Below, piece after piece: positions 1 to 64,000 of a stretch of DNA of 64,000 nucleotides. The translations under genes were made by a program, and so were the position numbers. The stretch spans positions 124,001 through 188,000 of the forward strand of contig DUAT01000078.1 of assembly GCA_012960755.1 (NCBI GenBank), given 5' to 3'. Numbering within the stretch: position 1 is the first letter of the stretch; each line of letters starts with the position of its first letter. The notes under the pieces were generated by a model. That model saw only the letters and a list, made by a program, of their open reading frames with translations. It was not told the DNA's origin and ran no database searches. Source of the stretch: Gammaproteobacteria bacterium. GTDB lineage: Bacteria > Pseudomonadota > Gammaproteobacteria > Pseudomonadales > Azotimanducaceae_A.

Positions 1-294
<294 letters not shown>

Positions 295-384
295 CTATTC
301 CCTCGTTTATTGGTTGAGTAATTTCCATGTCCAGCATAGGATAGCGAACTTCTATCGAACAACCCATCCAGGAGCAAGTAAGTA

Positions 385-708
385 ATGGTCGACATTAGTC
401 ATGTAACAGATGACAGTTTTGAATCTGATGTAATAAATTCCGATGTGCCAGTCCTCGTAGATTACTGGGCCGAGTGGTGCGGACCATGCAAGGTCATCGC
501 TCCTGTACTGGAAGAAATCGCCTCCGAATACGCCGGCAAAATGAAGATTTGCAAGCTTGATATTGATGCAAACGAGAATACTCCACCTAAATATGGTATT
601 CGTGGCATACCCACTTTGATGTTATTCAAGAACGGTGCCGTTGAAGCGACAAAAGTTGGCGCATTGTCGAAATCACAGTTAACTGCTTTTCTGGATAGCA
701 ATATCTAG
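385..708 (+). CDS. trxA: Thioredoxin 1
   Basis: A small cytoplasmic disulfide reductase of 107 residues, the usual length. It has the active-site motif WCGPC with C32 and C35, the buried aspartate region before it (VLVDYWAE), and the cis-proline P76 in GIPTLMLF. It is kept reduced by thioredoxin reductase and serves ribonucleotide reductase, peroxiredoxins and methionine sulfoxide reductases. The ATG has a good GGAG ribosome site about ten bases upstream. The neighbours hemB and rho match the common trxA-rho arrangement. A hairpin follows the stop codon, so trxA and rho are probably transcribed at least partly separately. Confidence 0.97.
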
Positions 709-724
709 CGGAGTGTCCTGTACA

Positions 725-764
725 GATGTGAGTCCTGAGCACGGCGGTAAGCCGTGCCCACATC
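725..764 (+). terminator. Possible terminator or stem-loop after trxA
   Basis: An inner stem GCACGGC/GCCGTGC with a five-base loop is nested inside an outer GATGTG/CACATC stem. A short TTTT follows some bases later, so the T tract is poor. A second inverted repeat TTACCGA/TCGGTAA lies at 773-800. These could end trxA transcription or slow it, but the form is not a classical intrinsic terminator. Confidence 0.35.
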
Positions 765-828
765 CACCCGTTTTACCGATTGCACCGGTTATTTCGGTAA
801 CGAATTTTTCCCGTTGGGAAATTAGGGG

Positions 829-866
829 TTGACAATTGACCCAAAAAAAGACATTTTAAATATAGT
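829..866 (+). promoter_or_regulatory. Candidate rho promoter and long rho leader
   Basis: The 334-base gap between trxA and rho holds overlapping -35-like boxes TTGACA (829-834) and TTGACC (836-841), and an AT-rich block with TATAGT (861-866). The best pair, TTGACC and TATAGT, has a 19-base spacer, so this is only a fair sigma-70 promoter. It would give a leader of about 170 bases before the rho ATG. Long rho leaders subject to attenuation by Rho itself are known in Escherichia coli; whether that happens here is inference. Confidence 0.35.
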
Positions 867-1042
867 CAAACTTTAAACAGCGGCAAAAGCTCAAAACAGA
901 GCTAGAGTTCAAACAAATGGCGCAGCAATTTCAGCGTTCTTTGGACTGATCCGCATCACTAACTAATCCTCTTCTCGTTTTTTCCCAAACTAATCTATCG
1001 CGTTGGCGCGAATCCTTAATCATCTAATCAACGACATGACCT

Positions 1043-2302
1043 ATGAATCTAACTGACCTCAAATCCAAACCAATCCCCGAACTTTTAGAAATCGCCCACG
1101 AAATGGGCATGGACAATCTGGGCCGCTCCAGAAAACAGGAAATAATCGCCAACGTGTTGCGCAAACATGCCAAGGGCGGTGAAGCAATATACGGTGATGG
1201 CACACTCGAAATACTACAGGACGGTTTCGGATTTTTGCGTTCAGCAGACAGTTCCTATTTGGCAGGACCGGATGACATTTACGTATCACCCAGCCAGATT
1301 CGCCGTTTCAATTTAAGAACCGGTGACAGCGTCTCGGGAAAGATAAGACCACCGAAAGACAGCGAGCGGTATTTTGCTCTTCTGAAAGTCGACCAGATCA
1401 ACTTCACAGATCCTGGTGAATCCAAAAACAAGATCCTGTTCGAAAACCTGACACCACTATTCCCCGACGAACCTATGCATCTTGAAGCTGGAAACGGCAG
1501 TACCGAAGATCTGACTTCACGAATCATCGACCTGACCTCACCGATCGGTAAGGGCCAGCGGGGTTTGATCGTATCGCCGCCGAAAGCGGGAAAAACGCTT
1601 ATACTGCAGAACATCGCCCAAGCCATCGCACGCAATAATCCCGAATGTCATCTCATCGTGCTGCTAATTGATGAACGCCCGGAAGAGGTAACAGAAATGC
1701 AGCGCTCAGTGCGTGGCGAAGTCGTCGCGAGCACCTTCGATGAACCGCCTTCGCGGCATGTTCAGGTGAGCGAGATGGTCATCGAAAAGGCGAAGCGTCT
1801 GGTGGAGCACAAGAGAGACGTCGTTATTCTGCTCGATTCTATTACCCGGCTGGCGCGCGCTTTCAACACGGTTATTCCAGCCTCCGGCAAGGTGTTAACC
1901 GGCGGTGTTGATGCCCACGCCCTGGAACGACCGAAACGTTTCTTTGGTGCGGCCAGAAACATCGAGGAAGGTGGTAGCCTGACAATTATTGCAACCTGCC
2001 TGATTGATACCGGATCGAAAATGGACGAAGTCATCTACGAAGAATTTAAAGGTACCGGTAACCAGGAACTTCACCTGGAAAGAAAGATCGCTGAAAAACG
2101 CGTTTACCCGGCTATCAATATACGTCGTTCAGGTACTCGTCGTGAGGACCTGTTGATGTCAGAGGAAGATCTGCAGAAAGCCTGGATCCTGCGCAAGATT
2201 CTGCATGAAATGGACGACCTCGCCGCAATCGAGTTTTTGCTTGAACGATTGAAGAAGACCAAATCCAACGAAGAATTCTTCGCCTCCATGAAGCGAAAGT
2301 AG
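1043..2302 (+). CDS. rho: Transcription termination factor Rho
   Basis: Hexameric RNA-dependent ATPase/helicase that ends transcription of untranslated RNA. The 419 residues equal the Escherichia coli length. An N-terminal helical domain is followed by the cold-shock-like RNA-binding fold around residues 50-115 ([16 protein letters not shown]). The ATPase core has Walker A SPPKAGKT at 178-185, RGEVVAST, the Walker B strand [14 protein letters not shown], and the Q/R loop region. No strong Shine-Dalgarno sequence precedes the ATG, but the start fits the family N-terminus. Rho follows trxA, the usual neighbour in gammaproteobacteria. All key motifs look intact. Confidence 0.98.
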
Positions 2303-2318
2303 AGACATAGTTTTTCAA

Positions 2319-3047
2319 TTGAAAACACTACGTTGTTCAATAGATTCCATTGAATTTTACAATCACGATACCCGCCAGATATTCCTCAACATCCCGGCAG
2401 GTGAATCCATAAACTACCGCGCCGGGCAATATCTGGAGATGTTGTTGCCCGACCGGAAGTGTCCTTTCTCAATTGCATCTGCCCCTTCACTTAAAAACCA
2501 GATTGAGCTGCATGTCAGGCCGACGCCAGACTCGGAAGACTCTGATGCTATAGAAAAACTACTGGATAGGGCTGACTATTTAGACATCGAAATTCCTAAA
2601 GGGGACTGCTTCCTTAACCGTGCGCCCACCGGTCCGTTACTGCTGATGGCAGCCAGTACAGGCATAACGCAGATGAAGAGCATTATTGAAGAGATCATCC
2701 CGGGAGGCCTTCCGCATCCTGTCTACCTGTATTGGGGGGTAGTATCAGACAGAGACCTGTATCTCAACGAATTGTGCGAATCCTGGGTCAGGGAACACGA
2801 AAATTTTCACTATATTCCTGTCGTTAGTGACCCTGATACTTCACCTGACTGGAACGGTAAAACAGGTCTGGTGGGTGAAATCGCGTTGCAGGATTTCAAA
2901 GATGTTTCGCGCCTCACTGCTTACGTCAGTGGCGGCCCGGGTATGGTTTACGCCACCCTGGATAAGTTTGTCGAAAAGGGGATGCCAGAAAAAAACATGT
3001 TCTCGGATATATTCTCCTACGCACCCAGGGAACCTCTGATTAAGTAG
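2319..3047 (+). CDS. NAD(P)H-flavin / ferredoxin-NADP-type reductase (Fre/LuxG-like)
   Basis: An FAD/NAD-binding oxidoreductase of 242 residues, slightly longer than Escherichia coli Fre (233). The N-terminal barrel carries RAGQYLEMLLP and a CPFSIAS flavin motif near residues 48-54. The nucleotide-binding half has LLLMAASTGITQMKSI (about 107-122) and SGGPGMVYA. It probably passes electrons from NAD(P)H to free flavin or a partner; the partner is unknown. The start is TTG, since no ATG fits the family N-terminus, and it lies 16 bases after the rho stop. The final codons (REPLIK) are encoded inside a dispersed inverted repeat at 3028-3086, so the natural C-terminus was probably altered. Confidence 0.85.
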   Translation: MKTLRCSIDSIEFYNHDTRQIFLNIPAGESINYRAGQYLEMLLPDRKCPFSIASAPSLKNQIELHVRPTPDSEDSDAIEKLLDRADYLDIEIPKGDCFLNRAPTGPLLLMAASTGITQMKSIIEEIIPGGLPHPVYLYWGVVSDRDLYLNELCESWVREHENFHYIPVVSDPDTSPDWNGKTGLVGEIALQDFKDVSRLTAYVSGGPGMVYATLDKFVEKGMPEKNMFSDIFSYAPREPLIK

Positions 3048-3086
3048 ATATTTGGTGCGGCATACCGACCTTGATCAGAGGTTCCC
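3028..3086. repeat. Short dispersed inverted repeat (copy 1)
   Basis: The left arm GGGAACCTCTGATTAAG (3028-3044) is matched by CTTGATCAGAGGTTCCC (3070-3086), 16 of 17 positions complementary, with a 25-base centre. The left arm overlaps the last codons and stop of the flavin reductase gene; the right arm ends just before the ribosome site of the next gene. A 21-base stretch (3033-3053) recurs exactly at 14028-14048, and a related copy lies at 26577-26632. It looks like a small non-autonomous element. Confidence 0.7.
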
Positions 3087-3104
3087 AAGAGAACAGTAAA
3101 CACC

Positions 3105-3117
3105 GGAGAAACCCCTG
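3105..3117 (+). promoter_or_regulatory. Ribosome binding site deciding a CTG start
   Basis: GGAG at 3105-3108, six bases before CTG at 3115-3117. This site is the main argument for a CTG start of the first carboxyltransferase, because the coding-like sequence begins here and no standard start codon occurs until more than 75 codons into the conserved domain. Confidence 0.5.
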
Positions 3118-4599
3118 GAAGAAAAGCTGATTCGCCAAATACAGGAAGCTCGGGAACGTGCAATACAGGTTCCCCAGGCTCCCGGCGCCCATCAACTCCA
3201 CGCGAGAGAACGTCTTGCACACCTGCTAGATCCGGCGAGCCTGGTCGAATATGGCATTCTAGCCGGCGCCAGTTCCCGTGAAGAAGACGAGTCAACTGCA
3301 GATGGTCTTATCGCCGGTGCCGGGTGCATCGCCGGGCAACCAGTGGTCGCCGCATCCTATGATCATACGGTAGCAAAGGGCACCCAGAGCGAAAGGAACC
3401 AACGCAAACTCGGGCGCCTGATTTACCTTGCCAACAAACATCGCTGGCCACTGATTCTTTTCGTCGACGGGGAGGGTGCTCGACCGGGAGACCCCCAACC
3501 CGTGCCTCCGATTGTTATCGCACCAAGGGGTCGCTGGGATGTCTACGACGGGCTTGCAGAGTTGTCAGGTTGGGCACCGACTATTGCGATTATCAGCGGT
3601 CGCGCTCTCGACGGAAATGCAGGAATTGCCATGTTGTCCGATTTCGTGATTGCGACTCGCACTTCTACCATCGGTTCCAGGACTACGACCGGGACTGTAG
3701 AGCGACCGGTGCAGGACTATGCAAAAACCGGTAATATCGATCTGATAGTAGATGACGAGATGGCAGCGATCACCGCGGCGCAACAATACCTGTCGTATTA
3801 TCATCAAAATCCAACTGAAGGCAAAGCCTCCACCAACCATGACAAAATCGCTTCGATCATCCCGGAAAACAGGCGCCGCCCCTACGACATGAGAAAAGTC
3901 ATAACCGCCGTTGCCGATGCCGACAGTGTGCTGGAACTGGGAGCAAGTTGGGGCCGGTCCATGCTGACGGTCTTTGCTCGTTTGAAAGGAAGATCCGTCG
4001 GTATCTTCGCCAATCAACCCAAGTCACCCCTGGCGGGAGCCATCGATTCAGAGGCTGCAGACAAGGCTGCCAGGTTTGTTGAACTCTGCGACAGCTATGA
4101 GTTTCCACTGATTTCCTTTATCGACAATCCAGGCTACATGGTTGGTCCGCAGGCAGAGCGTGAGGGCATGGCAAGGCATCACGCCCGACCTCTGGCGGCA
4201 TTGCATCACCGCACCGTACCCCTCTGCTCGGTGCAAATACGCAAGGCCTATGGCCTGGGCCCTTATGCGATGTCGGGCTGGGGGTCAGGTAGATCTGTTC
4301 CTGAGTTACGCCTCGCATGGCCCACGGTAGAATCCGGTGGAATGTCCCTTGAAGGCGCCGCTTACCTGGTGAAACGCAAAGAGATTCTTGCTGCGAAAAA
4401 CAAAGCCGACGCGATGGCGATCCGTGACGCTTACGCGGACAAAATGCGCGACCAGACCTCAGGCTTGCGGGCTGGTAGAAGCTTCATGTTCGACGACATT
4501 ATTCACCCGCGGGAAACCCGGGATTGCATCAGTGCCATTCTTGAACGTATTCCAAGAATATTCGGGGAAACAAAAAAACACCCCGTCGATCCTCACTAA
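3115..4599 (+). CDS. Biotin-dependent acyl-CoA carboxyltransferase subunit (first of tandem pair), CTG start
   Basis: Member of the propionyl/methylcrotonyl-CoA carboxylase beta (AccD5-like) family, which moves the carboxyl group from carboxybiotin to an acyl-CoA. About 494 residues from 3115. The crotonase-like N half has AGAGCIAGQPVVAASYD, and the C half carries FIDNPGYMVGPQAE and YGLGPYAMSG. No ATG, GTG or TTG exists between the in-frame stop at 3097-3099 and a GTG at 3343, yet family-like sequence (HARERLAHLLDPASLVEYG) is encoded from about 3115. A CTG at 3115 with GGAG six bases upstream is the likeliest start; an ATT at 3130 is the alternative. The conserved ARERL and glycine-rich regions are present. 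The substrate is unknown. Confidence 0.75.
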   Translation: MEEKLIRQIQEARERAIQVPQAPGAHQLHARERLAHLLDPASLVEYGILAGASSREEDESTADGLIAGAGCIAGQPVVAASYDHTVAKGTQSERNQRKLGRLIYLANKHRWPLILFVDGEGARPGDPQPVPPIVIAPRGRWDVYDGLAELSGWAPTIAIISGRALDGNAGIAMLSDFVIATRTSTIGSRTTTGTVERPVQDYAKTGNIDLIVDDEMAAITAAQQYLSYYHQNPTEGKASTNHDKIASIIPENRRRPYDMRKVITAVADADSVLELGASWGRSMLTVFARLKGRSVGIFANQPKSPLAGAIDSEAADKAARFVELCDSYEFPLISFIDNPGYMVGPQAEREGMARHHARPLAALHHRTVPLCSVQIRKAYGLGPYAMSGWGSGRSVPELRLAWPTVESGGMSLEGAAYLVKRKEILAAKNKADAMAIRDAYADKMRDQTSGLRAGRSFMFDDIIHPRETRDCISAILERIPRIFGETKKHPVDPH

Positions 4600-4615
4600 A
4601 ACGACAATCAACCCC

Positions 4616-6043
4616 ATGGACAAAAAACTCATCGAGGATCTTGACGCAGCACGGGGAACAAGATCCGATTCCTCCCGTGTGGACGCAGTTACCCAGGTAC
4701 ACCTGAGCGGCAGAATGACCGCCAGGGAACGACTCAAGCTACTCCTCGATGAAGACTCGATGGTCGAGTATGGATCAATTGCCGGGCAAACATCGGACGG
4801 TAAATGGGTGGCAGAGACTGGTGGGGTTGACTTCGTTGGCACTATTAACGGCCAGGTGGTTGTCGCCTCATCAACGGACTATACGGACCGGGGTGGCGGT
4901 TATGGCGCCGGGCGTTTAGGTCGGTTATTCGCACTGGCCCATGAACACCGATGGCCATTGGTGTTTTTCGTTGATGGTGGCGGCAGCCGGGCCAGGCATC
5001 CAAGATCAGGATTGGGTCATATCGAATTCAGTGGACCCGTGGGCCGTTTTACCATCATCGATGGAAACGCTGAACTTTCGGGATGGGTACCCACCATCGC
5101 GATTGTCTCTGGCCCTTCCTTTGCAGGACACGCCAGCCTGGCGGCCTTTTCCGACTTCTTAATCGCAACAAAGGATTCCTCCATCGGGCTTGGCGGCCCT
5201 CCCATGGTTGAGGCTGCACTCGGTGTCAGGCTCAGTGCGACAGAACTTGCGGGGGTAGACATGCACGAGGTCACCGGCGGGATTGATCTGTTGGTCGAGG
5301 ACGATACCGCAGCAATCAACGCCGCCCGCAGTTACCTGGCCTATTACGAAGACCATGAATCGGGAAGAGCTGCTGAGACTGCAGACCGGATTGATGGCCT
5401 GGTTCCGAACGAGGGCGCCTACGATATGCGTCAGGTTATTCAGGCATTGGTGGATGCGGACAGTGTGTTCGAGCTGCGGCCCCGATTCGCCACCTCTCTG
5501 ATTACCTCGCTGGCCCGAATAAATGGGCGAACCGTTGGCGTGCTGGCCAATCAGCCGCTCGTTGACGATGGCGCCATTGATACCGATGCGGCAACCAAGA
5601 TTTCAAGGTTCATCGAATTATGCGATTCTTACGAGTATCCCATCGTCTCGCTCATCGATACACCGGGATGCGTATCAACCTGGCAACCCAAGGGTGAAAG
5701 CGAGATCACACAACCTATCATCACCCGTTGGCACACCCGGCCGATCATGGCTCACCAGCATCGAACAGTGCCTCTTTTTAGTATCATAGTGCGGCGAGGA
5801 TACGGACTGGGCCTGACCTTGATGACGGGATATTCCAGCGCCCGGGGCGTCCCCCCACTCTGTCTTGCCTGGCCCACTATGGAGGTTGGCCATTTCGATG
5901 GCTTCTCAACAATGCGATACAGTGATGCCATAGACGATGTAATCGCTCCGTCTGAATCCAGGGAGAAAATCAGCAGGCTGCTGCGTCACCTTAAACGCGA
6001 CCTCAACCGGCCTGCCAAGAAGCATCCGATCGACACCTGGTAG
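4616..6043 (+). CDS. Biotin-dependent acyl-CoA carboxyltransferase subunit (second of tandem pair)
   Basis: A 475-residue paralogue of the preceding gene, from the same carboxyl-transferase (beta/AccD-like) family. It shows the N-terminal TARERLKLLLDEDSMVEYGS, the GGGYGAGRLGRL segment, and C-half motifs SLIDTPGCVSTW and RRGYGLGLTLMTGY. The frame is open further upstream, but ATG at 4616, sixteen bases after the previous stop, matches the family N-terminus. No biotin carboxylase or biotin carrier gene is in the window, so the partner must be encoded elsewhere. The two genes may form a mixed hexamer, as some acyl-CoA carboxylases do; that is inference. It converges on hemY with only ten bases between. 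Confidence 0.82.
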   Translation: MDKKLIEDLDAARGTRSDSSRVDAVTQVHLSGRMTARERLKLLLDEDSMVEYGSIAGQTSDGKWVAETGGVDFVGTINGQVVVASSTDYTDRGGGYGAGRLGRLFALAHEHRWPLVFFVDGGGSRARHPRSGLGHIEFSGPVGRFTIIDGNAELSGWVPTIAIVSGPSFAGHASLAAFSDFLIATKDSSIGLGGPPMVEAALGVRLSATELAGVDMHEVTGGIDLLVEDDTAAINAARSYLAYYEDHESGRAAETADRIDGLVPNEGAYDMRQVIQALVDADSVFELRPRFATSLITSLARINGRTVGVLANQPLVDDGAIDTDAATKISRFIELCDSYEYPIVSLIDTPGCVSTWQPKGESEITQPIITRWHTRPIMAHQHRTVPLFSIIVRRGYGLGLTLMTGYSSARGVPPLCLAWPTMEVGHFDGFSTMRYSDAIDDVIAPSESREKISRLLRHLKRDLNRPAKKHPIDTW

Positions 6044-6053
6044 ATGCTGGCGA

Positions 6054-7196
6054 TTACTCGCTCAAAGCCAATCGCAGGTATTCATTGCTTTTTTCGAAGT
6101 CGCCATCAAAGGCCAGGAGATTCGCCAGGTGGTGACTGGCGTGGGTTGTGTTGCCATTTTCGATACTCTTCTCGTACGCTTTCTTGGCGTTTTCCCGATC
6201 TCCCGATGCTTCGTAAAGCTGACCAAGACAGAGATGCAAAAAAGGATCGTCCGGGTGGAACTTCTGCCATCCTTCGGCCGCCTTTAACCGGCGCTTCAGA
6301 GTTTCTTTTCCCAGTGAGCCATAGGCTTCAACCAGGGCACCTCGCCAGGATTTTTTCAGGGCGCTGCGCAGAATGGCTTCTGATTCTTTTTCATCGTTGA
6401 TTGCACCGCAGAGAGTGAGGATAACCTGCTCGTCCTGGCGCAAGATTTCAGGCCCTTTTTTGAATATCGCTAATCGTCGTTGATCGTCAAGGCCTGTTTC
6501 ATTCAGCCGTTGGAGCAAGACCTGTTTCTCAATATCATCCATCGGGGAACCCTGCCCAAGTTTTCTAATCCTGGGAATCAGTTGCGCCAGAGCATCCCAA
6601 TCCTGTAATTGAATCAGGGCATCTTTTTTTAACATCATTGTAGCGAGATTGTCCTTGTTTTCGGCCAGGTAGTCGATGCATGCCTGCCATTCACCACGCG
6701 CCAGGGCCATTTCGGCCGATGCCTTGGCAACGGCACCCTGCACACCTGGTTCGACTGAGAGGGCCTGGCGCAAATAAGCTTCCCGGGCTTCACTATCTCC
6801 TCGTACATCCGCTGTTTTTGCCGCGGCAATATAATTGATGGTGGGAGATGCGTGATTCTTTGCTCCACTGACAAGAAATTTCTCAGCCCGTTCGAAATCA
6901 CCCTCCTGAAAGTAGATGAGCCCCCTGGTGGTAAGTTGGCTCGCCTTGAGCCGCTTACGCTCACCGCCCCAATTCCTGAATCGCCCTGTGGCCCCCCGGA
7001 GTGTATTGCTCAGACGCATCAAATAGTAGATTGTCAGCCCAGCAACCGTAAGCATCGCCAGCATGACCCATAACCCGGTTTGCAGCGTTGCACCGTTATA
7101 AGAAATCAACACGTAGCCAGGGTCGCGGGCCACCAATGTCCCTATCCAACCCGCGAACACGACGACGATCAGTAAAAAAAGCAGTGACCGTTTCAT
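6054..7196 (-). CDS. hemY: HemY, tetratricopeptide-repeat inner-membrane protein
   Basis: Accessory protein of late heme synthesis, anchored in the inner membrane; its exact biochemical role is unsettled in the family. The 380 residues begin with two membrane segments (about 5-22 and 42-61). A long helical TPR region follows, with clear repeats near the C-terminus (FLHLCLGQLYEASGDRENA and SHHLANLLAFDGDFEKS). It is the last gene of the hemC-hemD-hemX-hemY operon, its ATG overlapping the hemX stop by one base (TAATG). It is not the Bacillus protoporphyrinogen oxidase that shares the name. Confidence 0.93.
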   Translation of the reverse strand: MKRSLLFLLIVVVFAGWIGTLVARDPGYVLISYNGATLQTGLWVMLAMLTVAGLTIYYLMRLSNTLRGATGRFRNWGGERKRLKASQLTTRGLIYFQEGDFERAEKFLVSGAKNHASPTINYIAAAKTADVRGDSEAREAYLRQALSVEPGVQGAVAKASAEMALARGEWQACIDYLAENKDNLATMMLKKDALIQLQDWDALAQLIPRIRKLGQGSPMDDIEKQVLLQRLNETGLDDQRRLAIFKKGPEILRQDEQVILTLCGAINDEKESEAILRSALKKSWRGALVEAYGSLGKETLKRRLKAAEGWQKFHPDDPFLHLCLGQLYEASGDRENAKKAYEKSIENGNTTHASHHLANLLAFDGDFEKSNEYLRLALSE

Positions 7197-8518
7197 TACT
7201 CTATCCCGAGCGGTTCTATGACAGGAGCCCGGGTTTTAGGGGCATTGGTTTCAGGAGCACTAGTTTCAGGAGCTTCTGATTCAACAGGTACAGTACGGCG
7301 ACTATTCTTTTCATGAAATCTGGCCAGCAACCTCCGTACTTCGCGAGATGACTTGGAGACATCCGGCATCTGCCGCGACACACTCAGTTCCTTTAGTTTC
7401 GAGACTGAAGCGATCATGGCAACGGTCGCTGGATGTTCAGGGTCAAAGTAGCGAACAATCCACTCCTGGGTTTCATTCAAACTACTGCTGAAAATCTGCT
7501 GGTTGGCACGTAACAGCCCCAACTGTGCAATTTGCAGTTGCATCACCAGGTTCTGACGCAAGTAATATTCTTCTTTCAACGGAAGGATCGGTGTCACAAC
7601 GCTGCCTTCAGCACGGTAATCGACCAACCGTCCAAGTCTTTCCAGACCGGATGAAACCAGGGCGACCAAACGACCCCACAGACCTTCTGTATCGCTGACC
7701 TGTACCCGAAGGTCCTCAGTGACAAATTTCAGTTCATGCTGCTTCAACCCTTCAACCTGGTCGACCAGGGCGGCAAGCTGAACAAATATGCCATCTACAT
7801 CAAGATCCGAGACACTCTTTAAGGCAGCGATATCTTTTGCTAAAGCCTGCCGCAGGTCAAAAGCCGAGATGCCCACTGCGTCCCGAATGATCACATCGGC
7901 CGATTCAAATAGCGCAACGGCTCCCTGGGCGTCTCCTTCCATCATGACTCGCTGGCTGCCGAGGCGAATCAGGTACTCTGCTTCTGCGAGCAACCAGTCT
8001 TCACTGGAGGTGCCTATATCTTTCTGCACATCCGACAATGACTGATCCAGTCTGTCCTTGAGTTGTTGCTCGAATTGCTGCGCTGACAATTGCTGTGACC
8101 GAGAAAACTCATCTAACCGGTTACTAATACCAGATTGCGCATCTGCTGAGCTTTGCCTTGTTTGTTCAAGCTCCTGCCTCAGTGCGGCAATTTTCTGATC
8201 AACTTCAGCGCTGCTGACCATTTCAACCGGCTCTAGGGTTTTTAGCTGATAGGTGTTAAACGCGGCATAGCTGGCGATTCCAATAGCAATCAATCCCGTC
8301 AGAACACCAACGATACCACCTGTGCCCGAGCTGTTAGACTGCTGGATTTTTCCATCTCTTTTTTGCGCTTCAAACTGTTCTTGAGACTTACCTTCAGACT
8401 TTTCTTGAGACTTTTCTTGAGACATAGCCGCACCAGACTCCGGCAATTCCTGGGCCTGCTCCAGTCTTTCAAAGGCATCATTTAACTCTACCGATAACCT
8501 CTCGGTTTTCTCTGTCAT
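7196..8518 (-). CDS. hemX: HemX, membrane-anchored tetrapyrrole accessory protein
   Basis: Often annotated uroporphyrinogen-III C-methyltransferase, but it lacks that enzyme's SAM-binding fold; the function is unproven. It has 440 residues with one membrane anchor (about 68-90, GVLTGLIAIGIASYAAF), a coiled-coil stretch (about 95-170) and a conserved C-terminal domain facing the periplasm. Two low-complexity tracts flank the core: a cytoplasmic run of SQEK-like units (residues 33-48) encoded by 12-base repeats, and a C-terminal run of ETxAP units encoded by 15-base repeats. It lies between hemD and hemY, as in other gammaproteobacteria. Confidence 0.9.
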   Translation of the reverse strand: MTEKTERLSVELNDAFERLEQAQELPESGAAMSQEKSQEKSEGKSQEQFEAQKRDGKIQQSNSSGTGGIVGVLTGLIAIGIASYAAFNTYQLKTLEPVEMVSSAEVDQKIAALRQELEQTRQSSADAQSGISNRLDEFSRSQQLSAQQFEQQLKDRLDQSLSDVQKDIGTSSEDWLLAEAEYLIRLGSQRVMMEGDAQGAVALFESADVIIRDAVGISAFDLRQALAKDIAALKSVSDLDVDGIFVQLAALVDQVEGLKQHELKFVTEDLRVQVSDTEGLWGRLVALVSSGLERLGRLVDYRAEGSVVTPILPLKEEYYLRQNLVMQLQIAQLGLLRANQQIFSSSLNETQEWIVRYFDPEHPATVAMIASVSKLKELSVSRQMPDVSKSSREVRRLLARFHEKNSRRTVPVESEAPETSAPETNAPKTRAPVIEPLGIE

Positions 8519-8533
8519 CTCAGCAATTCGCCT

Positions 8534-9283
8534 CTAATCACTCGCATTGTTTACTACCCTGAGCACAGCCTCCAACATAGATTCATTCTGTTGATTCGCC
8601 GCAAGCCAGACTTTATCAAAACCACTCTTAATTGCCATCATTTGTAGTCGTCTTGAAGGTACAATGAGTTTCAGTTGAGAATAGTCCGGCACCAACTCCA
8701 TCAACCTGTCTATGGCCTCACCACTATACACCGGCACTATCACCTCCGCCTGTAAATCGCGGTTAAAATGACCCCCATAGTCAATCGCTTCACGTCTGTA
8801 CACTTCCAGGTAGTCAACCGTCGCTCCACGTTTGGTCAACGTTTCCCTGAGTAACTCCCGGCCCCCCACACCACGCACAATCAAAACCTTGCCTACCTGC
8901 CCGGAGAGGAGTGGTAGTGCCAGTAACCCCTCTGATGACGCCAGTTGAGGCTGCTGGCTTTCAATGCCGTTGTCTCTCAACCTCTTTGCCGTGGCAGGGC
9001 CGACAGCGTACCAGGACAATGACAGTGGCCATTGCGGCCAATAGTCGTTCAGTCCCGGCAATCCATATTTAACCGCATTCTGGCTGATAAAGACGATATG
9101 ATCGTACCGGTCCAGCTCGAGGATTTTCCGTTTCGATGCTTCTGATAACTTCACTGTGACAGGATTTAACAGGGTCCTGCTAACCACACCGGTGTCGTCA
9201 GGCAAGTCCAGCGAGCGTCTTAAACAGGATTCAAAGACCGCATTCTGATTGTCGCTTCGGGTCAACAGAATCGTTCGGTCCAT
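8534..9283 (-). CDS. hemD: Uroporphyrinogen-III synthase
   Basis: Closes the linear hydroxymethylbilane ring with inversion of ring D. The family is weakly conserved, but the two-lobed alpha/beta layout is visible: the N-terminus MDRTILLTRSDNQ, then DHIVFISQNAVKYGLP, the LIVRGVGGRELLRETL segment, and VEVYRR-like YLEVYRREA. I chose ATG at 9283 (GGAG just upstream), giving 249 residues, rather than an in-frame start at 9331, which would overlap hemC and add a non-family extension. It follows hemC in the operon after about 31 bases. Confidence 0.92.
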   Translation of the reverse strand: MDRTILLTRSDNQNAVFESCLRRSLDLPDDTGVVSRTLLNPVTVKLSEASKRKILELDRYDHIVFISQNAVKYGLPGLNDYWPQWPLSLSWYAVGPATAKRLRDNGIESQQPQLASSEGLLALPLLSGQVGKVLIVRGVGGRELLRETLTKRGATVDYLEVYRREAIDYGGHFNRDLQAEVIVPVYSGEAIDRLMELVPDYSQLKLIVPSRRLQMMAIKSGFDKVWLAANQQNESMLEAVLRVVNNASD

Positions 9284-9314
9284 ATTAGCTCCGCGGCTTT
9301 TCTTGTATTCCTTA

Positions 9315-10235
9315 TCAGGAATGCGAATCAATTAATTTATCGGCACCCTGGGCTATCATTTGGATGGTGAGAGATTTCGCCATCTCACGCGCGTCTGATC
9401 TGGGTCCTTCAGCGGCGAGTTTAATAGTCACCCCGCCTGTCGTATCGCTGACGTAAGTATTCAGCTGTATATTAGCGCCGACGATTTCTGCGAACGCCGC
9501 AACCGGCAGATTGCAGTTCGCACCCAGCCCGATCGACACTTCTCGTTCACAGGTGACGCAATCGTATGTTTCAGGGTCATTAATCGCATCGAGTAAGGCA
9601 ATCAAGTCTGCACTGTCCGCCCTGCATTCGATGCCAACAGCGCCCTGTCCGGCAGCAGGAATACTAACAGTGGTGGAGATCGCCTGGCTAATTCTGTCAC
9701 CCAGCTGCAAACGCTTGAGGCCTGCGGCGGCGAGGATTATCGCGTCATAGTGATCCTCGTCCAGTTTACGCAATCGGGTATCGACATTGCCCCTCAATTC
9801 TTCGTAAACGAGGTCTTCTCTGGCGAGTTTCAATTGTAACCGCCGCCTCAGGCTAGAGGAGCCGATTTTAGCCCCTGCTGGAAGCTCCTCCAGGTTGTCA
9901 TATTTGTTGCAGACCAGAGCATCACGTGGGTCTTCTCGCTCGCACATGGCGCTGATGGTGAGTTCCGGTGGAAGTACCGATGGGACATCTTTCATCGAAT
10001 GCACCGCGATGTCAGCCCTGCCATCGAGTAGTGCAACCTCAAGCTCCTTGACGAACACGCCCTTGCCACCGATCTGGCTGAGCGGTGAACGTTTATTTCG
10101 GTCACCTTCGGTTGTCATTCCAAGGATCGTAACTTCAAGCCCTGGATGCGCTGTTTCTATTTGTTGTTTGACGTGATGTGCCTGCCACAGGGCAAGTGCG
10201 CTTTGACGTGTCGCAATCCTCAGTGAATCAACCAT
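9315..10235 (-). CDS. hemC: Porphobilinogen deaminase (hydroxymethylbilane synthase)
   Basis: Polymerises four porphobilinogen units on a covalently bound dipyrromethane cofactor. The 306 residues show the family start SLRIATRQSALALWQA, catalytic D83 in HSMKDVP, the arginine-rich GSSSLRRRLQL, and the cofactor-anchoring cysteine C241 in GLGANCNLPVA. It is the first gene of hemC-hemD-hemX-hemY. Its promoter region is squeezed into the 72 bases after algR, where a TATAAT lies in the loop of the algR terminator. Complete and ordinary. Confidence 0.97.
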   Translation of the reverse strand: MVDSLRIATRQSALALWQAHHVKQQIETAHPGLEVTILGMTTEGDRNKRSPLSQIGGKGVFVKELEVALLDGRADIAVHSMKDVPSVLPPELTISAMCEREDPRDALVCNKYDNLEELPAGAKIGSSSLRRRLQLKLAREDLVYEELRGNVDTRLRKLDEDHYDAIILAAAGLKRLQLGDRISQAISTTVSIPAAGQGAVGIECRADSADLIALLDAINDPETYDCVTCEREVSIGLGANCNLPVAAFAEIVGANIQLNTYVSDTTGGVTIKLAAEGPRSDAREMAKSLTIQMIAQGADKLIDSHS

Positions 10236-10248
10236 AATGCATTACACA

Positions 10249-10276
10249 CAAAAAAGGCGGCATTATAGCCACCTTT
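10249..10276 (-). terminator. Intrinsic terminator of algR, with a TATAAT in its loop
   Basis: Read on the minus strand: AAGGTGGC, loop TATAAT, GCCGCCTT, then a run of T. The eight-base stem contains one T-G pair. It lies about 30 bases after the algR stop and directly before hemC. The loop equals a perfect -10 box that could serve hemC; the matching -35 region is weak. Confidence 0.7.
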
Positions 10277-10307
10277 ATGGTCTTTCATGTAAATTAAACC
10301 GTTAGTT

Positions 10308-11045
10308 TTACAGGGATTGCACCAGACGTCTCAACCCTGAAACGTGCCTTCGACTGACGTCCAGTCGATCTTCAACACCCTTCATCCTGACGCGATAATG
10401 ACCGCGGGTGTCTCGCTCCAATCCTTCGAGGTGATCCGTCATCACCAGTGCGTTTCGATGGATTCTGACGAGTCGATCACCAAATTCGTCTTCAAGGTCA
10501 CGCAGCGTATCGTCAATCAAAACCTCACCGCCTTCATGGCGAACGGTGACGTATTTGTGATCCGCCTGGAAAAAGCGCACTTCCGTCAGCGCAATAAGCT
10601 CAATTCCACGCCGGGTCTTGGCGCTGATATGTGTTCGGGCTTTCTGTTTTGGCATCTCTTCGCCGGTGACGGACAGCGCCTGAACCTTGTTTACGCGACC
10701 TATCTTGCCCAGGGTAGCGACCAGGGTCTCTCTGCGAACAGGCTTCAACAGGTAACCGGCAGCATTGACATCAAATGCTTCGACGGCGTGCTCACCAAAA
10801 GCGGTGCAGTAAACCACTGCTGGTGGGGATGGTAAATCAGCAAGTTGATGACCCGCCTCGATTCCATCAGTTCCCGGCATTCGAATGTCCAGCAACACAA
10901 TATCCGGCTCAACTTCAATGGTCTTGCGTATGGCTTCATCACCGGACGCTGCTTCACCAATTACGTCGTAGGCATCTAAAGTACCAATCATGCGCACTAA
11001 TCGTTCCCGCGCTAATTTTTCGTCGTCAACTACCAGCACTTTCAT
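10308..11045 (-). CDS. algR: LytTR-family response regulator (AlgR-like)
   Basis: DNA-binding response regulator of 245 residues. The receiver domain has the acidic pair D7/D8 and phospho-acceptor D53 in VLLDIRMPGTDG. The C-terminal LytTR domain (about 140-240) includes VRFFQADHKYVTVRH and RIHRNALV. In Pseudomonas AlgR with its sensor AlgZ (FimS) controls alginate, twitching motility and virulence. The partner kinase gene lies just upstream, and hemC follows, the same order as in Pseudomonas. Target genes in this organism are unknown. Confidence 0.9.
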   Translation of the reverse strand: MKVLVVDDEKLARERLVRMIGTLDAYDVIGEAASGDEAIRKTIEVEPDIVLLDIRMPGTDGIEAGHQLADLPSPPAVVYCTAFGEHAVEAFDVNAAGYLLKPVRRETLVATLGKIGRVNKVQALSVTGEEMPKQKARTHISAKTRRGIELIALTEVRFFQADHKYVTVRHEGGEVLIDDTLRDLEDEFGDRLVRIHRNALVMTDHLEGLERDTRGHYRVRMKGVEDRLDVSRRHVSGLRRLVQSL

Positions 11046-11261
11046 GTATGAGAAAACCTCGCTAATAAATTTTACAACTCACTGGTCGAAATCGACCGCT
11101 ATGAAACAGCAATTTACCCTTTTTATTCAATAAAACTGCGACCCACTGCACATTATTGAACAGAAATGCTCGACCAGGTCTGTTTTGTGACGCAGTTCAC
11201 ACTCATGACACTCAATCGCCCATTCGTCCGAAAACTGAATCTGCCTGTTCCCGGACAAAAG

Positions 11262-12311
11262 TTAGCCTGATTCCGATAAAGGGTAGCTTATTTTTGTTTT
11301 AAATTCCGTTTCACCTGATTCATTAGTCAGGCTCGACTCTTCCCCATATATGGCGTCCAGCCTGCTACGAATATTGTCCAGCGCCATCCGATTACCCCGC
11401 TCATGGGAGATGTCCCCTACTGGTAGCGGGTTCGTAATCGTAATTAGAAGATTGTCATCGTGCTCGATAATCGTCACCGTAACCACACCACCTTCCAACC
11501 TGGGCTGTATGCCATGATAAATGGCATTTTCCAACAGGGGCTGGAGTGTCAGCATCGGAATCCGCACCTTCTCGGGATCAACCGCAATTTTCCATTCGAC
11601 CTGGAGCCTGTCATCCAGCCGAAGGCTCTCGATATGGACATACTTCTCGCATAACTCCAGTTCTTCGCTCAATGTGACCGGTTTATTACTCGAATCGTTA
11701 AGTGACGCCCGGAACAAAACAGACAGGTCTTCTACCACCTCTTCTGCAGTTTTCGGGTCAATGCTGATCAGACTGGCAATAATGTTCATTGAATTGAACA
11801 GGAAATGAGGCCGGATACGGGATTGCAAAGCCTGGATACGCGAATTCAGCTCGGCCTGCTCCTGCCTGCGCAGCTGGTGAGTTAAGAAAAAGTATCGAAA
11901 AGCGATACCTGTCATCACCGCCGCAACAATCAGGTTCCGGCTGATCATGCCTATTTCTTCTATACGCCACTCGGCAAATTCACTCTCCGTCAACCATACT
12001 GCAAGTATGCTGAAAATCAGGGTCAAGGATAGAATCAGCACATAACCGGTCGCGGTTGCGGCAGCGACCGTCATGTTCATCAGTATCGGTCGTAAATTGC
12101 ACAGGATTCCGGCAGACAGGAGTACGATCCACTGCACAAACAGTGAAGTTAAACCCAACTCCACCCAGTCGAAGTCCACCAGGCTGGAATTGGCCAGAAC
12201 CAGCACCAGCACCAGCAACTCAGTAACCAGCACCAGGAAAATAATACTCTGAGCCTGACAGAGATCAGGCAGGAAAAAATCTACTTCTCTTTCGTCTTGT
12301 TGTTGCGCCAC
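11262..12311 (-). CDS. algZ: LytS-type sensor histidine kinase (AlgZ/FimS-like)
   Basis: An inner-membrane histidine kinase of 349 residues, partner of the neighbouring LytTR regulator. Four or so membrane segments fill residues 20-145. The His_kinase domain has H169 in RIRPHFLFNSMNI and the N box LQPLLENAIYHG (N262), with a short HATPase C-terminal part. The C-terminal glycine box is weak, as in other AlgZ proteins. A 216-base gap separates it from algR. Its upstream region holds a palindromic MITE-like element (12363-12508). Confidence 0.88.
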   Translation of the reverse strand: MAQQQDEREVDFFLPDLCQAQSIIFLVLVTELLVLVLVLANSSLVDFDWVELGLTSLFVQWIVLLSAGILCNLRPILMNMTVAAATATGYVLILSLTLIFSILAVWLTESEFAEWRIEEIGMISRNLIVAAVMTGIAFRYFFLTHQLRRQEQAELNSRIQALQSRIRPHFLFNSMNIIASLISIDPKTAEEVVEDLSVLFRASLNDSSNKPVTLSEELELCEKYVHIESLRLDDRLQVEWKIAVDPEKVRIPMLTLQPLLENAIYHGIQPRLEGGVVTVTIIEHDDNLLITITNPLPVGDISHERGNRMALDNIRSRLDAIYGEESSLTNESGETEFKTKISYPLSESG

Positions 12312-12362
12312 TGATTCTCCAATTCATCCTACGCCCATTTTGATTAGCGGGCAGAGGGACCT

Positions 12363-12508
12363 AGTACTCCGTCTACACTAAATTGACGGATCAGAGCTTA
12401 GCAGATGATTCAAGATGGGGCGCAAGCCGAACACAGGGTTTGCAACTCCGGCTTGGATCATCTGGTAAGCTCCCTACTGGCCCATCAATTTAGTATAGAC
12501 GGAGTATT
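12363..12508. mobile_element. Palindromic MITE-like element, about 146 bp, TA-flanked
   Basis: The outer arms start TACTCCGTCTACACTAAATT at 12365 and are mirrored by the run ending GGAGTA at 12506, about 25 of 27 complementary positions. Inner arms AGCTTAGCAGATGATTCAAG (12396-12415) and CTTGGATCATCTGGTAAGCT (12452-12471) also pair, 17 of 20. The element begins and ends with TA, the target of IS630/Tc1-type transposases. No gene is inside. It occupies about half of the 305-base algZ-argH divergent gap, and its right end abuts the argH promoter. Confidence 0.75.
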
Positions 12509-12523
12509 AGTATAGCCCGATGC

Positions 12524-12532
12524 TGCTACAAT
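12524..12532 (+). promoter_or_regulatory. Candidate extended -10 promoter of argH
   Basis: TGCTACAAT forms an extended -10 box (TG, one base, TACAAT) 85 bases before the argH ATG. The matching -35 position falls inside the right arm of the MITE-like element and is weak (GTATTA), so the element may have replaced the original upstream sequence. Confidence 0.4.
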
Positions 12533-12616
12533 CCGCTCCAACTTGAACTAATTAGATAGTCACGGCGCGTTAACCCGAACTGTGGCAGGACTGAATAGCT
12601 GGGATAGCCAGGTAAA

Positions 12617-14023
12617 ATGTCAACTGAGAACGATAAAAAGCTCTGGGACGGCAGATTCAACGAAGCAACAGATGCGTTCGTCGAGGAGTTTACGGCATCC
12701 GTCGGTTTCGACCGGGTTCTCGCCATTTACGATATTACCGGTTCTGTTGCCCACGCGACCATGCTCGTACAGGCCAAGGTCCTGACCAGCAACGAACTTG
12801 AGTTGATCAAATCAGGGTTGGAAGAGATTCGCGCGGATATTCTCAGCGGATCCTTTACCTGGTCTGTGGGTCTTGAAGATGTACATATGAACATCGAAAA
12901 AGCACTGACAGACAAAATTGGTGAGGTGGGTAAAACGCTGCATACCGGCAGATCAAGAAACGATCAGGTGGCAACAGACATTCGTCTCTACCTTCGCGAC
13001 AAGATAGACGACATCGAACAGTTGATAACCCGACTGCAAATTGGCCTGATCGATCTTGCGGAACGTGAGGCTGAGACTATTCTGCCTGGCATGACGCACT
13101 TGCAGGTCGCTCAGCCCATTACGTTTGGCCACCATATGATGGCCTGGAACGAGATGCTGGAGCGGGATGTTGGTCGATTATCTGATTGTCGCAAAAGAAC
13201 CAACGTCATGCCTCTCGGTGCAGCTGCGCTGGCGGGAACAACGTTCCCAATCAAAAGAGAGATCACCGCTCAACTTCTCGGTTTCGAGGCTATCAGCGAG
13301 AATTCGCTGGATGCTGTCAGTGACCGGGATTTCGCCATCGAATTTTCAGCATTCGCCAGCACACTGATGATGCACCTTTCTCGCTGGTCCGAAGAAATGA
13401 TCCTGTGGTCTTCATCTCAATTCGAGTTTATCGAACTTCCGGATCGTTTTTGCACTGGCTCATCCATTATGCCGCAGAAGAAAAACCCCGATGTGCCGGA
13501 ACTGGTCAGGGGTAAGTCGGCCCGGGTTTTTGGCGCCCTGACAACACTATTGACCTTGATGAAATCACAACCCCTGGCTTACAACAAAGATAACCAGGAA
13601 GACAAGGAGCCATTGTTCGATGTGGTTAAAACCGTCAAGGATTCCCTCACGGCCTTTGCTGACATGGTTCCCGCGATCATCACGCGACCGGTAAATATGC
13701 GCAATGCGACCATGAAAGGTTATGCAACAGCGACGGATCTCGCGGATTATCTGGTTAAGAAAGGACTGCCATTTCGGGACGCACATGATGTCGTGGGTAA
13801 ACTTGTTGCTGTCGCGATTGAAAAAAAAATCGACCTTTCCGAACTCGAGCTCACGACTTTGCAACAGGCTTCGGTACTGATCGAGGCTGACGTTTTCGAC
13901 GTGCTTACCCTCGAAGGGTCCATCAATGCCCGTGACCACTACGGTGGCACGAGTCCAAACCAGGTCAGACAGGCGATTGCCAGGGCAAGAGAAAAGTTAC
14001 GCAAACGTGATGCTGGTAATTAA
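12617..14023 (+). CDS. argH: Argininosuccinate lyase
   Basis: Last step of arginine synthesis: splits argininosuccinate into arginine and fumarate, as a cytoplasmic homotetramer. The 468 residues carry the fumarase/aspartase-superfamily signature [12 protein letters not shown] (281-292), T160-H161 in GMTHLQ, and the [12 protein letters not shown] segment near 110-121. It is divergent from algZ and convergent with cyaY, as in Pseudomonas. A short repeat begins directly after its stop. No oddities in the coding region. Confidence 0.97.
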
Positions 14024-14024
14024 A

Positions 14025-14048
14025 GAGCCTCTGATTAAGTAGATATTT
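14025..14048. repeat. Dispersed repeat, copy 2 (left arm)
   Basis: Starts with GAGCCTCTGATTAAG directly after the argH stop. Bases 14028-14048 are identical to 3033-3053. A matching right arm is poorly preserved; a weak AGTCAGGCTT at 14080-14089 overlaps the cyaY stop. It fills most of the 58-base argH-cyaY convergent gap and could act as a weak transcription barrier. Confidence 0.55.
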
Positions 14049-14081
14049 CCTCCGCGCAAGGAAGGGATAAATGGAGAAAAG

Positions 14082-14405
14082 TCAGGCTTGGGACAGCAGC
14101 GTTACCGGTTGGTGCAACTGCTCGGTAAACACCCTGCCTAACATTTCAGGCAGTGCTTCTGACGTTGTCTGGCAAAACCACCGGGAATCGGCATAGCGTA
14201 AGTGGAAACCACCAGAGCGGGCGGCGATCCAGATTTCATGGCTCGCGATCTGGCGACTCAGGATAAACGCTGAGCCATCCGGAAAATTTACGGTGAGAAG
14301 ACCAGCAGACGATTCAATATCAAGGTCCGCATCCAATTCATCGAGTTCATCTTCAACCAGCTCGATAATTTCATCGACCCGATCGTTAAATTCCATATCA
14401 TCCAT
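14082..14405 (-). CDS. cyaY: Frataxin-like iron-binding protein CyaY
   Basis: Small acidic regulator of iron-sulfur cluster assembly that binds iron and the IscS cysteine desulfurase. It has 107 residues from ATG at 14405: an acidic first helix (FNDRVDEIIELVEDELDELD), then beta strands with GLLTVNFPDGSAFILSRQ, HEIWIAARSGGFHLRY and a final helix. An upstream in-frame start at 14459 would add residues unlike the family, so it was rejected. It is divergent from lptM-lysA, the usual place. Confidence 0.93.
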   Translation of the reverse strand: MDDMEFNDRVDEIIELVEDELDELDADLDIESSAGLLTVNFPDGSAFILSRQIASHEIWIAARSGGFHLRYADSRWFCQTTSEALPEMLGRVFTEQLHQPVTLLSQA

Positions 14406-14497
14406 TGCCCACTCCCGTTTCCTGCCCGGCAGGACCAGGGTTTCACGCCAAATGCACAAGGAGTATACTTGGCGGCGTTTAAAATGGCGTCAAAAAA

Positions 14498-14635
14498 ATG
14501 CGGTTACTTCCCATTACAATACTACTGTTGTTGCTGCTGACCGGCTGTGGGCAGAAGGGGCCTCTATACCTGCCAGCAGAAGAGCCACCTCAGGCGCCGC
14601 CAGAGTCAGGGCACGCTGAATCTGATCAGCTGTAG
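14498..14635 (+). CDS. lptM: Small lipoprotein LptM (YifL-type)
   Basis: A 45-residue lipoprotein: a short basic start, a leucine-rich segment, then lipobox LLTGC with the lipidated cysteine C17, and the family hallmark GCGQKGPLYLP. The rest is proline- and glutamate-rich and probably unstructured. In Escherichia coli LptM binds the LptD-LptE lipopolysaccharide translocon and helps its disulfide maturation. The gene lies between cyaY and lysA, as in many gammaproteobacteria, and probably shares a transcript with lysA. It is too short for usual ORF length cut-offs. Confidence 0.92.
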   Translation: MRLLPITILLLLLLTGCGQKGPLYLPAEEPPQAPPESGHAESDQL

Positions 14636-14645
14636 ATCATCGCCA

Positions 14646-15893
14646 ATGAATTATTTTGCAGTCCAAAACGCCGAGTTGTGGGTGGAAGACGTGCCCCTTA
14701 CCCGGATCGCATCCGAATACGGAACGCCCACGTTCGTCTATTCAAGGGCAGCCATTGAAGACGCCTACCGACGCTTCGACAAGGCTTTTGCATCCCACCC
14801 GCATCGTACCTGCTACTCCGTCAAGGCCAACTCAAACCTCGGCGTACTGAGCTTGCTGAAGTCTCTGGGTTCCGGGTTTGATATTGTCTCCGGAGGTGAA
14901 CTTGAACGTGTGTTAAGGGCGGGAGCCAGTGCTGATAGTGTCGTCTTTTCCGGCGTAGGGAAGCAGGGCTGGGAAGTTCGGTTAGCAATTGAAGCGGGAA
15001 TCGCGTGTTTTAACATAGAATCCATTGCTGAACTAAGGCAGATTGACACAATTGCAACAGAGCTTGGTTGTGTTGCACCCATCTCAATCCGTGTTAATCC
15101 GGACGTCGATGCAAAAACCCACCCTTATATTGCCACTGGACTGAAGCAGAACAAATTTGGCGTTTCGTCATCCGTCGCGCGACAAATGTACCGTGAGGCA
15201 GAGGCACTTCCGCATATCAAAGTCGTTGGCATCGACTGCCATATTGGCTCCCAGATAACGGAACTTGAGCCTTTTATCGAGGCGATGCGTCGCCTGGTTG
15301 AGATTGTTGACGATCTTGAAGCCGAGGGTATTGTGCTGGAACATATCGATCTGGGGGGCGGTATCGGCGTTAGATATCAGGATGAAACTCCCATTGAAGT
15401 GGCGGAATATGCAGCGGCAATCCTCCAGACACTAGGGCATCGCAAGCAATCATTGATGTTTGAACCCGGTCGTTACATCGTCGCAAACGCCGGTATTCTG
15501 CTGTCGAGGGTCATTAATCTGAAGGAAAATGAAGGCAGGCATTTTGCCGTGATCGATGCGGCCATGAATGACCTGATCAGACCTGCTCTGTATCAGTCCT
15601 GGCAGCAAGTGTCGGTGGTAAAAACGGCGAACCCAAGCCCGAAATCCTATGAGCTCGTCGGGCCGATTTGTGAAACCGGGGATTTTATTGCCCGCAACAG
15701 GCGTCTCGCCCTGGATGAGGGAGATCTGGTCGCGATCCATTCTGCTGGTGCTTATGGCTTTGTGATGAGTTCCAACTACAACAGCCGTAACCGTGCCGCC
15801 GAGGTTATCGTTAGCCAAAGCAACAGTCAGTCAGTTCGAGAAAGAGAGACTATTGAAGACCAGCTCAGACTCGAACGAATATACAAATGCTGA
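14646..15893 (+). CDS. lysA: Diaminopimelate decarboxylase
   Basis: PLP enzyme that decarboxylates meso-diaminopimelate to lysine. It has 415 residues. The PLP lysine is K60 in CYSVKANSN. The glycine loop is IDLGGGIGVRY, and the phosphate and substrate sites follow in MFEPGRYIVANAG and ICETGDF (partner-subunit cysteine). The frame runs upstream to 14547, but ATG at 14646 gives the family N-terminus (MNYFAVQNAELWVEDVPL) and follows the lptM stop by ten bases. It lies upstream of dapF, which makes its substrate. Confidence 0.97.
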   Translation: MNYFAVQNAELWVEDVPLTRIASEYGTPTFVYSRAAIEDAYRRFDKAFASHPHRTCYSVKANSNLGVLSLLKSLGSGFDIVSGGELERVLRAGASADSVVFSGVGKQGWEVRLAIEAGIACFNIESIAELRQIDTIATELGCVAPISIRVNPDVDAKTHPYIATGLKQNKFGVSSSVARQMYREAEALPHIKVVGIDCHIGSQITELEPFIEAMRRLVEIVDDLEAEGIVLEHIDLGGGIGVRYQDETPIEVAEYAAAILQTLGHRKQSLMFEPGRYIVANAGILLSRVINLKENEGRHFAVIDAAMNDLIRPALYQSWQQVSVVKTANPSPKSYELVGPICETGDFIARNRRLALDEGDLVAIHSAGAYGFVMSSNYNSRNRAAEVIVSQSNSQSVRERETIEDQLRLERIYKC

Positions 15894-16051
15894 GTTGGCG
15901 ATAGTTTGCTACTCTTTCAGTAGCACGGCATTTTAAGAGCATGGCCACGTCATTAGTTGCATTAAGTTATCGCCGGGGTAATCTAGTGTGGTGTCCTGCA
16001 TAGGTACAGTTACCGTATAGGTAGCTCTTTACGCAAGACGGGATCAATACA

Positions 16052-16900
16052 ATGTTGCTTCGATTTACCAAGATGCACGGGTTAGGCAATGACTTCGTGT
16101 TCCTGGATCTGATTAGCCAAAGCGTCACTATTCACCGTGAGCAAATAAAATTGCTTGGAGACCGGCGCCTGGGCGTTGGTTTTGATCAGTTACTAACCGT
16201 CGAACCGCCGGACGATCCTGAAGTCGATTTCAAGTACCGGATTTACAATGCAGACGGCACCGAAGCCGAGCAATGCGGTAACGGTGCCCGGTGCTTTCTA
16301 CGATTTGTCCGGGACCGGGGTCTGACGACCAAAACCTGCATAAAACTCCAGACCAATACTGGCATTATCAGCTGCAAGTTGGAGAAGGACGGCAACATCA
16401 CCGTTGATATGGGTCCACCTGTTTTACAACCAGAGGGAATTCCCTTCATCACGGATCGCGCCCAGATACTTTATCCGCTGGAGGTTAACCTGCCCCTCTG
16501 CAGTACCATCAGTCATGTTGATGTTACGACCGTCAATATGGGTAATCCCCATGCTGTCATCGTTGTAGACGATGTAGAGACCGCGCCCGTCGTGCAACTC
16601 GGAACTATCATCGAAAAACATGATCGGTTTCCGGAACGGGTTAACGTTGGATTTATGCAAATCCAGTCCCGTGGGAGTATTAGCCTGCGAGTATTTGAGC
16701 GCGGTGTCGGTGAAACCCAGGCTTGCGGCAGCGGTGCCTGTGCTGCCGTAGTCGCCGGCCGGTTGCAGGGATTATTGGACGAATCAGTCGACGTTTCTCT
16801 TCCGGGGGGAAATCTTAGAATCGAATGGCAAGGAGATGACGCAAACGTTAAGATGACGGGACCTGCGAGCCGGGTCTACGAGGGGCGTTTACACATATAA
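16052..16900 (+). CDS. dapF: Diaminopimelate epimerase
   Basis: Cofactor-independent racemase that converts LL- to meso-diaminopimelate for lysine and peptidoglycan. The 282 residues show the two catalytic cysteines, C75 in [11 protein letters not shown] and C225 in TQACGSGAC, in the pseudo-symmetric halves, and the start [12 protein letters not shown]. It is separated from lysA by 158 bases containing a small hairpin (GCTACT/AGTAGC at 15908-15924), so it may have its own promoter. Complete. Confidence 0.97.
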
Positions 16901-16991
16901 CTATTTGACCAGAACTATTGTACAAGAGTATCGGACCAGAGCTCGCTCGCGAAAGACAAAAAAGCAAAACAAACCTGGCACCAAGACAAAC

Positions 16992-17690
16992 ATGAACAAA
17001 GAAGCAAAAATGACAACCAGTGAACTAGATGAGAACCTGGTTGCTGACTATCTGGACAAACATCCGGATTTTTTTACCAATCAAGATAAACTGATTCTTC
17101 AAATGAATCTGCCGCACCAGCAAGGCGGAGCGGTTTCGCTGGTGGAGAAACAGGTTGCTCTGTTGCGGGAACGCAATCGTGACGACAAGAAAAAGCTGGA
17201 TAGTTTTATCCAGGCAGCTAAAGACAACGACGCGATCTTCACTAACTGTAAGAAATTAATACTTTCACTGGTTGACGCCAAAGATTCAGAAGAATTTTTT
17301 GCAGCCCTGGAACAGAGCTTTCGAAACGATTTCAAGTGCAGCGCTTACAGCCTTATTGCATTCGAACAGAGCCCCCGCAAGCTGAATCATTTCACCTCGG
17401 CTGTGCCTGAAGACGAAGCACGGAAATATGTGGGCACATTGATGAAAAGTAAAAAACCCACGCTTGGCGTGCTGCGACCCACGGAGCAGGAATTCCTGTT
17501 TCACAATCAAAGCACCCGGGTAAAATCAGCTGCCGTTATGCCCGTAAAGCGGGACAGGCAACAATTGGCTTTACTCGCCATTGGCAGCGGTGATCCACAG
17601 TACTTTCAACCTGGCATGGGAACTCTGTTTGTCGGTTTCATTGCGGATACCCTGTCTCGATTACTACCGCGGTTTGTTGACCTGAGTTAG
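16992..17690 (+). CDS. DUF484 family protein
   Basis: A conserved gammaproteobacterial protein of unknown function, nearly always between dapF and xerC. About 232 residues. It has the family start LVADYLDKHPDFFTNQ, a short coiled coil (VSLVEKQVALLRERNR) and a C-terminal GAF-like domain ending in VGFIADTLSRLL. The frame is open from 16905; ATG at 16992 or 17010 are both possible, and neither has a strong ribosome site. It sits eight bases before xerC, so the two are probably co-transcribed. Confidence 0.85.
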   Translation: MNKEAKMTTSELDENLVADYLDKHPDFFTNQDKLILQMNLPHQQGGAVSLVEKQVALLRERNRDDKKKLDSFIQAAKDNDAIFTNCKKLILSLVDAKDSEEFFAALEQSFRNDFKCSAYSLIAFEQSPRKLNHFTSAVPEDEARKYVGTLMKSKKPTLGVLRPTEQEFLFHNQSTRVKSAAVMPVKRDRQQLALLAIGSGDPQYFQPGMGTLFVGFIADTLSRLLPRFVDLS

Positions 17691-17697
17691 GTGTCAG

Positions 17698-18663
17698 ATG
17701 AACTCCAAACCATTGCCAGAACCGGTATCTACTTTTCTGGCTCACCTCACTCATGAACGTGGCTTATCCCCCAACACCATTAAAAGCTACCGGCATGACC
17801 TGGCTCACCTCGTGGAGTATTTGCAAGCCCAGGAGATTCAGAGCTGGGCAGCATTTACCAGCCATCAACTTCGTCACTATGTTGCCCAGAACCACCGCCA
17901 GGGCATATCCGGCAAAAGCCAGCAGAGACGACTATCTGCACTCAGAACTTTTTATCACTACCTGATTGCTGAAGGTCTCGTCAGGAAAAACCCGGCCCTG
18001 GAGATAACAGCGCCCAAGTCCTCAAAAAAACTTCCCAAAACACTCGACACCGACCAGGTCTCTCAACTGTTGAACACCACTTCGACCATTCACGGCAAAA
18101 CAGGTCTGATAAAGACAAAGTGGCATAGCCTTCGGGACCACGCCATGCTGGAGTTGTTTTATTCTTCCGGCTTGAGGCTTAGCGAGCTCGTTGGGACCGA
18201 CCTGCACAGTGTCGACTGGCATGACGGAACCATACGTGTTCTGGGAAAGGGAAGTAAAGAGCGTCTGGTACCGGTAGGCTCAGCTGCACTACAGGCGCTT
18301 AAAAACTGGTTGTCCATAAGGGAAGATTTACCCACAAACAACAAAACCATTGATGATTCGTTAGCACTGTTTATCAGCGAAAGGGGTAAGCGGATTAACC
18401 CCCGTACTGTTCAGCGACGCGTGAGTAAATGGGCGACAATGCAGGGGATTCAAGGCAAGTTACACCCACACATGCTTAGGCATTCATTTGCCAGCCATTT
18501 ACTGGAGTCCAGCCAGGATCTCCGCGCTGTACAGGAACTGTTAGGTCATACAGATATCTCGACTACCCAGATCTATACACATCTGGACTTCCAGCATCTG
18601 ACAGAAGTTTATGACAAGGCTCACCCAAGGGCACAAAAAAGACCAGTCGATGATATTCCATGA
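17698..18663 (+). CDS. xerC: Tyrosine recombinase XerC
   Basis: Resolves chromosome dimers at dif together with XerD. It has 321 residues: an N-terminal SAM-like core-binding domain (about 5-95), and a catalytic domain with the full set R160, K184, H258, R261, H284 and nucleophile Y293 (motifs SSGLRLSEL, HMLRHSFASHLLE, LGHTDISTTQIYTHLDF). The position after DUF484 and before a HAD gene is the classical one, so this is the housekeeping recombinase and not an integrase. Its stop overlaps the next ATG (ATGA). Confidence 0.96.
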   Translation: MNSKPLPEPVSTFLAHLTHERGLSPNTIKSYRHDLAHLVEYLQAQEIQSWAAFTSHQLRHYVAQNHRQGISGKSQQRRLSALRTFYHYLIAEGLVRKNPALEITAPKSSKKLPKTLDTDQVSQLLNTTSTIHGKTGLIKTKWHSLRDHAMLELFYSSGLRLSELVGTDLHSVDWHDGTIRVLGKGSKERLVPVGSAALQALKNWLSIREDLPTNNKTIDDSLALFISERGKRINPRTVQRRVSKWATMQGIQGKLHPHMLRHSFASHLLESSQDLRAVQELLGHTDISTTQIYTHLDFQHLTEVYDKAHPRAQKRPVDDIP

Positions 18664-19346
18664 TTAAGATAATCGGGTTTGACCTGGATGACACCTTGTG
18701 GGACGTTGCCCCTGTTATTCGCCATGCAGAAGCGCAACTCAATTTATGGTTGGCAAACGAGGTGCCTGCTCTTAAATACAGCGTAGAAACCATGCGTGCG
18801 CTACGCAAGCAGGTACTCGATGAAAATCCAGGCCTCGTCAAACAAATTACCGAATTCCGGCGCTGTATCATCGAACGCGCGTTGCGCTTAAGCCATATTG
18901 CTTCGCCCAGGGCGATAGACCTGTCGCACCAGGCAATGGAAGTGTTTCTGCACGCACGCAATCAGATCGAATTATTCGACGGCACCTGGGAAGTGCTCCA
19001 GGACCTCTCTCGCCATTACACGCTGGCGGCCCTAACCAATGGCAACGCCGACATCCAACGCCTCGGCCTCGACCAGCTGTTCAGTTTTGGATTTACAGCC
19101 GAAGAAGTCGGTGCACCTAAACCGGAACCGCACCTGTTTTCTGCCGCCTTACAACACGCCGGGGTGGATCCCCATGAAATGATCTATGTTGGTGACGATC
19201 CAAAATTGGATGTCGACGCTGCTAAAAACGCCGGTTTGCATGCAATCTGGATGGACAGGGGCACCAAAACGCCTGGAGAGCATCAGGCAGATGTAACGAT
19301 CACCGATATTTCTCAACTTCCAGATGCGGTTGCAAAGATCCATTGA
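18660..19346 (+). CDS. HAD-superfamily hydrolase (YigB-like)
   Basis: A cytoplasmic phosphatase of 228 residues, in the family of Escherichia coli YigB, a flavin mononucleotide/5-amino-6-(5-phosphoribitylamino)uracil phosphatase. Motif I is FDLDDTLWD with D8 and D10; motif II lies in LAALTNGNA; motif III/IV is GAPKPEPHLF and MIYVGDDPKLDVDAAKNAG. It overlaps the xerC stop by four bases, so it is translationally coupled. The true substrate cannot be told from sequence. Confidence 0.88.
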   Translation: MIKIIGFDLDDTLWDVAPVIRHAEAQLNLWLANEVPALKYSVETMRALRKQVLDENPGLVKQITEFRRCIIERALRLSHIASPRAIDLSHQAMEVFLHARNQIELFDGTWEVLQDLSRHYTLAALTNGNADIQRLGLDQLFSFGFTAEEVGAPKPEPHLFSAALQHAGVDPHEMIYVGDDPKLDVDAAKNAGLHAIWMDRGTKTPGEHQADVTITDISQLPDAVAKIH

Positions 19347-19451
19347 CGCTGGAAATCGGGGTGTTTTTGTAACATCATAACGCTTTGATATCTATCCTCG
19401 ACGTCAGATTCTGCGGTCTGGTACTCCTGATTCGCAATAAGGAACAACACC

Positions 19452-21500
19452 ATGAAATCTCGAACACAAGGCCTTAGCGCCATGACTCCGCTTCTATTCA
19501 GCGCATTTCTGTTAACTGCCTGCGGTCAACAGGCAACCGAAGAAGCAGCAGAAGCCTCTGCGACCCCTGCAGTTGTAGCGCAGAAGGCGCAGGTTCTGGA
19601 GGATATTATCGGCATGCAGGTTGATGACTTCCAATTGCTGGACCATAGGGGTGCTGCCCATAGCCTGAGCTACTACAGCAATGCGTCAGCCATTGTCCTC
19701 ATGACCCAGGGCAATGGCTGTCCGATCGTTCGCAACGCCATGCCAGCCCTGCGTGTCGTGCGAGATGAATATGCGGACAAAGGTGTTAAGTTTTTTCTGC
19801 TGAATTCCAATATTCAGGATAACGCCGCCAGCATCACAGCCGAGGTTGAGGAGTTTGGCTTCGATATGCAGGTATTGGTCGACGAGTATCAGCTGGTGGG
19901 AGAATCCCTGAATGTCACGCGTACCGCAGAGATATTTGTTATCGATCCCTCCAGTCGGCGGGTTGTCTACCACGGTCCTGTCGATGATCGCCTGACTTAC
20001 GAAAATCAGAAGGCAGAGGCAGAACATAAATACCTGGTTGATGCCCTGGATGCAGTGATTAACGGTGTACAGATCACAGTCGCCCAGGTAGACGCACCAG
20101 GCTGCCTGATTAACTTCCCGGAACGCGGGCAGCAGGCACAACACGCAAATATTTCCTACCACGATACCATCGCACCCATCCTGGAAGAAAACTGCGTCAG
20201 CTGTCACCAGGAAGGGGGTATCGGTCCCTGGGCGATGAACAGCTATGCAATGGTCACGGGTTTCGCTCCCATGATTCGTGAAGTCATTCGTACCGACCGC
20301 ATGCCTCCATGGCATTCAGACCCTAACATCGGCCACTTTATTGGCGATCGAAGCCTTGATGCCGAGGAAATCAAAACCCTGGTACATTGGATTGAAGCCG
20401 GTGCCCCGCGTGGCGAGGGTTCAGATCCACTGGCGGAGCCGCGCGAGCCAATTCAGGACTGGCCCCTTGGCCAACCCGACATCGTCCTGGATATCCCTGC
20501 GTTCGAGGTTCCTGCGACGGGTATCGTTGATTACCAGCGGCCAGTGATTGCCAATCCACTCACAGAACCCAGGTGGTTACGTGCCAGCACCGTCAAAGTA
20601 GGCTCCCGGGAATCAGTACATCATGTGCTCACTGGACATATGAAAGAGATACCCGAGAATGGGAAAAGCAGTGAATCTCGTTGGGGTGCATCAGTGGGGG
20701 GTTATGCTGTCGGTGCCGAGTCTTTTATTTCCCGGGACAATGTCGGGACGCTGATCCCGGTGGGTGGCGTTATCGGCCTCCAAATACACTACACGCCCTT
20801 TGGAAAGTCCGTCACAGATCGCTCCCAGATTGGCCTGTATTTCTACAAGGACGACGAATTGCCAGGCCTGATGCAACGTGCCACCGTGATCCTGGATGCA
20901 TCAATTGATATTCCACCGGAAACTGCCCGTCACAAGGAAACTGCCTACGTGGAATTTCCCCGCGATGCACTGCTCTATTACGCATTTCCCCATGCGCATT
21001 ACCGGGGGCAGTCTTCGACCCTTTCGATTCGTTATCCGGATGGCTCCGAGGAAATGCTGCTTTCACTGCCCAGATACGACTTTAACTGGCAACGTGCCTA
21101 TGGATTTGAAGAGCCCATTGATATCCCAGCTGGTTCAAAACTGGTAGCTCGATATGAATACGACAATTCGGCCCAGAACTTTGCCAATCCCGACCCGTCT
21201 CTGCGTATAACCTGGGGCGAGCAGTCACATGAAGAAATGTTGTTCACCGCGCTCAGTTATCGATGGAAGGAAGAGACAACCGATAGTCTTAAACCTGAGT
21301 TCGCGAAGATGCTGAATTCAACCCGACTGTTTGGCATGTTGGATGACAACCTCGACGATATCCTCCAGAAGAGCGAATTAAAAGGTCGGCCAGGTAAACG
21401 CCTGGCACAAAATTTCGACAAACTCGATCGCAATGGCGATGGTGGCCTGACTCGCGAGGAATACTCTGCCATCTTTGTTGCCAGCAGCCGAGCTGACTAG
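19452..21500 (+). CDS. Lipoprotein with redoxin, c-type heme, copper-monooxygenase-like and EF-hand segments
   Basis: A 682-residue secreted protein with four joined parts. The signal peptide ends in lipobox LLTAC (C24), then an Ala/Glu-rich linker. A redoxin fold (about 48-205) has a single cysteine C90 in GNGCPIVRNA. A c-type heme site CVSCH (C248, C251, H252) lies in a small cytochrome segment. A PHM/DBM-like region (about 345-630) keeps the spaced copper ligands HH (390-391), H446, HxH (514, 516) and a Met in HEEM (M596). A C-terminal EF-hand is DRNGDGGLTREEY. A copper- and heme-dependent periplasmic oxidoreductase is likely; the substrate is unknown. It stands alone, between the HAD gene and thrC. 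Confidence 0.8.
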   Translation: MKSRTQGLSAMTPLLFSAFLLTACGQQATEEAAEASATPAVVAQKAQVLEDIIGMQVDDFQLLDHRGAAHSLSYYSNASAIVLMTQGNGCPIVRNAMPALRVVRDEYADKGVKFFLLNSNIQDNAASITAEVEEFGFDMQVLVDEYQLVGESLNVTRTAEIFVIDPSSRRVVYHGPVDDRLTYENQKAEAEHKYLVDALDAVINGVQITVAQVDAPGCLINFPERGQQAQHANISYHDTIAPILEENCVSCHQEGGIGPWAMNSYAMVTGFAPMIREVIRTDRMPPWHSDPNIGHFIGDRSLDAEEIKTLVHWIEAGAPRGEGSDPLAEPREPIQDWPLGQPDIVLDIPAFEVPATGIVDYQRPVIANPLTEPRWLRASTVKVGSRESVHHVLTGHMKEIPENGKSSESRWGASVGGYAVGAESFISRDNVGTLIPVGGVIGLQIHYTPFGKSVTDRSQIGLYFYKDDELPGLMQRATVILDASIDIPPETARHKETAYVEFPRDALLYYAFPHAHYRGQSSTLSIRYPDGSEEMLLSLPRYDFNWQRAYGFEEPIDIPAGSKLVARYEYDNSAQNFANPDPSLRITWGEQSHEEMLFTALSYRWKEETTDSLKPEFAKMLNSTRLFGMLDDNLDDILQKSELKGRPGKRLAQNFDKLDRNGDGGLTREEYSAIFVASSRAD

Positions 21501-21505
21501 GTTGA

Positions 21506-21528
21506 CCAGGAGGCTGACTGAGAATAGA
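21506..21528. repeat. Second dispersed repeat family, copy a
   Basis: CCAGGAGGCTGACTGAGAAT begins here, just after the stop of the redoxin-heme-copper gene. A near copy (21 of 23 bases) lies at 34073-34095. Only two copies are in the window, and the full element is undefined. Confidence 0.4.
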
Positions 21529-21562
21529 TAACCTGCTGCGGAGAGGGTGGAAGGTCCCTGGT

Positions 21563-22933
21563 TCACCCACTCGTTTCAATCAGTAATTTGATTTCAGCGA
21601 CATGGGCATCAAGTAGTTTCTTTCTTGTGGGCAGCCCTTTTAACGCCTCCAGGGTTGGATGCGTAATAGCAGACCCCGGCAGGGCATTTGCCATGACATC
21701 CTCGAATTTGGCTGGATGCGCCGTAGACAGAGCAAGTAACGGTACGGTGTCATCCCGGAATCGTGCCGCCACCGCCAATCCAACGGCTGTGTGCGGATCA
21801 ACCACATACTGGTGGCTGTCAAAGTAGCGCTTAATCGTATTTCTGGTTTCTTCATCACTTACCGATGCTGCTCGGAAGACCGGATCGAACCTGCTTGAGT
21901 TGAACCGCATTTCAGCTCGGCCGGTATCTGCAAAACCCTGCATAAACTCGCTCAGCTTGGTCGGGTTTTCATCACACTTGTAGTACAGGTATCGCTCAAA
22001 ATTACTTGAGACCTGAATATCCATGGCCGGGCTGTGGGTAAAATTCACAGGGCCTCGTTCATACACACCGGAATTAAAGAATCGCGCCAAAATATCATTG
22101 CTGTTAGTCGCAAGTATCAAACGGCGAATCGGCAAGCCCATCTTCCTGGCCAGGAACCCGGCCAGTATGTTTCCAAAATTCCCCGTAGGAACACAAACAT
22201 CAAAATGCAGCGGACTCCCTATCTGAAAGTAGCCGGAAAAGTAGTAAACAATCTGGGCGAGGACGCGCGTCCAGTTAACCGAATTAACGGCAGCCAGGTT
22301 ATGGGACTGCTTGAATTCCAGGTCACTAAAGACTGATTTCATCAATGACTGGCAGTCATCGAAACTGCCGTTGATTGCAATATTGTGAACATTATTGTCC
22401 AGAACAGAGGTCATCTGCTGTTCCTGGATCGTACTGGTCTTGCCCTCAGGAAACATGATGTAAATATTGATGTTTGACTTACCGCGAATCCCGGCGATAG
22501 CAGCGCTGCCGGTATCCCCACTGGTTGCCCCGAGGATATTCACGGTGGTTTGTCGCTCAGTCAGGATGTGTTCGAAAATATTGCCAAGGAATTGTAACGC
22601 AACATCTTTGAAAGCCAGGGTTGGTCCGTGAAAAAGCTCAAGGATATGAACATCACCCACATTGCGAACAGGCGTTACTAGTTCATGGTCAAAAGTAGCG
22701 TAGCTCCGTTCGATAATCTCCCTGAGTGTTTCCGGGTCAATGTCATCGATATAGTATGACATCACTTCATACGCCAGTTCCGCGTAGCCAAGGTTCTGCC
22801 ATTGCACCAATTCTTCTGCGACATCGGGTATCTGCTCCGGGAGCAGCAATCCGCCGTCCGGTGCCAATCCCATGATAACGGCATCCCTGAACGTAACATT
22901 AGTCACACCGCCTCTCGTGCTCTTGTATCTCAT
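21563..22933 (-). CDS. thrC: Threonine synthase
   Basis: PLP enzyme that makes threonine from O-phosphohomoserine. It has 456 residues from ATG at 22933: start MRYKSTRGGVTNVTF, PLP lysine in LAFKDVALQF (K109), phosphate-binding GATSGDTGSAA. An in-frame TTG at 22954 was rejected, because a TATAAT at 22967-22972 would leave almost no leader. It belongs to the longer proteobacterial/yeast-type class. Its pathway partner thrB is 12 kb away, and hom is not in the window. Confidence 0.95.
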   Translation of the reverse strand: MRYKSTRGGVTNVTFRDAVIMGLAPDGGLLLPEQIPDVAEELVQWQNLGYAELAYEVMSYYIDDIDPETLREIIERSYATFDHELVTPVRNVGDVHILELFHGPTLAFKDVALQFLGNIFEHILTERQTTVNILGATSGDTGSAAIAGIRGKSNINIYIMFPEGKTSTIQEQQMTSVLDNNVHNIAINGSFDDCQSLMKSVFSDLEFKQSHNLAAVNSVNWTRVLAQIVYYFSGYFQIGSPLHFDVCVPTGNFGNILAGFLARKMGLPIRRLILATNSNDILARFFNSGVYERGPVNFTHSPAMDIQVSSNFERYLYYKCDENPTKLSEFMQGFADTGRAEMRFNSSRFDPVFRAASVSDEETRNTIKRYFDSHQYVVDPHTAVGLAVAARFRDDTVPLLALSTAHPAKFEDVMANALPGSAITHPTLEALKGLPTRKKLLDAHVAEIKLLIETSG

Positions 22934-22966
22934 TAAGTCAATGCTGCTCTGCAAGAAATTACTATT

Positions 22967-22972
22967 ATTATA
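22967..22972 (-). promoter_or_regulatory. Candidate -10 box of thrC
   Basis: TATAAT on the minus strand, about 34 bases before the thrC ATG at 22933, followed by an AT-rich stretch. The -35 position (CTTTAT at 17-base spacing) is weak, so this is a partial promoter call. Confidence 0.45.
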
Positions 22973-23057
22973 GAGAGGTTACTACGCCGATAAAGTCCCG
23001 ATTATGCACATCGTGTTATCACCCATGAATACAACCTGGTGGTACGCATAAAAAACG

Positions 23058-23086
23058 GGAAAAAAAGGGACGTAAAACGTCCCTTT
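23058..23086 (-). terminator. Intrinsic terminator after glnK
   Basis: On the minus strand, AAAGGGACGT, loop TTT, ACGTCCCTTT, then a run of seven T in total. A ten-base perfect stem makes this one of the strongest terminators in the window. It ends the torF-glnK transcript about 60 bases after the glnK stop. Confidence 0.85.
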
Positions 23087-23148
23087 CTGTGCGAAAAACC
23101 TGAAACTGGCCGGTGACAGCCCCCCAGGTAAATTCAAGTCGTCAGATG

Positions 23149-23496
<348 letters not shown>

Positions 23497-23540
23497 CTAT
23501 TCAGGATGCCTTTATTATTTATCTGGCAAATGTAACTAAA

Positions 23541-24233
23541 TTACAAACTCTTTCCAATGGCTAAAACAAATCTTGACTCACAAATTTCAGAACCGCCAAA
23601 ACATTCTGTCTTCGATAAATCGGTATCGTACCAGGTAAGCGATACATCAATTTCAGCAATACTCTTGCTCAGCCCTATTGAATACTCAAGATAATCAACT
23701 GTCCCAAATTGAGTATTTTCATCGATCTGTTGACTGCCGATGTGAAATCCGAGTCCAAAATCATTCGGCAGTCCCAGTTCATAATCAACGTAAACATAGG
23801 TTGCAGCGCCCGTTTCAAAGAAGAAGTCGGGAGAGTAGGCTAGACCCAGTGTAAAGTCCTTAAATGAAAGACTGCCATAAATCTCGTTGAAGCTGCTATC
23901 CGGATTTCCACCTTGACCATCATCTGGATATATGTATGCCAGGACGCCGATATCATAACCAAAATCTTCGCTGAAACTCCCACCGAAACCAGCATAAACA
24001 TCAATCTCGACACTGCCATCGAATGAAACGTTGGATGCCCAGGTACCCGCGTAAAAACCGGATTCACTTTCAAAATCAAATCCACCCTGGATGGTTGGAT
24101 TCTCGTTTGTCTGGGAAATACCACGATATACATAGTCGGAACCCAGGCTCACGTTCCCACTTATCTCAGCGTCGGCGTTTGTAGCTCCAAGTAACAAAGT
24201 ACTTCCCAGCAGTAACATTTTTAGTTTATTCAT
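23541..24233 (-). CDS. TorF-family putative outer-membrane porin
   Basis: A 230-residue predicted beta-barrel. The signal peptide is MNKLKMLLLGSTLLLGATNADA. Aromatic-rich alternating strands follow, including the family hallmark SLGSDYVYRGISQTNENP, typical of TIGR02001/TorF proteins, and it ends in a strand RFVLAIGKSL. ATG at 24233 is chosen because GGGGGA stands just before it; the frame continues to 24245. The gene precedes glnK, an arrangement often seen in marine gammaproteobacteria. A role in letting ammonium or another small nitrogen compound through the outer membrane is inference. Confidence 0.82.
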   Translation of the reverse strand: MNKLKMLLLGSTLLLGATNADAEISGNVSLGSDYVYRGISQTNENPTIQGGFDFESESGFYAGTWASNVSFDGSVEIDVYAGFGGSFSEDFGYDIGVLAYIYPDDGQGGNPDSSFNEIYGSLSFKDFTLGLAYSPDFFFETGAATYVYVDYELGLPNDFGLGFHIGSQQIDENTQFGTVDYLEYSIGLSKSIAEIDVSLTWYDTDLSKTECFGGSEICESRFVLAIGKSL

Positions 24234-24330
24234 TGTTTCCCCCATCTATTTAGTAATTCGAACCACTCAAATAATTCAGTTGAAATCGACAGATGACTGA
24301 CTACAGTGGTTTGATATGTCCTTGGCATAG

Positions 24331-24347
24331 AGCATTGAACATGCCAA
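24331..24347 (-). promoter_or_regulatory. Candidate sigma-54 promoter of torF-glnK
   Basis: Minus strand TTGGCATGTTCAATGCT matches the -24/-12 consensus TTGGCACG-N4-TTGCW at all but two positions. The GG and GC are exactly ten bases apart. It lies about 100 bases before the torF ATG, giving a leader of about 88 bases. A CTTGGCAT/ATGCCAAG inverted repeat (24321-24348) overlaps it. Confidence 0.6.
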
Positions 24348-24411
24348 GTTCTCAAAACCCTTAAAAAACAGTCGGTTAGCCGCCACGACGACAAAAACCG
24401 TGAAAATAGAA

Positions 24412-24458
24412 GGCCCTGTTATGGTGCATACCTAAGCCCCGTGAGCCAGCCGGGTGCA
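24412..24458 (-). promoter_or_regulatory. Candidate NtrC sites upstream of the sigma-54 promoter
   Basis: Two GGTGCA half-sites on the plus strand, at 24423-24428 and 24453-24458, lie exactly 30 bases apart (three helical turns) and about 100 and 130 bases upstream of the predicted start. The second reads TGAGCC-N5-GGTGCA, 10 of 12 against the NtrC consensus TGCACC-N5-GGTGCA; the first is weaker. The rest of the 344-base torF-comM gap shows nothing further. Confidence 0.45.
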
Positions 24459-24577
24459 CTTTTTTGGGGAATAATGATGATGAATCTCTATTAAATATCC
24501 CACAGGAATATCCGCTTCCTCCTACAAACTCGTCGTCAGTTTTTTGTGAAACTACGGTGACTCAAAAAGGACCGCGA

Positions 24578-26095
24578 ATGACCGTCGCTATCACCTACTC
24601 TCGAGCACAAATCGGTATCGACGCACCGCTGGTCACCGTCGAGGCTGATATTTCAGCGGGATTGCCGCAGATTCTGATCGTCGGCTTACCAGAAACCGCT
24701 GTTAAGGAGAGCAAAGACCGGGTCAAGGCTGCGATCCAGAATTCCGGTTTCAAAATGCCCTTGAGACGCGTGACCGTTAATCTCGCCCCGGCAGATTTAC
24801 CCAAACAGAGTGGTCGCTACGACCTGGCTATTGCCGTGGCGATCCTGGGCGCAAACGGCCAGCTTCCGGTAGACAGACTATCTCGATTCGAACTGCTGGG
24901 TGAGCTGGCGCTGGATGGTCGCCTGCGTTCTATCCAGGGTGTCCTGCCTGCCACTGTCAAAAATGTCACCAGCAAGAGACAGCTCATCGTACCCGGTATC
25001 AACGCCAATGAAGCGGCTTTAGCTGACAACACTGAAGTTTTGACTGCCACCAGTCTTTTCGACACGGTGGAATTCCTGAACAATAAAAGTCAGCTTACCC
25101 GGGCCATCCAGGATTTCGACGTGCCACCGGTTACGCCAACCAGATTACTATCCGATGTCAGGGGACAACATCTCGCAAAACGTGCGCTTGTAATTGCTGC
25201 AGCCGGTGCTCACAACATCCTCTTCGTCGGACCTCCCGGTACCGGAAAGACCATGTTAGCCAGCCGTCTCGCCAGTTTGCTGCCACCCATGAACACGCCA
25301 GAGTCATTGGAAGTTGCGTCTATTCAATCCATATCAAAGTACTCTTTTGACCTTGCCGCCTGGGGAAGACGACCATTTCGCGCTCCACATCATACCGCTT
25401 CCGGGATTGCCCTGGTCGGTGGCAGCAGCCCCCCGAAGCCTGGTGAAATTTCTCTGGCTCATCTCGGGGTGTTGTTCCTGGATGAACTGCCGGAGTTCTC
25501 ACGACAGGTGCTTGAGGTCCTGAGGGAACCTTTGGAATCAGGAAAAATTGTCATCAGTCGAGCCCGTCATCAAGTGACTTACCCCGCCAGGTTCCAACTG
25601 GTGTCTGCAATGAACCCCTGCCCTTGCGGTTATTTCGGCGACAATTCAGGTCGCTGTAACTGCACCATGGATCGCGTAGAAAGATATCGGGGTAAGGTTT
25701 CCGGGCCGCTCATGGATAGAATCGACATGCACGTCGATGTTCCTGCCCTGCCAAAAGGCGCACTTTCAGACCCTGGCTTAAAACCGGATGAGAAGGAACA
25801 TTACGACGCAACAGAATTAGTCGATGCGTCCCGGAGACGGATGCGGCAGCGTTCAGGAAAGTTAAACGCCTATCTCACCAGCAGAGAAACTGGCAGAAGC
25901 TGTGCGTTGCAGAAAAGTGACCAACAAGTGCTGGACAACGCAATGGATAAACTGGGATTGTCCGCCAGGGGCTATTACAAGATACTGAAGATCGCCCGCA
26001 CCATTGCAGACCTGGCAGACGAAGAGTGGATCGGTACGAATCATCTCGCCGAGGCGCTGAGTTTCAGGAAGCGGGACCAATATCAAATGCCCTAA
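24578..26095 (+). CDS. comM: ComM/YifB, Mg-chelatase-like AAA+ helicase
   Basis: Hexameric helicase that promotes branch migration during natural transformation and other recombination. It has 505 residues from ATG at 24578 (AAGGA upstream), against 506 in Escherichia coli YifB. The N-terminal Lon-protease-like fold has VGLPETAVKESKDRVKAAI. The AAA+ core has Walker A VGPPGTGKT (about 217-225), Walker B LFLDELPEF, and a cysteine cluster CPCGYFGDNSGRCNC. The frame extends to 24464 without family similarity. With dprA also present, natural competence is possible. Confidence 0.94.
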   Translation: MTVAITYSRAQIGIDAPLVTVEADISAGLPQILIVGLPETAVKESKDRVKAAIQNSGFKMPLRRVTVNLAPADLPKQSGRYDLAIAVAILGANGQLPVDRLSRFELLGELALDGRLRSIQGVLPATVKNVTSKRQLIVPGINANEAALADNTEVLTATSLFDTVEFLNNKSQLTRAIQDFDVPPVTPTRLLSDVRGQHLAKRALVIAAAGAHNILFVGPPGTGKTMLASRLASLLPPMNTPESLEVASIQSISKYSFDLAAWGRRPFRAPHHTASGIALVGGSSPPKPGEISLAHLGVLFLDELPEFSRQVLEVLREPLESGKIVISRARHQVTYPARFQLVSAMNPCPCGYFGDNSGRCNCTMDRVERYRGKVSGPLMDRIDMHVDVPALPKGALSDPGLKPDEKEHYDATELVDASRRRMRQRSGKLNAYLTSRETGRSCALQKSDQQVLDNAMDKLGLSARGYYKILKIARTIADLADEEWIGTNHLAEALSFRKRDQYQMP

Positions 26096-26126
26096 TTTTT
26101 GTACCGGAGTTAACCAGTCCGTTGCT

Positions 26127-26555
26127 CTACTTTGTGGAATCAACCATGTAATCAACAATGGCTTTAAGGTCATCGTCTGAGCAGGTAAAACACATTCCCT
26201 TGGCAGGCATGCCAGGGGGCATACCATTGATGACGCTACTGTACAAAACCCCCATACCCTTTGCGATTCTCGGCGCCCAGGAAGCCACGTCACCCAGCTT
26301 TGGAGCCCCGGCCACCCCAATTGCGTGACAGGTTGAGCAGGTTTTCTTGTAGTTTGCTTCTGCACCACCGCCACTGACCGCAACAACTGACGCCCCGTTG
26401 CTCGACCCGGCAGCACAACTATCGCCTTCGATACAGACGGAACCTACCTTGTGAATACGCTCTATGATACTGGCTTCTACTGTATCGGCGAACACAACAT
26501 CTGCGGTCAATATGTTTACCCATGTGGCAATCAATAGCATCCCGATTTTTTTCAC
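26127..26555 (-). CDS. Cytochrome c5
   Basis: A periplasmic monoheme electron carrier of 142 residues. The signal peptide ends about residue 23 (VVFA). The heme site is CSTCH (C73, C76, H77). The axial methionine is probably M116 in PGMPAKG, and the C122-C125 pair (CFTC) matches the disulfide typical of cytochrome c5. A low-complexity glycine/serine/alanine linker (about 48-66) precedes the heme domain. It probably feeds electrons to a terminal oxidase. A dispersed repeat copy lies directly upstream. Confidence 0.9.
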   Translation of the reverse strand: MKKIGMLLIATWVNILTADVVFADTVEASIIERIHKVGSVCIEGDSCAAGSSNGASVVAVSGGGAEANYKKTCSTCHAIGVAGAPKLGDVASWAPRIAKGMGVLYSSVINGMPPGMPAKGMCFTCSDDDLKAIVDYMVDSTK

Positions 26556-26576
26556 GACAACTTTTCCTGATTGTTA

Positions 26577-26632
26577 GGGAACCTCTGGTTAAGGTCTATT
26601 TTCGCCATGTCGGCGTTCTGGCACTCGTTCCC
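26577..26632. repeat. Dispersed inverted repeat, copy 3 (diverged)
   Basis: GGGAACCTCTGGTTAAG (26577-26593) differs from the left arm of copy 1 by one base. GTTCCC at 26627-26632 gives a short right arm, so the span is 56 bases, close to the 59 of copy 1. It lies between the IMP-dehydrogenase-like gene and cytochrome c5. Confidence 0.5.
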
Positions 26633-26698
26633 GCAAGTCCAGCAAGTTAAAAACGACGCGCATTGTAACCTAAACCCTCAGTCCGAACCATATTCGCC

Positions 26699-28234
26699 TT
26701 AGATGGGATTCCCCCAACTGGAATCTTCAATTTCCCGGTTGGCGTTGAACTTAAACACGGTCGATGTTCCCCCCTCAACGACGGACTGTTCAGATACCAG
26801 AGTCAGTACCGCACGATCCCTGAATTCTGACAAGGTGTCCGAGCCTACGTTTACCATCGTCCCGCGTAACTTGTACAGCGTGGTACTCAGCACATCGGCG
26901 AGGGGGCCAACAAGCGGGACGTAGGCATCGACTCCTTCTTCGAATACGAGTTTTCTGGAATTCATCCCATCATCGTAACGTTGCCAGTTCTGGGCACGCA
27001 CGGTCCCTTCGCCCCAGTAGGGTTTATATATCTGCCCATTTATTGAAGTCTTCGGTGTGGGGCTCTCTTCCGTCATGGCAAAGTACCGACCCATCATGAC
27101 GAAGTCAGCCCCCATCGCGAGCGCAATTACAATCTGAGTATCATTCGCCAGGCCACCATCTGAGCACAAGGGGATATAACGGCCGGTTTCGGTATGGTAT
27201 TCGTCTCGACGTTTTGCGACTTCCAACAACGCAGACGCCTGACCTCTGCCAACCCCTTTTTGCTCGCGGGTAATGCAAATAGATCCACCGCCCATGCCGA
27301 CCTTGATAAAATCAACACCGCCTTCTTCCACCAGAAAATCGAATCCCTCTGCGGAGATGACATTGCCGCCTCCAATAACGACGTCCGGGCCAGAATTCTC
27401 GCGAATCCAGCGAATGCCTTCCAACTGGTATTCCGTAAAACCATCAGATGAGTCAAAACACAGGGCATCAGCACCGGCCTCAAGCAACACAGGAACGCGC
27501 TCCTGGTAATCATGGGTGTTAATACCAGCCCCGACACACAAACGCTTGGACTCATCCAGCATTTCCTGTGGATGTCGGCGGTGATCTTCATAGTCTTTTT
27601 TGAACACGAGAGCCGTCAGGCAATCATCCTTGTCCACAATCGGCAGACAGTCTTTTTTGTGTTTATGCAGCAACTGGTTGGCCTCTTTGAGGCTTATTCC
27701 CTCCCGCCCATGAATGACATCTTTGAAATAGGTCATATGCTCGCCAACACTTCGACCCAGGTCGTCCTCAAATTCCCAGAAATCCTGATCGGTAATGATT
27801 CCCAGCATTTGCCCGGTCGAAGTCCCATCCGAAGTTACCGGAACCGTCGAGTGGCCAGTGTGCGTCATCAGTTCGATGACCTCCGCCAGGGTTGTATCCG
27901 TTCTGGCATTCGAATCACTCTGTACAAATCCGGCTTTGTGATCCTTTACCTGGCGTATCATCTCCGCCTGTTTTTCAATGGGTTGAGAACAGAATATGAA
28001 TCCCAGACCACCTTGCCGGGCAAGGGCGATAGACAACTGAGAACCTGACACGGACTGCATGCAGGCCGAGACAACTGGCGCGTTGATTTTTAATCGGGGC
28101 AAGCTGTTTTGCTCGACAGCAGCTATAGGTGTTCCAAGATCAACCAGATCAGGGCTTTGGTTTTTTCGCGTGAGCCTTGGAATCAACAGGTATTCCGAGA
28201 AAGTTCGGGAAGTGTCTTCAAGTATGGTCGCCAT
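26699..28234 (-). CDS. IMP dehydrogenase-like protein with CBS domains
   Basis: A (beta/alpha)8 enzyme of the IMP dehydrogenase/GMP reductase family, 511 residues. Two CBS domains (about 112-225) are inserted after the N-terminal part, and catalytic C320 lies in GGGSICITREQKGVGRGQ. The usual bacterial GuaB loop reads GPGSICTTR, so this is a divergent class. The active-site flap region carries GMNSRKLVFEEGVDAYVPLVG. It probably oxidises IMP to XMP; GMP reductase is less likely because CBS domains are present. No guaA is adjacent. Confidence 0.8.
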   Translation of the reverse strand: MATILEDTSRTFSEYLLIPRLTRKNQSPDLVDLGTPIAAVEQNSLPRLKINAPVVSACMQSVSGSQLSIALARQGGLGFIFCSQPIEKQAEMIRQVKDHKAGFVQSDSNARTDTTLAEVIELMTHTGHSTVPVTSDGTSTGQMLGIITDQDFWEFEDDLGRSVGEHMTYFKDVIHGREGISLKEANQLLHKHKKDCLPIVDKDDCLTALVFKKDYEDHRRHPQEMLDESKRLCVGAGINTHDYQERVPVLLEAGADALCFDSSDGFTEYQLEGIRWIRENSGPDVVIGGGNVISAEGFDFLVEEGGVDFIKVGMGGGSICITREQKGVGRGQASALLEVAKRRDEYHTETGRYIPLCSDGGLANDTQIVIALAMGADFVMMGRYFAMTEESPTPKTSINGQIYKPYWGEGTVRAQNWQRYDDGMNSRKLVFEEGVDAYVPLVGPLADVLSTTLYKLRGTMVNVGSDTLSEFRDRAVLTLVSEQSVVEGGTSTVFKFNANREIEDSSWGNPI

Positions 28235-28411
28235 TGTTAACTCCAGTTATTGAAACAGTGCGTTTCGATTTTCTTTGCGATGTCGTTGCAGTAATTTTGC
28301 AAGGTATCCATGCAAGAGGGTCTGCAGGGATCATTGAACAGGCGAACAGGAAGCGCGGATCTGGAACACGGATCTGGAAAAGTGGGGAGTAAAACTGAGA
28401 TGGGGTCTGAT

Positions 28412-28454
28412 TTCGCCATGGCGAATTCTAGTTGAATCATGTAGCTGATTCAAC
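28412..28454. repeat. Two palindromes upstream of the ihfB-like gene
   Basis: A perfect 14-base palindrome TTCGCCATGGCGAA (28412-28425) is followed by a perfect nine-base inverted repeat GTTGAATCA / TGATTCAAC with a six-base centre (28431-28454). The second has the form of an operator for a dimeric regulator. The 382-base divergent gap also holds a direct repeat of CGGATCTGGAA near 28361-28379. Confidence 0.5.
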
Positions 28455-28547
28455 GCAGTTGTACAGTTTTATCGAGCTCATGCCCTGCTATTTCAAACTT
28501 ATCAAGGCATCTATTAATTAAACACATTAATTTTTGAAGTTAAACTA

Positions 28548-28575
28548 TTGATATTAGTAAATATTTTCGTATGAT
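28548..28575 (+). promoter_or_regulatory. Sigma-70 promoter of the ihfB-like gene
   Basis: TTGATA (28548-28553), a 16-base spacer, TATGAT (28570-28575), set in a very AT-rich stretch, 41 bases before the ATG. Both boxes match the consensus at five of six positions. Confidence 0.6.
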
Positions 28576-28616
28576 ATACAAATAGGTTCGCAGTTTGGCT
28601 AACGCCATTTGGAAAT

Positions 28617-28961
28617 ATGAACAAGTCTGAACTCATCAAGCGTATGTCCGATAGACTGGATCAGCTCACCAGTCGAGACGTCGATCTCGCGGTCCATACG
28701 ATTATCGAAATCATGTCCAACAGCCTGGCGTCAGGCGACAGGATAGAAATCCGTGGATTCGGAACCTTTTCTAACCACTACCGGAAACCACGAAGTGTAA
28801 GGAACCCAAAGACAGGTGAAGTGGGTATCCACAAGGCGGGTAAATTTGTCCCACACTTTAAACCAGGAAAAGAGCTCAAACGGCGAGTCGATGAATCACG
28901 AGGCCTCGATGAACCTAACCCCCCAGAGACACTGACGGATTTGCCTTTTACTTCGTCCTAG
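28617..28961 (+). CDS. ihfB: Integration host factor beta-like protein
   Basis: A DNA-bending HU/IHF-fold protein of 114 residues. The first 95 match Ihf[35 protein letters not shown], the arm proline in RNPKTGEV, then [17 protein letters not shown]. About 19 extra residues ([18 protein letters not shown] region) extend past the normal C-terminus. The usual rpsA neighbour is missing, so it may be the main ihfB moved away or a second copy. The IHF rather than HU identity rests on the GFGTFS and HFKPGKEL segments. Confidence 0.85.
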
Positions 28962-29036
28962 TCGTATTTCCTCGTGGCCGCTGTTTCATCTTTGCTGAAC
29001 AACCTGTAACGATCATCGATTGACCGTAATCAGTTG

Positions 29037-29690
29037 TCAGGATCCCGCTTTTGCTTTTCGTTCTTGCTCAATCAAATAGGTTGCGATCCTGAGCATATCG
29101 GCGTTACTCCCTGCCATACCACTTTCAATCCGGTACTTGCCATTAACAATCAGCGCAGGCACGCCGCCAGATCGATAAGCTTTCCCTTTTGAGTCAGCCT
29201 GTTGCAAGCTCGCCCGTACACCGAACGAGCTATATGTCTTGGCAAAATCTTCCGGTTCAATGCCAAAGTCTGCAAAAAAACCTGCCATCAATTGTGGTGT
29301 ATTAAGTCTTCGCTGCTCTTTGTGCATTGCATTGAATATCTGCGTATGGACCCTGTCGAGGACCTTTAACGCGACCGCCGTGTAATACGTCTGCGCATAA
29401 ACCTGGTAATCCTTATTCCAAACTGCCGGTGTACGCGTAAAGATTACGTCGTCTTCCAGAGCCTGTGTCCAGGCACTGATCATCGGTTCGAATTGAAAAC
29501 AATGTGGGCATCCATAAGAAAAGTACTCTGCGACTTCGATCTTATCCGGATTACGAGTCCTAATTGGAATTTGCAACTCAACGTAGTGGGTCCCTTCCTC
29601 GTACAGCATCGTTTCTGCTGAGGCGCCCAGTGGAACCAAACAACTCGTCAGTAAAATTACGGCTACTGAAACCATCGACCTTAATCTCAT
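29037..29690 (-). CDS. dsbA: Thiol:disulfide interchange protein DsbA
   Basis: Periplasmic oxidase that puts disulfides into secreted proteins. It has 217 residues: a signal peptide to about A25, thioredoxin fold with inserted helical domain, active site CPHC (C61, C64) and cis-proline P178 in GGVPALIV. Partner DsbB is not in the window. It may support the many CxxCH cytochromes here indirectly, by acting on their apoproteins. It is read towards the ihfB-like gene and lies downstream of the cytochrome c4 gene in the same direction, as in Pseudomonas. Confidence 0.95.
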   Translation of the reverse strand: MRLRSMVSVAVILLTSCLVPLGASAETMLYEEGTHYVELQIPIRTRNPDKIEVAEYFSYGCPHCFQFEPMISAWTQALEDDVIFTRTPAVWNKDYQVYAQTYYTAVALKVLDRVHTQIFNAMHKEQRRLNTPQLMAGFFADFGIEPEDFAKTYSSFGVRASLQQADSKGKAYRSGGVPALIVNGKYRIESGMAGSNADMLRIATYLIEQERKAKAGS

Positions 29691-29773
29691 AATTACCCTT
29701 ACAGTTTCCCGGTACTAGTTATTTGTGCTGTTCTTCATTTAGTTTGCCAATTTACCCACGTCAGGGCGCTAAA

Positions 29774-29802
29774 GGCAAAAAAAGGGCGTCAAACCGCCCT
29801 TT
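29774..29802 (-). terminator. Intrinsic terminator after cytochrome c4
   Basis: On the minus strand AAAGGGCG, six-base loop GTTTGA, CGCCCTTT, extended to a run of seven T. It separates cytochrome c4 from dsbA. Confidence 0.82.
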
Positions 29803-29823
29803 CTGCCGATCAAGTCTTCATTA

Positions 29824-30426
29824 TTATTTTAATCCGTAGATGTAGCTCGCCACGGCAGCAATCTCATCATCTGAGAGATCCATCGCGGTAACTCGCATCA
29901 TTTTTGCATCACCGTCGTTGTGCCGGTCACCCTGGCGAAAAGCCCTGAGTTGTGCCTCTGTATACTCCGGCCATTGCCCCGCAAGCGAAGGGAATCCTGC
30001 CAGGTTATTGCCTTCACCAGATGGCAGGTGACAGGCTGTACAGGCGGCTATCTCTTTACGTTTGACCCCGGCCCGATACACCGCTTCGCCAAGCTCCACC
30101 AGGTCAGGGTTGGCTGCGCCCACTTTTGCTTTTTGACCAGCATAATACGCAGCAAGGTCTTCAAGATCCGTATCCGACATGGCATCTAACTGGCCTAGCA
30201 TCAGGGGTGCATCCCGTTCGCCGCTCTTCATATCTCTTAATTGTTTCAGTAAATACTTGGAATGTTGGCCTGCAATATTTGGAAAAGCGCCTGCCAGGCT
30301 ATTGCCGTCCTCGCCATGACAGGTGGCACATAATCGAGTCAGGCCTTTACCTCGGCCAGCGTCACCGGCTGCGAAGACCATAAAGGAGGATAACAAGAAT
30401 ACGATGGTGATAATGAATCTATACAT
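29824..30426 (-). CDS. Cytochrome c4, diheme
   Basis: A 200-residue periplasmic or membrane-attached diheme electron carrier made of two similar cytochrome c halves. The signal peptide ends at about residue 20 (FAAG). The first heme site is CATCH (33-37), the second CTACH (129-133), each followed by a conserved methionine region (MLGQLDAMSD, and MMRVTAMDLSDDE). It probably donates electrons to a terminal oxidase, possibly the aa3 enzyme encoded later. The position beside dsbA and engB matches Pseudomonas. Confidence 0.93.
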   Translation of the reverse strand: MYRFIITIVFLLSSFMVFAAGDAGRGKGLTRLCATCHGEDGNSLAGAFPNIAGQHSKYLLKQLRDMKSGERDAPLMLGQLDAMSDTDLEDLAAYYAGQKAKVGAANPDLVELGEAVYRAGVKRKEIAACTACHLPSGEGNNLAGFPSLAGQWPEYTEAQLRAFRQGDRHNDGDAKMMRVTAMDLSDDEIAAVASYIYGLK

Positions 30427-30497
30427 GCGGTTCCTTATTAATGCATTGGCATGCAGTGCTAAAATAATCGGCGCATTATATACTTTTAGAACTCGCT

Positions 30498-31100
30498 ATG
30501 GCTAACACCCGTCCAACACTTTCTTTCGAGCAAGCTGCCTTCCTCAAGAGTGCTGCCAAATTGTCCCAATGTCCCCTTGATGTTGGCGGTGAAGTCGCAT
30601 TCTGCGGCCGCTCCAATGCCGGAAAATCCAGTGCTATCAATTGCCTGACCACGCAGCGAAAGCTTGCTCGAACCAGTAAGACACCGGGCCGAACCCAACT
30701 GATTAATTTCTTTGCGCTGACGGATTCGACAAGACTGGTAGATTTACCAGGGTACGGCTACGCAAAAGTACCCGAGGCAGTGAAAAGGGACTGGCACAGA
30801 AATATCGATGATTACCTGCAAAACCGCCACTCACTCAAAGGTCTGATACTGGTCACGGATATTCGACATCCATTGAAGGAATTCGACGAGATGATGCTCG
30901 ACTGGTCTTCACGCTCCAGGGTACCCATCCACATCCTCTTGACCAAGGCAGACAAGCTTAAACGAGGAGCCCGACAATCAACCTTTTTTAACGTAAAGCA
31001 GAAGGTAAGCGATGCGGTGACTCTGCAAGTATTTTCTTCAACCACCGGTATTGGCAAAGACATTCTGGTGCAACGGCTTTCGCAATGGTTGGATGAATGA
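30498..31100 (+). CDS. engB: Ribosome biogenesis GTPase EngB (YsxC/YihA)
   Basis: An essential small GTPase that helps large-subunit assembly. It has 200 residues with G1 GRSNAGKSS (37-45), G2 threonine in TSKTPGRTQ, G3 DLPGYG (82-87) and G4 TKAD (149-152). It is divergent from cytochrome c4, with the AT-rich gap between, and convergent with polA. In many gammaproteobacteria this engB-polA gap carries a small RNA. Confidence 0.95.
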   Translation: MANTRPTLSFEQAAFLKSAAKLSQCPLDVGGEVAFCGRSNAGKSSAINCLTTQRKLARTSKTPGRTQLINFFALTDSTRLVDLPGYGYAKVPEAVKRDWHRNIDDYLQNRHSLKGLILVTDIRHPLKEFDEMMLDWSSRSRVPIHILLTKADKLKRGARQSTFFNVKQKVSDAVTLQVFSSTTGIGKDILVQRLSQWLDE

Positions 31101-31132
31101 CGAGAACCAACTTTTGCCAGCAACGAGCGCGC

Positions 31133-31175
31133 AAAAAAAACCCCGGTCACGCATTGGGGAGGAATGTGACCAGGG
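31133..31175 (-). terminator. Strong intrinsic terminator downstream of polA
   Basis: On the minus strand CCCTGGTCAC, a 15-base loop ATTCCTCCCCAATGC, then GTGACCGGGG and eight T. The ten-base stem has one G-T pair; ATT/AAT in the loop can extend it, leaving CCTCCCC exposed. Confidence 0.85.
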
Positions 31176-31240
31176 CCAGGTTCTTCGGCTTCTTTGGGGG
31201 ATAAATTCACCGAAATTACACTGTCGAAATTTAGCTTCTA
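31133..31240 (-). ncRNA. Possible small RNA in the engB-polA gap
   Basis: The 229-base convergent gap between engB and polA is where Escherichia coli has Spot 42 and Pseudomonas has ErsA. Here the minus strand ends in a strong intrinsic terminator whose apical loop is CCTCCCC, an anti-Shine-Dalgarno motif, and more C-rich single-stranded runs lie upstream (ATCCCCCAAAG, TTTCCCCCTAAAT). The 5' end is a guess: a weak promoter TTTACC/TATGTA precedes about 31240. No sequence match to a known RNA can be claimed, and it may simply be the polA 3' tail. Confidence 0.3.
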
Positions 31241-31329
31241 CATATGTGACTGCGCGACCCGGGTAAAGTTCCATGTTTTGAAATATTTAGGGGGAAATTC
31301 TTTCAAACACAGGCCAAAGGCTAAAAAGG

Positions 31330-34020
31330 CTAATGTGCCGCATCCCAGTCACTGCCAACACCACATTCAACCGTCAACGGGATCAACAGGTCAGCTGCCT
31401 CGCACATGATTCCTGAGACTTCGACAACAACATTGTCCACCGCCGCATGTGTTGCTTCCAGTACCAGTTCATCATGGACTTGCATGATCATGCGCGCTTC
31501 GATCTGTTCACTTTCTAACCACTCATCGACTCGAATCATTGCCAGTTTGATAATGTCTGCGGCACTGCCCTGCATTGGTGCATTAATTGCCGTCCTTTCC
31601 GCTGCTTGCCGACGCTGAAAATTACTGGCATTAATCTCCGGCAGATAAAGTCTTCGACCAAAGATCGTCTCTACAAAACCCTGTTCAGCCGCCAGTTTTC
31701 GCGTTTCGTCCATATACCGCCTAACGCCTGGATAACGCTCAAAGTACAAATCAATGTACTCCTGGGCATCTTTTCGTCCGATATTCAGTTGGCGTGACAA
31801 ACCAAAAGCAGACATGCCGTATATCAAGCCAAAGTTAATCGCTTTTGCGCTCCGGCGCTGAGAGTCCTTAACGGCTGCTTTGTCGACGCCAAACACTTCT
31901 GATGCAGTCGCTTTGTGAATATCCTCACCGGCCCTGAATGCCGTCACTAGACCCTCGTCTTCTGACAGGTGCGCCATGATCCGAAGTTCAATCTGTGAGT
32001 AGTCCACAGCAACGAGCTGGCAGCCTTCCGGGGCAATGAATGCTTTCCTGACCCGGCGGCCTTCTTCGGTTCGAATTGGGATATTCTGCAGGTTAGGGTT
32101 CTGGCTGGAGAGGCGCCCGGTTGCGGCGACAGCCTGGTGGTACGAAGTATGAACCCGATGGGTTGAGGCGTGGACCTGCAGCGGTAGCTGGTCCGTGTAG
32201 GTCGACTTCAGCTTACTCAGGCCGCGATACTCCATAATTACCTTTGGTAAGGGGTAGTCCAGGGCTAATTCCTGCAACACTGGTTCGGCTGTTGATGGCT
32301 GGCCCTTTGGCGTCTTTTTAATGATTGGCAGGTTCAACTTATCAAAGAAAATAGTCTGCAGCTGTTTTGGAGAGCCGAGATTAAATTCTTCGCCTGCGAG
32401 GGAATAGGCATCTTCTGCAAGCTCGGACATGCGTTGTTTCAGTTCTGCGCTTTGCTGCTGCAGCAGACTGGAATCCAGCAGCACACCCGTTCGTTCAATC
32501 TTGGCGAGCACGGGCATGGAAGGCAATTCAATATCTTCGAAGACACTTTTCAGAGTAGGTTCTGCTTCAAGTTTCGCCCACAGGACTTCATGGAGGCGAA
32601 GCGTAATATCAGCATCCTCGGCGGCGTACTCGCCAGCAATCGCCAGTTCGATCTGGTCAAAAGTCTTCTGCTTTGCTCCCTTTCCGGCTATGTCCTCGAA
32701 ATGGATTGTGCTCTGGCCAAGGTATTTCAACGCCAGATCATCCATGTTGTGGCGCGACGCGATAGAATTAAGAACATAAGACTCAAGCATGGTATCGAAC
32801 CCGATACCGTTAATTACGACGCCGTATCGAGACATGATGTGCATGTCATATTTCAGGTTCTGGCCAATTTTCTTAATACGGGAGTCTTCCAGAATGGGTT
32901 TTAACTGGCTCACCAGGTCAGCACGATCAAGCTGCCTGGGCGCACCTTCGTAAGTATGGGCGACAGGTACGTAAGCTGCGTGACCAACCGTAACGGCAAA
33001 GGAGACACCGACCAGTTCAGCCTCCATGTAATCAAGGCTGGTGGTTTCGGTGTCAAACGCAAACTGATCGGAGCGGCGCAAGAGGTCCAGCCAATAGTCC
33101 AGGCGTTCCTGGGTCAGGACAACTTCATAGTTGGTTGATTTTTCTTCGGTTTCTGCAGAACTGTCGGCGCTGCCGAGCTCATCTATCCATTGCCTGAACT
33201 CGTATTCGGTATAAAGTTCTCGCAACCTCTCTTCATCCGGCCTGGTTATTACCAGCTCAGAGATCTCACATGCCAGTTCAACGTCGAGTTTTATCGTTGC
33301 AAGTTGATACGATAAGGGTAAAAACTCGATACTTTCCCGTAAATATTCGCCGACCTTACCCTTAACCGAGTCGGCGTTATCTATAACACCCTGCAATGTT
33401 TCATGCGCTGCTAACCATTTGACGGCCGTTTTCGGACCGCACTTTGGAACACCGGGTATATTGTCCGACGTGTCGCCCACAAGCGCGAGGTAGTCGATTA
33501 TCTGGTCCGGTCTGACGCCAAACTTTTCCACCACACCAGCATTGTCCATCAGGGTATCCGTCATGGTGTTGATCAACGTGACATTTGCATTGACCAGCTG
33601 CGCCATGTCCTTGTCACCGGTGGACACCAGGACAGGCTGCTTTTTCTCTGTGGCAAGTCTCGCCAGGGTTCCAATCACATCATCTGCTTCTACGCCCTCG
33701 ACAATAACAAGTGGCAGTCCCATCTTCTCTATTATTTCCTGTATGGGTGCGATCTGTTCCCTCAGATCGTCCGGCATCCTGGCCCGGTTAGCCTTGTATT
33801 CCGGGTAAAGATCATTTCTGAAAGTCTTTCCCTTGGCATCGAACACCACGGCAATATTGCTGTCGTGATTGTCCTTCATCAGCTTCTTGATCATGCTGAT
33901 CACACCCTTGATTGCACCGGTATGGGCACCCTTGGTGCTCATCAGCTTTGGTAGTGCATGAAAGGCACGAAACAGGTAGGATGAACCGTCTATAAGTACC
34001 AGTGGTTTCAGGTCGTTCAT
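31330..34020 (-). CDS. polA: DNA polymerase I
   Basis: Repair and Okazaki-fragment polymerase of 896 residues with all three domains. The 5' nuclease domain (about 1-290) has LVDGSSYLFRA-like start VLIDGSSYLFRAFHALP. The 3'-5' exonuclease (about 310-500) keeps its acidic residues in FDTETTSL, NLKYDMHI and YAAEDADITLR. The polymerase (about 500-896) has motif A VAVDYSQIELR, motif B RSAKAINFGLIYGM and motif C MQVHDELVLE. Proofreading is therefore likely intact. Its neighbours are engB downstream and DUF2782 divergent. Confidence 0.98.
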   Translation of the reverse strand: MNDLKPLVLIDGSSYLFRAFHALPKLMSTKGAHTGAIKGVISMIKKLMKDNHDSNIAVVFDAKGKTFRNDLYPEYKANRARMPDDLREQIAPIQEIIEKMGLPLVIVEGVEADDVIGTLARLATEKKQPVLVSTGDKDMAQLVNANVTLINTMTDTLMDNAGVVEKFGVRPDQIIDYLALVGDTSDNIPGVPKCGPKTAVKWLAAHETLQGVIDNADSVKGKVGEYLRESIEFLPLSYQLATIKLDVELACEISELVITRPDEERLRELYTEYEFRQWIDELGSADSSAETEEKSTNYEVVLTQERLDYWLDLLRRSDQFAFDTETTSLDYMEAELVGVSFAVTVGHAAYVPVAHTYEGAPRQLDRADLVSQLKPILEDSRIKKIGQNLKYDMHIMSRYGVVINGIGFDTMLESYVLNSIASRHNMDDLALKYLGQSTIHFEDIAGKGAKQKTFDQIELAIAGEYAAEDADITLRLHEVLWAKLEAEPTLKSVFEDIELPSMPVLAKIERTGVLLDSSLLQQQSAELKQRMSELAEDAYSLAGEEFNLGSPKQLQTIFFDKLNLPIIKKTPKGQPSTAEPVLQELALDYPLPKVIMEYRGLSKLKSTYTDQLPLQVHASTHRVHTSYHQAVAATGRLSSQNPNLQNIPIRTEEGRRVRKAFIAPEGCQLVAVDYSQIELRIMAHLSEDEGLVTAFRAGEDIHKATASEVFGVDKAAVKDSQRRSAKAINFGLIYGMSAFGLSRQLNIGRKDAQEYIDLYFERYPGVRRYMDETRKLAAEQGFVETIFGRRLYLPEINASNFQRRQAAERTAINAPMQGSAADIIKLAMIRVDEWLESEQIEARMIMQVHDELVLEATHAAVDNVVVEVSGIMCEAADLLIPLTVECGVGSDWDAAH

Positions 34021-34072
34021 TGGTAGCTCACTTCTTCAAATTTTGTCGTTCCGACTTGAGGCAAGAATATTT

Positions 34073-34095
34073 CCAGGAGGCTGACCGAGAACAGA
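34073..34095. repeat. Second dispersed repeat family, copy b
   Basis: CCAGGAGGCTGACCGAGAAC begins here; near copy of 21506-21528. It lies in the 84-base divergent gap between polA and the DUF2782 gene and would affect both promoters. Confidence 0.4.
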
Positions 34096-34104
34096 AACGA
34101 TACT

Positions 34105-34416
34105 GTGAACCGGACTGCTTTTTCAATGATTCGAGTAATAATTTTTCTTGTCGGTGTCCTATCGGTGCTGCCTGCTTCGGCAAGCGAAATTTATATTCCC
34201 TCCCGGGAAGAAATTGCCGAAGGCGATGTCGAGATCGTTGCTGGTGAAGATCAGATCGTTTATGAATATCGGGTCGGTGGACGATTGATGATGATCAAGG
34301 TTGTTCCAAAAGTCGGCATCTCATACTACATGGTTCCGGCGGATGGTTCTGCACACTACAAAGGTCTGGAGCTAAAGCAAAAACTCTACCCCCAGTTTGT
34401 TATAATCGAGTGGTAA
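34105..34416 (+). CDS. DUF2782 family periplasmic protein
   Basis: A small exported protein of unknown function, 103 residues from GTG at 34105, or 96 from ATG at 34126; neither has a clear ribosome site. A hydrophobic signal segment (IRVIIFLVGVLSVLPASAS) is followed by the family core: VYEYRVGGRLMMIKVVPK and GISYYMVPADG. It usually lies between polA and thrB, as here. Confidence 0.8.
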   Translation: MNRTAFSMIRVIIFLVGVLSVLPASASEIYIPSREEIAEGDVEIVAGEDQIVYEYRVGGRLMMIKVVPKVGISYYMVPADGSAHYKGLELKQKLYPQFVIIEW

Positions 34417-34422
34417 CAGCAG

Positions 34423-34448
34423 TACCAGTGTAGGACACTATACTGGTA
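34423..34448 (+). repeat. Hairpin between DUF2782 and thrB
   Basis: TACCAGT (34423-34429) and ACTGGTA (34442-34448) form a seven-base stem; inner GTG/CAC may pair too. No T run follows, so it is not a clear terminator. A TATAAT at 34401-34406, inside the end of the DUF2782 gene, could serve thrB but lacks a good -35. Confidence 0.35.
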
Positions 34449-34481
34449 GTCCTTTAAGGTGAACCAGCACCCAACTATTCT

Positions 34482-35414
34482 ATGGCAGTCTTTACCACTT
34501 TCAAATCGGAATCCCTGGCTCGGCATCTGATAATGTACGATCAGGGTGAGCTCGGCCAGTTTAAGCCCATCGACAGCGGCATTGAGAACTCCAATTATTT
34601 TGTCTCACTAATAAATGAACAGGGCGGTCAGTCTGAATTCGTCCTGACGATCACAGAGAATATCTCATTTGATGAAATGCCTTTTTTTAATAGTCTAATG
34701 TCACATCTATTTCACTACGGTTTACCGGTACCCAATCCGCAGTCAACCCTGGATGGAATGACCGGCACCAGTTTCTGCGGCAAACCGACTGTTTTGGTTC
34801 CAAAATTGCCGGGTGATCATCCGGTTACTCTTACCACCGAGCAGTGCCACACCATCGGCATCAAGCTTGCCGAACTTCACGAGGCTGCTCAGGGTGTCCG
34901 GTACCACCGTTCGAACCCCTATTCATCCCAATGGGTAAACAGCAGCCTGGATGATGTGCAAGATCGGTTAACCGACAAAGATCGGTCTTTGTTGCAGCAG
35001 ATCGCAACGCAGTATGCCGAGCTCGAATCAGCCGAACAGAAAGATCTACCCAGGGGTATTATTCATGGTGATTTGTTTAGAGATAATGCGTTGTTCGTTG
35101 GAGAGAAACTGACCGGTATCATCGACTTCTACCATGCCTGTGAGGATTTTCTTGTCCAGGATATCGCCATTACCATCAACGACTGGTGCACCTCGCCTGA
35201 AGGTGACTTCGATGCGGAACGACAGGATGCCTTGTTGAAAGGGTATCATCGTGTGCGGGAACTGACGAAGAAAGAAAAGGAGCAACTGCCTGGCTTCCAG
35301 CAGTTCGCTGCACTCAGATTCATACTAACAAGGCTACTCAGCGGCGGTGATAACGATCCCCTGAAAGACCCGGAAGAAATTTTACGCATAGCACGGCAGC
35401 TATATAAGCAATGA
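34482..35414 (+). CDS. thrB: Homoserine kinase, aminoglycoside-phosphotransferase-like type (ThrB2)
   Basis: Phosphorylates homoserine for threonine synthesis. This is the APH/choline-kinase-fold type found in Pseudomonas, not the GHMP-kinase ThrB of Escherichia coli. It has 310 residues: ENSNYFV near the start (about 34-40), catalytic HGDLFRDNALF, and metal-binding IIDFYHAC. It sits after DUF2782, as in Pseudomonas; thrC, which uses its product, is at 21.6 kb. Confidence 0.93.
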   Translation: MAVFTTFKSESLARHLIMYDQGELGQFKPIDSGIENSNYFVSLINEQGGQSEFVLTITENISFDEMPFFNSLMSHLFHYGLPVPNPQSTLDGMTGTSFCGKPTVLVPKLPGDHPVTLTTEQCHTIGIKLAELHEAAQGVRYHRSNPYSSQWVNSSLDDVQDRLTDKDRSLLQQIATQYAELESAEQKDLPRGIIHGDLFRDNALFVGEKLTGIIDFYHACEDFLVQDIAITINDWCTSPEGDFDAERQDALLKGYHRVRELTKKEKEQLPGFQQFAALRFILTRLLSGGDNDPLKDPEEILRIARQLYKQ

Positions 35415-35476
35415 CAATAAATACCAAGCTTGTATAGGCGTTGGCAAAGATGATGCAGATTAATGTCAGATCAAGG

Positions 35477-36430
35477 CTAGCTTAGGTAAAAAATACCGAA
35501 CCAGTTCTTGTCATCGGTCCAGAATTCGCAGTTTTGGTAACCCGCCTTTTGCGCCATTTGAGCGAATTCATCCCTGGAATACTTGTAAGAATTCTCCGTA
35601 TGGATTCTTTCACCTTTCTTTATGGAAAACTGTTCACGGGCAACAGAAATCACCTGGTCCTGCTTGCTTTCAAGAAACATCTGAATACATCCAAGTTCTG
35701 CATTGTAACCTGCATGATGTTCAAACAGATCCAGGTTAAAGGTTGCTTCATATGCTTGGTTAAGGTGTGATAGCGCATTGAGATTGAACTTTGCAGTAAC
35801 ACCCAGTCCATCGTTGTAAGCCCGATTAAGTACCTGATGATCCTTTTTTAAATCTACCCCTATGAGAAGACCACCCCTGTGACCGAGTTGTGCCTTAACA
35901 CGCCCCAGGAACTCCATCGCTGAGTCAGGATCAAAATTACCTATGCTCGAACCCGGGAAAAACCCGGTTGTATTCCTGATCAAGCTAAATGGCAGGTCAA
36001 ATTCCTGAGAATAATCTACACAAGTGGCCCGAACCTCGAGCCACGGGTAATCAACAGCGATTGTATTTGCTGATTCGTCCAGGTATTCCCTGGAAATATC
36101 CAGTGGCGCGTAAATACGCGGTTTTACATAGTCCAGCAGTATCCTGATCTTTTCACTGCTACCGCTGCCATACTCCACGAGCAAGCAATCTTCACCAATA
36201 CACCGGGCCATCTCTCCGCCAAACATCCTCAACAGTCCAATCTCAGTCCGGGTGGGATAATACTCTTGTGTCTGGGTGATCTCGGCAAACAATTGAGACC
36301 CTTTAGCATCATAGAAAAACTTGGGGGAAATACGCTTTTCGTCACGCCTCAAACCATCGATTAACTGGGCAGCAACATCTTCAGGTTCAGCGGGTTGATC
36401 ATAAAACTTGTATGGTAGTGTAGAAGCCAA
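35477..36430 (-). CDS. egtD: L-histidine N(alpha)-methyltransferase EgtD
   Basis: SAM-dependent trimethylation of histidine to hercynine, first step of ergothioneine synthesis. It has 317 residues: family start region with ISPKFFYDAKGSQLFAEIT, SAM-binding VEYGSGSSEKIRILLD, and the C-terminal EFWTDDKNWFGIFYL. It follows egtB by 27 bases in the same direction. The paired genes give the compact egtB-egtD type of pathway. Confidence 0.94.
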   Translation of the reverse strand: MASTLPYKFYDQPAEPEDVAAQLIDGLRRDEKRISPKFFYDAKGSQLFAEITQTQEYYPTRTEIGLLRMFGGEMARCIGEDCLLVEYGSGSSEKIRILLDYVKPRIYAPLDISREYLDESANTIAVDYPWLEVRATCVDYSQEFDLPFSLIRNTTGFFPGSSIGNFDPDSAMEFLGRVKAQLGHRGGLLIGVDLKKDHQVLNRAYNDGLGVTAKFNLNALSHLNQAYEATFNLDLFEHHAGYNAELGCIQMFLESKQDQVISVAREQFSIKKGERIHTENSYKYSRDEFAQMAQKAGYQNCEFWTDDKNWFGIFYLS

Positions 36431-36457
36431 ATCTTATTCCTTTTTTTAACAGTCGCA

Positions 36458-37804
36458 CTATTGATTGTTGACCAGTCGGATGCCACTAAACTGCCATTGA
36501 TCTTTCGGGTAGAAAAAATTCCGATAGCTCCTGCGAATATGATTCGCCGGTGTTACACAGGAACCACCCCTTAGAACCAGCTGATTAGCCATAAACTTGC
36601 CGTTGTATTCACCCAGCTTGCCGGGAAAGTGCTTGAAGCCAGGATACGGACCATAGCTGCTCGAAGTCCACTCCCAAACGTCGCCAAAGACTTGTCCCGG
36701 CAACCGGCCTGATGCGATTGTCTTAAAACATGTCGGATGAAACAGGCCAGAATCTGCAAAGTTGCCCTGTAAAGGAACATCCGTAGCCATTATTTCCCAC
36801 TCCTGTTCCGTCGGTAATCTACAATCCCGCCAACGTGCAAACGCATCCGCCTCGTATCCACTGACATGACACAAGGGTTGATCCAATTGCAATGGTCTGA
36901 GCCCGCCAAGGGTATATTCAAACCACTCTGAATCAATCAGTTGCCAGTACAAGGGAGAGCCCGGTTTATTACCTTGCTTATTCAATGCCCAGGCATCAGA
37001 CAACCATAACTCTGGCCTGGTATAGCCATCATCATGAATGAACTGTAAGTACTCTCGATTGCTCGTCAGCCGATCCGCAATCTCAAAATCCCTGACCAGT
37101 ACTTCATGCCGGGGTGACTCATTATCAAAAACAAAAACAGAGTGTGTGGGTGCCTGGGCGCCTATTTCGTATATTCCGCCTTTAAACGCAACAAACCCAA
37201 GGCTAGATTCATGTTGCACGCTGCCCTTGTCAATCGACGCTTCGATTGAAATATAGGCTGGTTTCAACGGGTTGTGGCCCAGGTTGTACTTAATATCCGT
37301 TAGCAACAGTTCCTGGTGTTGTTGTTCGTGGTGCAGCCCCAGCGTAATCTTGAAAACGAGATCATCACTGAGTTCCCGCTGCAACAACAACCCCATCGCC
37401 TCATCAACATACTGTCGATAGGATTTGATTTCCTTGACCGTAGGGCGGGAAAGATGTCCCCTGTTGGGCCGCGGAAACTGCTCCCCGACACCGTTATAGT
37501 AAGAATTAAACAGTACTTCATAGGCCGTATTAAAGGGTTTGTACCCAGGCACATGAGGTTTCAGTAAAAACGTTTCAAAGAACCAGGTTACGTGGGCAAT
37601 ATGCCACTTGGGCGGGCTGGCATCTTCCATCGGCTGGACGAGATAGTCCTCAATCTCCAATGAGCTGCATATCGCCAGCGTCCTGCCCCGAACTTCGGTG
37701 TAGTTCTGAATCAACGTCTTATCGTCGCTGATCACGGGTTGGTTTCCATCGGAATGACGGGTGATTTTCTGGGTAGAGTCTGCGACAAAACTTAGACTAG
37801 CCAT
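36458..37804 (-). CDS. egtB: Ergothioneine sulfoxide synthase EgtB
   Basis: Non-heme iron enzyme joining hercynine with a thiol (glutamylcysteine or cysteine) using oxygen. It has 448 residues. The N-terminal DinB-like domain contributes iron-binding histidines: PPKWHIAHVTWFFE and HHEQQHQE (HX3HXE form). The C-terminal formylglycine-generating-enzyme fold carries GDVWEWTSSSYGPYPGF and VLRGGSC. egtA and egtC are not seen, and egtE is not seen, so lyase and gamma-glutamyl steps rely on genes elsewhere or a shorter route. Confidence 0.94.
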   Translation of the reverse strand: MASLSFVADSTQKITRHSDGNQPVISDDKTLIQNYTEVRGRTLAICSSLEIEDYLVQPMEDASPPKWHIAHVTWFFETFLLKPHVPGYKPFNTAYEVLFNSYYNGVGEQFPRPNRGHLSRPTVKEIKSYRQYVDEAMGLLLQRELSDDLVFKITLGLHHEQQHQELLLTDIKYNLGHNPLKPAYISIEASIDKGSVQHESSLGFVAFKGGIYEIGAQAPTHSVFVFDNESPRHEVLVRDFEIADRLTSNREYLQFIHDDGYTRPELWLSDAWALNKQGNKPGSPLYWQLIDSEWFEYTLGGLRPLQLDQPLCHVSGYEADAFARWRDCRLPTEQEWEIMATDVPLQGNFADSGLFHPTCFKTIASGRLPGQVFGDVWEWTSSSYGPYPGFKHFPGKLGEYNGKFMANQLVLRGGSCVTPANHIRRSYRNFFYPKDQWQFSGIRLVNNQ

Positions 37805-37823
37805 TCTTATAGTTAATCAACAC

Positions 37824-37853
37824 ATTTTAGGAGGTTAAAATAGGAATAAACAA
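37824..37853 (-). promoter_or_regulatory. Candidate promoter of egtB-egtD
   Basis: Minus strand TTGTTT (37848-37853), 18-base spacer, TAAAAT (37824-37829), about 20 bases before the egtB ATG. Boxes are fair; the leader would be very short. Confidence 0.3.
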
Positions 37854-37993
37854 GTCACTAAGAGAAATAATAGATATTCGAACCATGCTAACGAACCCTA
37901 TCAGCCGTGCTTTCCACCCGATGAGCGTTTGATCTGTCGCACGATCGATGCTTTGTTAAAGCCACCTAAGGGGAATCGACGAGCAGCAGGCGG

Positions 37994-38629
37994 CTAGAGC
38001 ATTAGAGTATTTAGTATCTGGGAAATATTCCTGGTCTGGTGGGGAGCCTTGATGATTCCGGCATAACGGCCCTCGGGATCTACTACGGCGATGCTGACAG
38101 AGTGATCGACAGTATAAGTTTCCGGTTCCCTGCCAGGCACTCTTCCGAATGCTACATTTAATTGTGTGGCCAGACTGACAACCTGTTGGTATTCACCGGT
38201 ATAGCCAATGAATTCTTTGTTAAAACTAGGTACATAACGCGACAATCGTGCAACCGTATCGAAATCCGGATCTACAGAAACCATAATCACCTGTGGTTTA
38301 TGCTCAACCTCTTGCATCGCTCGATTGAGGACACCCAGTGTGGTTGGACAAAATTCAGGACAGGACGTAAATCCAAAGAAAATCAATGACCAGGTGCCTC
38401 TCAATTGTTCGAGGGTGACCATTTCACCCGTGTGGTTCACCAGCTCAAATTCAGAAATCTCCCGGCTGGGTTGAAATCCATAATAGCCAAGACTTCTGAG
38501 TTTTTCCTCAGAGAGCGCCCTGGGTGTAAGAAAACTATATAGGAACACCCCGACGATCAGGGCGATGAATCCCAATATCCAGATCAGGGTATTTTGAATG
38601 CCTGTTTGCTGGGTTTCTGTTCGTTCCAT
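37994..38629 (-). CDS. SCO1/SenC copper chaperone
   Basis: Membrane-anchored thioredoxin-fold protein that delivers copper to the CuA site of oxidase subunit II. It has 211 residues: one membrane segment (about 13-33), then copper ligands C90 and C94 in TSCPEFCPTTLG and H176 in VDHSVSI. It is the last gene of the cox cluster, 32 bases after ctaB. Confidence 0.92.
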   Translation of the reverse strand: MERTETQQTGIQNTLIWILGFIALIVGVFLYSFLTPRALSEEKLRSLGYYGFQPSREISEFELVNHTGEMVTLEQLRGTWSLIFFGFTSCPEFCPTTLGVLNRAMQEVEHKPQVIMVSVDPDFDTVARLSRYVPSFNKEFIGYTGEYQQVVSLATQLNVAFGRVPGREPETYTVDHSVSIAVVDPEGRYAGIIKAPHQTRNISQILNTLML

Positions 38630-38661
38630 TAGTTAATTCCTGTCCTGGTTTCGCAAGTTGC

Positions 38662-39633
38662 TTATACAGCACCCACAGGTAACAGGTAATGGTCCGCCAG
38701 CAGTGCCAGAAATAGCAACATCAGGTAGCTTATGGAATATCTGAACGTTTTCATGGGCGCCTGTCGATTTGTCCCCTTTAACAGGACCACACTCCAATAG
38801 AGAAATCCCATCCCAAGCACAATCGCCGAACCCAGGTAGAGGAGGTTACTCATACCGGTAAAATAGGGTAACAGTGTCACCAGGAACAGTACGATGGTGT
38901 AGAGCAGTATATGCAGCTTGGTGTATTCGACGCCATGGGTGACCGGTAGCATGGGCACATTCACTTTCGCGTACTCTTCTTTTCGCTCGATCGCCAACGC
39001 CCAGAAATGTGGTGGTGTCCAGGCAAATATAATCAACACAAGCAGGAGTCCACCACCATCCACGCTATTGGTCACCGCCGTCCAGCCAAATAGTGGAGGC
39101 GCCGCACCAAATAAGCCGCCAATCACAATATTCTGTGGTGTGGCCCGCTTCAAATAAACAGTATAAACAACGCCGTAACCTATCCATGACGCCAGATTTA
39201 GCCAAGCCGTCAACGGATTCACCAGAATTGCCAACATCGCAATACCAGTTACACCCGTAACCGCAATAAAAGTCGCTGCTTGAACATTTGTCACTCGCCC
39301 CTGGGCAATCGGCCTGGCTTTGGTGCGAGCCATATTGGCGTCAATCCTGGAATCAACAAGATGGTTCAAAGCCGCCGCGGAACCTGCCACGAGGGCGATC
39401 CCGAGATTACCAAACAGCAGGATATCCCAGGGCACCATTGCCGGTGTGGCCAGGAACATACCGACCATGGAACACAACAGCATCAGCAGCACAACCCGGG
39501 GTTTGCACATCTCCAGGTAGTCCCTCCAACTCGTAACGGCCGGTATAGTCGCCAACTTGTTCGGATGAGGTTCTTGTGAGATATCTAGATTTGCCACAGT
39601 AAAGTCACTTTGGTTGGTAGCTGTTGCCTGCAA
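38662..39633 (-). CDS. ctaB: Protoheme IX farnesyltransferase (heme O synthase)
   Basis: Adds a farnesyl tail to heme B, giving heme O, in the inner membrane. It has 323 residues and about eight to nine membrane segments. The polyprenyltransferase motif is NHLVDSRIDANMARTKARP, and a second acidic site follows in the cytoplasmic loop (IERKEEYAKVNVPMLP). It lies between SCO and the small cox-associated gene; the usual ctaA between these is absent. Confidence 0.94.
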   Translation of the reverse strand: MQATATNQSDFTVANLDISQEPHPNKLATIPAVTSWRDYLEMCKPRVVLLMLLCSMVGMFLATPAMVPWDILLFGNLGIALVAGSAAALNHLVDSRIDANMARTKARPIAQGRVTNVQAATFIAVTGVTGIAMLAILVNPLTAWLNLASWIGYGVVYTVYLKRATPQNIVIGGLFGAAPPLFGWTAVTNSVDGGGLLLVLIIFAWTPPHFWALAIERKEEYAKVNVPMLPVTHGVEYTKLHILLYTIVLFLVTLLPYFTGMSNLLYLGSAIVLGMGFLYWSVVLLKGTNRQAPMKTFRYSISYLMLLFLALLADHYLLPVGAV

Positions 39634-39665
39634 AGAGGAAGCGCATCTTACCTAAAATCACGCGC

Positions 39666-40256
39666 TCATCCAATATTGGAAAGTTTCAGCAGGTGCTTGA
39701 GATCCTTCAGCAGGGGACCACCCATCTTTTCCAGGGTATAGACCATCATGACATTGCCATGGGGATCCATCAGGAAAATGTAGTTACCCGATACAGAATC
39801 TGGCACCACATCTCTAAATGTGTCTCTTAGCAGGCTTTCATCCAACTGTATCTGACCCATGTCAGGGTATTCACGCAACAAATCGCTGATCTGAATTTCA
39901 GGCGTTTGTTGCGTGGTAAGCAAGATCCGTTTGACTCTTTCCGACTCCTTCCCCAGTGCTACATTGGTCTGCCGGGCCAGGTAAAATCTCTGTTTGCAAT
40001 CAGGGTCGCAGGTCTGGCCCACAGGCATCAAAAGTGACCACTTACTATCAGCAAGAGATAGATCCAATCGTGTATTAGATATTGGCGGGATAATCAATCT
40101 GCCCTGATTGGTCGTTTCTGTGGGGAGAAGCTGAGGGAAGTTTACATAAACGATAAAGGCAATAAACACAGGCATTAGACCTATGCCGAATAGCAGACTC
40201 AGATGGATTCTGTTCCTGGAAATATTTCTTTGCCTATCGGGTTCGAGTTCAGTCAT
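39666..40256 (-). CDS. Cox-cluster membrane-anchored protein of unknown function
   Basis: A 196-residue protein with one N-terminal membrane segment (about 19-43) and a periplasmic domain: LSLADSKWSLLMPVGQTCDPDCKQRFYLARQ is the most conserved-looking part, holding two cysteines (CDPDC). Proteins of this kind lie between surf1 and ctaA in Pseudomonas cox clusters. The layout resembles a thioredoxin/SCO-like domain, with a strand VSGNYIFLMDPHGNVMMVY, so an assembly role is plausible but unproven. Its ATG overlaps the surf1 stop. Confidence 0.7.
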   Translation of the reverse strand: MTELEPDRQRNISRNRIHLSLLFGIGLMPVFIAFIVYVNFPQLLPTETTNQGRLIIPPISNTRLDLSLADSKWSLLMPVGQTCDPDCKQRFYLARQTNVALGKESERVKRILLTTQQTPEIQISDLLREYPDMGQIQLDESLLRDTFRDVVPDSVSGNYIFLMDPHGNVMMVYTLEKMGGPLLKDLKHLLKLSNIG

Positions 40257-41011
40257 CTTCTTTGATTCAAAGTATTGGTTCGAAAAGTAAAAACCACGAA
40301 CGCTATTGCGACGGTCACGGCCATCAAGAACCAGGTCAACGCATAACCATAATGTCGTTCTGGTAGCATCGTAACAAAGGGCCAGTGCCGCGGCAGCGCG
40401 TTATCATTCAGCTCTGCCAACCTGACAACATGAGGAAACAGCTTCTGCTGCAGAACCTCGGCAATGACCCCAGTATCGAGGGATTGCACGACATAGTGTG
40501 TCTGCACACCCGATGACCCGTTACCAAGCTTTGCAATAGCCTGGACTATTTTATGGGTCTCTACGCCCGAATCGGGAACATAAATGTTACCGGTCAAACT
40601 GCCGCTGAACTCACTGAGTGGCGGGATCTTAGGCTTATCCAACCGGGTTCTGCCCTGGGGGACGAAACCCCTGTTGATCAAAACGACCCTGCCAGACCTG
40701 TCGCGAAAAGGTACCAGGACCTCAAATCCGACCTCGCCATGCAATACCCGGTTATCCAACAGGAACAAAACCCCATCCTCATAGCTACCCTGCAACTGCA
40801 CCGGTTGGCCATTAAGTCGCTTTAGTTCATTGGCGCTGTCAGGAAGCTCGATCAGGCTAATGCCTGGCTGGAGTCGTCGCTGTTTGTCTGCTTCTATCCA
40901 GGCAACTTTTTGCACACCTCTTTCCAGTTGCCAGGAACCCAGGTAAATAAAGACAAACAGGAACAAGATACTAAAGACCAATAGTTTCCAATTGAGTGAT
41001 ATCCGTTTCAT
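40253..41011 (-). CDS. SURF1-family oxidase assembly protein
   Basis: An inner-membrane factor that helps insert heme A into subunit I. It has 252 residues from ATG at 41011; the frame extends to 41068 without family match. Membrane segments sit at both ends (LLVFSILFLFVFIYLG and LTWFLMAVTVAIAFVVF). Conserved LGSWQLERG and RVVLINRGFVPQGR are present. The stop overlaps the next gene (ATGA). Confidence 0.9.
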   Translation of the reverse strand: MKRISLNWKLLVFSILFLFVFIYLGSWQLERGVQKVAWIEADKQRRLQPGISLIELPDSANELKRLNGQPVQLQGSYEDGVLFLLDNRVLHGEVGFEVLVPFRDRSGRVVLINRGFVPQGRTRLDKPKIPPLSEFSGSLTGNIYVPDSGVETHKIVQAIAKLGNGSSGVQTHYVVQSLDTGVIAEVLQQKLFPHVVRLAELNDNALPRHWPFVTMLPERHYGYALTWFLMAVTVAIAFVVFTFRTNTLNQRR

Positions 41012-41138
41012 TGATAATGCATATCCTGGTTCCGGTCCGGATGGGTAGGGACAATTATTCGATGTCAATGGATTGCTGTATGGAGGCCAGTATAATCCTG
41101 TGAGAATTTGTTCGGACGACTTCTATGTGGCTGAAAAT

Positions 41139-41360
41139 ATGTGGCTGAAAATAATTATTGTTATCTTGTTTATCGGTAACATCGCGGCCCTGGGTTCCGC
41201 GTTCCATACCCTGGTATCTGATGAGGGACAGGACAGTAAACGGACAGCCAACAGGTTACTTATCAGGGTCGTAATGGCAGCCTTGTTGCTGCTTGCCATT
41301 GTCTATGGCCTCTGGTCAGGCGAACTGGGTATCGCGGCCCCCTGGTATTCGCCCGGCTAA
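41139..41360 (+). CDS. DUF2909 twin-membrane-segment protein
   Basis: A 73-residue membrane protein with two helices (IIIVILFIGNIAALGSAF and VVMAALLLLAIVYGLWSG) joined by a basic loop (KRTANRLLIR). It is typically found beside coxC/surf1, here on the opposite strand to the rest of the cluster. The start is uncertain: ATGTGGCTGAAAAT is duplicated in tandem (41125-41152), but only the ATG at 41139 is in frame; the first gives a seven-codon ORF. Confidence 0.75.
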   Translation: MWLKIIIVILFIGNIAALGSAFHTLVSDEGQDSKRTANRLLIRVVMAALLLLAIVYGLWSGELGIAAPWYSPG

Positions 41361-41406
41361 CATACTGTTTTGTGATCCTTTATAGGCAGCCTTTGGGAAA
41401 AGCCGG

Positions 41407-42315
41407 TTAACTGCCCAGGATGTAAACAAAGATGAACAAGCCCATCCACACCACATCAACAAAATGCCAATACCAGGCGGCAGCTTCGAACCCAAAGCAG
41501 TCATCTGCGGTAAAATGACCTTTGAAAGCTCGACCCAGCATCACCATCAGCATGAATGTCCCCAGGGTCACGTGTGCACCATGAAAACCTGTCAACATGA
41601 AGAAGGTCGTACCGTAGATACCGGCATTTAGTTTCAGTCCCAGTTCCGTATAGGCTTCATGATATTCGAGTACCTGGAAGGCCAAAAAGGCGACACCCAG
41701 CGCAACCGTGATACTCAGCCACAGGGTAAGCTTTTTCCTGTTGCCTTCCTTGATACCGTGGTGAGCCCAGTTCACCGTAAAGCTGGAACTAAACAGCAGT
41801 ATCGTATTAATCAATGGTAAACCGAACCACCCCATCGAGTGCTCGGCGCCGGGAAATCTTGCCGGATCCGGTGTGTTCAGCAGAGGCCATTCCGGCACAT
41901 AATCAGGCCAGAGCAAGTTACTGGGGCCCCGATCGCCCACGCCACCGATCCAGTCAACGACAAATATGCGGACATAGAAAAGTGCACCAAAAAAAGCCGC
42001 AAAGAAGAAAATTTCTGAAAGAATGAACCAGCTCATGCTCCACACAAACGACCGGTTCATTTGTGCGCTATACATATTGGCATGATTTTCCCTGATCACT
42101 GTGCTGAACCAGATAAACAGGGTAAACCCCAATACAAGACCGCCAGCCATCAATATCCAGGCACCCACGGTGTGTTCTGCACCCGCCTGCATATCAACCA
42201 GAATATTTCCCATGCCAAAGACAGTCAGGAAGATGCCCAACGACGCAAATATGGGTAGTTTGCTCTGGAGCGGTACGTAGTACTCCTCGTAGATTTCTTC
42301 ACTCGTTGTTGACAT
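41407..42315 (-). CDS. ctaE: Cytochrome c oxidase subunit III
   Basis: Seven-helix membrane subunit of the aa3 oxidase, stabilising subunit I and its oxygen path. It has 302 residues, somewhat long because of the loop after helix two or three (about 125-160). Conserved WFILSEIFFFAAFFGALFY and FFMLTGFHGAHVTLG are present, ending with YWHFVDVVWMGLFIFVY. It belongs to the ctaC-ctaD-ctaG-ctaE run. Confidence 0.95.
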   Translation of the reverse strand: MSTTSEEIYEEYYVPLQSKLPIFASLGIFLTVFGMGNILVDMQAGAEHTVGAWILMAGGLVLGFTLFIWFSTVIRENHANMYSAQMNRSFVWSMSWFILSEIFFFAAFFGALFYVRIFVVDWIGGVGDRGPSNLLWPDYVPEWPLLNTPDPARFPGAEHSMGWFGLPLINTILLFSSSFTVNWAHHGIKEGNRKKLTLWLSITVALGVAFLAFQVLEYHEAYTELGLKLNAGIYGTTFFMLTGFHGAHVTLGTFMLMVMLGRAFKGHFTADDCFGFEAAAWYWHFVDVVWMGLFIFVYILGS

Positions 42316-42327
42316 ATCTTCTCTCCA

Positions 42328-42945
42328 TCAAAACTTGTAGCCCTGGTAGGCCGCCAATTCGTCGTTAACCGGTTGAGTGATATCGTACAGCGTGTACGAC
42401 AGGGTTATGGTAGTAATATCTTCTGGCAAATCACGATCGATAATAAATCGAAGTGGCATATCTAACGATTCACCGCTGGCGAGTCGTTGTTGTTCAAAAC
42501 AAAAACACTCTGTCTTGTGTAAATACCGGGCCGCCCTGGAAGGTGTAACACTAGGTACTGCCTGAGCTGTGATCGTCATACTGGCGATGTTCCTGGCGTA
42601 GAAGGTCGTCATGTTCAATTTCCCAGGCTGAACTTTCAGGGTGCGGCTCGCTGGCCGGAACTCCCATGGCATGCTTGCATTATTACTGGCAAGAAACTGG
42701 ATGGTCACCTGTCGATCGTCATCAAAGCCAGGCTCTTCCTGGTCCCGTACAAGTTGTTCCTGTATTGCCTGTCCCTGAAGATAGGCTGCCCCTGAGGTCT
42801 TTCCGGAGGTCTTTCCGTTCAGACCCGTAACGTCACAGATAACGTCATAGAGAGGCACAAGGGCAAAACCAAATACGAACATTCCACAGGCCACAGACAG
42901 CAGTTTTATGGCTGTCCTGTTCGCTTTGTTTTTTTGTTCACTCAC
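42328..42945 (-). CDS. ctaG: Cytochrome c oxidase assembly protein CtaG/Cox11
   Basis: Delivers copper to CuB of subunit I. It has 205 residues: one membrane anchor (about 12-34), and a periplasmic immunoglobulin-like domain with the copper motif CFCF (C147, C149). It is placed between ctaD and ctaE, the usual order. Confidence 0.95.
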   Translation of the reverse strand: MSEQKNKANRTAIKLLSVACGMFVFGFALVPLYDVICDVTGLNGKTSGKTSGAAYLQGQAIQEQLVRDQEEPGFDDDRQVTIQFLASNNASMPWEFRPASRTLKVQPGKLNMTTFYARNIASMTITAQAVPSVTPSRAARYLHKTECFCFEQQRLASGESLDMPLRFIIDRDLPEDITTITLSYTLYDITQPVNDELAAYQGYKF

Positions 42946-42963
42946 GTCCTGCTAACCTTTTCT

Positions 42964-44568
42964 CTATCCGTGGGCTTCTTGCCGATCAAGTCTCGGTGGC
43001 GTTGAGAAGGTGTGATATGGCGCCGGTGAGGGAATCGTCCATTCCAATCCATGCGCCCCTTCCCAAACCCGGTCAGTTGCTTTCTTACCGCCCTTAATGC
43101 ACTTAATCACGATGAAGACAAATAACAATTGCGAGAAGCCAAACAAAAACGCGCCAACGCTGGACATCATGTTGTAATCCGCAAACTGCAAGGCGTAATC
43201 AGGAATTCGTCGCGGCATGCCTGCCAGACCAACAAAATGTTGTGGGAAGAACAGCACATTGATACCGATAAACGACAACCAGAAATGCGTCTTACCGAGA
43301 GTTTCGTCGTACATGTTACCCGTCCACTTCGGCAACCAGTAATACACAGCCGCCATGATCGAGAAGACCGATCCCGGCACCAGAACGTAGTGGAAATGTG
43401 CCACCACGAAATAAGTGTCGTGGTACTGGAAATCTGCAGGGACAATTGCCAGCATTAATCCGGAAAAGCCACCAATGGTGAATAAAATCACGAATGCGAT
43501 AGCAAACAGCATGGGGGTTTCAAACGTCATCGCCCCTTGCCACATGGTCGCAATCCAGTTGAATACCTTCACCCCTGTTGGGATAGCAATCAGCATCGTG
43601 GCGTACATGAAGTACAGCTCACCCGCGATAGGAATTCCAACGGTGAACATATGGTGCGCCCAGACGATAAATGACAGGAACGCGATGGATGCGGTGGCAT
43701 ACACCATCGACGGATAACCAAACAAACGCTTCCGGGCAAAGGTAGGAATAATTGCAGATACGACGCCGAAGGCGGGCAAAATCATAATATAGACTTCCGG
43801 GTGACCAAAGAACCAGAAGACATGCTGGAACAACACCGGGTCACCACCACCACCGGCGTTAAAAAATGCCGTACCAAAATGAATATCCATCAACATCATC
43901 GTCACGACACCCGCCAGTACTGGCATCACGGCAATCAAAAGAAATGCTGTAATCAGCCAGGTCCATACAAACAGTGGCATCTGCATCAGTGTCATGCCCG
44001 GTGCCCGCAGGTTCAGGATCGTCACAATAATGTTGATTGAACCCATAATCGAAGAGATGCCCATCAAGTGGACCGCAAAAATAAAGAACGTGGTACTGGG
44101 CGGTCCCTGGTCCGTCGACAAAGGTGCATAGAAAGTCCAGCCGAAGTTAGGAGCGCCGCCATCCATCAGCAGGGTGCTTGCCAGCATGGCAAACGCGAAC
44201 GGCAGGATCCAGAAACTATAGTTGTTCATTCTGGGTAAGGCCATATCCGGCGCACCGATCATCATCGGTACCAGCCAGTTGGCCAGGCCAACAAACGCTG
44301 GCATGACTGCTCCAAAAACCATCACCAGCCCATGCAATGTGATCATCTGGTTAAAAAACTCAGGCTCTATTATCTGTAGTCCGGGTTGAAACAGCTCTGC
44401 TCGAATAACCAGAGCAAAACACCCGCCCAGTAAAAACATGGACAGACTAAGCCAGAGGTAAAGAGTGCCGATATCTTTGTGGTTAGTGGTAAATACCCAT
44501 CGCATCAAACCCTTCGCAGGGCCATGGTGATGATCGTCGTGATGATGTACTTCAATGACCGCGCTCAT
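42964..44568 (-). CDS. ctaD: Cytochrome c oxidase subunit I (aa3)
   Basis: Catalytic subunit holding heme a, heme a3 and CuB. It has 534 residues and twelve membrane helices. The CuB His-Tyr pair lies in WFFGHPEVYIMILPAFG, further CuB histidines in WAHHMFTVG, heme ligands in VVAHFHYVLVPG and the proton D-path region after PRMNNYSFW. All key residues look present, so this is an A-type heme-copper oxidase. It directly follows ctaC by one base. Confidence 0.98.
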   Translation of the reverse strand: MSAVIEVHHHDDHHHGPAKGLMRWVFTTNHKDIGTLYLWLSLSMFLLGGCFALVIRAELFQPGLQIIEPEFFNQMITLHGLVMVFGAVMPAFVGLANWLVPMMIGAPDMALPRMNNYSFWILPFAFAMLASTLLMDGGAPNFGWTFYAPLSTDQGPPSTTFFIFAVHLMGISSIMGSINIIVTILNLRAPGMTLMQMPLFVWTWLITAFLLIAVMPVLAGVVTMMLMDIHFGTAFFNAGGGGDPVLFQHVFWFFGHPEVYIMILPAFGVVSAIIPTFARKRLFGYPSMVYATASIAFLSFIVWAHHMFTVGIPIAGELYFMYATMLIAIPTGVKVFNWIATMWQGAMTFETPMLFAIAFVILFTIGGFSGLMLAIVPADFQYHDTYFVVAHFHYVLVPGSVFSIMAAVYYWLPKWTGNMYDETLGKTHFWLSFIGINVLFFPQHFVGLAGMPRRIPDYALQFADYNMMSSVGAFLFGFSQLLFVFIVIKCIKGGKKATDRVWEGAHGLEWTIPSPAPYHTFSTPPRLDRQEAHG

Positions 44569-44569
44569 C

Positions 44570-45709
44570 CTACTGGCCCCCTATCATTTCGTGAATCTTC
44601 TTCGGCTGTATCGACTCGCCTTTGTTACCCCACGAATTTCGTTCATAGGTAATCACCGCCGCGAGTTGGGCAGCATTGAGCTGGCTGCTGAAAGCCTGCA
44701 TAGCAGACCCTGGTTTACCGTTCAGAACAACGTCCACGTGCGCGTCAAGAGGGCCGATGCTCAAACCTTGACCGGCGAGTGCAGGAAATGCTGGTGGCAA
44801 CCCCTGCCCGTTGGGTTGATGGCAAACGGCACAGGTCTGGCTGTAAACCTTTTCACCTTCCGCCATAAGTTCTTCTTCTGACCATTGCTTGCCGACAATT
44901 TCGAATACTGACGCTGCTTCTGCCTGTTTCTCTACAACCCAGTCGTTGTATTCTGCTTCTTCCACAGCCCTGACAACGATTGGCATAAAGCCATGATCCT
45001 TGCCGCACAACTCCGCGCAGTTTCCGCGATAGATGCCTGTCTGCTCCACGACGGTCCATGCTTCATGTATAAACCCGGGAATAGCGTCCTTCTTAACGGC
45101 AAAATCCGGAACCCACCAGGCGTGAATTACATCAGCGGACGTAATCAGAAACCGAACCCGTTTGTTGATTGGAATAACGAGCTCATTGTCGACATCCAAA
45201 AGATAGTGCTCTCTCTTTGGTGCCCGATTGTATATTTCTTCTTCAGGTGTGAGCAGCGAACTGATAAAGCTAATTTCTTTTGCGGGATCATCGTTTAAAT
45301 AGGTGTATTGCCACTTCCACTGCAGGCCACGGACTTCGATATCTATGTCGGAATCGCTGGCATCATACATCGCGTTCAGGGTAGTGGTGGCTGGAACTGC
45401 GAGGATCACCAAAATCACGATGGGTGCCAGCGTCCATCCAATCTCGATCGCAGTGCTGTCATGAAACGTTGCCGGTACAACTCCCAAAGACTTTCGGTGC
45501 ATCAGCATCGAAACTATCATTGTGCCAAAAACAAAAATACCGATGACAACACAGACGCCCAACATGATCATATGAAGGCCATAAACCTGTCGGCTTATCT
45601 CCGTTACCCCTTCTCTCATATTCAACGCTGACCAGTCAGCACTCGCCACACTGACGAACACTAACAGCGGCAAAGCAAATAGCCACTTACACTGCTTCGC
45701 TGTATTCAT
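44570..45709 (-). CDS. ctaC: Cytochrome c oxidase subunit II with fused cytochrome c domain
   Basis: Electron entry subunit. It has 379 residues from ATG at 45709 (GGAG upstream); the frame extends to 45775 without family match. It has a signal peptide, two membrane helices, a CuA domain with NCAELCGKDHGFMP, and a C-terminal cytochrome c with CAVCH (C293, C296, H297). The fused heme domain makes this a caa3-type oxidase. It is the first gene of the cox transcript. Confidence 0.96.
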   Translation of the reverse strand: MNTAKQCKWLFALPLLVFVSVASADWSALNMREGVTEISRQVYGLHMIMLGVCVVIGIFVFGTMIVSMLMHRKSLGVVPATFHDSTAIEIGWTLAPIVILVILAVPATTTLNAMYDASDSDIDIEVRGLQWKWQYTYLNDDPAKEISFISSLLTPEEEIYNRAPKREHYLLDVDNELVIPINKRVRFLITSADVIHAWWVPDFAVKKDAIPGFIHEAWTVVEQTGIYRGNCAELCGKDHGFMPIVVRAVEEAEYNDWVVEKQAEAASVFEIVGKQWSEEELMAEGEKVYSQTCAVCHQPNGQGLPPAFPALAGQGLSIGPLDAHVDVVLNGKPGSAMQAFSSQLNAAQLAAVITYERNSWGNKGESIQPKKIHEMIGGQ

Positions 45710-45902
45710 TCCAAGAACTCCAATATTTATATCAATCCGAACCCGACGGTGTTGCCGACGAGATTTTAAATCCAAATAACAATCCCCAGTTGGGGAAGAT
45801 GCGACCTTTGAGAATTTATATAATCAAAATGACCAAATCCAAAAACCTTACGTGAACCTGGTGCAAAGACCCAATGATTGGCTCTCCTAAAATTGGGGCG
45901 CA

Positions 45903-45930
45903 ATTATAGCAATGCCGCGTGGATTCACAA
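45903..45930 (-). promoter_or_regulatory. Sigma-70 promoter of the cox operon
   Basis: Minus strand TTGTGA (45925-45930), 16-base spacer, TATAAT (45903-45908). The -10 is perfect. It gives a leader of about 185 bases before ctaC, with a CCAATGATTGG palindrome (45871-45881). Confidence 0.6.
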
Positions 45931-46032
45931 CCAGCCAGCACTTATTAGCGAAGGCCTGGAGAATTTTTTCGCGAGTCTGATTACGGCGGTATCACCGCGG
46001 CTTATCTGCCCCTGTATTTTGCCGGTGAATAA

Positions 46033-46046
46033 TTGATCTAACTCAA
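46033..46046. promoter_or_regulatory. Candidate FNR/Anr box upstream of cox
   Basis: TTGATCTAACTCAA matches TTGAT-N4-ATCAA at nine of ten positions. It lies about 144 bases upstream of the predicted cox start, too far for direct activation and close to prlC's end. Oxygen control of an oxidase would make sense, but the site may be chance. Confidence 0.3.
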
Positions 46047-46108
46047 GGTATTTTCGCGCCGGTCGTAGTAATCAACCATGCACCAACTCAGTCAAACCCC
46101 AGACCAGG

Positions 46109-48154
46109 TTATAGAATTCCATCTTGTTTCAAGAGCGCTTCGATTTTCGGCTCCCGTCCCCGGAAGGAAACAAACAACTCCATGGCATCAACTGAGCCGC
46201 CTGGTTCAAGAATCGACGCTAGAAATTTTTCACCGGTCTGGCGATTGAATATCCCTTCCTCCTGGAACTTCGCAAATGCGTCCGCAGAAAGTACCTCAGC
46301 CCATTTATAGCTGTAGTAACCTGCCGCGTAACCACCGCCAAAAATATGCGAAAAACCATGCTGGAACCGGTTGAACGACGGCGCTGCGAGTACTGCGACT
46401 TCTGACCGAACACGATCGAGGACGGCCTGAATCTGGTCATCATTGCCTGGTTCAAATTCCATGTGTAATCGGAAATCGAACATTGCAAACTCCAGTTGCC
46501 TTACGGTGGTCATCGCTGATTGAAAGTTCTTCGCCGCCAACATTTTCTCCAACATCTTAACGGGCAACGTTTCTCCGGTTTGATAATGGCCGGAGATAAG
46601 TTCCAGCGCCTCTGCCTGCCAGCACCAGTTCTCCATAAACTGACTCGGTAATTCTACAGCGTCCCAGGCGACGCCATTGATGCCGGAGACATTGGCACAG
46701 TTCACCTTCGTCATCATATGGTGTAACCCATGACCGAATTCATGGAACAAGGTGACCACCTCATCGTGGGTGAGCAATGCGGGATCCTGCCCCACCGGTG
46801 CCGTAAAATTGCAGGTCAGATAGGCGACGGGTAATTGCAAATCACCATTAGCTTTCACCCTGCGGACCCTGCAATCATCCATCCACGCACCACCCCTTTT
46901 GTTGGATCGGGCATAGGGGTCCAGATAGAACCTGGCGATCTCAGAACCCTCTTTCTTTACATTGTAGGTCGTTACATCCTCGTGCCAGGTTTCAATATCA
47001 TGGGTCTCTTCAATCTCAATGTCGTAGAGACGGCGCACCACTTCAAACATTCCCGCAAGTACTTTTGGGGCGGGAAAATACGGCCGAAGTTCTTCTTCAG
47101 AAATGTCGAACTTCTGCTCCTTCAGTTTCTCTGCGTAAAAACTGATATCCCAGGCGTTGAGTTCTGTTGTCCCGAACTCCGTCCGGGCAAATTCACAGAT
47201 CTCAGCAAACTCCTTTTCAGCAGACGGTTTCGATTTTTCCGCCAGGTCCTGCAAAAATACAATTACCTGATCCGTGTTCTGCGCCATCTTCGTTGCCAGT
47301 GAACGTTGTGCAAAGTTTTCGTACCCCAGCAGTAAGGCGAGTTCTTTTCTGAGCTGAAGAATTTCCAGCATGGTCCCAGAGTTGTCCCACTTACCCGCAT
47401 GGGGTCCCTGATCCGAGGCTCTGGTCGTGTACGCCTCATACATTTCATGTCGGAGCGTCTCGTTTTCACAATAAGTTACTACGGGAAAATAGCTTGGGAA
47501 ATCGAGAGTAAACAGATAGCCCTCTTCCTCCCGTTGCTCTGCCGTTTGTCTGGCCAGTGCCAGTGCACTCTCTGGCAAACCCTTCAACTCTCCGACGTCG
47601 ATAATGACTTTGCTCCACGCCATCGTCGCATCCAGTACATTGTCGCTGAACCTGCTTGATAACTCAGACAGTCGTTTCGAGACCTCCGCATAACGAGCCT
47701 GCTTATCTTTCGGTAGATCGATGCCTGACAATTTGAAATCGCGGATCGCGTTTTCGATGGTTTTTTTCTCAGCCTGTCCAAGCGCCGGATACTCAACACT
47801 ATCAGCAATAGTCTGATAGGCACCATACAGGGACTTGTTCTGACCCATCTCAGTTTGGTACTCAGAGAGTTTGGGTAAACTCGCATTGTAGGCATCACGC
47901 AGTTCTGGCGTGTTAACCACTGAATTCATATGGCTTACCGGAGAAAATGATTGGCTCAGAAGGTCATCCATTTCTTCGATGACCCGCACCAGACTATCCC
48001 AATTGGCATCTCCTGATACCGCGACCTTTTCCAGCAATTCATCAATGACCTGGCGATTTGAGCTCAACAATTGATCGATGGCCGGAATGACATGTTTTGC
48101 CTCAATCGCCCTGAAGGGTGGCAATTGATGAACCTCTAACAACGGATTACTCAT
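46109..48154 (-). CDS. prlC: Oligopeptidase A (M3 family)
   Basis: Cytoplasmic zinc metallopeptidase that degrades short peptides, including signal-peptide fragments. It has 681 residues with the zinc motif LFHEFGHGLHHMM near residue 470 and the second zinc glutamate in the following helix (WDAVELPSQFMENW). The C-terminal GGGYAAGYYSYKWAEVLSAD is typical. It is read towards cox with a 399-base gap before ctaC. Confidence 0.95.
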   Translation of the reverse strand: MSNPLLEVHQLPPFRAIEAKHVIPAIDQLLSSNRQVIDELLEKVAVSGDANWDSLVRVIEEMDDLLSQSFSPVSHMNSVVNTPELRDAYNASLPKLSEYQTEMGQNKSLYGAYQTIADSVEYPALGQAEKKTIENAIRDFKLSGIDLPKDKQARYAEVSKRLSELSSRFSDNVLDATMAWSKVIIDVGELKGLPESALALARQTAEQREEEGYLFTLDFPSYFPVVTYCENETLRHEMYEAYTTRASDQGPHAGKWDNSGTMLEILQLRKELALLLGYENFAQRSLATKMAQNTDQVIVFLQDLAEKSKPSAEKEFAEICEFARTEFGTTELNAWDISFYAEKLKEQKFDISEEELRPYFPAPKVLAGMFEVVRRLYDIEIEETHDIETWHEDVTTYNVKKEGSEIARFYLDPYARSNKRGGAWMDDCRVRRVKANGDLQLPVAYLTCNFTAPVGQDPALLTHDEVVTLFHEFGHGLHHMMTKVNCANVSGINGVAWDAVELPSQFMENWCWQAEALELISGHYQTGETLPVKMLEKMLAAKNFQSAMTTVRQLEFAMFDFRLHMEFEPGNDDQIQAVLDRVRSEVAVLAAPSFNRFQHGFSHIFGGGYAAGYYSYKWAEVLSADAFAKFQEEGIFNRQTGEKFLASILEPGGSVDAMELFVSFRGREPKIEALLKQDGIL

Positions 48155-48220
48155 TTTTATTCCTCAATATCCCCAATGTCGACGCGTTGGAACTTGCTGC
48201 ACTAACTAAAACGAACCTAA

Positions 48221-49039
48221 CTAAAGCGTACCGCGCACCTGCTTGATCACCTTGCTGGTTGCCACGACTTGTCCAAACCAGATTTGAAATGCCAAAGCAG
48301 CTTGCTCAACCAACATCCCAAGCCCGTCACAGTACTCTCTGGCACCATTGCGCCGGCACCAGCGAAGAAAAGGTGTGAGTTCTCTGGCATAAATCATGTC
48401 GTAACTACGGGTATTTGTACCGATAATCTCACCTGGTAACTCAATCGCCTGAGAACCAGTCTCTAACCCGGCTGAAGAACCGCTGATGACCAGGTCATAG
48501 GCTGTACCCAGTTCGTGCAGGTGTCTCGCCCGCAATCGATCATCGTTTTCGCGTATCATAATATCGATTGCTCTTTGGTGGGTGCGGTTAACGATATCTA
48601 TCGTTGCCGGACCTTTAGCCAGTAAACTGGCAGCAACACCCTGCACAGCCCCGCCAGCACCGACAACCAGAACCCGTTTGTCTGCCAGTGACCAGCCCAG
48701 ATTGACTGTGATGTCGGTGACAAGTCCTGGGCCATCGGTGTTGTGCCCCACTAAACGTCCATCCGCCAAATGCTGTACCGTATTCACCGCCTGGGCCTTC
48801 TGTGCCATTTCCGTTACCTGGTCACAGAACCGAAAAGCATCATTTTTGTTAGGCACGGTGATGTTGAAACCTACCGCTCCCGAGGCAAGCAGCTTTCTTG
48901 CCGTATCATCAAACCTGCCTTTGGGCACCCGTATTTTCCGGTAGTCAATTTCCAGGCCGCAGGCTGTTGCGAAGGCCTGGTGTATTTCAGGAGATCGACT
49001 GTGAGAGACCGGGTTCCCCAGCACCGCCAACAGTTTCAT
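48221..49039 (-). CDS. aroE: Shikimate dehydrogenase
   Basis: NADPH reduction of dehydroshikimate in the aromatic pathway. It has 272 residues: substrate motif NPVSHSRSPEIHQAF, catalytic K65 in NITVPNKNDA, D102 in NTDGPG, and NADP loop VVGAGGAVQG. It overlaps tsaC (ATGA), so translation is coupled. Confidence 0.95.
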   Translation of the reverse strand: MKLLAVLGNPVSHSRSPEIHQAFATACGLEIDYRKIRVPKGRFDDTARKLLASGAVGFNITVPNKNDAFRFCDQVTEMAQKAQAVNTVQHLADGRLVGHNTDGPGLVTDITVNLGWSLADKRVLVVGAGGAVQGVAASLLAKGPATIDIVNRTHQRAIDIMIRENDDRLRARHLHELGTAYDLVISGSSAGLETGSQAIELPGEIIGTNTRSYDMIYARELTPFLRWCRRNGAREYCDGLGMLVEQAALAFQIWFGQVVATSKVIKQVRGTL

Positions 49040-49605
49040 CGCGTAGCGCTCCGAATTACATCGCCTGAGAGGAGATCTCGAATTTCGCTGGCGCCGGAAA
49101 CACCACCCAGTTTCCCCGGGAAAAAATAGTCTATCCCCTGAGGAAAATACTGCCTGACCCGCAAGGCACTGGTGGCAGCGACTTTTCCCGATGGGTTCGC
49201 CGAGGTAGAAACCAGGGGTCCCTCGACTTGTTTGCAGATTGCCCGTACCACAGGATGGTCTGACACCCTGACGGCAACAGTGTCGTGCTGTCCGGCGATA
49301 TAATCAGGTGTATCACTTGATCTTGGCAACAGGTAGGTTACCGGTCCCGGCCAGGCGGCTTTCAGCATTTTCAGTTGATCTTCAGACAGACGCTGTGAGT
49401 AAGGCAGTATCTGTGCGATTTCGGATGCCACCAGTATCAGACCCTGTTTCCAGGAACGCCTCTTGAGTATCAGGATCCGCTGCACTGCCGCTTCACTTGC
49501 CGCCAGGCAACCTAATCCCCAAACGCCTTCCGTCGGATAAGCAATCACTGCTTCCTCGAATAAGTACCTCGCCGCCAGTTTCACCCGCCATTTAAATGGC
49601 TGCAT
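49036..49605 (-). CDS. tsaC: L-threonylcarbamoyladenylate synthase TsaC
   Basis: Makes threonylcarbamoyl-AMP for the t6A modification of tRNAs reading ANN codons. It has 189 residues of the YrdC fold: AVIAYPTEGVWGLGC, KRRSWKQGLILVA, VSTSANPSG. ATG at 49605 is preferred; a GTG at 49611 would add two residues. It is nearly continuous with purE upstream and overlaps aroE downstream. Confidence 0.93.
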   Translation of the reverse strand: MQPFKWRVKLAARYLFEEAVIAYPTEGVWGLGCLAASEAAVQRILILKRRSWKQGLILVASEIAQILPYSQRLSEDQLKMLKAAWPGPVTYLLPRSSDTPDYIAGQHDTVAVRVSDHPVVRAICKQVEGPLVSTSANPSGKVAATSALRVRQYFPQGIDYFFPGKLGGVSGASEIRDLLSGDVIRSATR

Positions 49606-49614
49606 GGTCACAGG

Positions 49615-50109
49615 CTACACGTTGAGAGTTTTGTTCTTATCTCGAATAGCCTGGGCGTTCGCCTCTCTTTCTGCGATCAGCTTTTCCTTAACCGAAGCAT
49701 CAGTTACTGCAATTATCTGGGTAGCCAGATATCCGGCATTTTTCGCGCCTGCCTTGCCAATCGCAACCGTGGCGACCGGGATGCCTCCCGGCATTTGCAC
49801 CGTCGACAGCAACGCATCCATTCCCTGCAGCGGACCCGCATCGATAGGTACACCAATAACCGGCGTTAACGTACTGGCTGCCACTGCACCGGCCAGATGC
49901 GCCGCCAGCCCGGCTGCTGCTATAAAAGCTGCACAACCCCGGGAATCTGCACTCTCGACAAATTCTTTCGTATCTTGAGGCGTCCGGTGAGCGCTGGTAA
50001 TTCGGACTTCGTAGGGAATTTCAAACTTTTTCAGGATATCAAAAGTTGCCTGCATGACCGGTAAATCCGAATCCGAACCCACCACTATTGCTACAAAAGG
50101 AGATGTCAT
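49615..50109 (-). CDS. purE: N5-carboxyaminoimidazole ribonucleotide mutase
   Basis: Purine synthesis: moves the carboxyl group of N5-CAIR to give CAIR. It has 164 residues from ATG at 50109 (GGAG upstream), class I. Motifs: VVGSDSDLPVMQATFDIL, ITSAHRTP, AAGLAAHLAGAVA and MPGGIPVATVAIG. The usual partner purK is not next to it; tsaC follows after a few bases. Confidence 0.94.
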   Translation of the reverse strand: MTSPFVAIVVGSDSDLPVMQATFDILKKFEIPYEVRITSAHRTPQDTKEFVESADSRGCAAFIAAAGLAAHLAGAVAASTLTPVIGVPIDAGPLQGMDALLSTVQMPGGIPVATVAIGKAGAKNAGYLATQIIAVTDASVKEKLIAEREANAQAIRDKNKTLNV

Positions 50110-50183
50110 TGCCCGCTCCGCCAAAAAAGGAAAAGCAAGTTACCCTAGTCCCCTCCCTCTTTCAAGATTGTTCTTGCGAATAG

Positions 50184-51305
50184 TTAGTGCGACAGGACAT
50201 AGCCATGCTGGCTGGACAGGATAAAACCGTTGAGTTCAAGCTGGACCAGGGCAACGAGTATGTCAGAAATGGGGATTGAGGTTAATTCAAACAATTCATC
50301 AGCCGATAGGGGAGATGCGCCCAGGTGTTGTAAAATATCCTGATATTTGGTCACTTGTTCCGACAGCAACTGGTTTTCCTGCTGTTGTTTTTGCTTAAAC
50401 ACGTATCCCGGCAATTCTTCGACAATATCTTCGACACTTTGGGTGAGTTTGGCACCATCTTTGATAAGCCGGTGACAACCGGCACTTTGCAAACTATATA
50501 TAGATCCAGGTACGGCAAAGACTTCTCGCGACTGCTCCATCGCCAGTCGGGCGGATATCAATGACCCACTCCTCAAGGCTGCTTCGACAATCAGCGTTCC
50601 CATCGTCAGACCTGTCACAATCCTGTTCCGCTGAGGGAAATTGGATGGAAACGCCCCTGTTCCCAATGGATATTCAGAGATTATCAATCCACGTTCAAGA
50701 ATTCGCAGTGCCAGGCGCTCATGATGCCGGGGGTAAATCAAGTCACAACCAGTACCAAGAACTGCCAGGGTTTTGCCCGAACGGTTGAGTGCGCCGGTAT
50801 GAGCCGCAGCATCAATACCAAACGCCAGGCCACTGGTAACGACAAGACCCTGGTCAGACAAATCAGCTGCAAATTTCGCTGCGACCTTGAGGCCCAGGGC
50901 TGTCGGTTTCCGGCTCCCTACAATGGCAATCTGGTCACTGTTAATCATCGTCTTACTGCCATTAAGATACAGGCACAATGGTGGATCATGAATTTGCTTT
51001 AAGAGATACGGGTAGGCTTCATCGAATATGCTAATGAGTGCATGGTTGCTCGCTTCCAGCCACAACAAGTCCAGCTCAACCCTCCGCCTTAACTCACCGG
51101 CCGCACCATTTCTCGCCTGGAGTATTTTCGCCGCTACCTTAGGGGGTATGTTTGCAGATTGTTCTGTCTGGTTGAATGGGAACTCGGCCATGAATTGCAA
51201 CGCACCCGACGCTGCCTGAAGTATCCAATTACCCATTTGCGGGTGCCCGGACGTAAGACGATTCAGCGTTAACAGGGCTTCGATTTCTGAATTTGGGAAT
51301 GCCAA
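50184..51305 (-). CDS. dprA: DNA processing protein DprA (Smf)
   Basis: Binds incoming single-stranded DNA and loads RecA during natural transformation. It has 373 residues. The Rossmann-like core has IVGSRKPTALGLKVA and SGLAFGIDAAAHTGAL, then LGTGCDLIYPRHHE and FPQRNRIVTGLT. A winged-helix C-terminus (about 300-373) follows. With comM it suggests competence genes are kept. Confidence 0.94.
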   Translation of the reverse strand: MAFPNSEIEALLTLNRLTSGHPQMGNWILQAASGALQFMAEFPFNQTEQSANIPPKVAAKILQARNGAAGELRRRVELDLLWLEASNHALISIFDEAYPYLLKQIHDPPLCLYLNGSKTMINSDQIAIVGSRKPTALGLKVAAKFAADLSDQGLVVTSGLAFGIDAAAHTGALNRSGKTLAVLGTGCDLIYPRHHERLALRILERGLIISEYPLGTGAFPSNFPQRNRIVTGLTMGTLIVEAALRSGSLISARLAMEQSREVFAVPGSIYSLQSAGCHRLIKDGAKLTQSVEDIVEELPGYVFKQKQQQENQLLSEQVTKYQDILQHLGASPLSADELFELTSIPISDILVALVQLELNGFILSSQHGYVLSH

Positions 51306-51374
51306 CAGATTGGTCCTTTCAGGCCAAAAAGCAACAGCCTAAAAGTCTTACATCGATCTACCTATGGCAAATCT

Positions 51375-52448
51375 CTAAGGGTTTTGTACGATATCGCCAA
51401 CCCTGAGCGGTTCTTCTGTCTCCAGTACCAGACCATAGGACATCTTTTCGAAGGCTCGGAAGATCATCAAGATACCTGCTCTCTCGGAAGGTAGCTGAAC
51501 CCTGTCCCGGTAGACCTCATCCCTGACAATAGCCCCGCGTTTGTGAATGGCCAGCACATTACCCACGTCCAGATCATCCTGCAGTCCCCGATTGATCGCC
51601 ACTACATCGTACCGACCAACCTGTGTGACGCCACCCATGACAGTCATTATCACGCCTTTGGTTTCCCTGGCAGGCGAGGATGGGAAAAAGGTTGACTCAA
51701 GACGACGTTCTTCGGTCGGCAGGAGCCTGTCGCCGATCCTGACATCTTCCTTAACGGCAGTCAGGGTAAGGGTATAGAGATCATCCTCCCTCTTGTCGAC
51801 CGCAGCTGTGCCAACTTCTCTTGCCTCATAGCCCAATATTTCCCCGGTCTCGGGGTCTACATACACTTCACCCTTACGGTAAATCCCAAAAACTGACGGC
51901 TGCTCTTCAGGCCAGTCGCCACGCGCATAGAAGCCGTCACCAGGACCAAAAATCAAGCGATCAGACTTACCTGCCAACAAATGTGGCGCATTTTCCAGGG
52001 TATCTCGCTCAACGATGCGACCAGTCGTTAACAGGCTTGATATCGCATCCAGCGGTATCGCAGAAATCGCGCTATTTAAGTTACTGCTACGTATATTGGG
52101 TTGTACCTTAACGTCACGGCCCTCGCCCCGTTCCGGTTGGGGACTGAGTTTGACGGTCCTTGCCTCATCCCCCCGGTCGACTATCAATTGAGGCTTGCCA
52201 TCGACAAATCTCAAGATGATCACATCACCGGGAAATATCAGATGGGGATTTTCAATATCGGGATTAATATGCCAGATTTCCGGCCAAAGCCAGGCATCGG
52301 CTAGGAACATCGATGAGATATCCCACAAGGTGTCACCTTTCTTAACGGTGTATCGGTCCGGGTGATCCGGCCGAAGGATGCTGGTAGCCGCCAGCGTAGA
52401 CTGAATAACAACCAGAACAAACACGACGGCTAGAAGAATTTTCCTCAT
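51375..52448 (-). CDS. LysM peptidoglycan-binding protein (TsaP-like)
   Basis: A 357-residue exported protein. Signal peptide to about residue 21; one LysM motif (about 33-80: YTVKKGDTLWDISSMFL, ENPHLIFPGDVIIL), then a long conserved C-terminal region. Pseudomonas has this gene in the same place, where TsaP helps anchor the type IV pilus secretin. Whether pili exist here cannot be seen. Confidence 0.82.
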   Translation of the reverse strand: MRKILLAVVFVLVVIQSTLAATSILRPDHPDRYTVKKGDTLWDISSMFLADAWLWPEIWHINPDIENPHLIFPGDVIILRFVDGKPQLIVDRGDEARTVKLSPQPERGEGRDVKVQPNIRSSNLNSAISAIPLDAISSLLTTGRIVERDTLENAPHLLAGKSDRLIFGPGDGFYARGDWPEEQPSVFGIYRKGEVYVDPETGEILGYEAREVGTAAVDKREDDLYTLTLTAVKEDVRIGDRLLPTEERRLESTFFPSSPARETKGVIMTVMGGVTQVGRYDVVAINRGLQDDLDVGNVLAIHKRGAIVRDEVYRDRVQLPSERAGILMIFRAFEKMSYGLVLETEEPLRVGDIVQNP

Positions 52449-52496
52449 GGGGCGAATCCCGGCAATAAAAAGAGTACAATACTTGCGTTAAAGATC

Positions 52497-52569
52497 AAAC
52501 CTCTAACCACCAATATATTCAACACGATCATCATCTTAGCAGCACAACTTACCCCATTACTAGAGGTTT
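52497..52569 (+). repeat. Nine-base inverted repeat in the def leader
   Basis: AAACCTCTA (52497-52505) and TAGAGGTTT (52561-52569) are perfect complements 55 bases apart, just before the def ATG. They could fold the leader; meaning is uncertain. Confidence 0.3.
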
Positions 52570-52582
52570 CAGACGAAGCTGT

Positions 52583-53086
52583 ATGGCTTTACTAGATATA
52601 TTAAGATTTCCGGATCCAAAATTGCGCACTAAAGCCGTACCTGTGGAGGCAATAACCGGTAAGTTGGTAGAGCTTGCAGACAAGATGCTGGAAACCATGT
52701 ACCTTGCACCGGGCATCGGTCTGGCGGCTAGCCAGGTCAATGTGCACCAGCGTTTGGTCGTTCTCGACATATCCGAGGAGAAGGATCAGCCGTTGATCCT
52801 GTTCAATCCCCTGATTATCACGCAGGACGGTGAAATCGAATCCAGCGAAGGTTGCCTGTCCGTGCCGGGATTCTATGAACCGGTGACTCGATCATCACAA
52901 ATACAGGTAAACGCCATCAACCGGGCGGGGGAGGAAATTACCTTCGAGGCTGAGGATCTGCTCGCTGTCTGTATCCAGCATGAAATGGACCATCTTGAGG
53001 GAAAGTTGTTCGTCGATTACTTATCTAACACCAAACGACAATTGATTCGTAAAAAGCTTCTCAAGCTGCTGAAGCAAAGAGCCTAA
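52583..53086 (+). CDS. def: Peptide deformylase
   Basis: Removes the formyl group from nascent proteins. It has 167 residues with all three metal motifs: [17 protein letters not shown] (C91) and QHEMDHLEG (H133, E134, H137). It is followed by fmt after 26 bases, the classical def-fmt pair. Confidence 0.97.
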
Positions 53087-53112
53087 CCAGTGACCTATCT
53101 CAGGTACTACCA

Positions 53113-54087
53113 TTGAAAATTCTCTTTGCCGGTACACCCCGGTTTGCGGCCCAGCATCTCTCGGGTCTTCTATCCCACGCACGACGACACGGTGACTCTG
53201 ACAACATCGAAATAGTCGGCGTTATTACGCAGCCGGACAAACCCGGGAAAAGGGGAAAGAGTCCGGTACCAAGCGAAACCAAGCGCGTGGCCCAGCAACA
53301 CCAGATACCCGTCATCCAGCCTGAAAAACTGACCGCGGAACACCTGCGACCGTTCAATGCCGATCTCTTAATCGTGGTGGCTTACGGTCAAATACTAAAA
53401 CCCGATGTTCTACGCCTGCCTGCCTACGGATGTATTAATGTGCACGGATCCCTTCTACCCAGATGGCGCGGCGCGGCGCCAATCCAACGGGCTATCCTGG
53501 CGGGTGATGAGCAGACAGGGATCTGTGTTATTCAGATGGACCAGGGGCTGGATACCGGTAGTATCCTCGCAACTCGCTCAATACCGCTCGAGAATGCGGA
53601 TACCACAGCAAGCCTGAGCGACAAACTGTCAGAACTTGGAATTGCCGGGTTGATTGAGGTTTGTAACAAGATCCACCTGGGTCTTACAGAGCCTGTCGTA
53701 CAATCAGAAGAAGGCACCTGTTACGCCCATAAAATCAGTAAAGAGGAGGCAAATATGGACTGGGATGCGTCGAGCATCACTGTGGGCCGGTCAATTCGAG
53801 CTTTTTATCCTGATCCGGTTTGTTATACGTTTCTTGGTTCAATGCGTGTCAAGTTGCTGAAAGCGTCAATGTCCCACCCAGACGGTATTCAGAGCGCTCC
53901 GGGTAAAGTCCTGGAGGTCTCGAAACGGGGAGTCGATGTTGCCTGTGGCACCGGGTCAATCCTGCTGGAGCAGGTCCAGTTACCCATTGGAAAAGGCAGT
54001 GTCCTGACCGGCGCAGATATACTCAATGCTCGTTCGGAACTGATATTCGCCGGAGTAACATTTACCAGATTGGCTGCTGAAATCTAA
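53113..54087 (+). CDS. fmt: Methionyl-tRNA formyltransferase
   Basis: Formylates initiator Met-tRNA. It has 324 residues from a TTG start: FAGTPRFAAQHL, catalytic N109/H111 in INVHGSLLPRWRGAAP and D147 in MDQGLDTGS. The C-terminal tRNA-binding barrel is present. Its stop shares a base with the rsmB ATG. Confidence 0.96.
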   Translation: MKILFAGTPRFAAQHLSGLLSHARRHGDSDNIEIVGVITQPDKPGKRGKSPVPSETKRVAQQHQIPVIQPEKLTAEHLRPFNADLLIVVAYGQILKPDVLRLPAYGCINVHGSLLPRWRGAAPIQRAILAGDEQTGICVIQMDQGLDTGSILATRSIPLENADTTASLSDKLSELGIAGLIEVCNKIHLGLTEPVVQSEEGTCYAHKISKEEANMDWDASSITVGRSIRAFYPDPVCYTFLGSMRVKLLKASMSHPDGIQSAPGKVLEVSKRGVDVACGTGSILLEQVQLPIGKGSVLTGADILNARSELIFAGVTFTRLAAEI

Positions 54088-55355
54088 TGCAGGAATATCG
54101 TTCAGCGGTTCGCATCCTGACATTAGTCATATCGAAAGGAAAAAGCCTGGATGCCTGTATGACCCAGGAAGACTCTCCACTCGCCCGACAAATTTGTTAT
54201 GGCGTACTGAGAAATTACTACCACTTGTCAGCGCTGTTGCAACTCCTGCTGAACAAGCCCCTTGCTGCGAAACACACTGACCTGCATGTTCTGTTACTGG
54301 CAGGGCTCTACAGCGTAGATCACCTGAACAGGCCGGTACACGCCAGTGTCAATGCGGTCGTGGAAACATCCATAAGCCTAAAGAAAAACTGGGCCAAAGG
54401 CCTGATCAACGGTGTACTAAGAAATTACCTCCGAAATCAATCAGCCTTGAACCTCCAAATCAACAAAGACCCGGAAGCCAGCAGCAACCACCCGATGTGG
54501 CTGCTCGACAGAATACAAACAGCCTATCCGGATAGATCTAACGAGATTGTCGAAGCTAACAACACCCGTCCGCCAATGACTTTGCGAGTTAACCTCTCAA
54601 AGACAACAAGGCAAGCATACCAGCAACAACTCTCAGAAAAGCAAATACAATCGACCGCGGGCAACCTGGCCCCGGGTGCTCTTTACCTTGCCAAACCCCT
54701 CTCGATTGATCAGATACCCGGCTTCGAACAGGGTTTAGTGAGTGTTCAGGACGAGGCCTCACAATTAGCTGCCATGTTGATGGACCTGGGTCCAGGGCTC
54801 AGAGTTCTCGACGCGTGTGCGGCACCCGGTGGTAAGACCTGCCATATGCTGGAAACCGAGCCGGGCATATCGCTGGTCGCCATTGACAAGGACGGGCATC
54901 GACTCAAACGGGTACAGGAAAACCTGGCCCGGCTAAACACTTCCTGCGAATTGGTCGCCAGCGACTTTACCGAATATGAACCAGTACAACTTTTTGATCG
55001 CATTCTACTGGACGCACCCTGTTCGGCCACAGGTATTATTCGTCGACATCCGGATATTAAATTACTGCGCAGGGATACAGATATTGTTAAGCTTGCGGCC
55101 ACACAACTAGAATTGTTAGCCAAGGCCTGGTCGTTGCTTAAGGAAAACGGTGAGCTAGTGTATTCAACCTGTTCGATTCTACCAACAGAAAATGAACAGG
55201 TTCTCGAAGCTTTCAAGAACCAACAAGAATCTGTAGTCAGTATGCCGATCGAAGTGAATTGGGGTGAACAGACCAGTACCGGTCGTCAGCTGCTTCCGGC
55301 GATAGGTTTCACCGATGGTTTTTTCTACGCCAGATTGAAGAAGTATTCCGTATGA
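54087..55355 (+). CDS. rsmB: 16S rRNA m5C967 methyltransferase RsmB
   Basis: Methylates cytosine 967 of 16S rRNA. It has 422 residues: NusB-like N-terminal domain (about 1-130), Rossmann methyltransferase with DACAAPGGKTCHML, LLDAPCSATGIIRRHPD and the catalytic cysteine region YSTCSI. It is overlapped by fmt and trkA. Confidence 0.96.
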   Translation: MQEYRSAVRILTLVISKGKSLDACMTQEDSPLARQICYGVLRNYYHLSALLQLLLNKPLAAKHTDLHVLLLAGLYSVDHLNRPVHASVNAVVETSISLKKNWAKGLINGVLRNYLRNQSALNLQINKDPEASSNHPMWLLDRIQTAYPDRSNEIVEANNTRPPMTLRVNLSKTTRQAYQQQLSEKQIQSTAGNLAPGALYLAKPLSIDQIPGFEQGLVSVQDEASQLAAMLMDLGPGLRVLDACAAPGGKTCHMLETEPGISLVAIDKDGHRLKRVQENLARLNTSCELVASDFTEYEPVQLFDRILLDAPCSATGIIRRHPDIKLLRRDTDIVKLAATQLELLAKAWSLLKENGELVYSTCSILPTENEQVLEAFKNQQESVVSMPIEVNWGEQTSTGRQLLPAIGFTDGFFYARLKKYSV

Positions 55356-56725
55356 AGATTATCATTCTTGGGGCAGGTAAAGTTGGCGCCAACCTCGCTC
55401 AAAACCTGACAAAAGAAGCCAGCGATATCACCGTCATCGACAGCAATGTCGAGAAACTGCGTGAAATACAGGATCGATTCGATATTCGTACAGTCCGTGG
55501 TCTCGCCTCACATCCTGACATTCTGCGAGCCGCGGGTGCTGAAGATGCCGATATGCTCATCGCTGTTACCAACAGTGATGAAATTAATATGGTGGCTTGC
55601 CAGGTTGCTTATACCGTGTTTCATACACCGACTAAAATTGCCCGAATAAGATCCACAGCTTATCTGGATCACGCTGGTATTTTTCGCAATGACGCCATGT
55701 CGGTGGACTTCATCGTAAACCCGGAACACATAGTAGTAGAAGATATTCGACGCCTGGTAGACAACCCTGGTGCGCTGCAAATCCTGGAATTCGCCTCGGG
55801 CCAGGTACAACTGGTGGGTACCAAAGCCTACTACGGGGGACCATTGGTGGACCAGGAACTCCGTTATCTGAAACAGCATATGCCGACCGTCGATACCCGG
55901 GTCGCCGCCATTTTTCGTCGTGGTCGTTCAATTATTCCGAAAGGAGACACCGTCATAGAAGCGGATGATGAAGTGTTTTTTATCGCCGCCACCAAGGATA
56001 TCCAGGCAGTGATGAGTGAGATGCGCCGGACCGAACGCCCGAATAAACGCCTGATTATTGCCGGGGGAGGTCATATCGGAGAAGGTCTGGCTCGAGTACT
56101 GGAACCCAAGTATGGTGTGCGAATCATCGATCGTGATCGAGAACGTTGCTACGCGCTGTCAGAAACGCTTGATCGCGCCATCGTCCTGTCAGGAAACGCG
56201 TCTGACCGGGAACTGTTAGTCGAAGAGAATGTCGAGGAAGCAGATGTTTTCTGCGCGGTCACCAATGATGATGAAGCAAACATCATGTCATCCATGCTCG
56301 CGAAAAGCCTCGGGGCCCGTAAGGTCATTACACTAATCAACAACCCTGCCTATGTCGATCTTATCGAGGGGAGCGAAATAGATATTGTCATTTCACCGCA
56401 GCAGGCAACCCTCGGATCGATACTAACCCACATCAGGCGAGGCGATGTTGTACGCGTGCATTCACTACGACGTGGCGCGGCGGAGGCAATTGAAGCCATT
56501 GCTCACGGCGACAGTAAAAGTTCCAAGGTAATAGGACGGACACTGGAACAAATTGAACTCCCGCCTGGTACTAACATTGGTGCAATAGTTAGAGGCAATG
56601 ACGTGATTATTGCTCATGACGATGTCACGGTTGAATCCGATGACCACCTCATTTTATTCCTTGTGGACAAGAGTCGTGTTCCAGAAGTTGAAAAGATGTT
56701 CCAGGCACCACTGAGTTTTTTCTAG
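55352..56725 (+). CDS. trkA: Trk potassium uptake regulator TrkA
   Basis: Peripheral NAD-binding subunit gating TrkH. It has 457 residues in two RCK halves, with GxGxxG loops ILGAGKVGANLAQNL and IAGGGHIGEGLARVL. Both halves look functional. ATGA overlap with rsmB. Confidence 0.96.
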   Translation: MKIIILGAGKVGANLAQNLTKEASDITVIDSNVEKLREIQDRFDIRTVRGLASHPDILRAAGAEDADMLIAVTNSDEINMVACQVAYTVFHTPTKIARIRSTAYLDHAGIFRNDAMSVDFIVNPEHIVVEDIRRLVDNPGALQILEFASGQVQLVGTKAYYGGPLVDQELRYLKQHMPTVDTRVAAIFRRGRSIIPKGDTVIEADDEVFFIAATKDIQAVMSEMRRTERPNKRLIIAGGGHIGEGLARVLEPKYGVRIIDRDRERCYALSETLDRAIVLSGNASDRELLVEENVEEADVFCAVTNDDEANIMSSMLAKSLGARKVITLINNPAYVDLIEGSEIDIVISPQQATLGSILTHIRRGDVVRVHSLRRGAAEAIEAIAHGDSKSSKVIGRTLEQIELPPGTNIGAIVRGNDVIIAHDDVTVESDDHLILFLVDKSRVPEVEKMFQAPLSFF

Positions 56726-56731
56726 ACGATT

Positions 56732-58180
56732 ATGCATCCTCAGATTGCCTTCAGGATTATTGGTAGCTTATTGATGATGTTTAGTATCACTATGCTATCT
56801 CCTGCATTAGTCTCCTGGTTGTTTAACGATGGCGTTACCGTCATTTTTATCAATGCATTTTTCATCACTCTTGGTTCGGGATTTTTTCTGTGGATATTGT
56901 TCCGCCGGAACCGCGCTGAAATGCGTACTAAAGACGGCTTTTTGGTTACTTTTCTGTTTTACATCGCACTCGGTACAGTGGGCGCTATCCCTTTTGCGCA
57001 AGAAGCGGGTATCGGCTTGAGTTGGCCGAATGCTCTGTTTGAATCCTTTTCAGGTCTTACCACCACTGGTGCCACGGTTATCACCCAAATAGATGAACTG
57101 CCGCAGTCGATACTGTTTTATCGGCAGCAACTGCAGTGGTTTGGCGGCATGGGGATTATCGTGCTGGCAGTCGCCATTTTGCCTATGCTCGGAATCGGCG
57201 GCATGCAATTGTATCGCGCCGAAACACCTGGCCCGGTAAAAGACAGCAAATTAACGCCACGTATCCGGGAAACCGCGATCGCCCTGTGGAAAATCTACCT
57301 GGGCCTCACATCTGCCTGTGCCGTCGCTTACTGGGCAGCAGGCATGTCAGCTTTTGACGCCATCTGCCACAGCTTTTCTACCGTTGCGATCGGTGGCTTT
57401 TCTACCCATGATGCCAGTATAGGGTTCTTCGATTCCGCCCTGGTCGAATCAGTCGCTATCATTTTCATGGTTATCTCAGGTATCAATTTCGGTTTGCATT
57501 TTTTTGCCTTCAGGGAGAAAACCGTACTTCATTACTTCCAGGATGATGAAGTGGTGTTCTACCTGAAGATCCTCGGATCTGCCATCTTCATCGTTGCTGT
57601 TGTTCTCGTTAGTTATGAGTTTTATGACATTCCCACTGCGATCCGTATGGCCGCATTCGAGGTGGTATCAATATTCACGACCACAGGCTTCGCGACGGCT
57701 GATTTCAGCGCCTGGCCCAGCATGTTGCCTTACCTGATTTTTTTTGGTGCTTTTACCGGTGCCTGTGCGGGATCGACTGGTGGCGGCATGAAAGTGATAC
57801 GGGTCATGTTGATCTATCGCCAGGGCTTGCGCGAAATTCATCGCCTGATTCACCCGAATGCTATTTTCCCGATCAAGATCAATCGGCGTCCTGTTTCAAA
57901 CGGTGTTGTTGAGGCTGTGTGGGGGTTTTTCTCATTTTACGTGATCGCATTTTTGTTCTTGCTGTTAGCTATGGTCGCTTCCGGCATGGATTTTGTGACT
58001 GCATTTTCGGCAGTGGGTGCCGCCATCAATAATTTAGGCCCCGGTCTGGGCGATGTCGCTTATCACTATAATGGCATCAGTGATCCTGCCAAACTAATTC
58101 TCTGCTTCGCGATGATGTTGGGCCGGTTGGAAATCTTTACCCTGCTGGTACTATTCACTCCGATGTTCTGGCGAAAGTAA
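56732..58180 (+). CDS. trkH: Trk potassium channel subunit TrkH
   Basis: Membrane potassium channel of 482 residues. The four pore loops with the filter glycines are visible: GLTTTGATVI, FSTVAIGGFSTH, IFTTTGFATADF and AAINNLGPGLG. It follows trkA by six bases, so both partners are co-transcribed. Confidence 0.95.
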   Translation: MHPQIAFRIIGSLLMMFSITMLSPALVSWLFNDGVTVIFINAFFITLGSGFFLWILFRRNRAEMRTKDGFLVTFLFYIALGTVGAIPFAQEAGIGLSWPNALFESFSGLTTTGATVITQIDELPQSILFYRQQLQWFGGMGIIVLAVAILPMLGIGGMQLYRAETPGPVKDSKLTPRIRETAIALWKIYLGLTSACAVAYWAAGMSAFDAICHSFSTVAIGGFSTHDASIGFFDSALVESVAIIFMVISGINFGLHFFAFREKTVLHYFQDDEVVFYLKILGSAIFIVAVVLVSYEFYDIPTAIRMAAFEVVSIFTTTGFATADFSAWPSMLPYLIFFGAFTGACAGSTGGGMKVIRVMLIYRQGLREIHRLIHPNAIFPIKINRRPVSNGVVEAVWGFFSFYVIAFLFLLLAMVASGMDFVTAFSAVGAAINNLGPGLGDVAYHYNGISDPAKLILCFAMMLGRLEIFTLLVLFTPMFWRK

Positions 58181-58207
58181 TCGGGAATTTAAGGCCCAGA
58201 GCCAGTT

Positions 58208-59116
58208 TTATTCATGGAATAGATCAGCTTCATCATTGAACTTGTATAGTTTTTTCATTCCCACAGGTCGTTCCCTGAAGCGTTTGTAGTCCCATTGATA
58301 TTGCTCCAGCTGATCAGCAATGCAACCCTCGATGCTGGAATTTAGCGCCCCAAGGGACTCCATCAATTGAGAAGAATATATCGCCTCTTCGACTCTGGAG
58401 AATCTGACTTTAAATCCTCTGTTTTGCCTTATCACCACACAGCAGACAGCGGCGGCGCCTGTCTTTTTCAGCAGGCGGCTCACCAGCACGTCCGTCAGCG
58501 CGTCATGGCCAAAAAAAGGAACAAATTCACCGCTGGCAGGAACCTGGTCAGGCAACACCGTGACGATCTGCCCTTGCTCGAGACATCGATACAACCTTGC
58601 CAAACCCTTGACGTTGGTAGCTACCAGTTCATTGCCAAATTTCTCCCGAACCCCCTGCATCAGGGGTTTAAGCAGATCCTGGCGCGGTGGCTGATACAAC
58701 GCAGTCATCTTACCCCGGCTCGCAAAATAAGCGTTAAACATCTCCCAGTTGCCATGATGGGGTAAGAGGACAAGCACACCTCGCCCCTGGTTGATGGCCT
58801 CATCCAACAGGTGTTCATTTTCAACCCCTAGAATCCACCCTTGCACGCGTTCAAAGTTCCCGAGCCAGACAGCAGGAATTTCCATCATCGTCTGCCCGGT
58901 ATGGATCAGTGAGCACTTTTCAAGCGACACGCGTTCTTTTACTGAAAGTGCAGGAAAACACAGTGCCAGATTATCGTGGGTAACCCTGGCGGCACGGGTA
59001 CCCAGCAAATGATTGGTCTTTCCAATGACTTCACCGATCCATCTGCTGACACCCAAAGGCAGGCTTGCAAACAGATGTAAAGCGCCTTCAAGTAGTTTTC
59101 GAGTGATGCGTTCCAT
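58208..59116 (-). CDS. LpxL/HtrB-family lysophospholipid or lipid A acyltransferase
   Basis: Inner-membrane acyltransferase of 302 residues; HX4E motif HHGNWE (H120, E125). Conserved LPDQVPASGEFVPFFG. It probably adds a secondary acyl chain to lipid A; the exact chain position is not readable. It lies between trkH and tag, as in Pseudomonas. Confidence 0.88.
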   Translation of the reverse strand: MERITRKLLEGALHLFASLPLGVSRWIGEVIGKTNHLLGTRAARVTHDNLALCFPALSVKERVSLEKCSLIHTGQTMMEIPAVWLGNFERVQGWILGVENEHLLDEAINQGRGVLVLLPHHGNWEMFNAYFASRGKMTALYQPPRQDLLKPLMQGVREKFGNELVATNVKGLARLYRCLEQGQIVTVLPDQVPASGEFVPFFGHDALTDVLVSRLLKKTGAAAVCCVVIRQNRGFKVRFSRVEEAIYSSQLMESLGALNSSIEGCIADQLEQYQWDYKRFRERPVGMKKLYKFNDEADLFHE

Positions 59117-59139
59117 AAACTTTCGCTAGCGCTGTTTTA

Positions 59140-59745
59140 TCAGCTTGTTTTTACTGGCACTGCTTTCTGGCACTCAACGTGGCGGTAACATGCCAGAACA
59201 TGATCATTCACCATGCCGGTCGCCTGCATAAACGCATAGCAAATCGTTGAACCGACAAAATTGAAACCAGCTTTTTTTAATGTTTTGGCCATCAGATCCG
59301 AAGTGTCACTGTTACTCGGGACATCTGCCAGTGTTTTGAAATTGTTCTGCACGGTTTTACCCTCCACGAAATCCCAGATATATTCCGAGAAGGAACCCCG
59401 GGACTGGATATCAAGATATCGCTGGGCATTATTGATCGCACTTTTAACCTTGAGTTTATTGCGAATAATGCCTGGGTTCTGCAGCAGCAGTCGTTTCTCC
59501 TTCTCGCCATAACGGGCAATCTTGCTGGCATCAAACTGATCGAAAGCCAGTCGATAGTTTTCTCGCTTGCGTAGCACAGTAATCCAGCTTAGTCCTGCCT
59601 GCGCCCCTTCGAGTAACAGAAACTCAAAAAGTTTCTGGTCATCGTACAGTGGTGAGCCCCATTCTTTGTCATGGTACTCAAGGTACAGGTCGTCCCCCAG
59701 ACACCAACCGCATCGGGTTACATTATTACTGTTATCGGAAGACAC
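59140..59745 (-). CDS. tag: DNA-3-methyladenine glycosylase I
   Basis: Removes 3-methyladenine from alkylated DNA. It has 201 residues: RCGWC near the start and the C-terminal histidine/cysteine pair ([13 protein letters not shown]) that bind zinc. Core segments YHDKEWG and [14 protein letters not shown] match the family. Divergent from glyQ. Confidence 0.94.
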
Positions 59746-59800
59746 TAGCTACTCCTTGTTCAGGTATACTTACGCACTTTTTTTGCAGAGGTTGGCTCTG

Positions 59801-60733
59801 ATGAGCGGTCGAACATTCCAGGACCTAATTTTGACACTTCAAAATTATTGGGCAAGTCAGGGATGTGTTTTGATGCAGCCCTACGACATGGAAGTAGGTG
59901 CTGGTACATTTCATCCGGCCACATTTCTGCGTTCTATCGGCCCCGAGAGCTGGAGCAGTGCCTATGTGCAGCCCTGCAGAAGACCAACGGACGGCCGGTA
60001 TGGCGAAAATCCGAACCGATACCAGTACTACTATCAGTTTCAGGTCGTCCTTAAACCGTCCCCGGACAATATACAGGAACTCTATCTGGATTCATTGCGG
60101 CTCCTGGGAATAGATCCCCTGGTGCACGATATCCGATTTGTCGAAGACAACTGGGAGTCTCCTACTTTAGGTGCCTGGGGTCTGGGCTGGGAGGTCTGGA
60201 TGGATGGTATGGAAATCAGCCAGTTCACCTACTTCCAGCAAGTGGGCGGTCTACCTTGCTACCCTGTAACCGGTGAGATCACCTACGGGCTCGAACGCCT
60301 GGCCTTGTATATACAGGGCGTAGAGGACTTTAAGCAACTTGTATGGAGCAATACCGTAAACCAGACCGTCACCTATGCTGACGTATTCCATCAGTACGAG
60401 GTCGAGATGTCAGCCTACAATTTCGACTATTCAAATGTCGATGCACTATTTGATCAATTCAATTTTTTTGAATCAGAAACCGGTAGATTACTGGAAGCCA
60501 ATCTACCCTTGGCAGCCTATGAGTTTGTTATGAAAGCATCCCACGCCTTTAATCTGCTGGACGCCCGACATGCGGTTTCAGTCACTGAGCGCCAGCGGTA
60601 CATTCTAAGGGTCAGGGCACTTTCCCGGGGTGTTGCCCAGGCTTACCTCGACTCGCGACGGGAACTTGGTTTCCCATTGGCGGAGGAGTCCATCAGGACA
60701 ACCTATATGGCGGAGCTTGCGAATGACAAGTAG
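59801..60733 (+). CDS. glyQ: Glycine-tRNA ligase alpha subunit
   Basis: Catalytic subunit of the tetrameric GlyRS. It has 310 residues from ATG at 59801; the frame is open upstream to 59567 over tag. Family start [35 protein letters not shown], and [19 protein letters not shown]. It overlaps glyS by 11 bases. Confidence 0.97.
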
Positions 60734-62801
60734 CACCAAAAAAGAAGTTCTGTTGATCGAGATTGGCACTGAAGAACTACCACCAAAGACACTCGGCAGA
60801 ATGATGCGGAGTTTTGCTGCTTCCTTTGAACAGGCCCTTATTGAAGCGCAATTTGGGTTTGGGTCGATCACGAGCTATGCCACACCAAGACGACTGGCCT
60901 TAAAGGTCTCAAAACTATCAAATGCCCAGGCCACACAAACTACCGAGAAGCGTGGTCCGTCCCTGAAAGCGGCTCATGACAAAGACGGCAATCCAAGCAA
61001 AGCAGCACTGGGATTTATGCGATCTTGTGGTCTTGACGAAATGAGCAAACTGGAGACACTCGAGACACCCAAAGGCGCGTGGCTCGTATATCGTGAAGAA
61101 AAGCCTGGCGCCCCGTTGTCTGAACTCATATCCGGCCTGATAGATAAGAGCCTGGAGAGTCTGCCAATAGAAAGGAAAATGCGTTGGGGAGCTTCACGAA
61201 TGGAGTTTGTCCGGCCCGTACACTGGCTGGTCGCACTCTACGGCGCAGAGGTGTTACCGGCAAACATTCTGGGGGTGAGAGCCGGTCGTCATTCGATGGG
61301 TCATAGATTCATGTCCACTGGACCCGTTATCCTTAAACACAGCGACGACTATGAAGATGCGCTGCAACAAGCCCATGTTGTTGTTAACTTTGAAAAAAGA
61401 AAGCAGACAATACGCGAACAGTTAGAAAATATTGCCAGTGCGATCGGCTCCCGGGTAGTTATCGATGACAGCCTGCTGGACGAGGTTACTGCCCTGGTCG
61501 AATGGCCAGTGGCTCTCGCTGGCAGTTTCGATCCCGAATTTCTAACGGTACCCGAAGAGGCATTGATTTCAGCAATGAAGTCCCACCAGCGCTACTTCCA
61601 TATGGTGGATGGCAAGAATCACCTGCTGCCGAAGTTTATCACCGTCGCTAATATCGAGAGCAAAAATCCCAAAGTGGTTGTTACCGGCAACGAGAGGGTG
61701 ATCAGGCCGAGGTTATCCGACGCCCGGTTCTTTTACAGCCAAGACAAGAAATCCAGCCTGGAGACTAAACTGTCCCGACTTGAGGACGTTGTCTTCCACT
61801 CAAAGCTGGGCAGTTACCGCAACAAAGTTGATCGAGTTTCAACTCTGGCCGGTGTCATTGCGGGTCAACTCGAAGCAGATGTTGAGGTGGCTGAGCGAGC
61901 GGGTTTACTCTGCAAATCAGACCTTGTCTCGGATATGGTGAACGAGTTTCCAGAGCTTCAGGGGATTATGGGAGGCTACTACGCGAATCACGACGGCGAA
62001 AAAGATTCTGTCGGCACGGCAATCGCAAACCACTACAAACCAACAAGTTCAGGTGGCGATTTACCCGTGACGGCAGAATCCCAGTCTGTTGCCATTGCCG
62101 ACAAACTCGACACCCTCACCGGTTTGTTTGGCATCGGTCAACCACCGTCCGGTTCTCGTGATCCATTTGCACTTCGGCGCCAAACCCTTGGAGTCATCAG
62201 AATGTGCGTTGAAAACAAACTGCCGCTGAATATACCCGATCTTCTTCTGCGAGCCACGGAGCTGCACAATCAGGGTTTTGACGCGAAAAAAACAGTCGCT
62301 GAAGTTAACACCTATCTGCTGGAAAGGTTGGGTTCCTGGTACCAGGATTCCGGTGTGAATGTTGATACCTATAGTGCCGTCCGGCAAAGCAGCGACCCTA
62401 TAGCAAATCTTGCGGATGCAGACCTTAGAGTGCGTACCCTGGAAACTTTCAGAACACATCCCCAGGCAGTCCACCTGATTGCAGCCAACAAACGAATTGC
62501 CAATATTCTAAAGAAAGTAGATACCGGCGCTTTGGTGGAAGTTTCTGCCGCCCTATTTCAGGAAGAGTCAGAACGTCGCTTGTTCGCAACCCTCGAACAA
62601 ACGACTGAACTGATGAACAGGACGTTAAACTACGAAGACAAGTTTCTGGCACTCGCCGGTTTGCAAACAGTTATCGATTCTTACTTTGATGATGTTATGG
62701 TAATGTCAAATGACGAAGAACAGAGGAACAACCGATTAGCAACAATTTACCAGGTGCGGACACTGTTCCTTTCCGTTGCTGACTTATCGGTTTTGCAGTA
62801 A
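60723..62801 (+). CDS. glyS: Glycine-tRNA ligase beta subunit
   Basis: tRNA-binding subunit of GlyRS, 692 residues from ATG at 60723. Start [16 protein letters not shown], then [29 protein letters not shown], the [28 protein letters not shown] region (quoted in part, about 457-485), and a C-terminal DALR-like tail. Ordinary and complete. Confidence 0.97.
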
Positions 62802-62804
62802 ATC

Positions 62805-63356
62805 ATGAAGGTCGTTATCCTGGATCGAGACGGCGTTATCAACGTCGACTCTCGAGACTATATAAAATCGCCGGATGAATGGAAGCCAATACCCGGTAGT
62901 ATCGAAGCAATCTCACTTCTTGCCAACAACGGTATCAAGGTATACGTCGCAACCAACCAGGCTGGCGTAGCAAGAGGTTTATTTTCATCGGCAACCCTGG
63001 ACGCCATGCATCAGAAAATGCACCAACTGGTCCGGGCTGCTGGTGGTGAAATCCAGGGGGTCTTCTACTGTCCTCATCATCCGAAAGACCGCTGCTACTG
63101 CAGGAAACCGAATATCGGATTACTGGTCCAGATAGCTGACGATTTTGGCGAGTCGCTGAGTAATCAACCATTTGTAGGCGATTCAGTCAAAGACATTGAA
63201 GCGGCCAAAAAGATGGGATGTCGGCCCGTGCTGGTAAAAACAGGTAATGGGCAGGATACCCTACAGACTCTTGGCGGTTCGGTCGAGTGCTACGACGACC
63301 TGTTAAGCTTTGCCAGGTCCGCTATCCGCGAACTCGGCTCCAGCAGCCAACCTTGA
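62805..63356 (+). CDS. gmhB: D-glycero-beta-D-manno-heptose-1,7-bisphosphate 7-phosphatase
   Basis: LPS core heptose synthesis. It has 183 residues of the HAD fold: DRDGVINVDSRDYIKS, zinc site CPHHPKDRCYCRKP, FVGDSVKDIEAA. It follows glyS by three bases and converges on gyrB. Confidence 0.95.
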   Translation: MKVVILDRDGVINVDSRDYIKSPDEWKPIPGSIEAISLLANNGIKVYVATNQAGVARGLFSSATLDAMHQKMHQLVRAAGGEIQGVFYCPHHPKDRCYCRKPNIGLLVQIADDFGESLSNQPFVGDSVKDIEAAKKMGCRPVLVKTGNGQDTLQTLGGSVECYDDLLSFARSAIRELGSSSQP

Positions 63357-63412
63357 TCCGACACCAAATTTCATAGCACTATTTGGCACCACTTAAGTTC
63401 TCTTGTTAGCCG

Positions 63413-64000
63413 TTACACGTCCAGGTTCGCTACCATGAGTGCATTTTCCACAATAAAATTCTTCCTGGGTTCGACCTGATCACCCATTAGCGTATTAAAC
63501 ATATGGTCCGCAGCGATGGCATCTTCGATAGTCACCCGAAGCATTGTCCGTTTGTCAGGGTCCATGGTTGTGTCCCACAGTTGATCTGGGTTCATTTCCC
63601 CGAGCCCTTTGTAACGTTGACGCGATTGCCCTCGCATGGCTTCTTTTTGCAGCCACGAAAATGCATCTTCCAGCTTCGCAATCGGCTCTTGTTTTTCACC
63701 TTTCATAATCCTGGCATCATCCTTGATGAGTTCTGACATTCGCCGTCCAAAGTTCGTGAACCTTGCATAATCGTTTGAGAGAAAGAAATCCTGGGTGAAC
63801 ACATATTCCCTCTCGACACCATGGTTGGTGACTGTGACTCTGGGAAGGGAGAGACCTCGTTCCCGATCTTCTATAATATCATAGTAATACTTCTTTTGAG
63901 GGGAGTTGTAATTTACCGTTTTAGCCTCCAGGTCTGTTACCCATTGCCTTACCTCAGCCTCATTTCTTAGATTTTCGATACCCAGTTTTGGCAGGTAGAG
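63413..64000 (-). CDS. gyrB: DNA gyrase subunit B, C-terminal part
   Basis: The frame stays open to the window edge, so the 5' part is missing; 195 residues are visible. [20 protein letters not shown] and [10 protein letters not shown], ending [11 protein letters not shown], are typical of the TOPRIM/tail end. Its presence places the window beside the replication origin. Confidence 0.96.

What the first reader, a model, noticed from the sequence alone, without database searches (positions are those of the whole stretch)
19452..21500. Four-part lipoprotein: redoxin + c-type heme + PHM/DBM-like copper site + EF-hand
One 682-residue protein has a lipobox (C24), a redoxin fold with a single CP-type cysteine (C90) and no CxxC, a CxxCH heme site (248-252), and the spaced ligand pattern HH (390-391), H446, HxH (514/516) and Met (596). 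That order and rough spacing match the two copper sites of peptidylglycine/dopamine monooxygenases. An EF-hand ends it. A heme could feed electrons to a copper monooxygenase in the same chain instead of ascorbate.
Basis: partly seen in the sequence, partly recalled or inferred. Interest (0 to 1): 0.75.

Follow-up and report, generated by a model that had tools for sequence, protein, structure and literature searches.

The report
Bacterial heme-linked copper monooxygenase
A bacterial lipoprotein carries the two-copper, oxygen-using domain best known from the animal enzymes that make noradrenaline and amidated peptide hormones, with a heme domain attached where the animal enzymes rely on vitamin C; its activity and substrate are untested.

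The parts
19452..21500 (+). whole gene, 682-aa protein
19452..19523 (+). residues 1-24: signal peptide with lipobox LTAC, lipid-anchor cysteine C24
   Evidence: read from the sequence; not conserved across the family
19608..20120 (+). residues 53-223: redoxin domain of the 3u5r/2cvb/2ywi kind
19719..19721 (+). C90, first redoxin thiol
   Evidence: C in 42 of 79 relatives
20103..20105 (+). C218, second redoxin thiol
   Evidence: C in 41 of 79, together with C90
20133..20444 (+). residues 228-331: c-type heme domain
   Evidence: Cytochrome_CBB3 in 50 of 53 members at E<=1; fold of the isolated domain not matched
20193..20207 (+). CVSCH 248-252, heme attachment
   Evidence: 79 of 79
20301..20303 (+). 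M284 of MPP, candidate second heme ligand
   Evidence: 79 of 79; fixed spacing of 32 in 80 of 80 rows
20469..21287 (+). residues 340-612: PHM/DBM-type copper domain
20619..20624 (+). H390, H391: predicted CuH ligands (PHM H107, H108)
   Evidence: 79 of 79; in register
20787..20789 (+). H446: predicted CuH ligand (PHM H172)
   Evidence: 79 of 79
20991..20999 (+). H514, H516: predicted CuM ligands (PHM H242, H244)
   Evidence: 79 of 79
21237..21239 (+). M596: predicted CuM ligand (PHM M314)
   Evidence: 79 of 79
21342..21377 (+). EF-hand-like loop 1, residues 631-642
   Evidence: D631 72, D635 61, E642 70 of 79
21426..21461 (+). EF-hand loop 2, residues 659-670
   Evidence: D659 67, E670 68 of 79; gap at 659 in 10; Pfam EF-hand below cut-off

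Best explanation
An exported and, in this organism, lipid-anchored copper monooxygenase of the PHM/DBM fold. Two coppers (CuH: H390, H391, H446; CuM: H514, H516, M596) activate O2 to hydroxylate a C-H bond of an unknown substrate outside the cytoplasm. The adjacent c-type heme (C248/C251/H252, probably M284 on the other face) passes respiratory electrons one at a time to the coppers, the job that ascorbate does for the animal enzymes. The redoxin domain is an add-on whose thiol pair is dispensable, and the EF-hand pair an optional calcium-binding tail. Shown by computation: domain identities, predicted fold, ligand conservation, and joint invariance of heme and copper motifs. Inferred: metal and heme occupancy, direction of electron flow, monooxygenase chemistry. 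Unknown: substrate.
For: PHM/DBM fold. Sequence bridge: family to distant bacterial heme-PHM proteins, hhalign probability 100, E 1.1e-62, residues 229-603, and those to PHM at 9.2e-25 and DBH at 5.8e-22. Ligands and CxxCH 79 of 79. Thiols lost in 37 of 79 and EF-hand in 10 of 79 with heme and copper intact. Core without redoxin: L097 and L095; 118 of the 120 listed relatives of L097 have CxxCH. PHM needs one electron from ascorbate per copper (PMC6123673, passages).
Against: No biochemistry. Pfam copper domains stay below cut-off for this protein and the N-terminal copper family hits only 3 of 53 members, best E 0.072. The heme domain modelled alone matches no solved fold significantly. Of the 120 domain-length hits listed, 97 show no complete CxxCH; that search can only return proteins of about 155-490 aa, and by eye the starts printed begin inside or after the heme domain, so I take them as partial or miscalled, but a heme-less form on long contigs (for example P0147, P0204) was not excluded. 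No ligand or heme-copper distance was measured. Soluble ascorbate or another reductant is not ruled out.
Confidence: 0.66

Rival explanations
1. Peroxide-driven copper enzyme: H2O2 is the real co-substrate, the heme only primes copper to Cu(I), and the redoxin manages peroxide.
For: H2O2 can replace O2 and reductant in PHM (PMC6123673, passage). A redoxin sits in the same chain.
Against: The recalled peroxiredoxin motif is absent, and the redoxin thiols are lost in 37 of 79 relatives and the whole domain in L097 and L095.
Confidence: 0.12
2. Not an oxygenase: a copper- and heme-binding redox sensor, copper carrier or electron-transfer protein that kept the PHM ligands.
For: No substrate pocket or product is known; the residues recalled as PHM's peptide anchor are not kept (R240, N316, Y318 correspond to F512, F598, A600).
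Against: All ligands of both sites, including the CuM methionine, are 79 of 79; nine copies in each of two genomes suggest varied substrates rather than one housekeeping carrier.
Confidence: 0.1
3. The redoxin dithiol, not the heme, is the electron source for the coppers; the heme has another role.
For: C90 and C218 are kept or lost together (41 both, 37 neither, 1 C90 only), as expected of a working disulfide pair.
Against: 37 of 79 relatives keep heme and copper motifs without the thiols; L097 and L095 have no redoxin.
Confidence: 0.05
4. A bacterial peptide-amidating enzyme (PHM in the narrow sense).
For: Same fold and copper ligands as PHM.
Against: Positions recalled as PHM's peptide-carboxylate contacts are not conserved; no lyase partner was noticed beside the gene, though none was searched for by profile.
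Confidence: 0.03

Closest known systems
Peptidylglycine alpha-hydroxylating monooxygenase, PHM (1phm, 1opm, 3mll)
   Same: Two-part beta fold over about 270 residues; both copper sites with HH, QxH, HxH and EM in the same order.
   Different: No heme, redoxin or EF-hands in PHM; uses ascorbate (PMC6123673). Here there is no cysteine after residue 332 in 80 of 80 rows and the recalled peptide-binding residues are not kept.
Dopamine beta-hydroxylase, DBH (4zel)
   Same: Only PDB sequence found by the copper-domain profile at E<=10; second Foldseek hit.
   Different: DBH has an N-terminal DOMON domain (recalled) instead of a c-type heme domain.
Distant bacterial heme-PHM proteins (L097, L095, P0242-P0361; names among sources: Polyangium, Myxococcaceae, Sandaracinaceae; some called 'Copper type II ascorbate-dependent monooxygenase')
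   Same: CxxCH, MPP, HH, QxH, HxH and EM in the same order.
   Different: About 400-470 aa as a rule, no redoxin or EF-hand found in the two tested, conserved cysteines in the copper domain.
Redoxin-fold proteins 3u5r, 2cvb/2ywo, 2ywi
   Different: Stand-alone domains without heme or copper parts.
LPMO supplied by a heme domain, as with cellobiose dehydrogenase (recalled)
   Same: Works alike in idea: a heme passes electrons to a copper monooxygenase.
   Different: Unrelated fold and single copper (recalled); no membership claimed.

Membership tests
PHM/DBM copper monooxygenase superfamily | CuH site of three His (HH and QxH) | tested here: met
   H390, H391, H446 79 of 79; in register with L097, whose family is in register with PHM
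PHM/DBM copper monooxygenase superfamily | CuM site HxH plus Met | tested here: met
   H514, H516, M596 79 of 79
PHM/DBM copper monooxygenase superfamily | two-part beta-sandwich fold | tested here: met
PHM/DBM copper monooxygenase superfamily | Pfam gathering score of PF01082 and PF03712 | tested here: inconclusive
   this protein 14.5 bits against 23 for PF03712 and no PF01082; PF03712 in 50 of 53 members at E<=1, best 1.5e-7, PF01082 in 3 of 53
PHM/DBM copper monooxygenase superfamily | geometry of bound copper, ascorbate-dependent hydroxylation | not testable with these tools
   no coordinates, no biochemistry
PHM in the narrow sense (peptide hydroxylation) | residues for the peptide carboxylate, R240, N316, Y318 (recalled) | tested here: not met
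   F512, F598, A600 in this protein; family columns mainly F/Y, Y/F and A/S/R
c-type cytochrome domain | CxxCH | tested here: met
   79 of 79
c-type cytochrome domain | cytochrome c fold with second axial ligand | tested here: inconclusive
   M284 79 of 79 at fixed spacing; isolated model without heme has no match at E<=0.001; weak profile hits: hydrazine synthase alpha 0.0015, cytochrome c-550-like 0.0017 from the distant family
Redoxin superfamily | thioredoxin-like fold | tested here: met
Peroxiredoxin | PxxxTxxC motif (recalled) | tested here: not met
   MTQGNGC before and at C90; C90 not conserved
EF-hand | acidic loop positions 1, 3, 5 and 12 | tested here: met
   D631/N633/D635/E642 and D659/N661/D663/E670; Pfam EF-hand scores below cut-off for this protein

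The most novel reading that the evidence does not exclude
Bacteria hold an old and varied lineage of PHM/DBM-type copper monooxygenases in which a tethered c-type heme, not ascorbate, reduces the coppers. The animal hormone and neurotransmitter enzymes would be a later branch that lost the heme and took up ascorbate, and the redoxin-bearing branch here one that expanded (nine copies in each of two genomes) to oxidise C-H bonds of environmental compounds outside the cytoplasm. No rooted tree with eukaryotic sequences was made.
Probability: 0.3. Interest if true: 0.82.

Novelty: new variant of a known kind. Interest (0 to 1): 0.64.

Why it matters
PHM and DBM are the model enzymes for two-copper C-H hydroxylation, where the route of electrons to the coppers is a long-debated point (PMC6123673 passages, and recalled). 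A natural version with a covalent heme beside the copper domain would let electron delivery be followed by optical spectroscopy within one chain, without a small reductant. It would also add an enzyme class to the bacterial copper proteome: the table of a 2020 review (PMC7435645, passage seen) lists PHM and DBM in the eukaryote column only. Where sources name relatives of this protein in the listed hits, they say redoxin or peroxiredoxin or hypothetical, so the copper domain is easy to overlook.

Tried and rejected
Operon logic: clustering of ORFs in up to 6-kb flanks of 80 loci gave no cluster in more than 9 of 80; that top cluster was not annotated. A PQQ-dehydrogenase-like gene lies near in 4 of 80 (L003, L004, L005, L057), and a relative of it lies between two copies in L100. 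In 40 control stretches of 20 kb from nine genomes that carry the gene, two PQQ seeds hit 0 and 1 (801 kb of flanks against 800 kb of control). Other seeds, flanks of 80 against controls of 40: DUF6152 3 and 0, DUF6644 2 and 0, the 'PDxxGxW' family 5 and 0, a neighbouring redoxin 1 and 0, DUF3089 1 and 1, a TonB-receptor seed 6 and 1. The seeds were taken from the target side, so the test leans towards association. It hints that a hydroxylated product may be oxidised by a dehydrogenase; it does not identify a substrate.

Heme domain alone: modelled and searched, no match at E<=0.001, best row a cytochrome c-554 at E 2.9. The model has no heme; I hold this inconclusive.

One seeming exception to ligand conservation, L019, was my ORF picker reading a wrong frame; corrected. 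L060 was dropped before the final counts: its redoxin part and heme-copper part lie in different frames.

Domain-length search: 97 of the 120 listed hits have no complete CxxCH. Told under evidence against; not followed up.

Survey: the copper-domain profile matched 3 of 398 genomes of the phylum of G006 at E<=1e-5, one of them the centre itself; the distant profile matched 5 of 398 at 1e-8, two of which (G053, G104) match only its heme part in short frames. In the family of G003 it was 11 of 60. PF03712 matched 3 of 41 genomes of the family of G006 and 0 of 14 control genomes. Plasmids: 16 records match, all within query residues 45-239, none over 80% of the query.

Literature: ten searches. 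Among the titles and abstract starts listed I saw none on a bacterial heme- or redoxin-fused PHM/DBM protein; some searches listed only the best 20 of 259, 15 of 60 and 15 of 36. The library lacks most subscription journals and holds no preprints, so absence in print is not shown. Passages only were seen of PMC6529398, PMC7435645, PMC3494510, PMC10371230, PMC6123673. [quoted passage not shown]

Full report
What is there. The ORF at 19452-21500 (+) encodes 682 aa, with AAGGA before the ATG. It seems to stand alone: a HAD hydrolase gene ends 105 bases upstream, and a threonine synthase gene lies downstream on the other strand. An identical public protein is named 'redoxin family protein', and several listed relatives of 69% identity 'peroxiredoxin'. 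That search scored 7993 candidates and found 3415 relatives at E<=0.001; 120 were listed.

Domains. Pfam gives Redoxin (54-188, 45.5 bits, over cut-off) and, below cut-off, Cytochrome_CBB3 (241-289), EF-hands (about 650-675) and Cu2_monoox_C (500-576, 14.5 bits against 23). Over 53 aligned members, each scanned alone at E<=1, Cu2_monoox_C is found in 50 (best 1.5e-7), Cytochrome_CBB3 in 50, EF-hand_5 in 42, and the N-terminal copper family in only 3 (best 0.072). The N-terminal half of the copper domain therefore rests on the evidence of the next paragraph.

Conservation. Of 80 loci from genome contigs (the best 80 of 577 confirmed, more existed), L060 has its parts in two frames and was dropped; L019 was first read in a wrong frame by my script and then corrected. 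In the remaining 79, C248, C251, H252, M284, P285, P286, H390, H391, H446, H514, H516, E595 and M596 are 79 of 79 and Q444 is 73 of 79. H252 to M284 is 32 residues in 80 of 80 rows, the window's included, which fits a Met second ligand. Ligand spacing in this protein is 55, 68 and 80 residues against 64, 70 and 70 in PHM; in the family the first varies from 36 to 60. C90 is C in 42, S in 20, D in 16, T in 1; C90 and C218 are both present in 41, both absent in 37, and C90 alone is present in one (L061). On a tree of the heme-copper part the C90 label needs 6 changes, 5 forced by well supported branches. From residue 332 on there is no cysteine in 80 of 80 rows, unlike eukaryotic PHM, which has disulfides (recalled). 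Position 659 of the last EF-hand is a gap in 10 of 79. The loci were found with two patterns from this family, one in the copper part and one in the redoxin, so these numbers describe relatives of 43% identity and up and are not a blind sample.

Core without redoxin. L097 (414 aa) and L095 (467 aa) have CxxCH, MPP and a copper domain, and no redoxin or EF-hand match in Pfam. A search with L097 found 486 relatives; of the 120 listed, 118 have CxxCH, 120 HH, 120 HxH, 119 QxH or ExH, and 114 an acidic-acidic-Met motif; the two without CxxCH start at or just before MPP and look truncated. Because the query has a heme part and the search favours full-length similarity, this does not show how many bacterial PHM-like proteins lack heme. 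Against it: among 120 domain-length hits listed, 97 have no complete CxxCH. That search returns only proteins of about 155-490 aa, and by eye most of the starts printed lie inside or behind the heme domain; I take them as partial or miscalled but did not check their upstream DNA.

Mechanism. PHM takes one reducing equivalent from ascorbate at each copper; the coppers are 11 A apart and O2 binds at CuM (PMC6123673 passages). In the family here heme and copper motifs are the parts never lost in 79 rows, and CxxCH precedes HH by 138-143 residues. The simplest reading is that respiratory electrons reach the c-type heme and pass to CuH and CuM. Genes for two c-type cytochromes lie elsewhere in the window (26127-26555 and 29824-30426); such genes are common, and this is no evidence of partnership. 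The redoxin thiol pair may serve assembly or redox sensing and is dispensable in many relatives. The recalled PHM residues that hold a peptide carboxylate are not conserved, so peptide amidation is unlikely.

Range and context. The copper-domain profile matched 3 of 398 genomes in the phylum sample, the centre included, and 11 of 60 in one family, with nine matches in each of G457 and G468; four of these lie within about 53 kb and four within about 31 kb. Neighbours differ. PQQ-dehydrogenase-like genes lie near in 4 of 80 loci, and one between two copies in L100; the control used seeds from the target side and is biased, so this stays a hint.

Comparison and novelty. By predicted fold, ligands and sequence bridge this is a member of the PHM/DBM superfamily; it is not PHM in the narrow sense, and by motif not a peroxiredoxin. 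In ten searches of one open library I saw no listed paper on such a fusion, and a review table of 2020 lists PHM and DBM for eukaryotes only. Yet precomputed Pfam tags mark the distant bacterial relatives, and some sources name them 'Copper type II ascorbate-dependent monooxygenase', so bacterial members are on record in databases. Hence: new variant of a known kind, with a bold but untested reading that heme-driven bacterial enzymes are the older form.

Noticed in passing
G457 and G468 (L099-L103): Nine copies of the copper-domain family in each of two genomes of about 2.6 and 2.9 Mb, four within about 53 kb and four within about 31 kb: a striking expansion.
   Followed up: partly
L100:5043-12849: Two copies flank a PQQ-dehydrogenase-like gene (8620-10695), with two genes like DUF6152 (by eye) just upstream.
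   Followed up: partly
L099:2902-3576 and L102:15346-16008: A separate redoxin-like gene (by eye) follows directly behind a copy of the family.
   Followed up: partly
L003:826-5831: Row of same-strand genes ahead of the family gene: DUF3089 (alpha/beta-hydrolase-like), PQQ-dehydrogenase-like with cytochrome c, an unassigned lipoprotein-like gene and two DUF6644 genes.
   Followed up: partly
window 20133-20444: The heme-domain profile's best PDB match is the alpha subunit of hydrazine synthase, E 0.0015 in all but weak per stretch.
   Followed up: no
window 26127-26555, 29037-29690 and 29824-30426: Single-CxxCH c-type cytochrome, DsbA-like protein and two-CxxCH c-type cytochrome on the minus strand, general periplasmic redox genes.
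   Followed up: no
L097:1-1176 and 2773-3708: The redoxin-free relative lies between a TonB-dependent-receptor-like gene and an FG-GAP/ASPIC-like gene (by eye).
   Followed up: no
L060:6001-7850: In this Ponticaulis contig the redoxin part and the heme-copper part lie in different frames: a broken gene or an assembly error.
   Followed up: no
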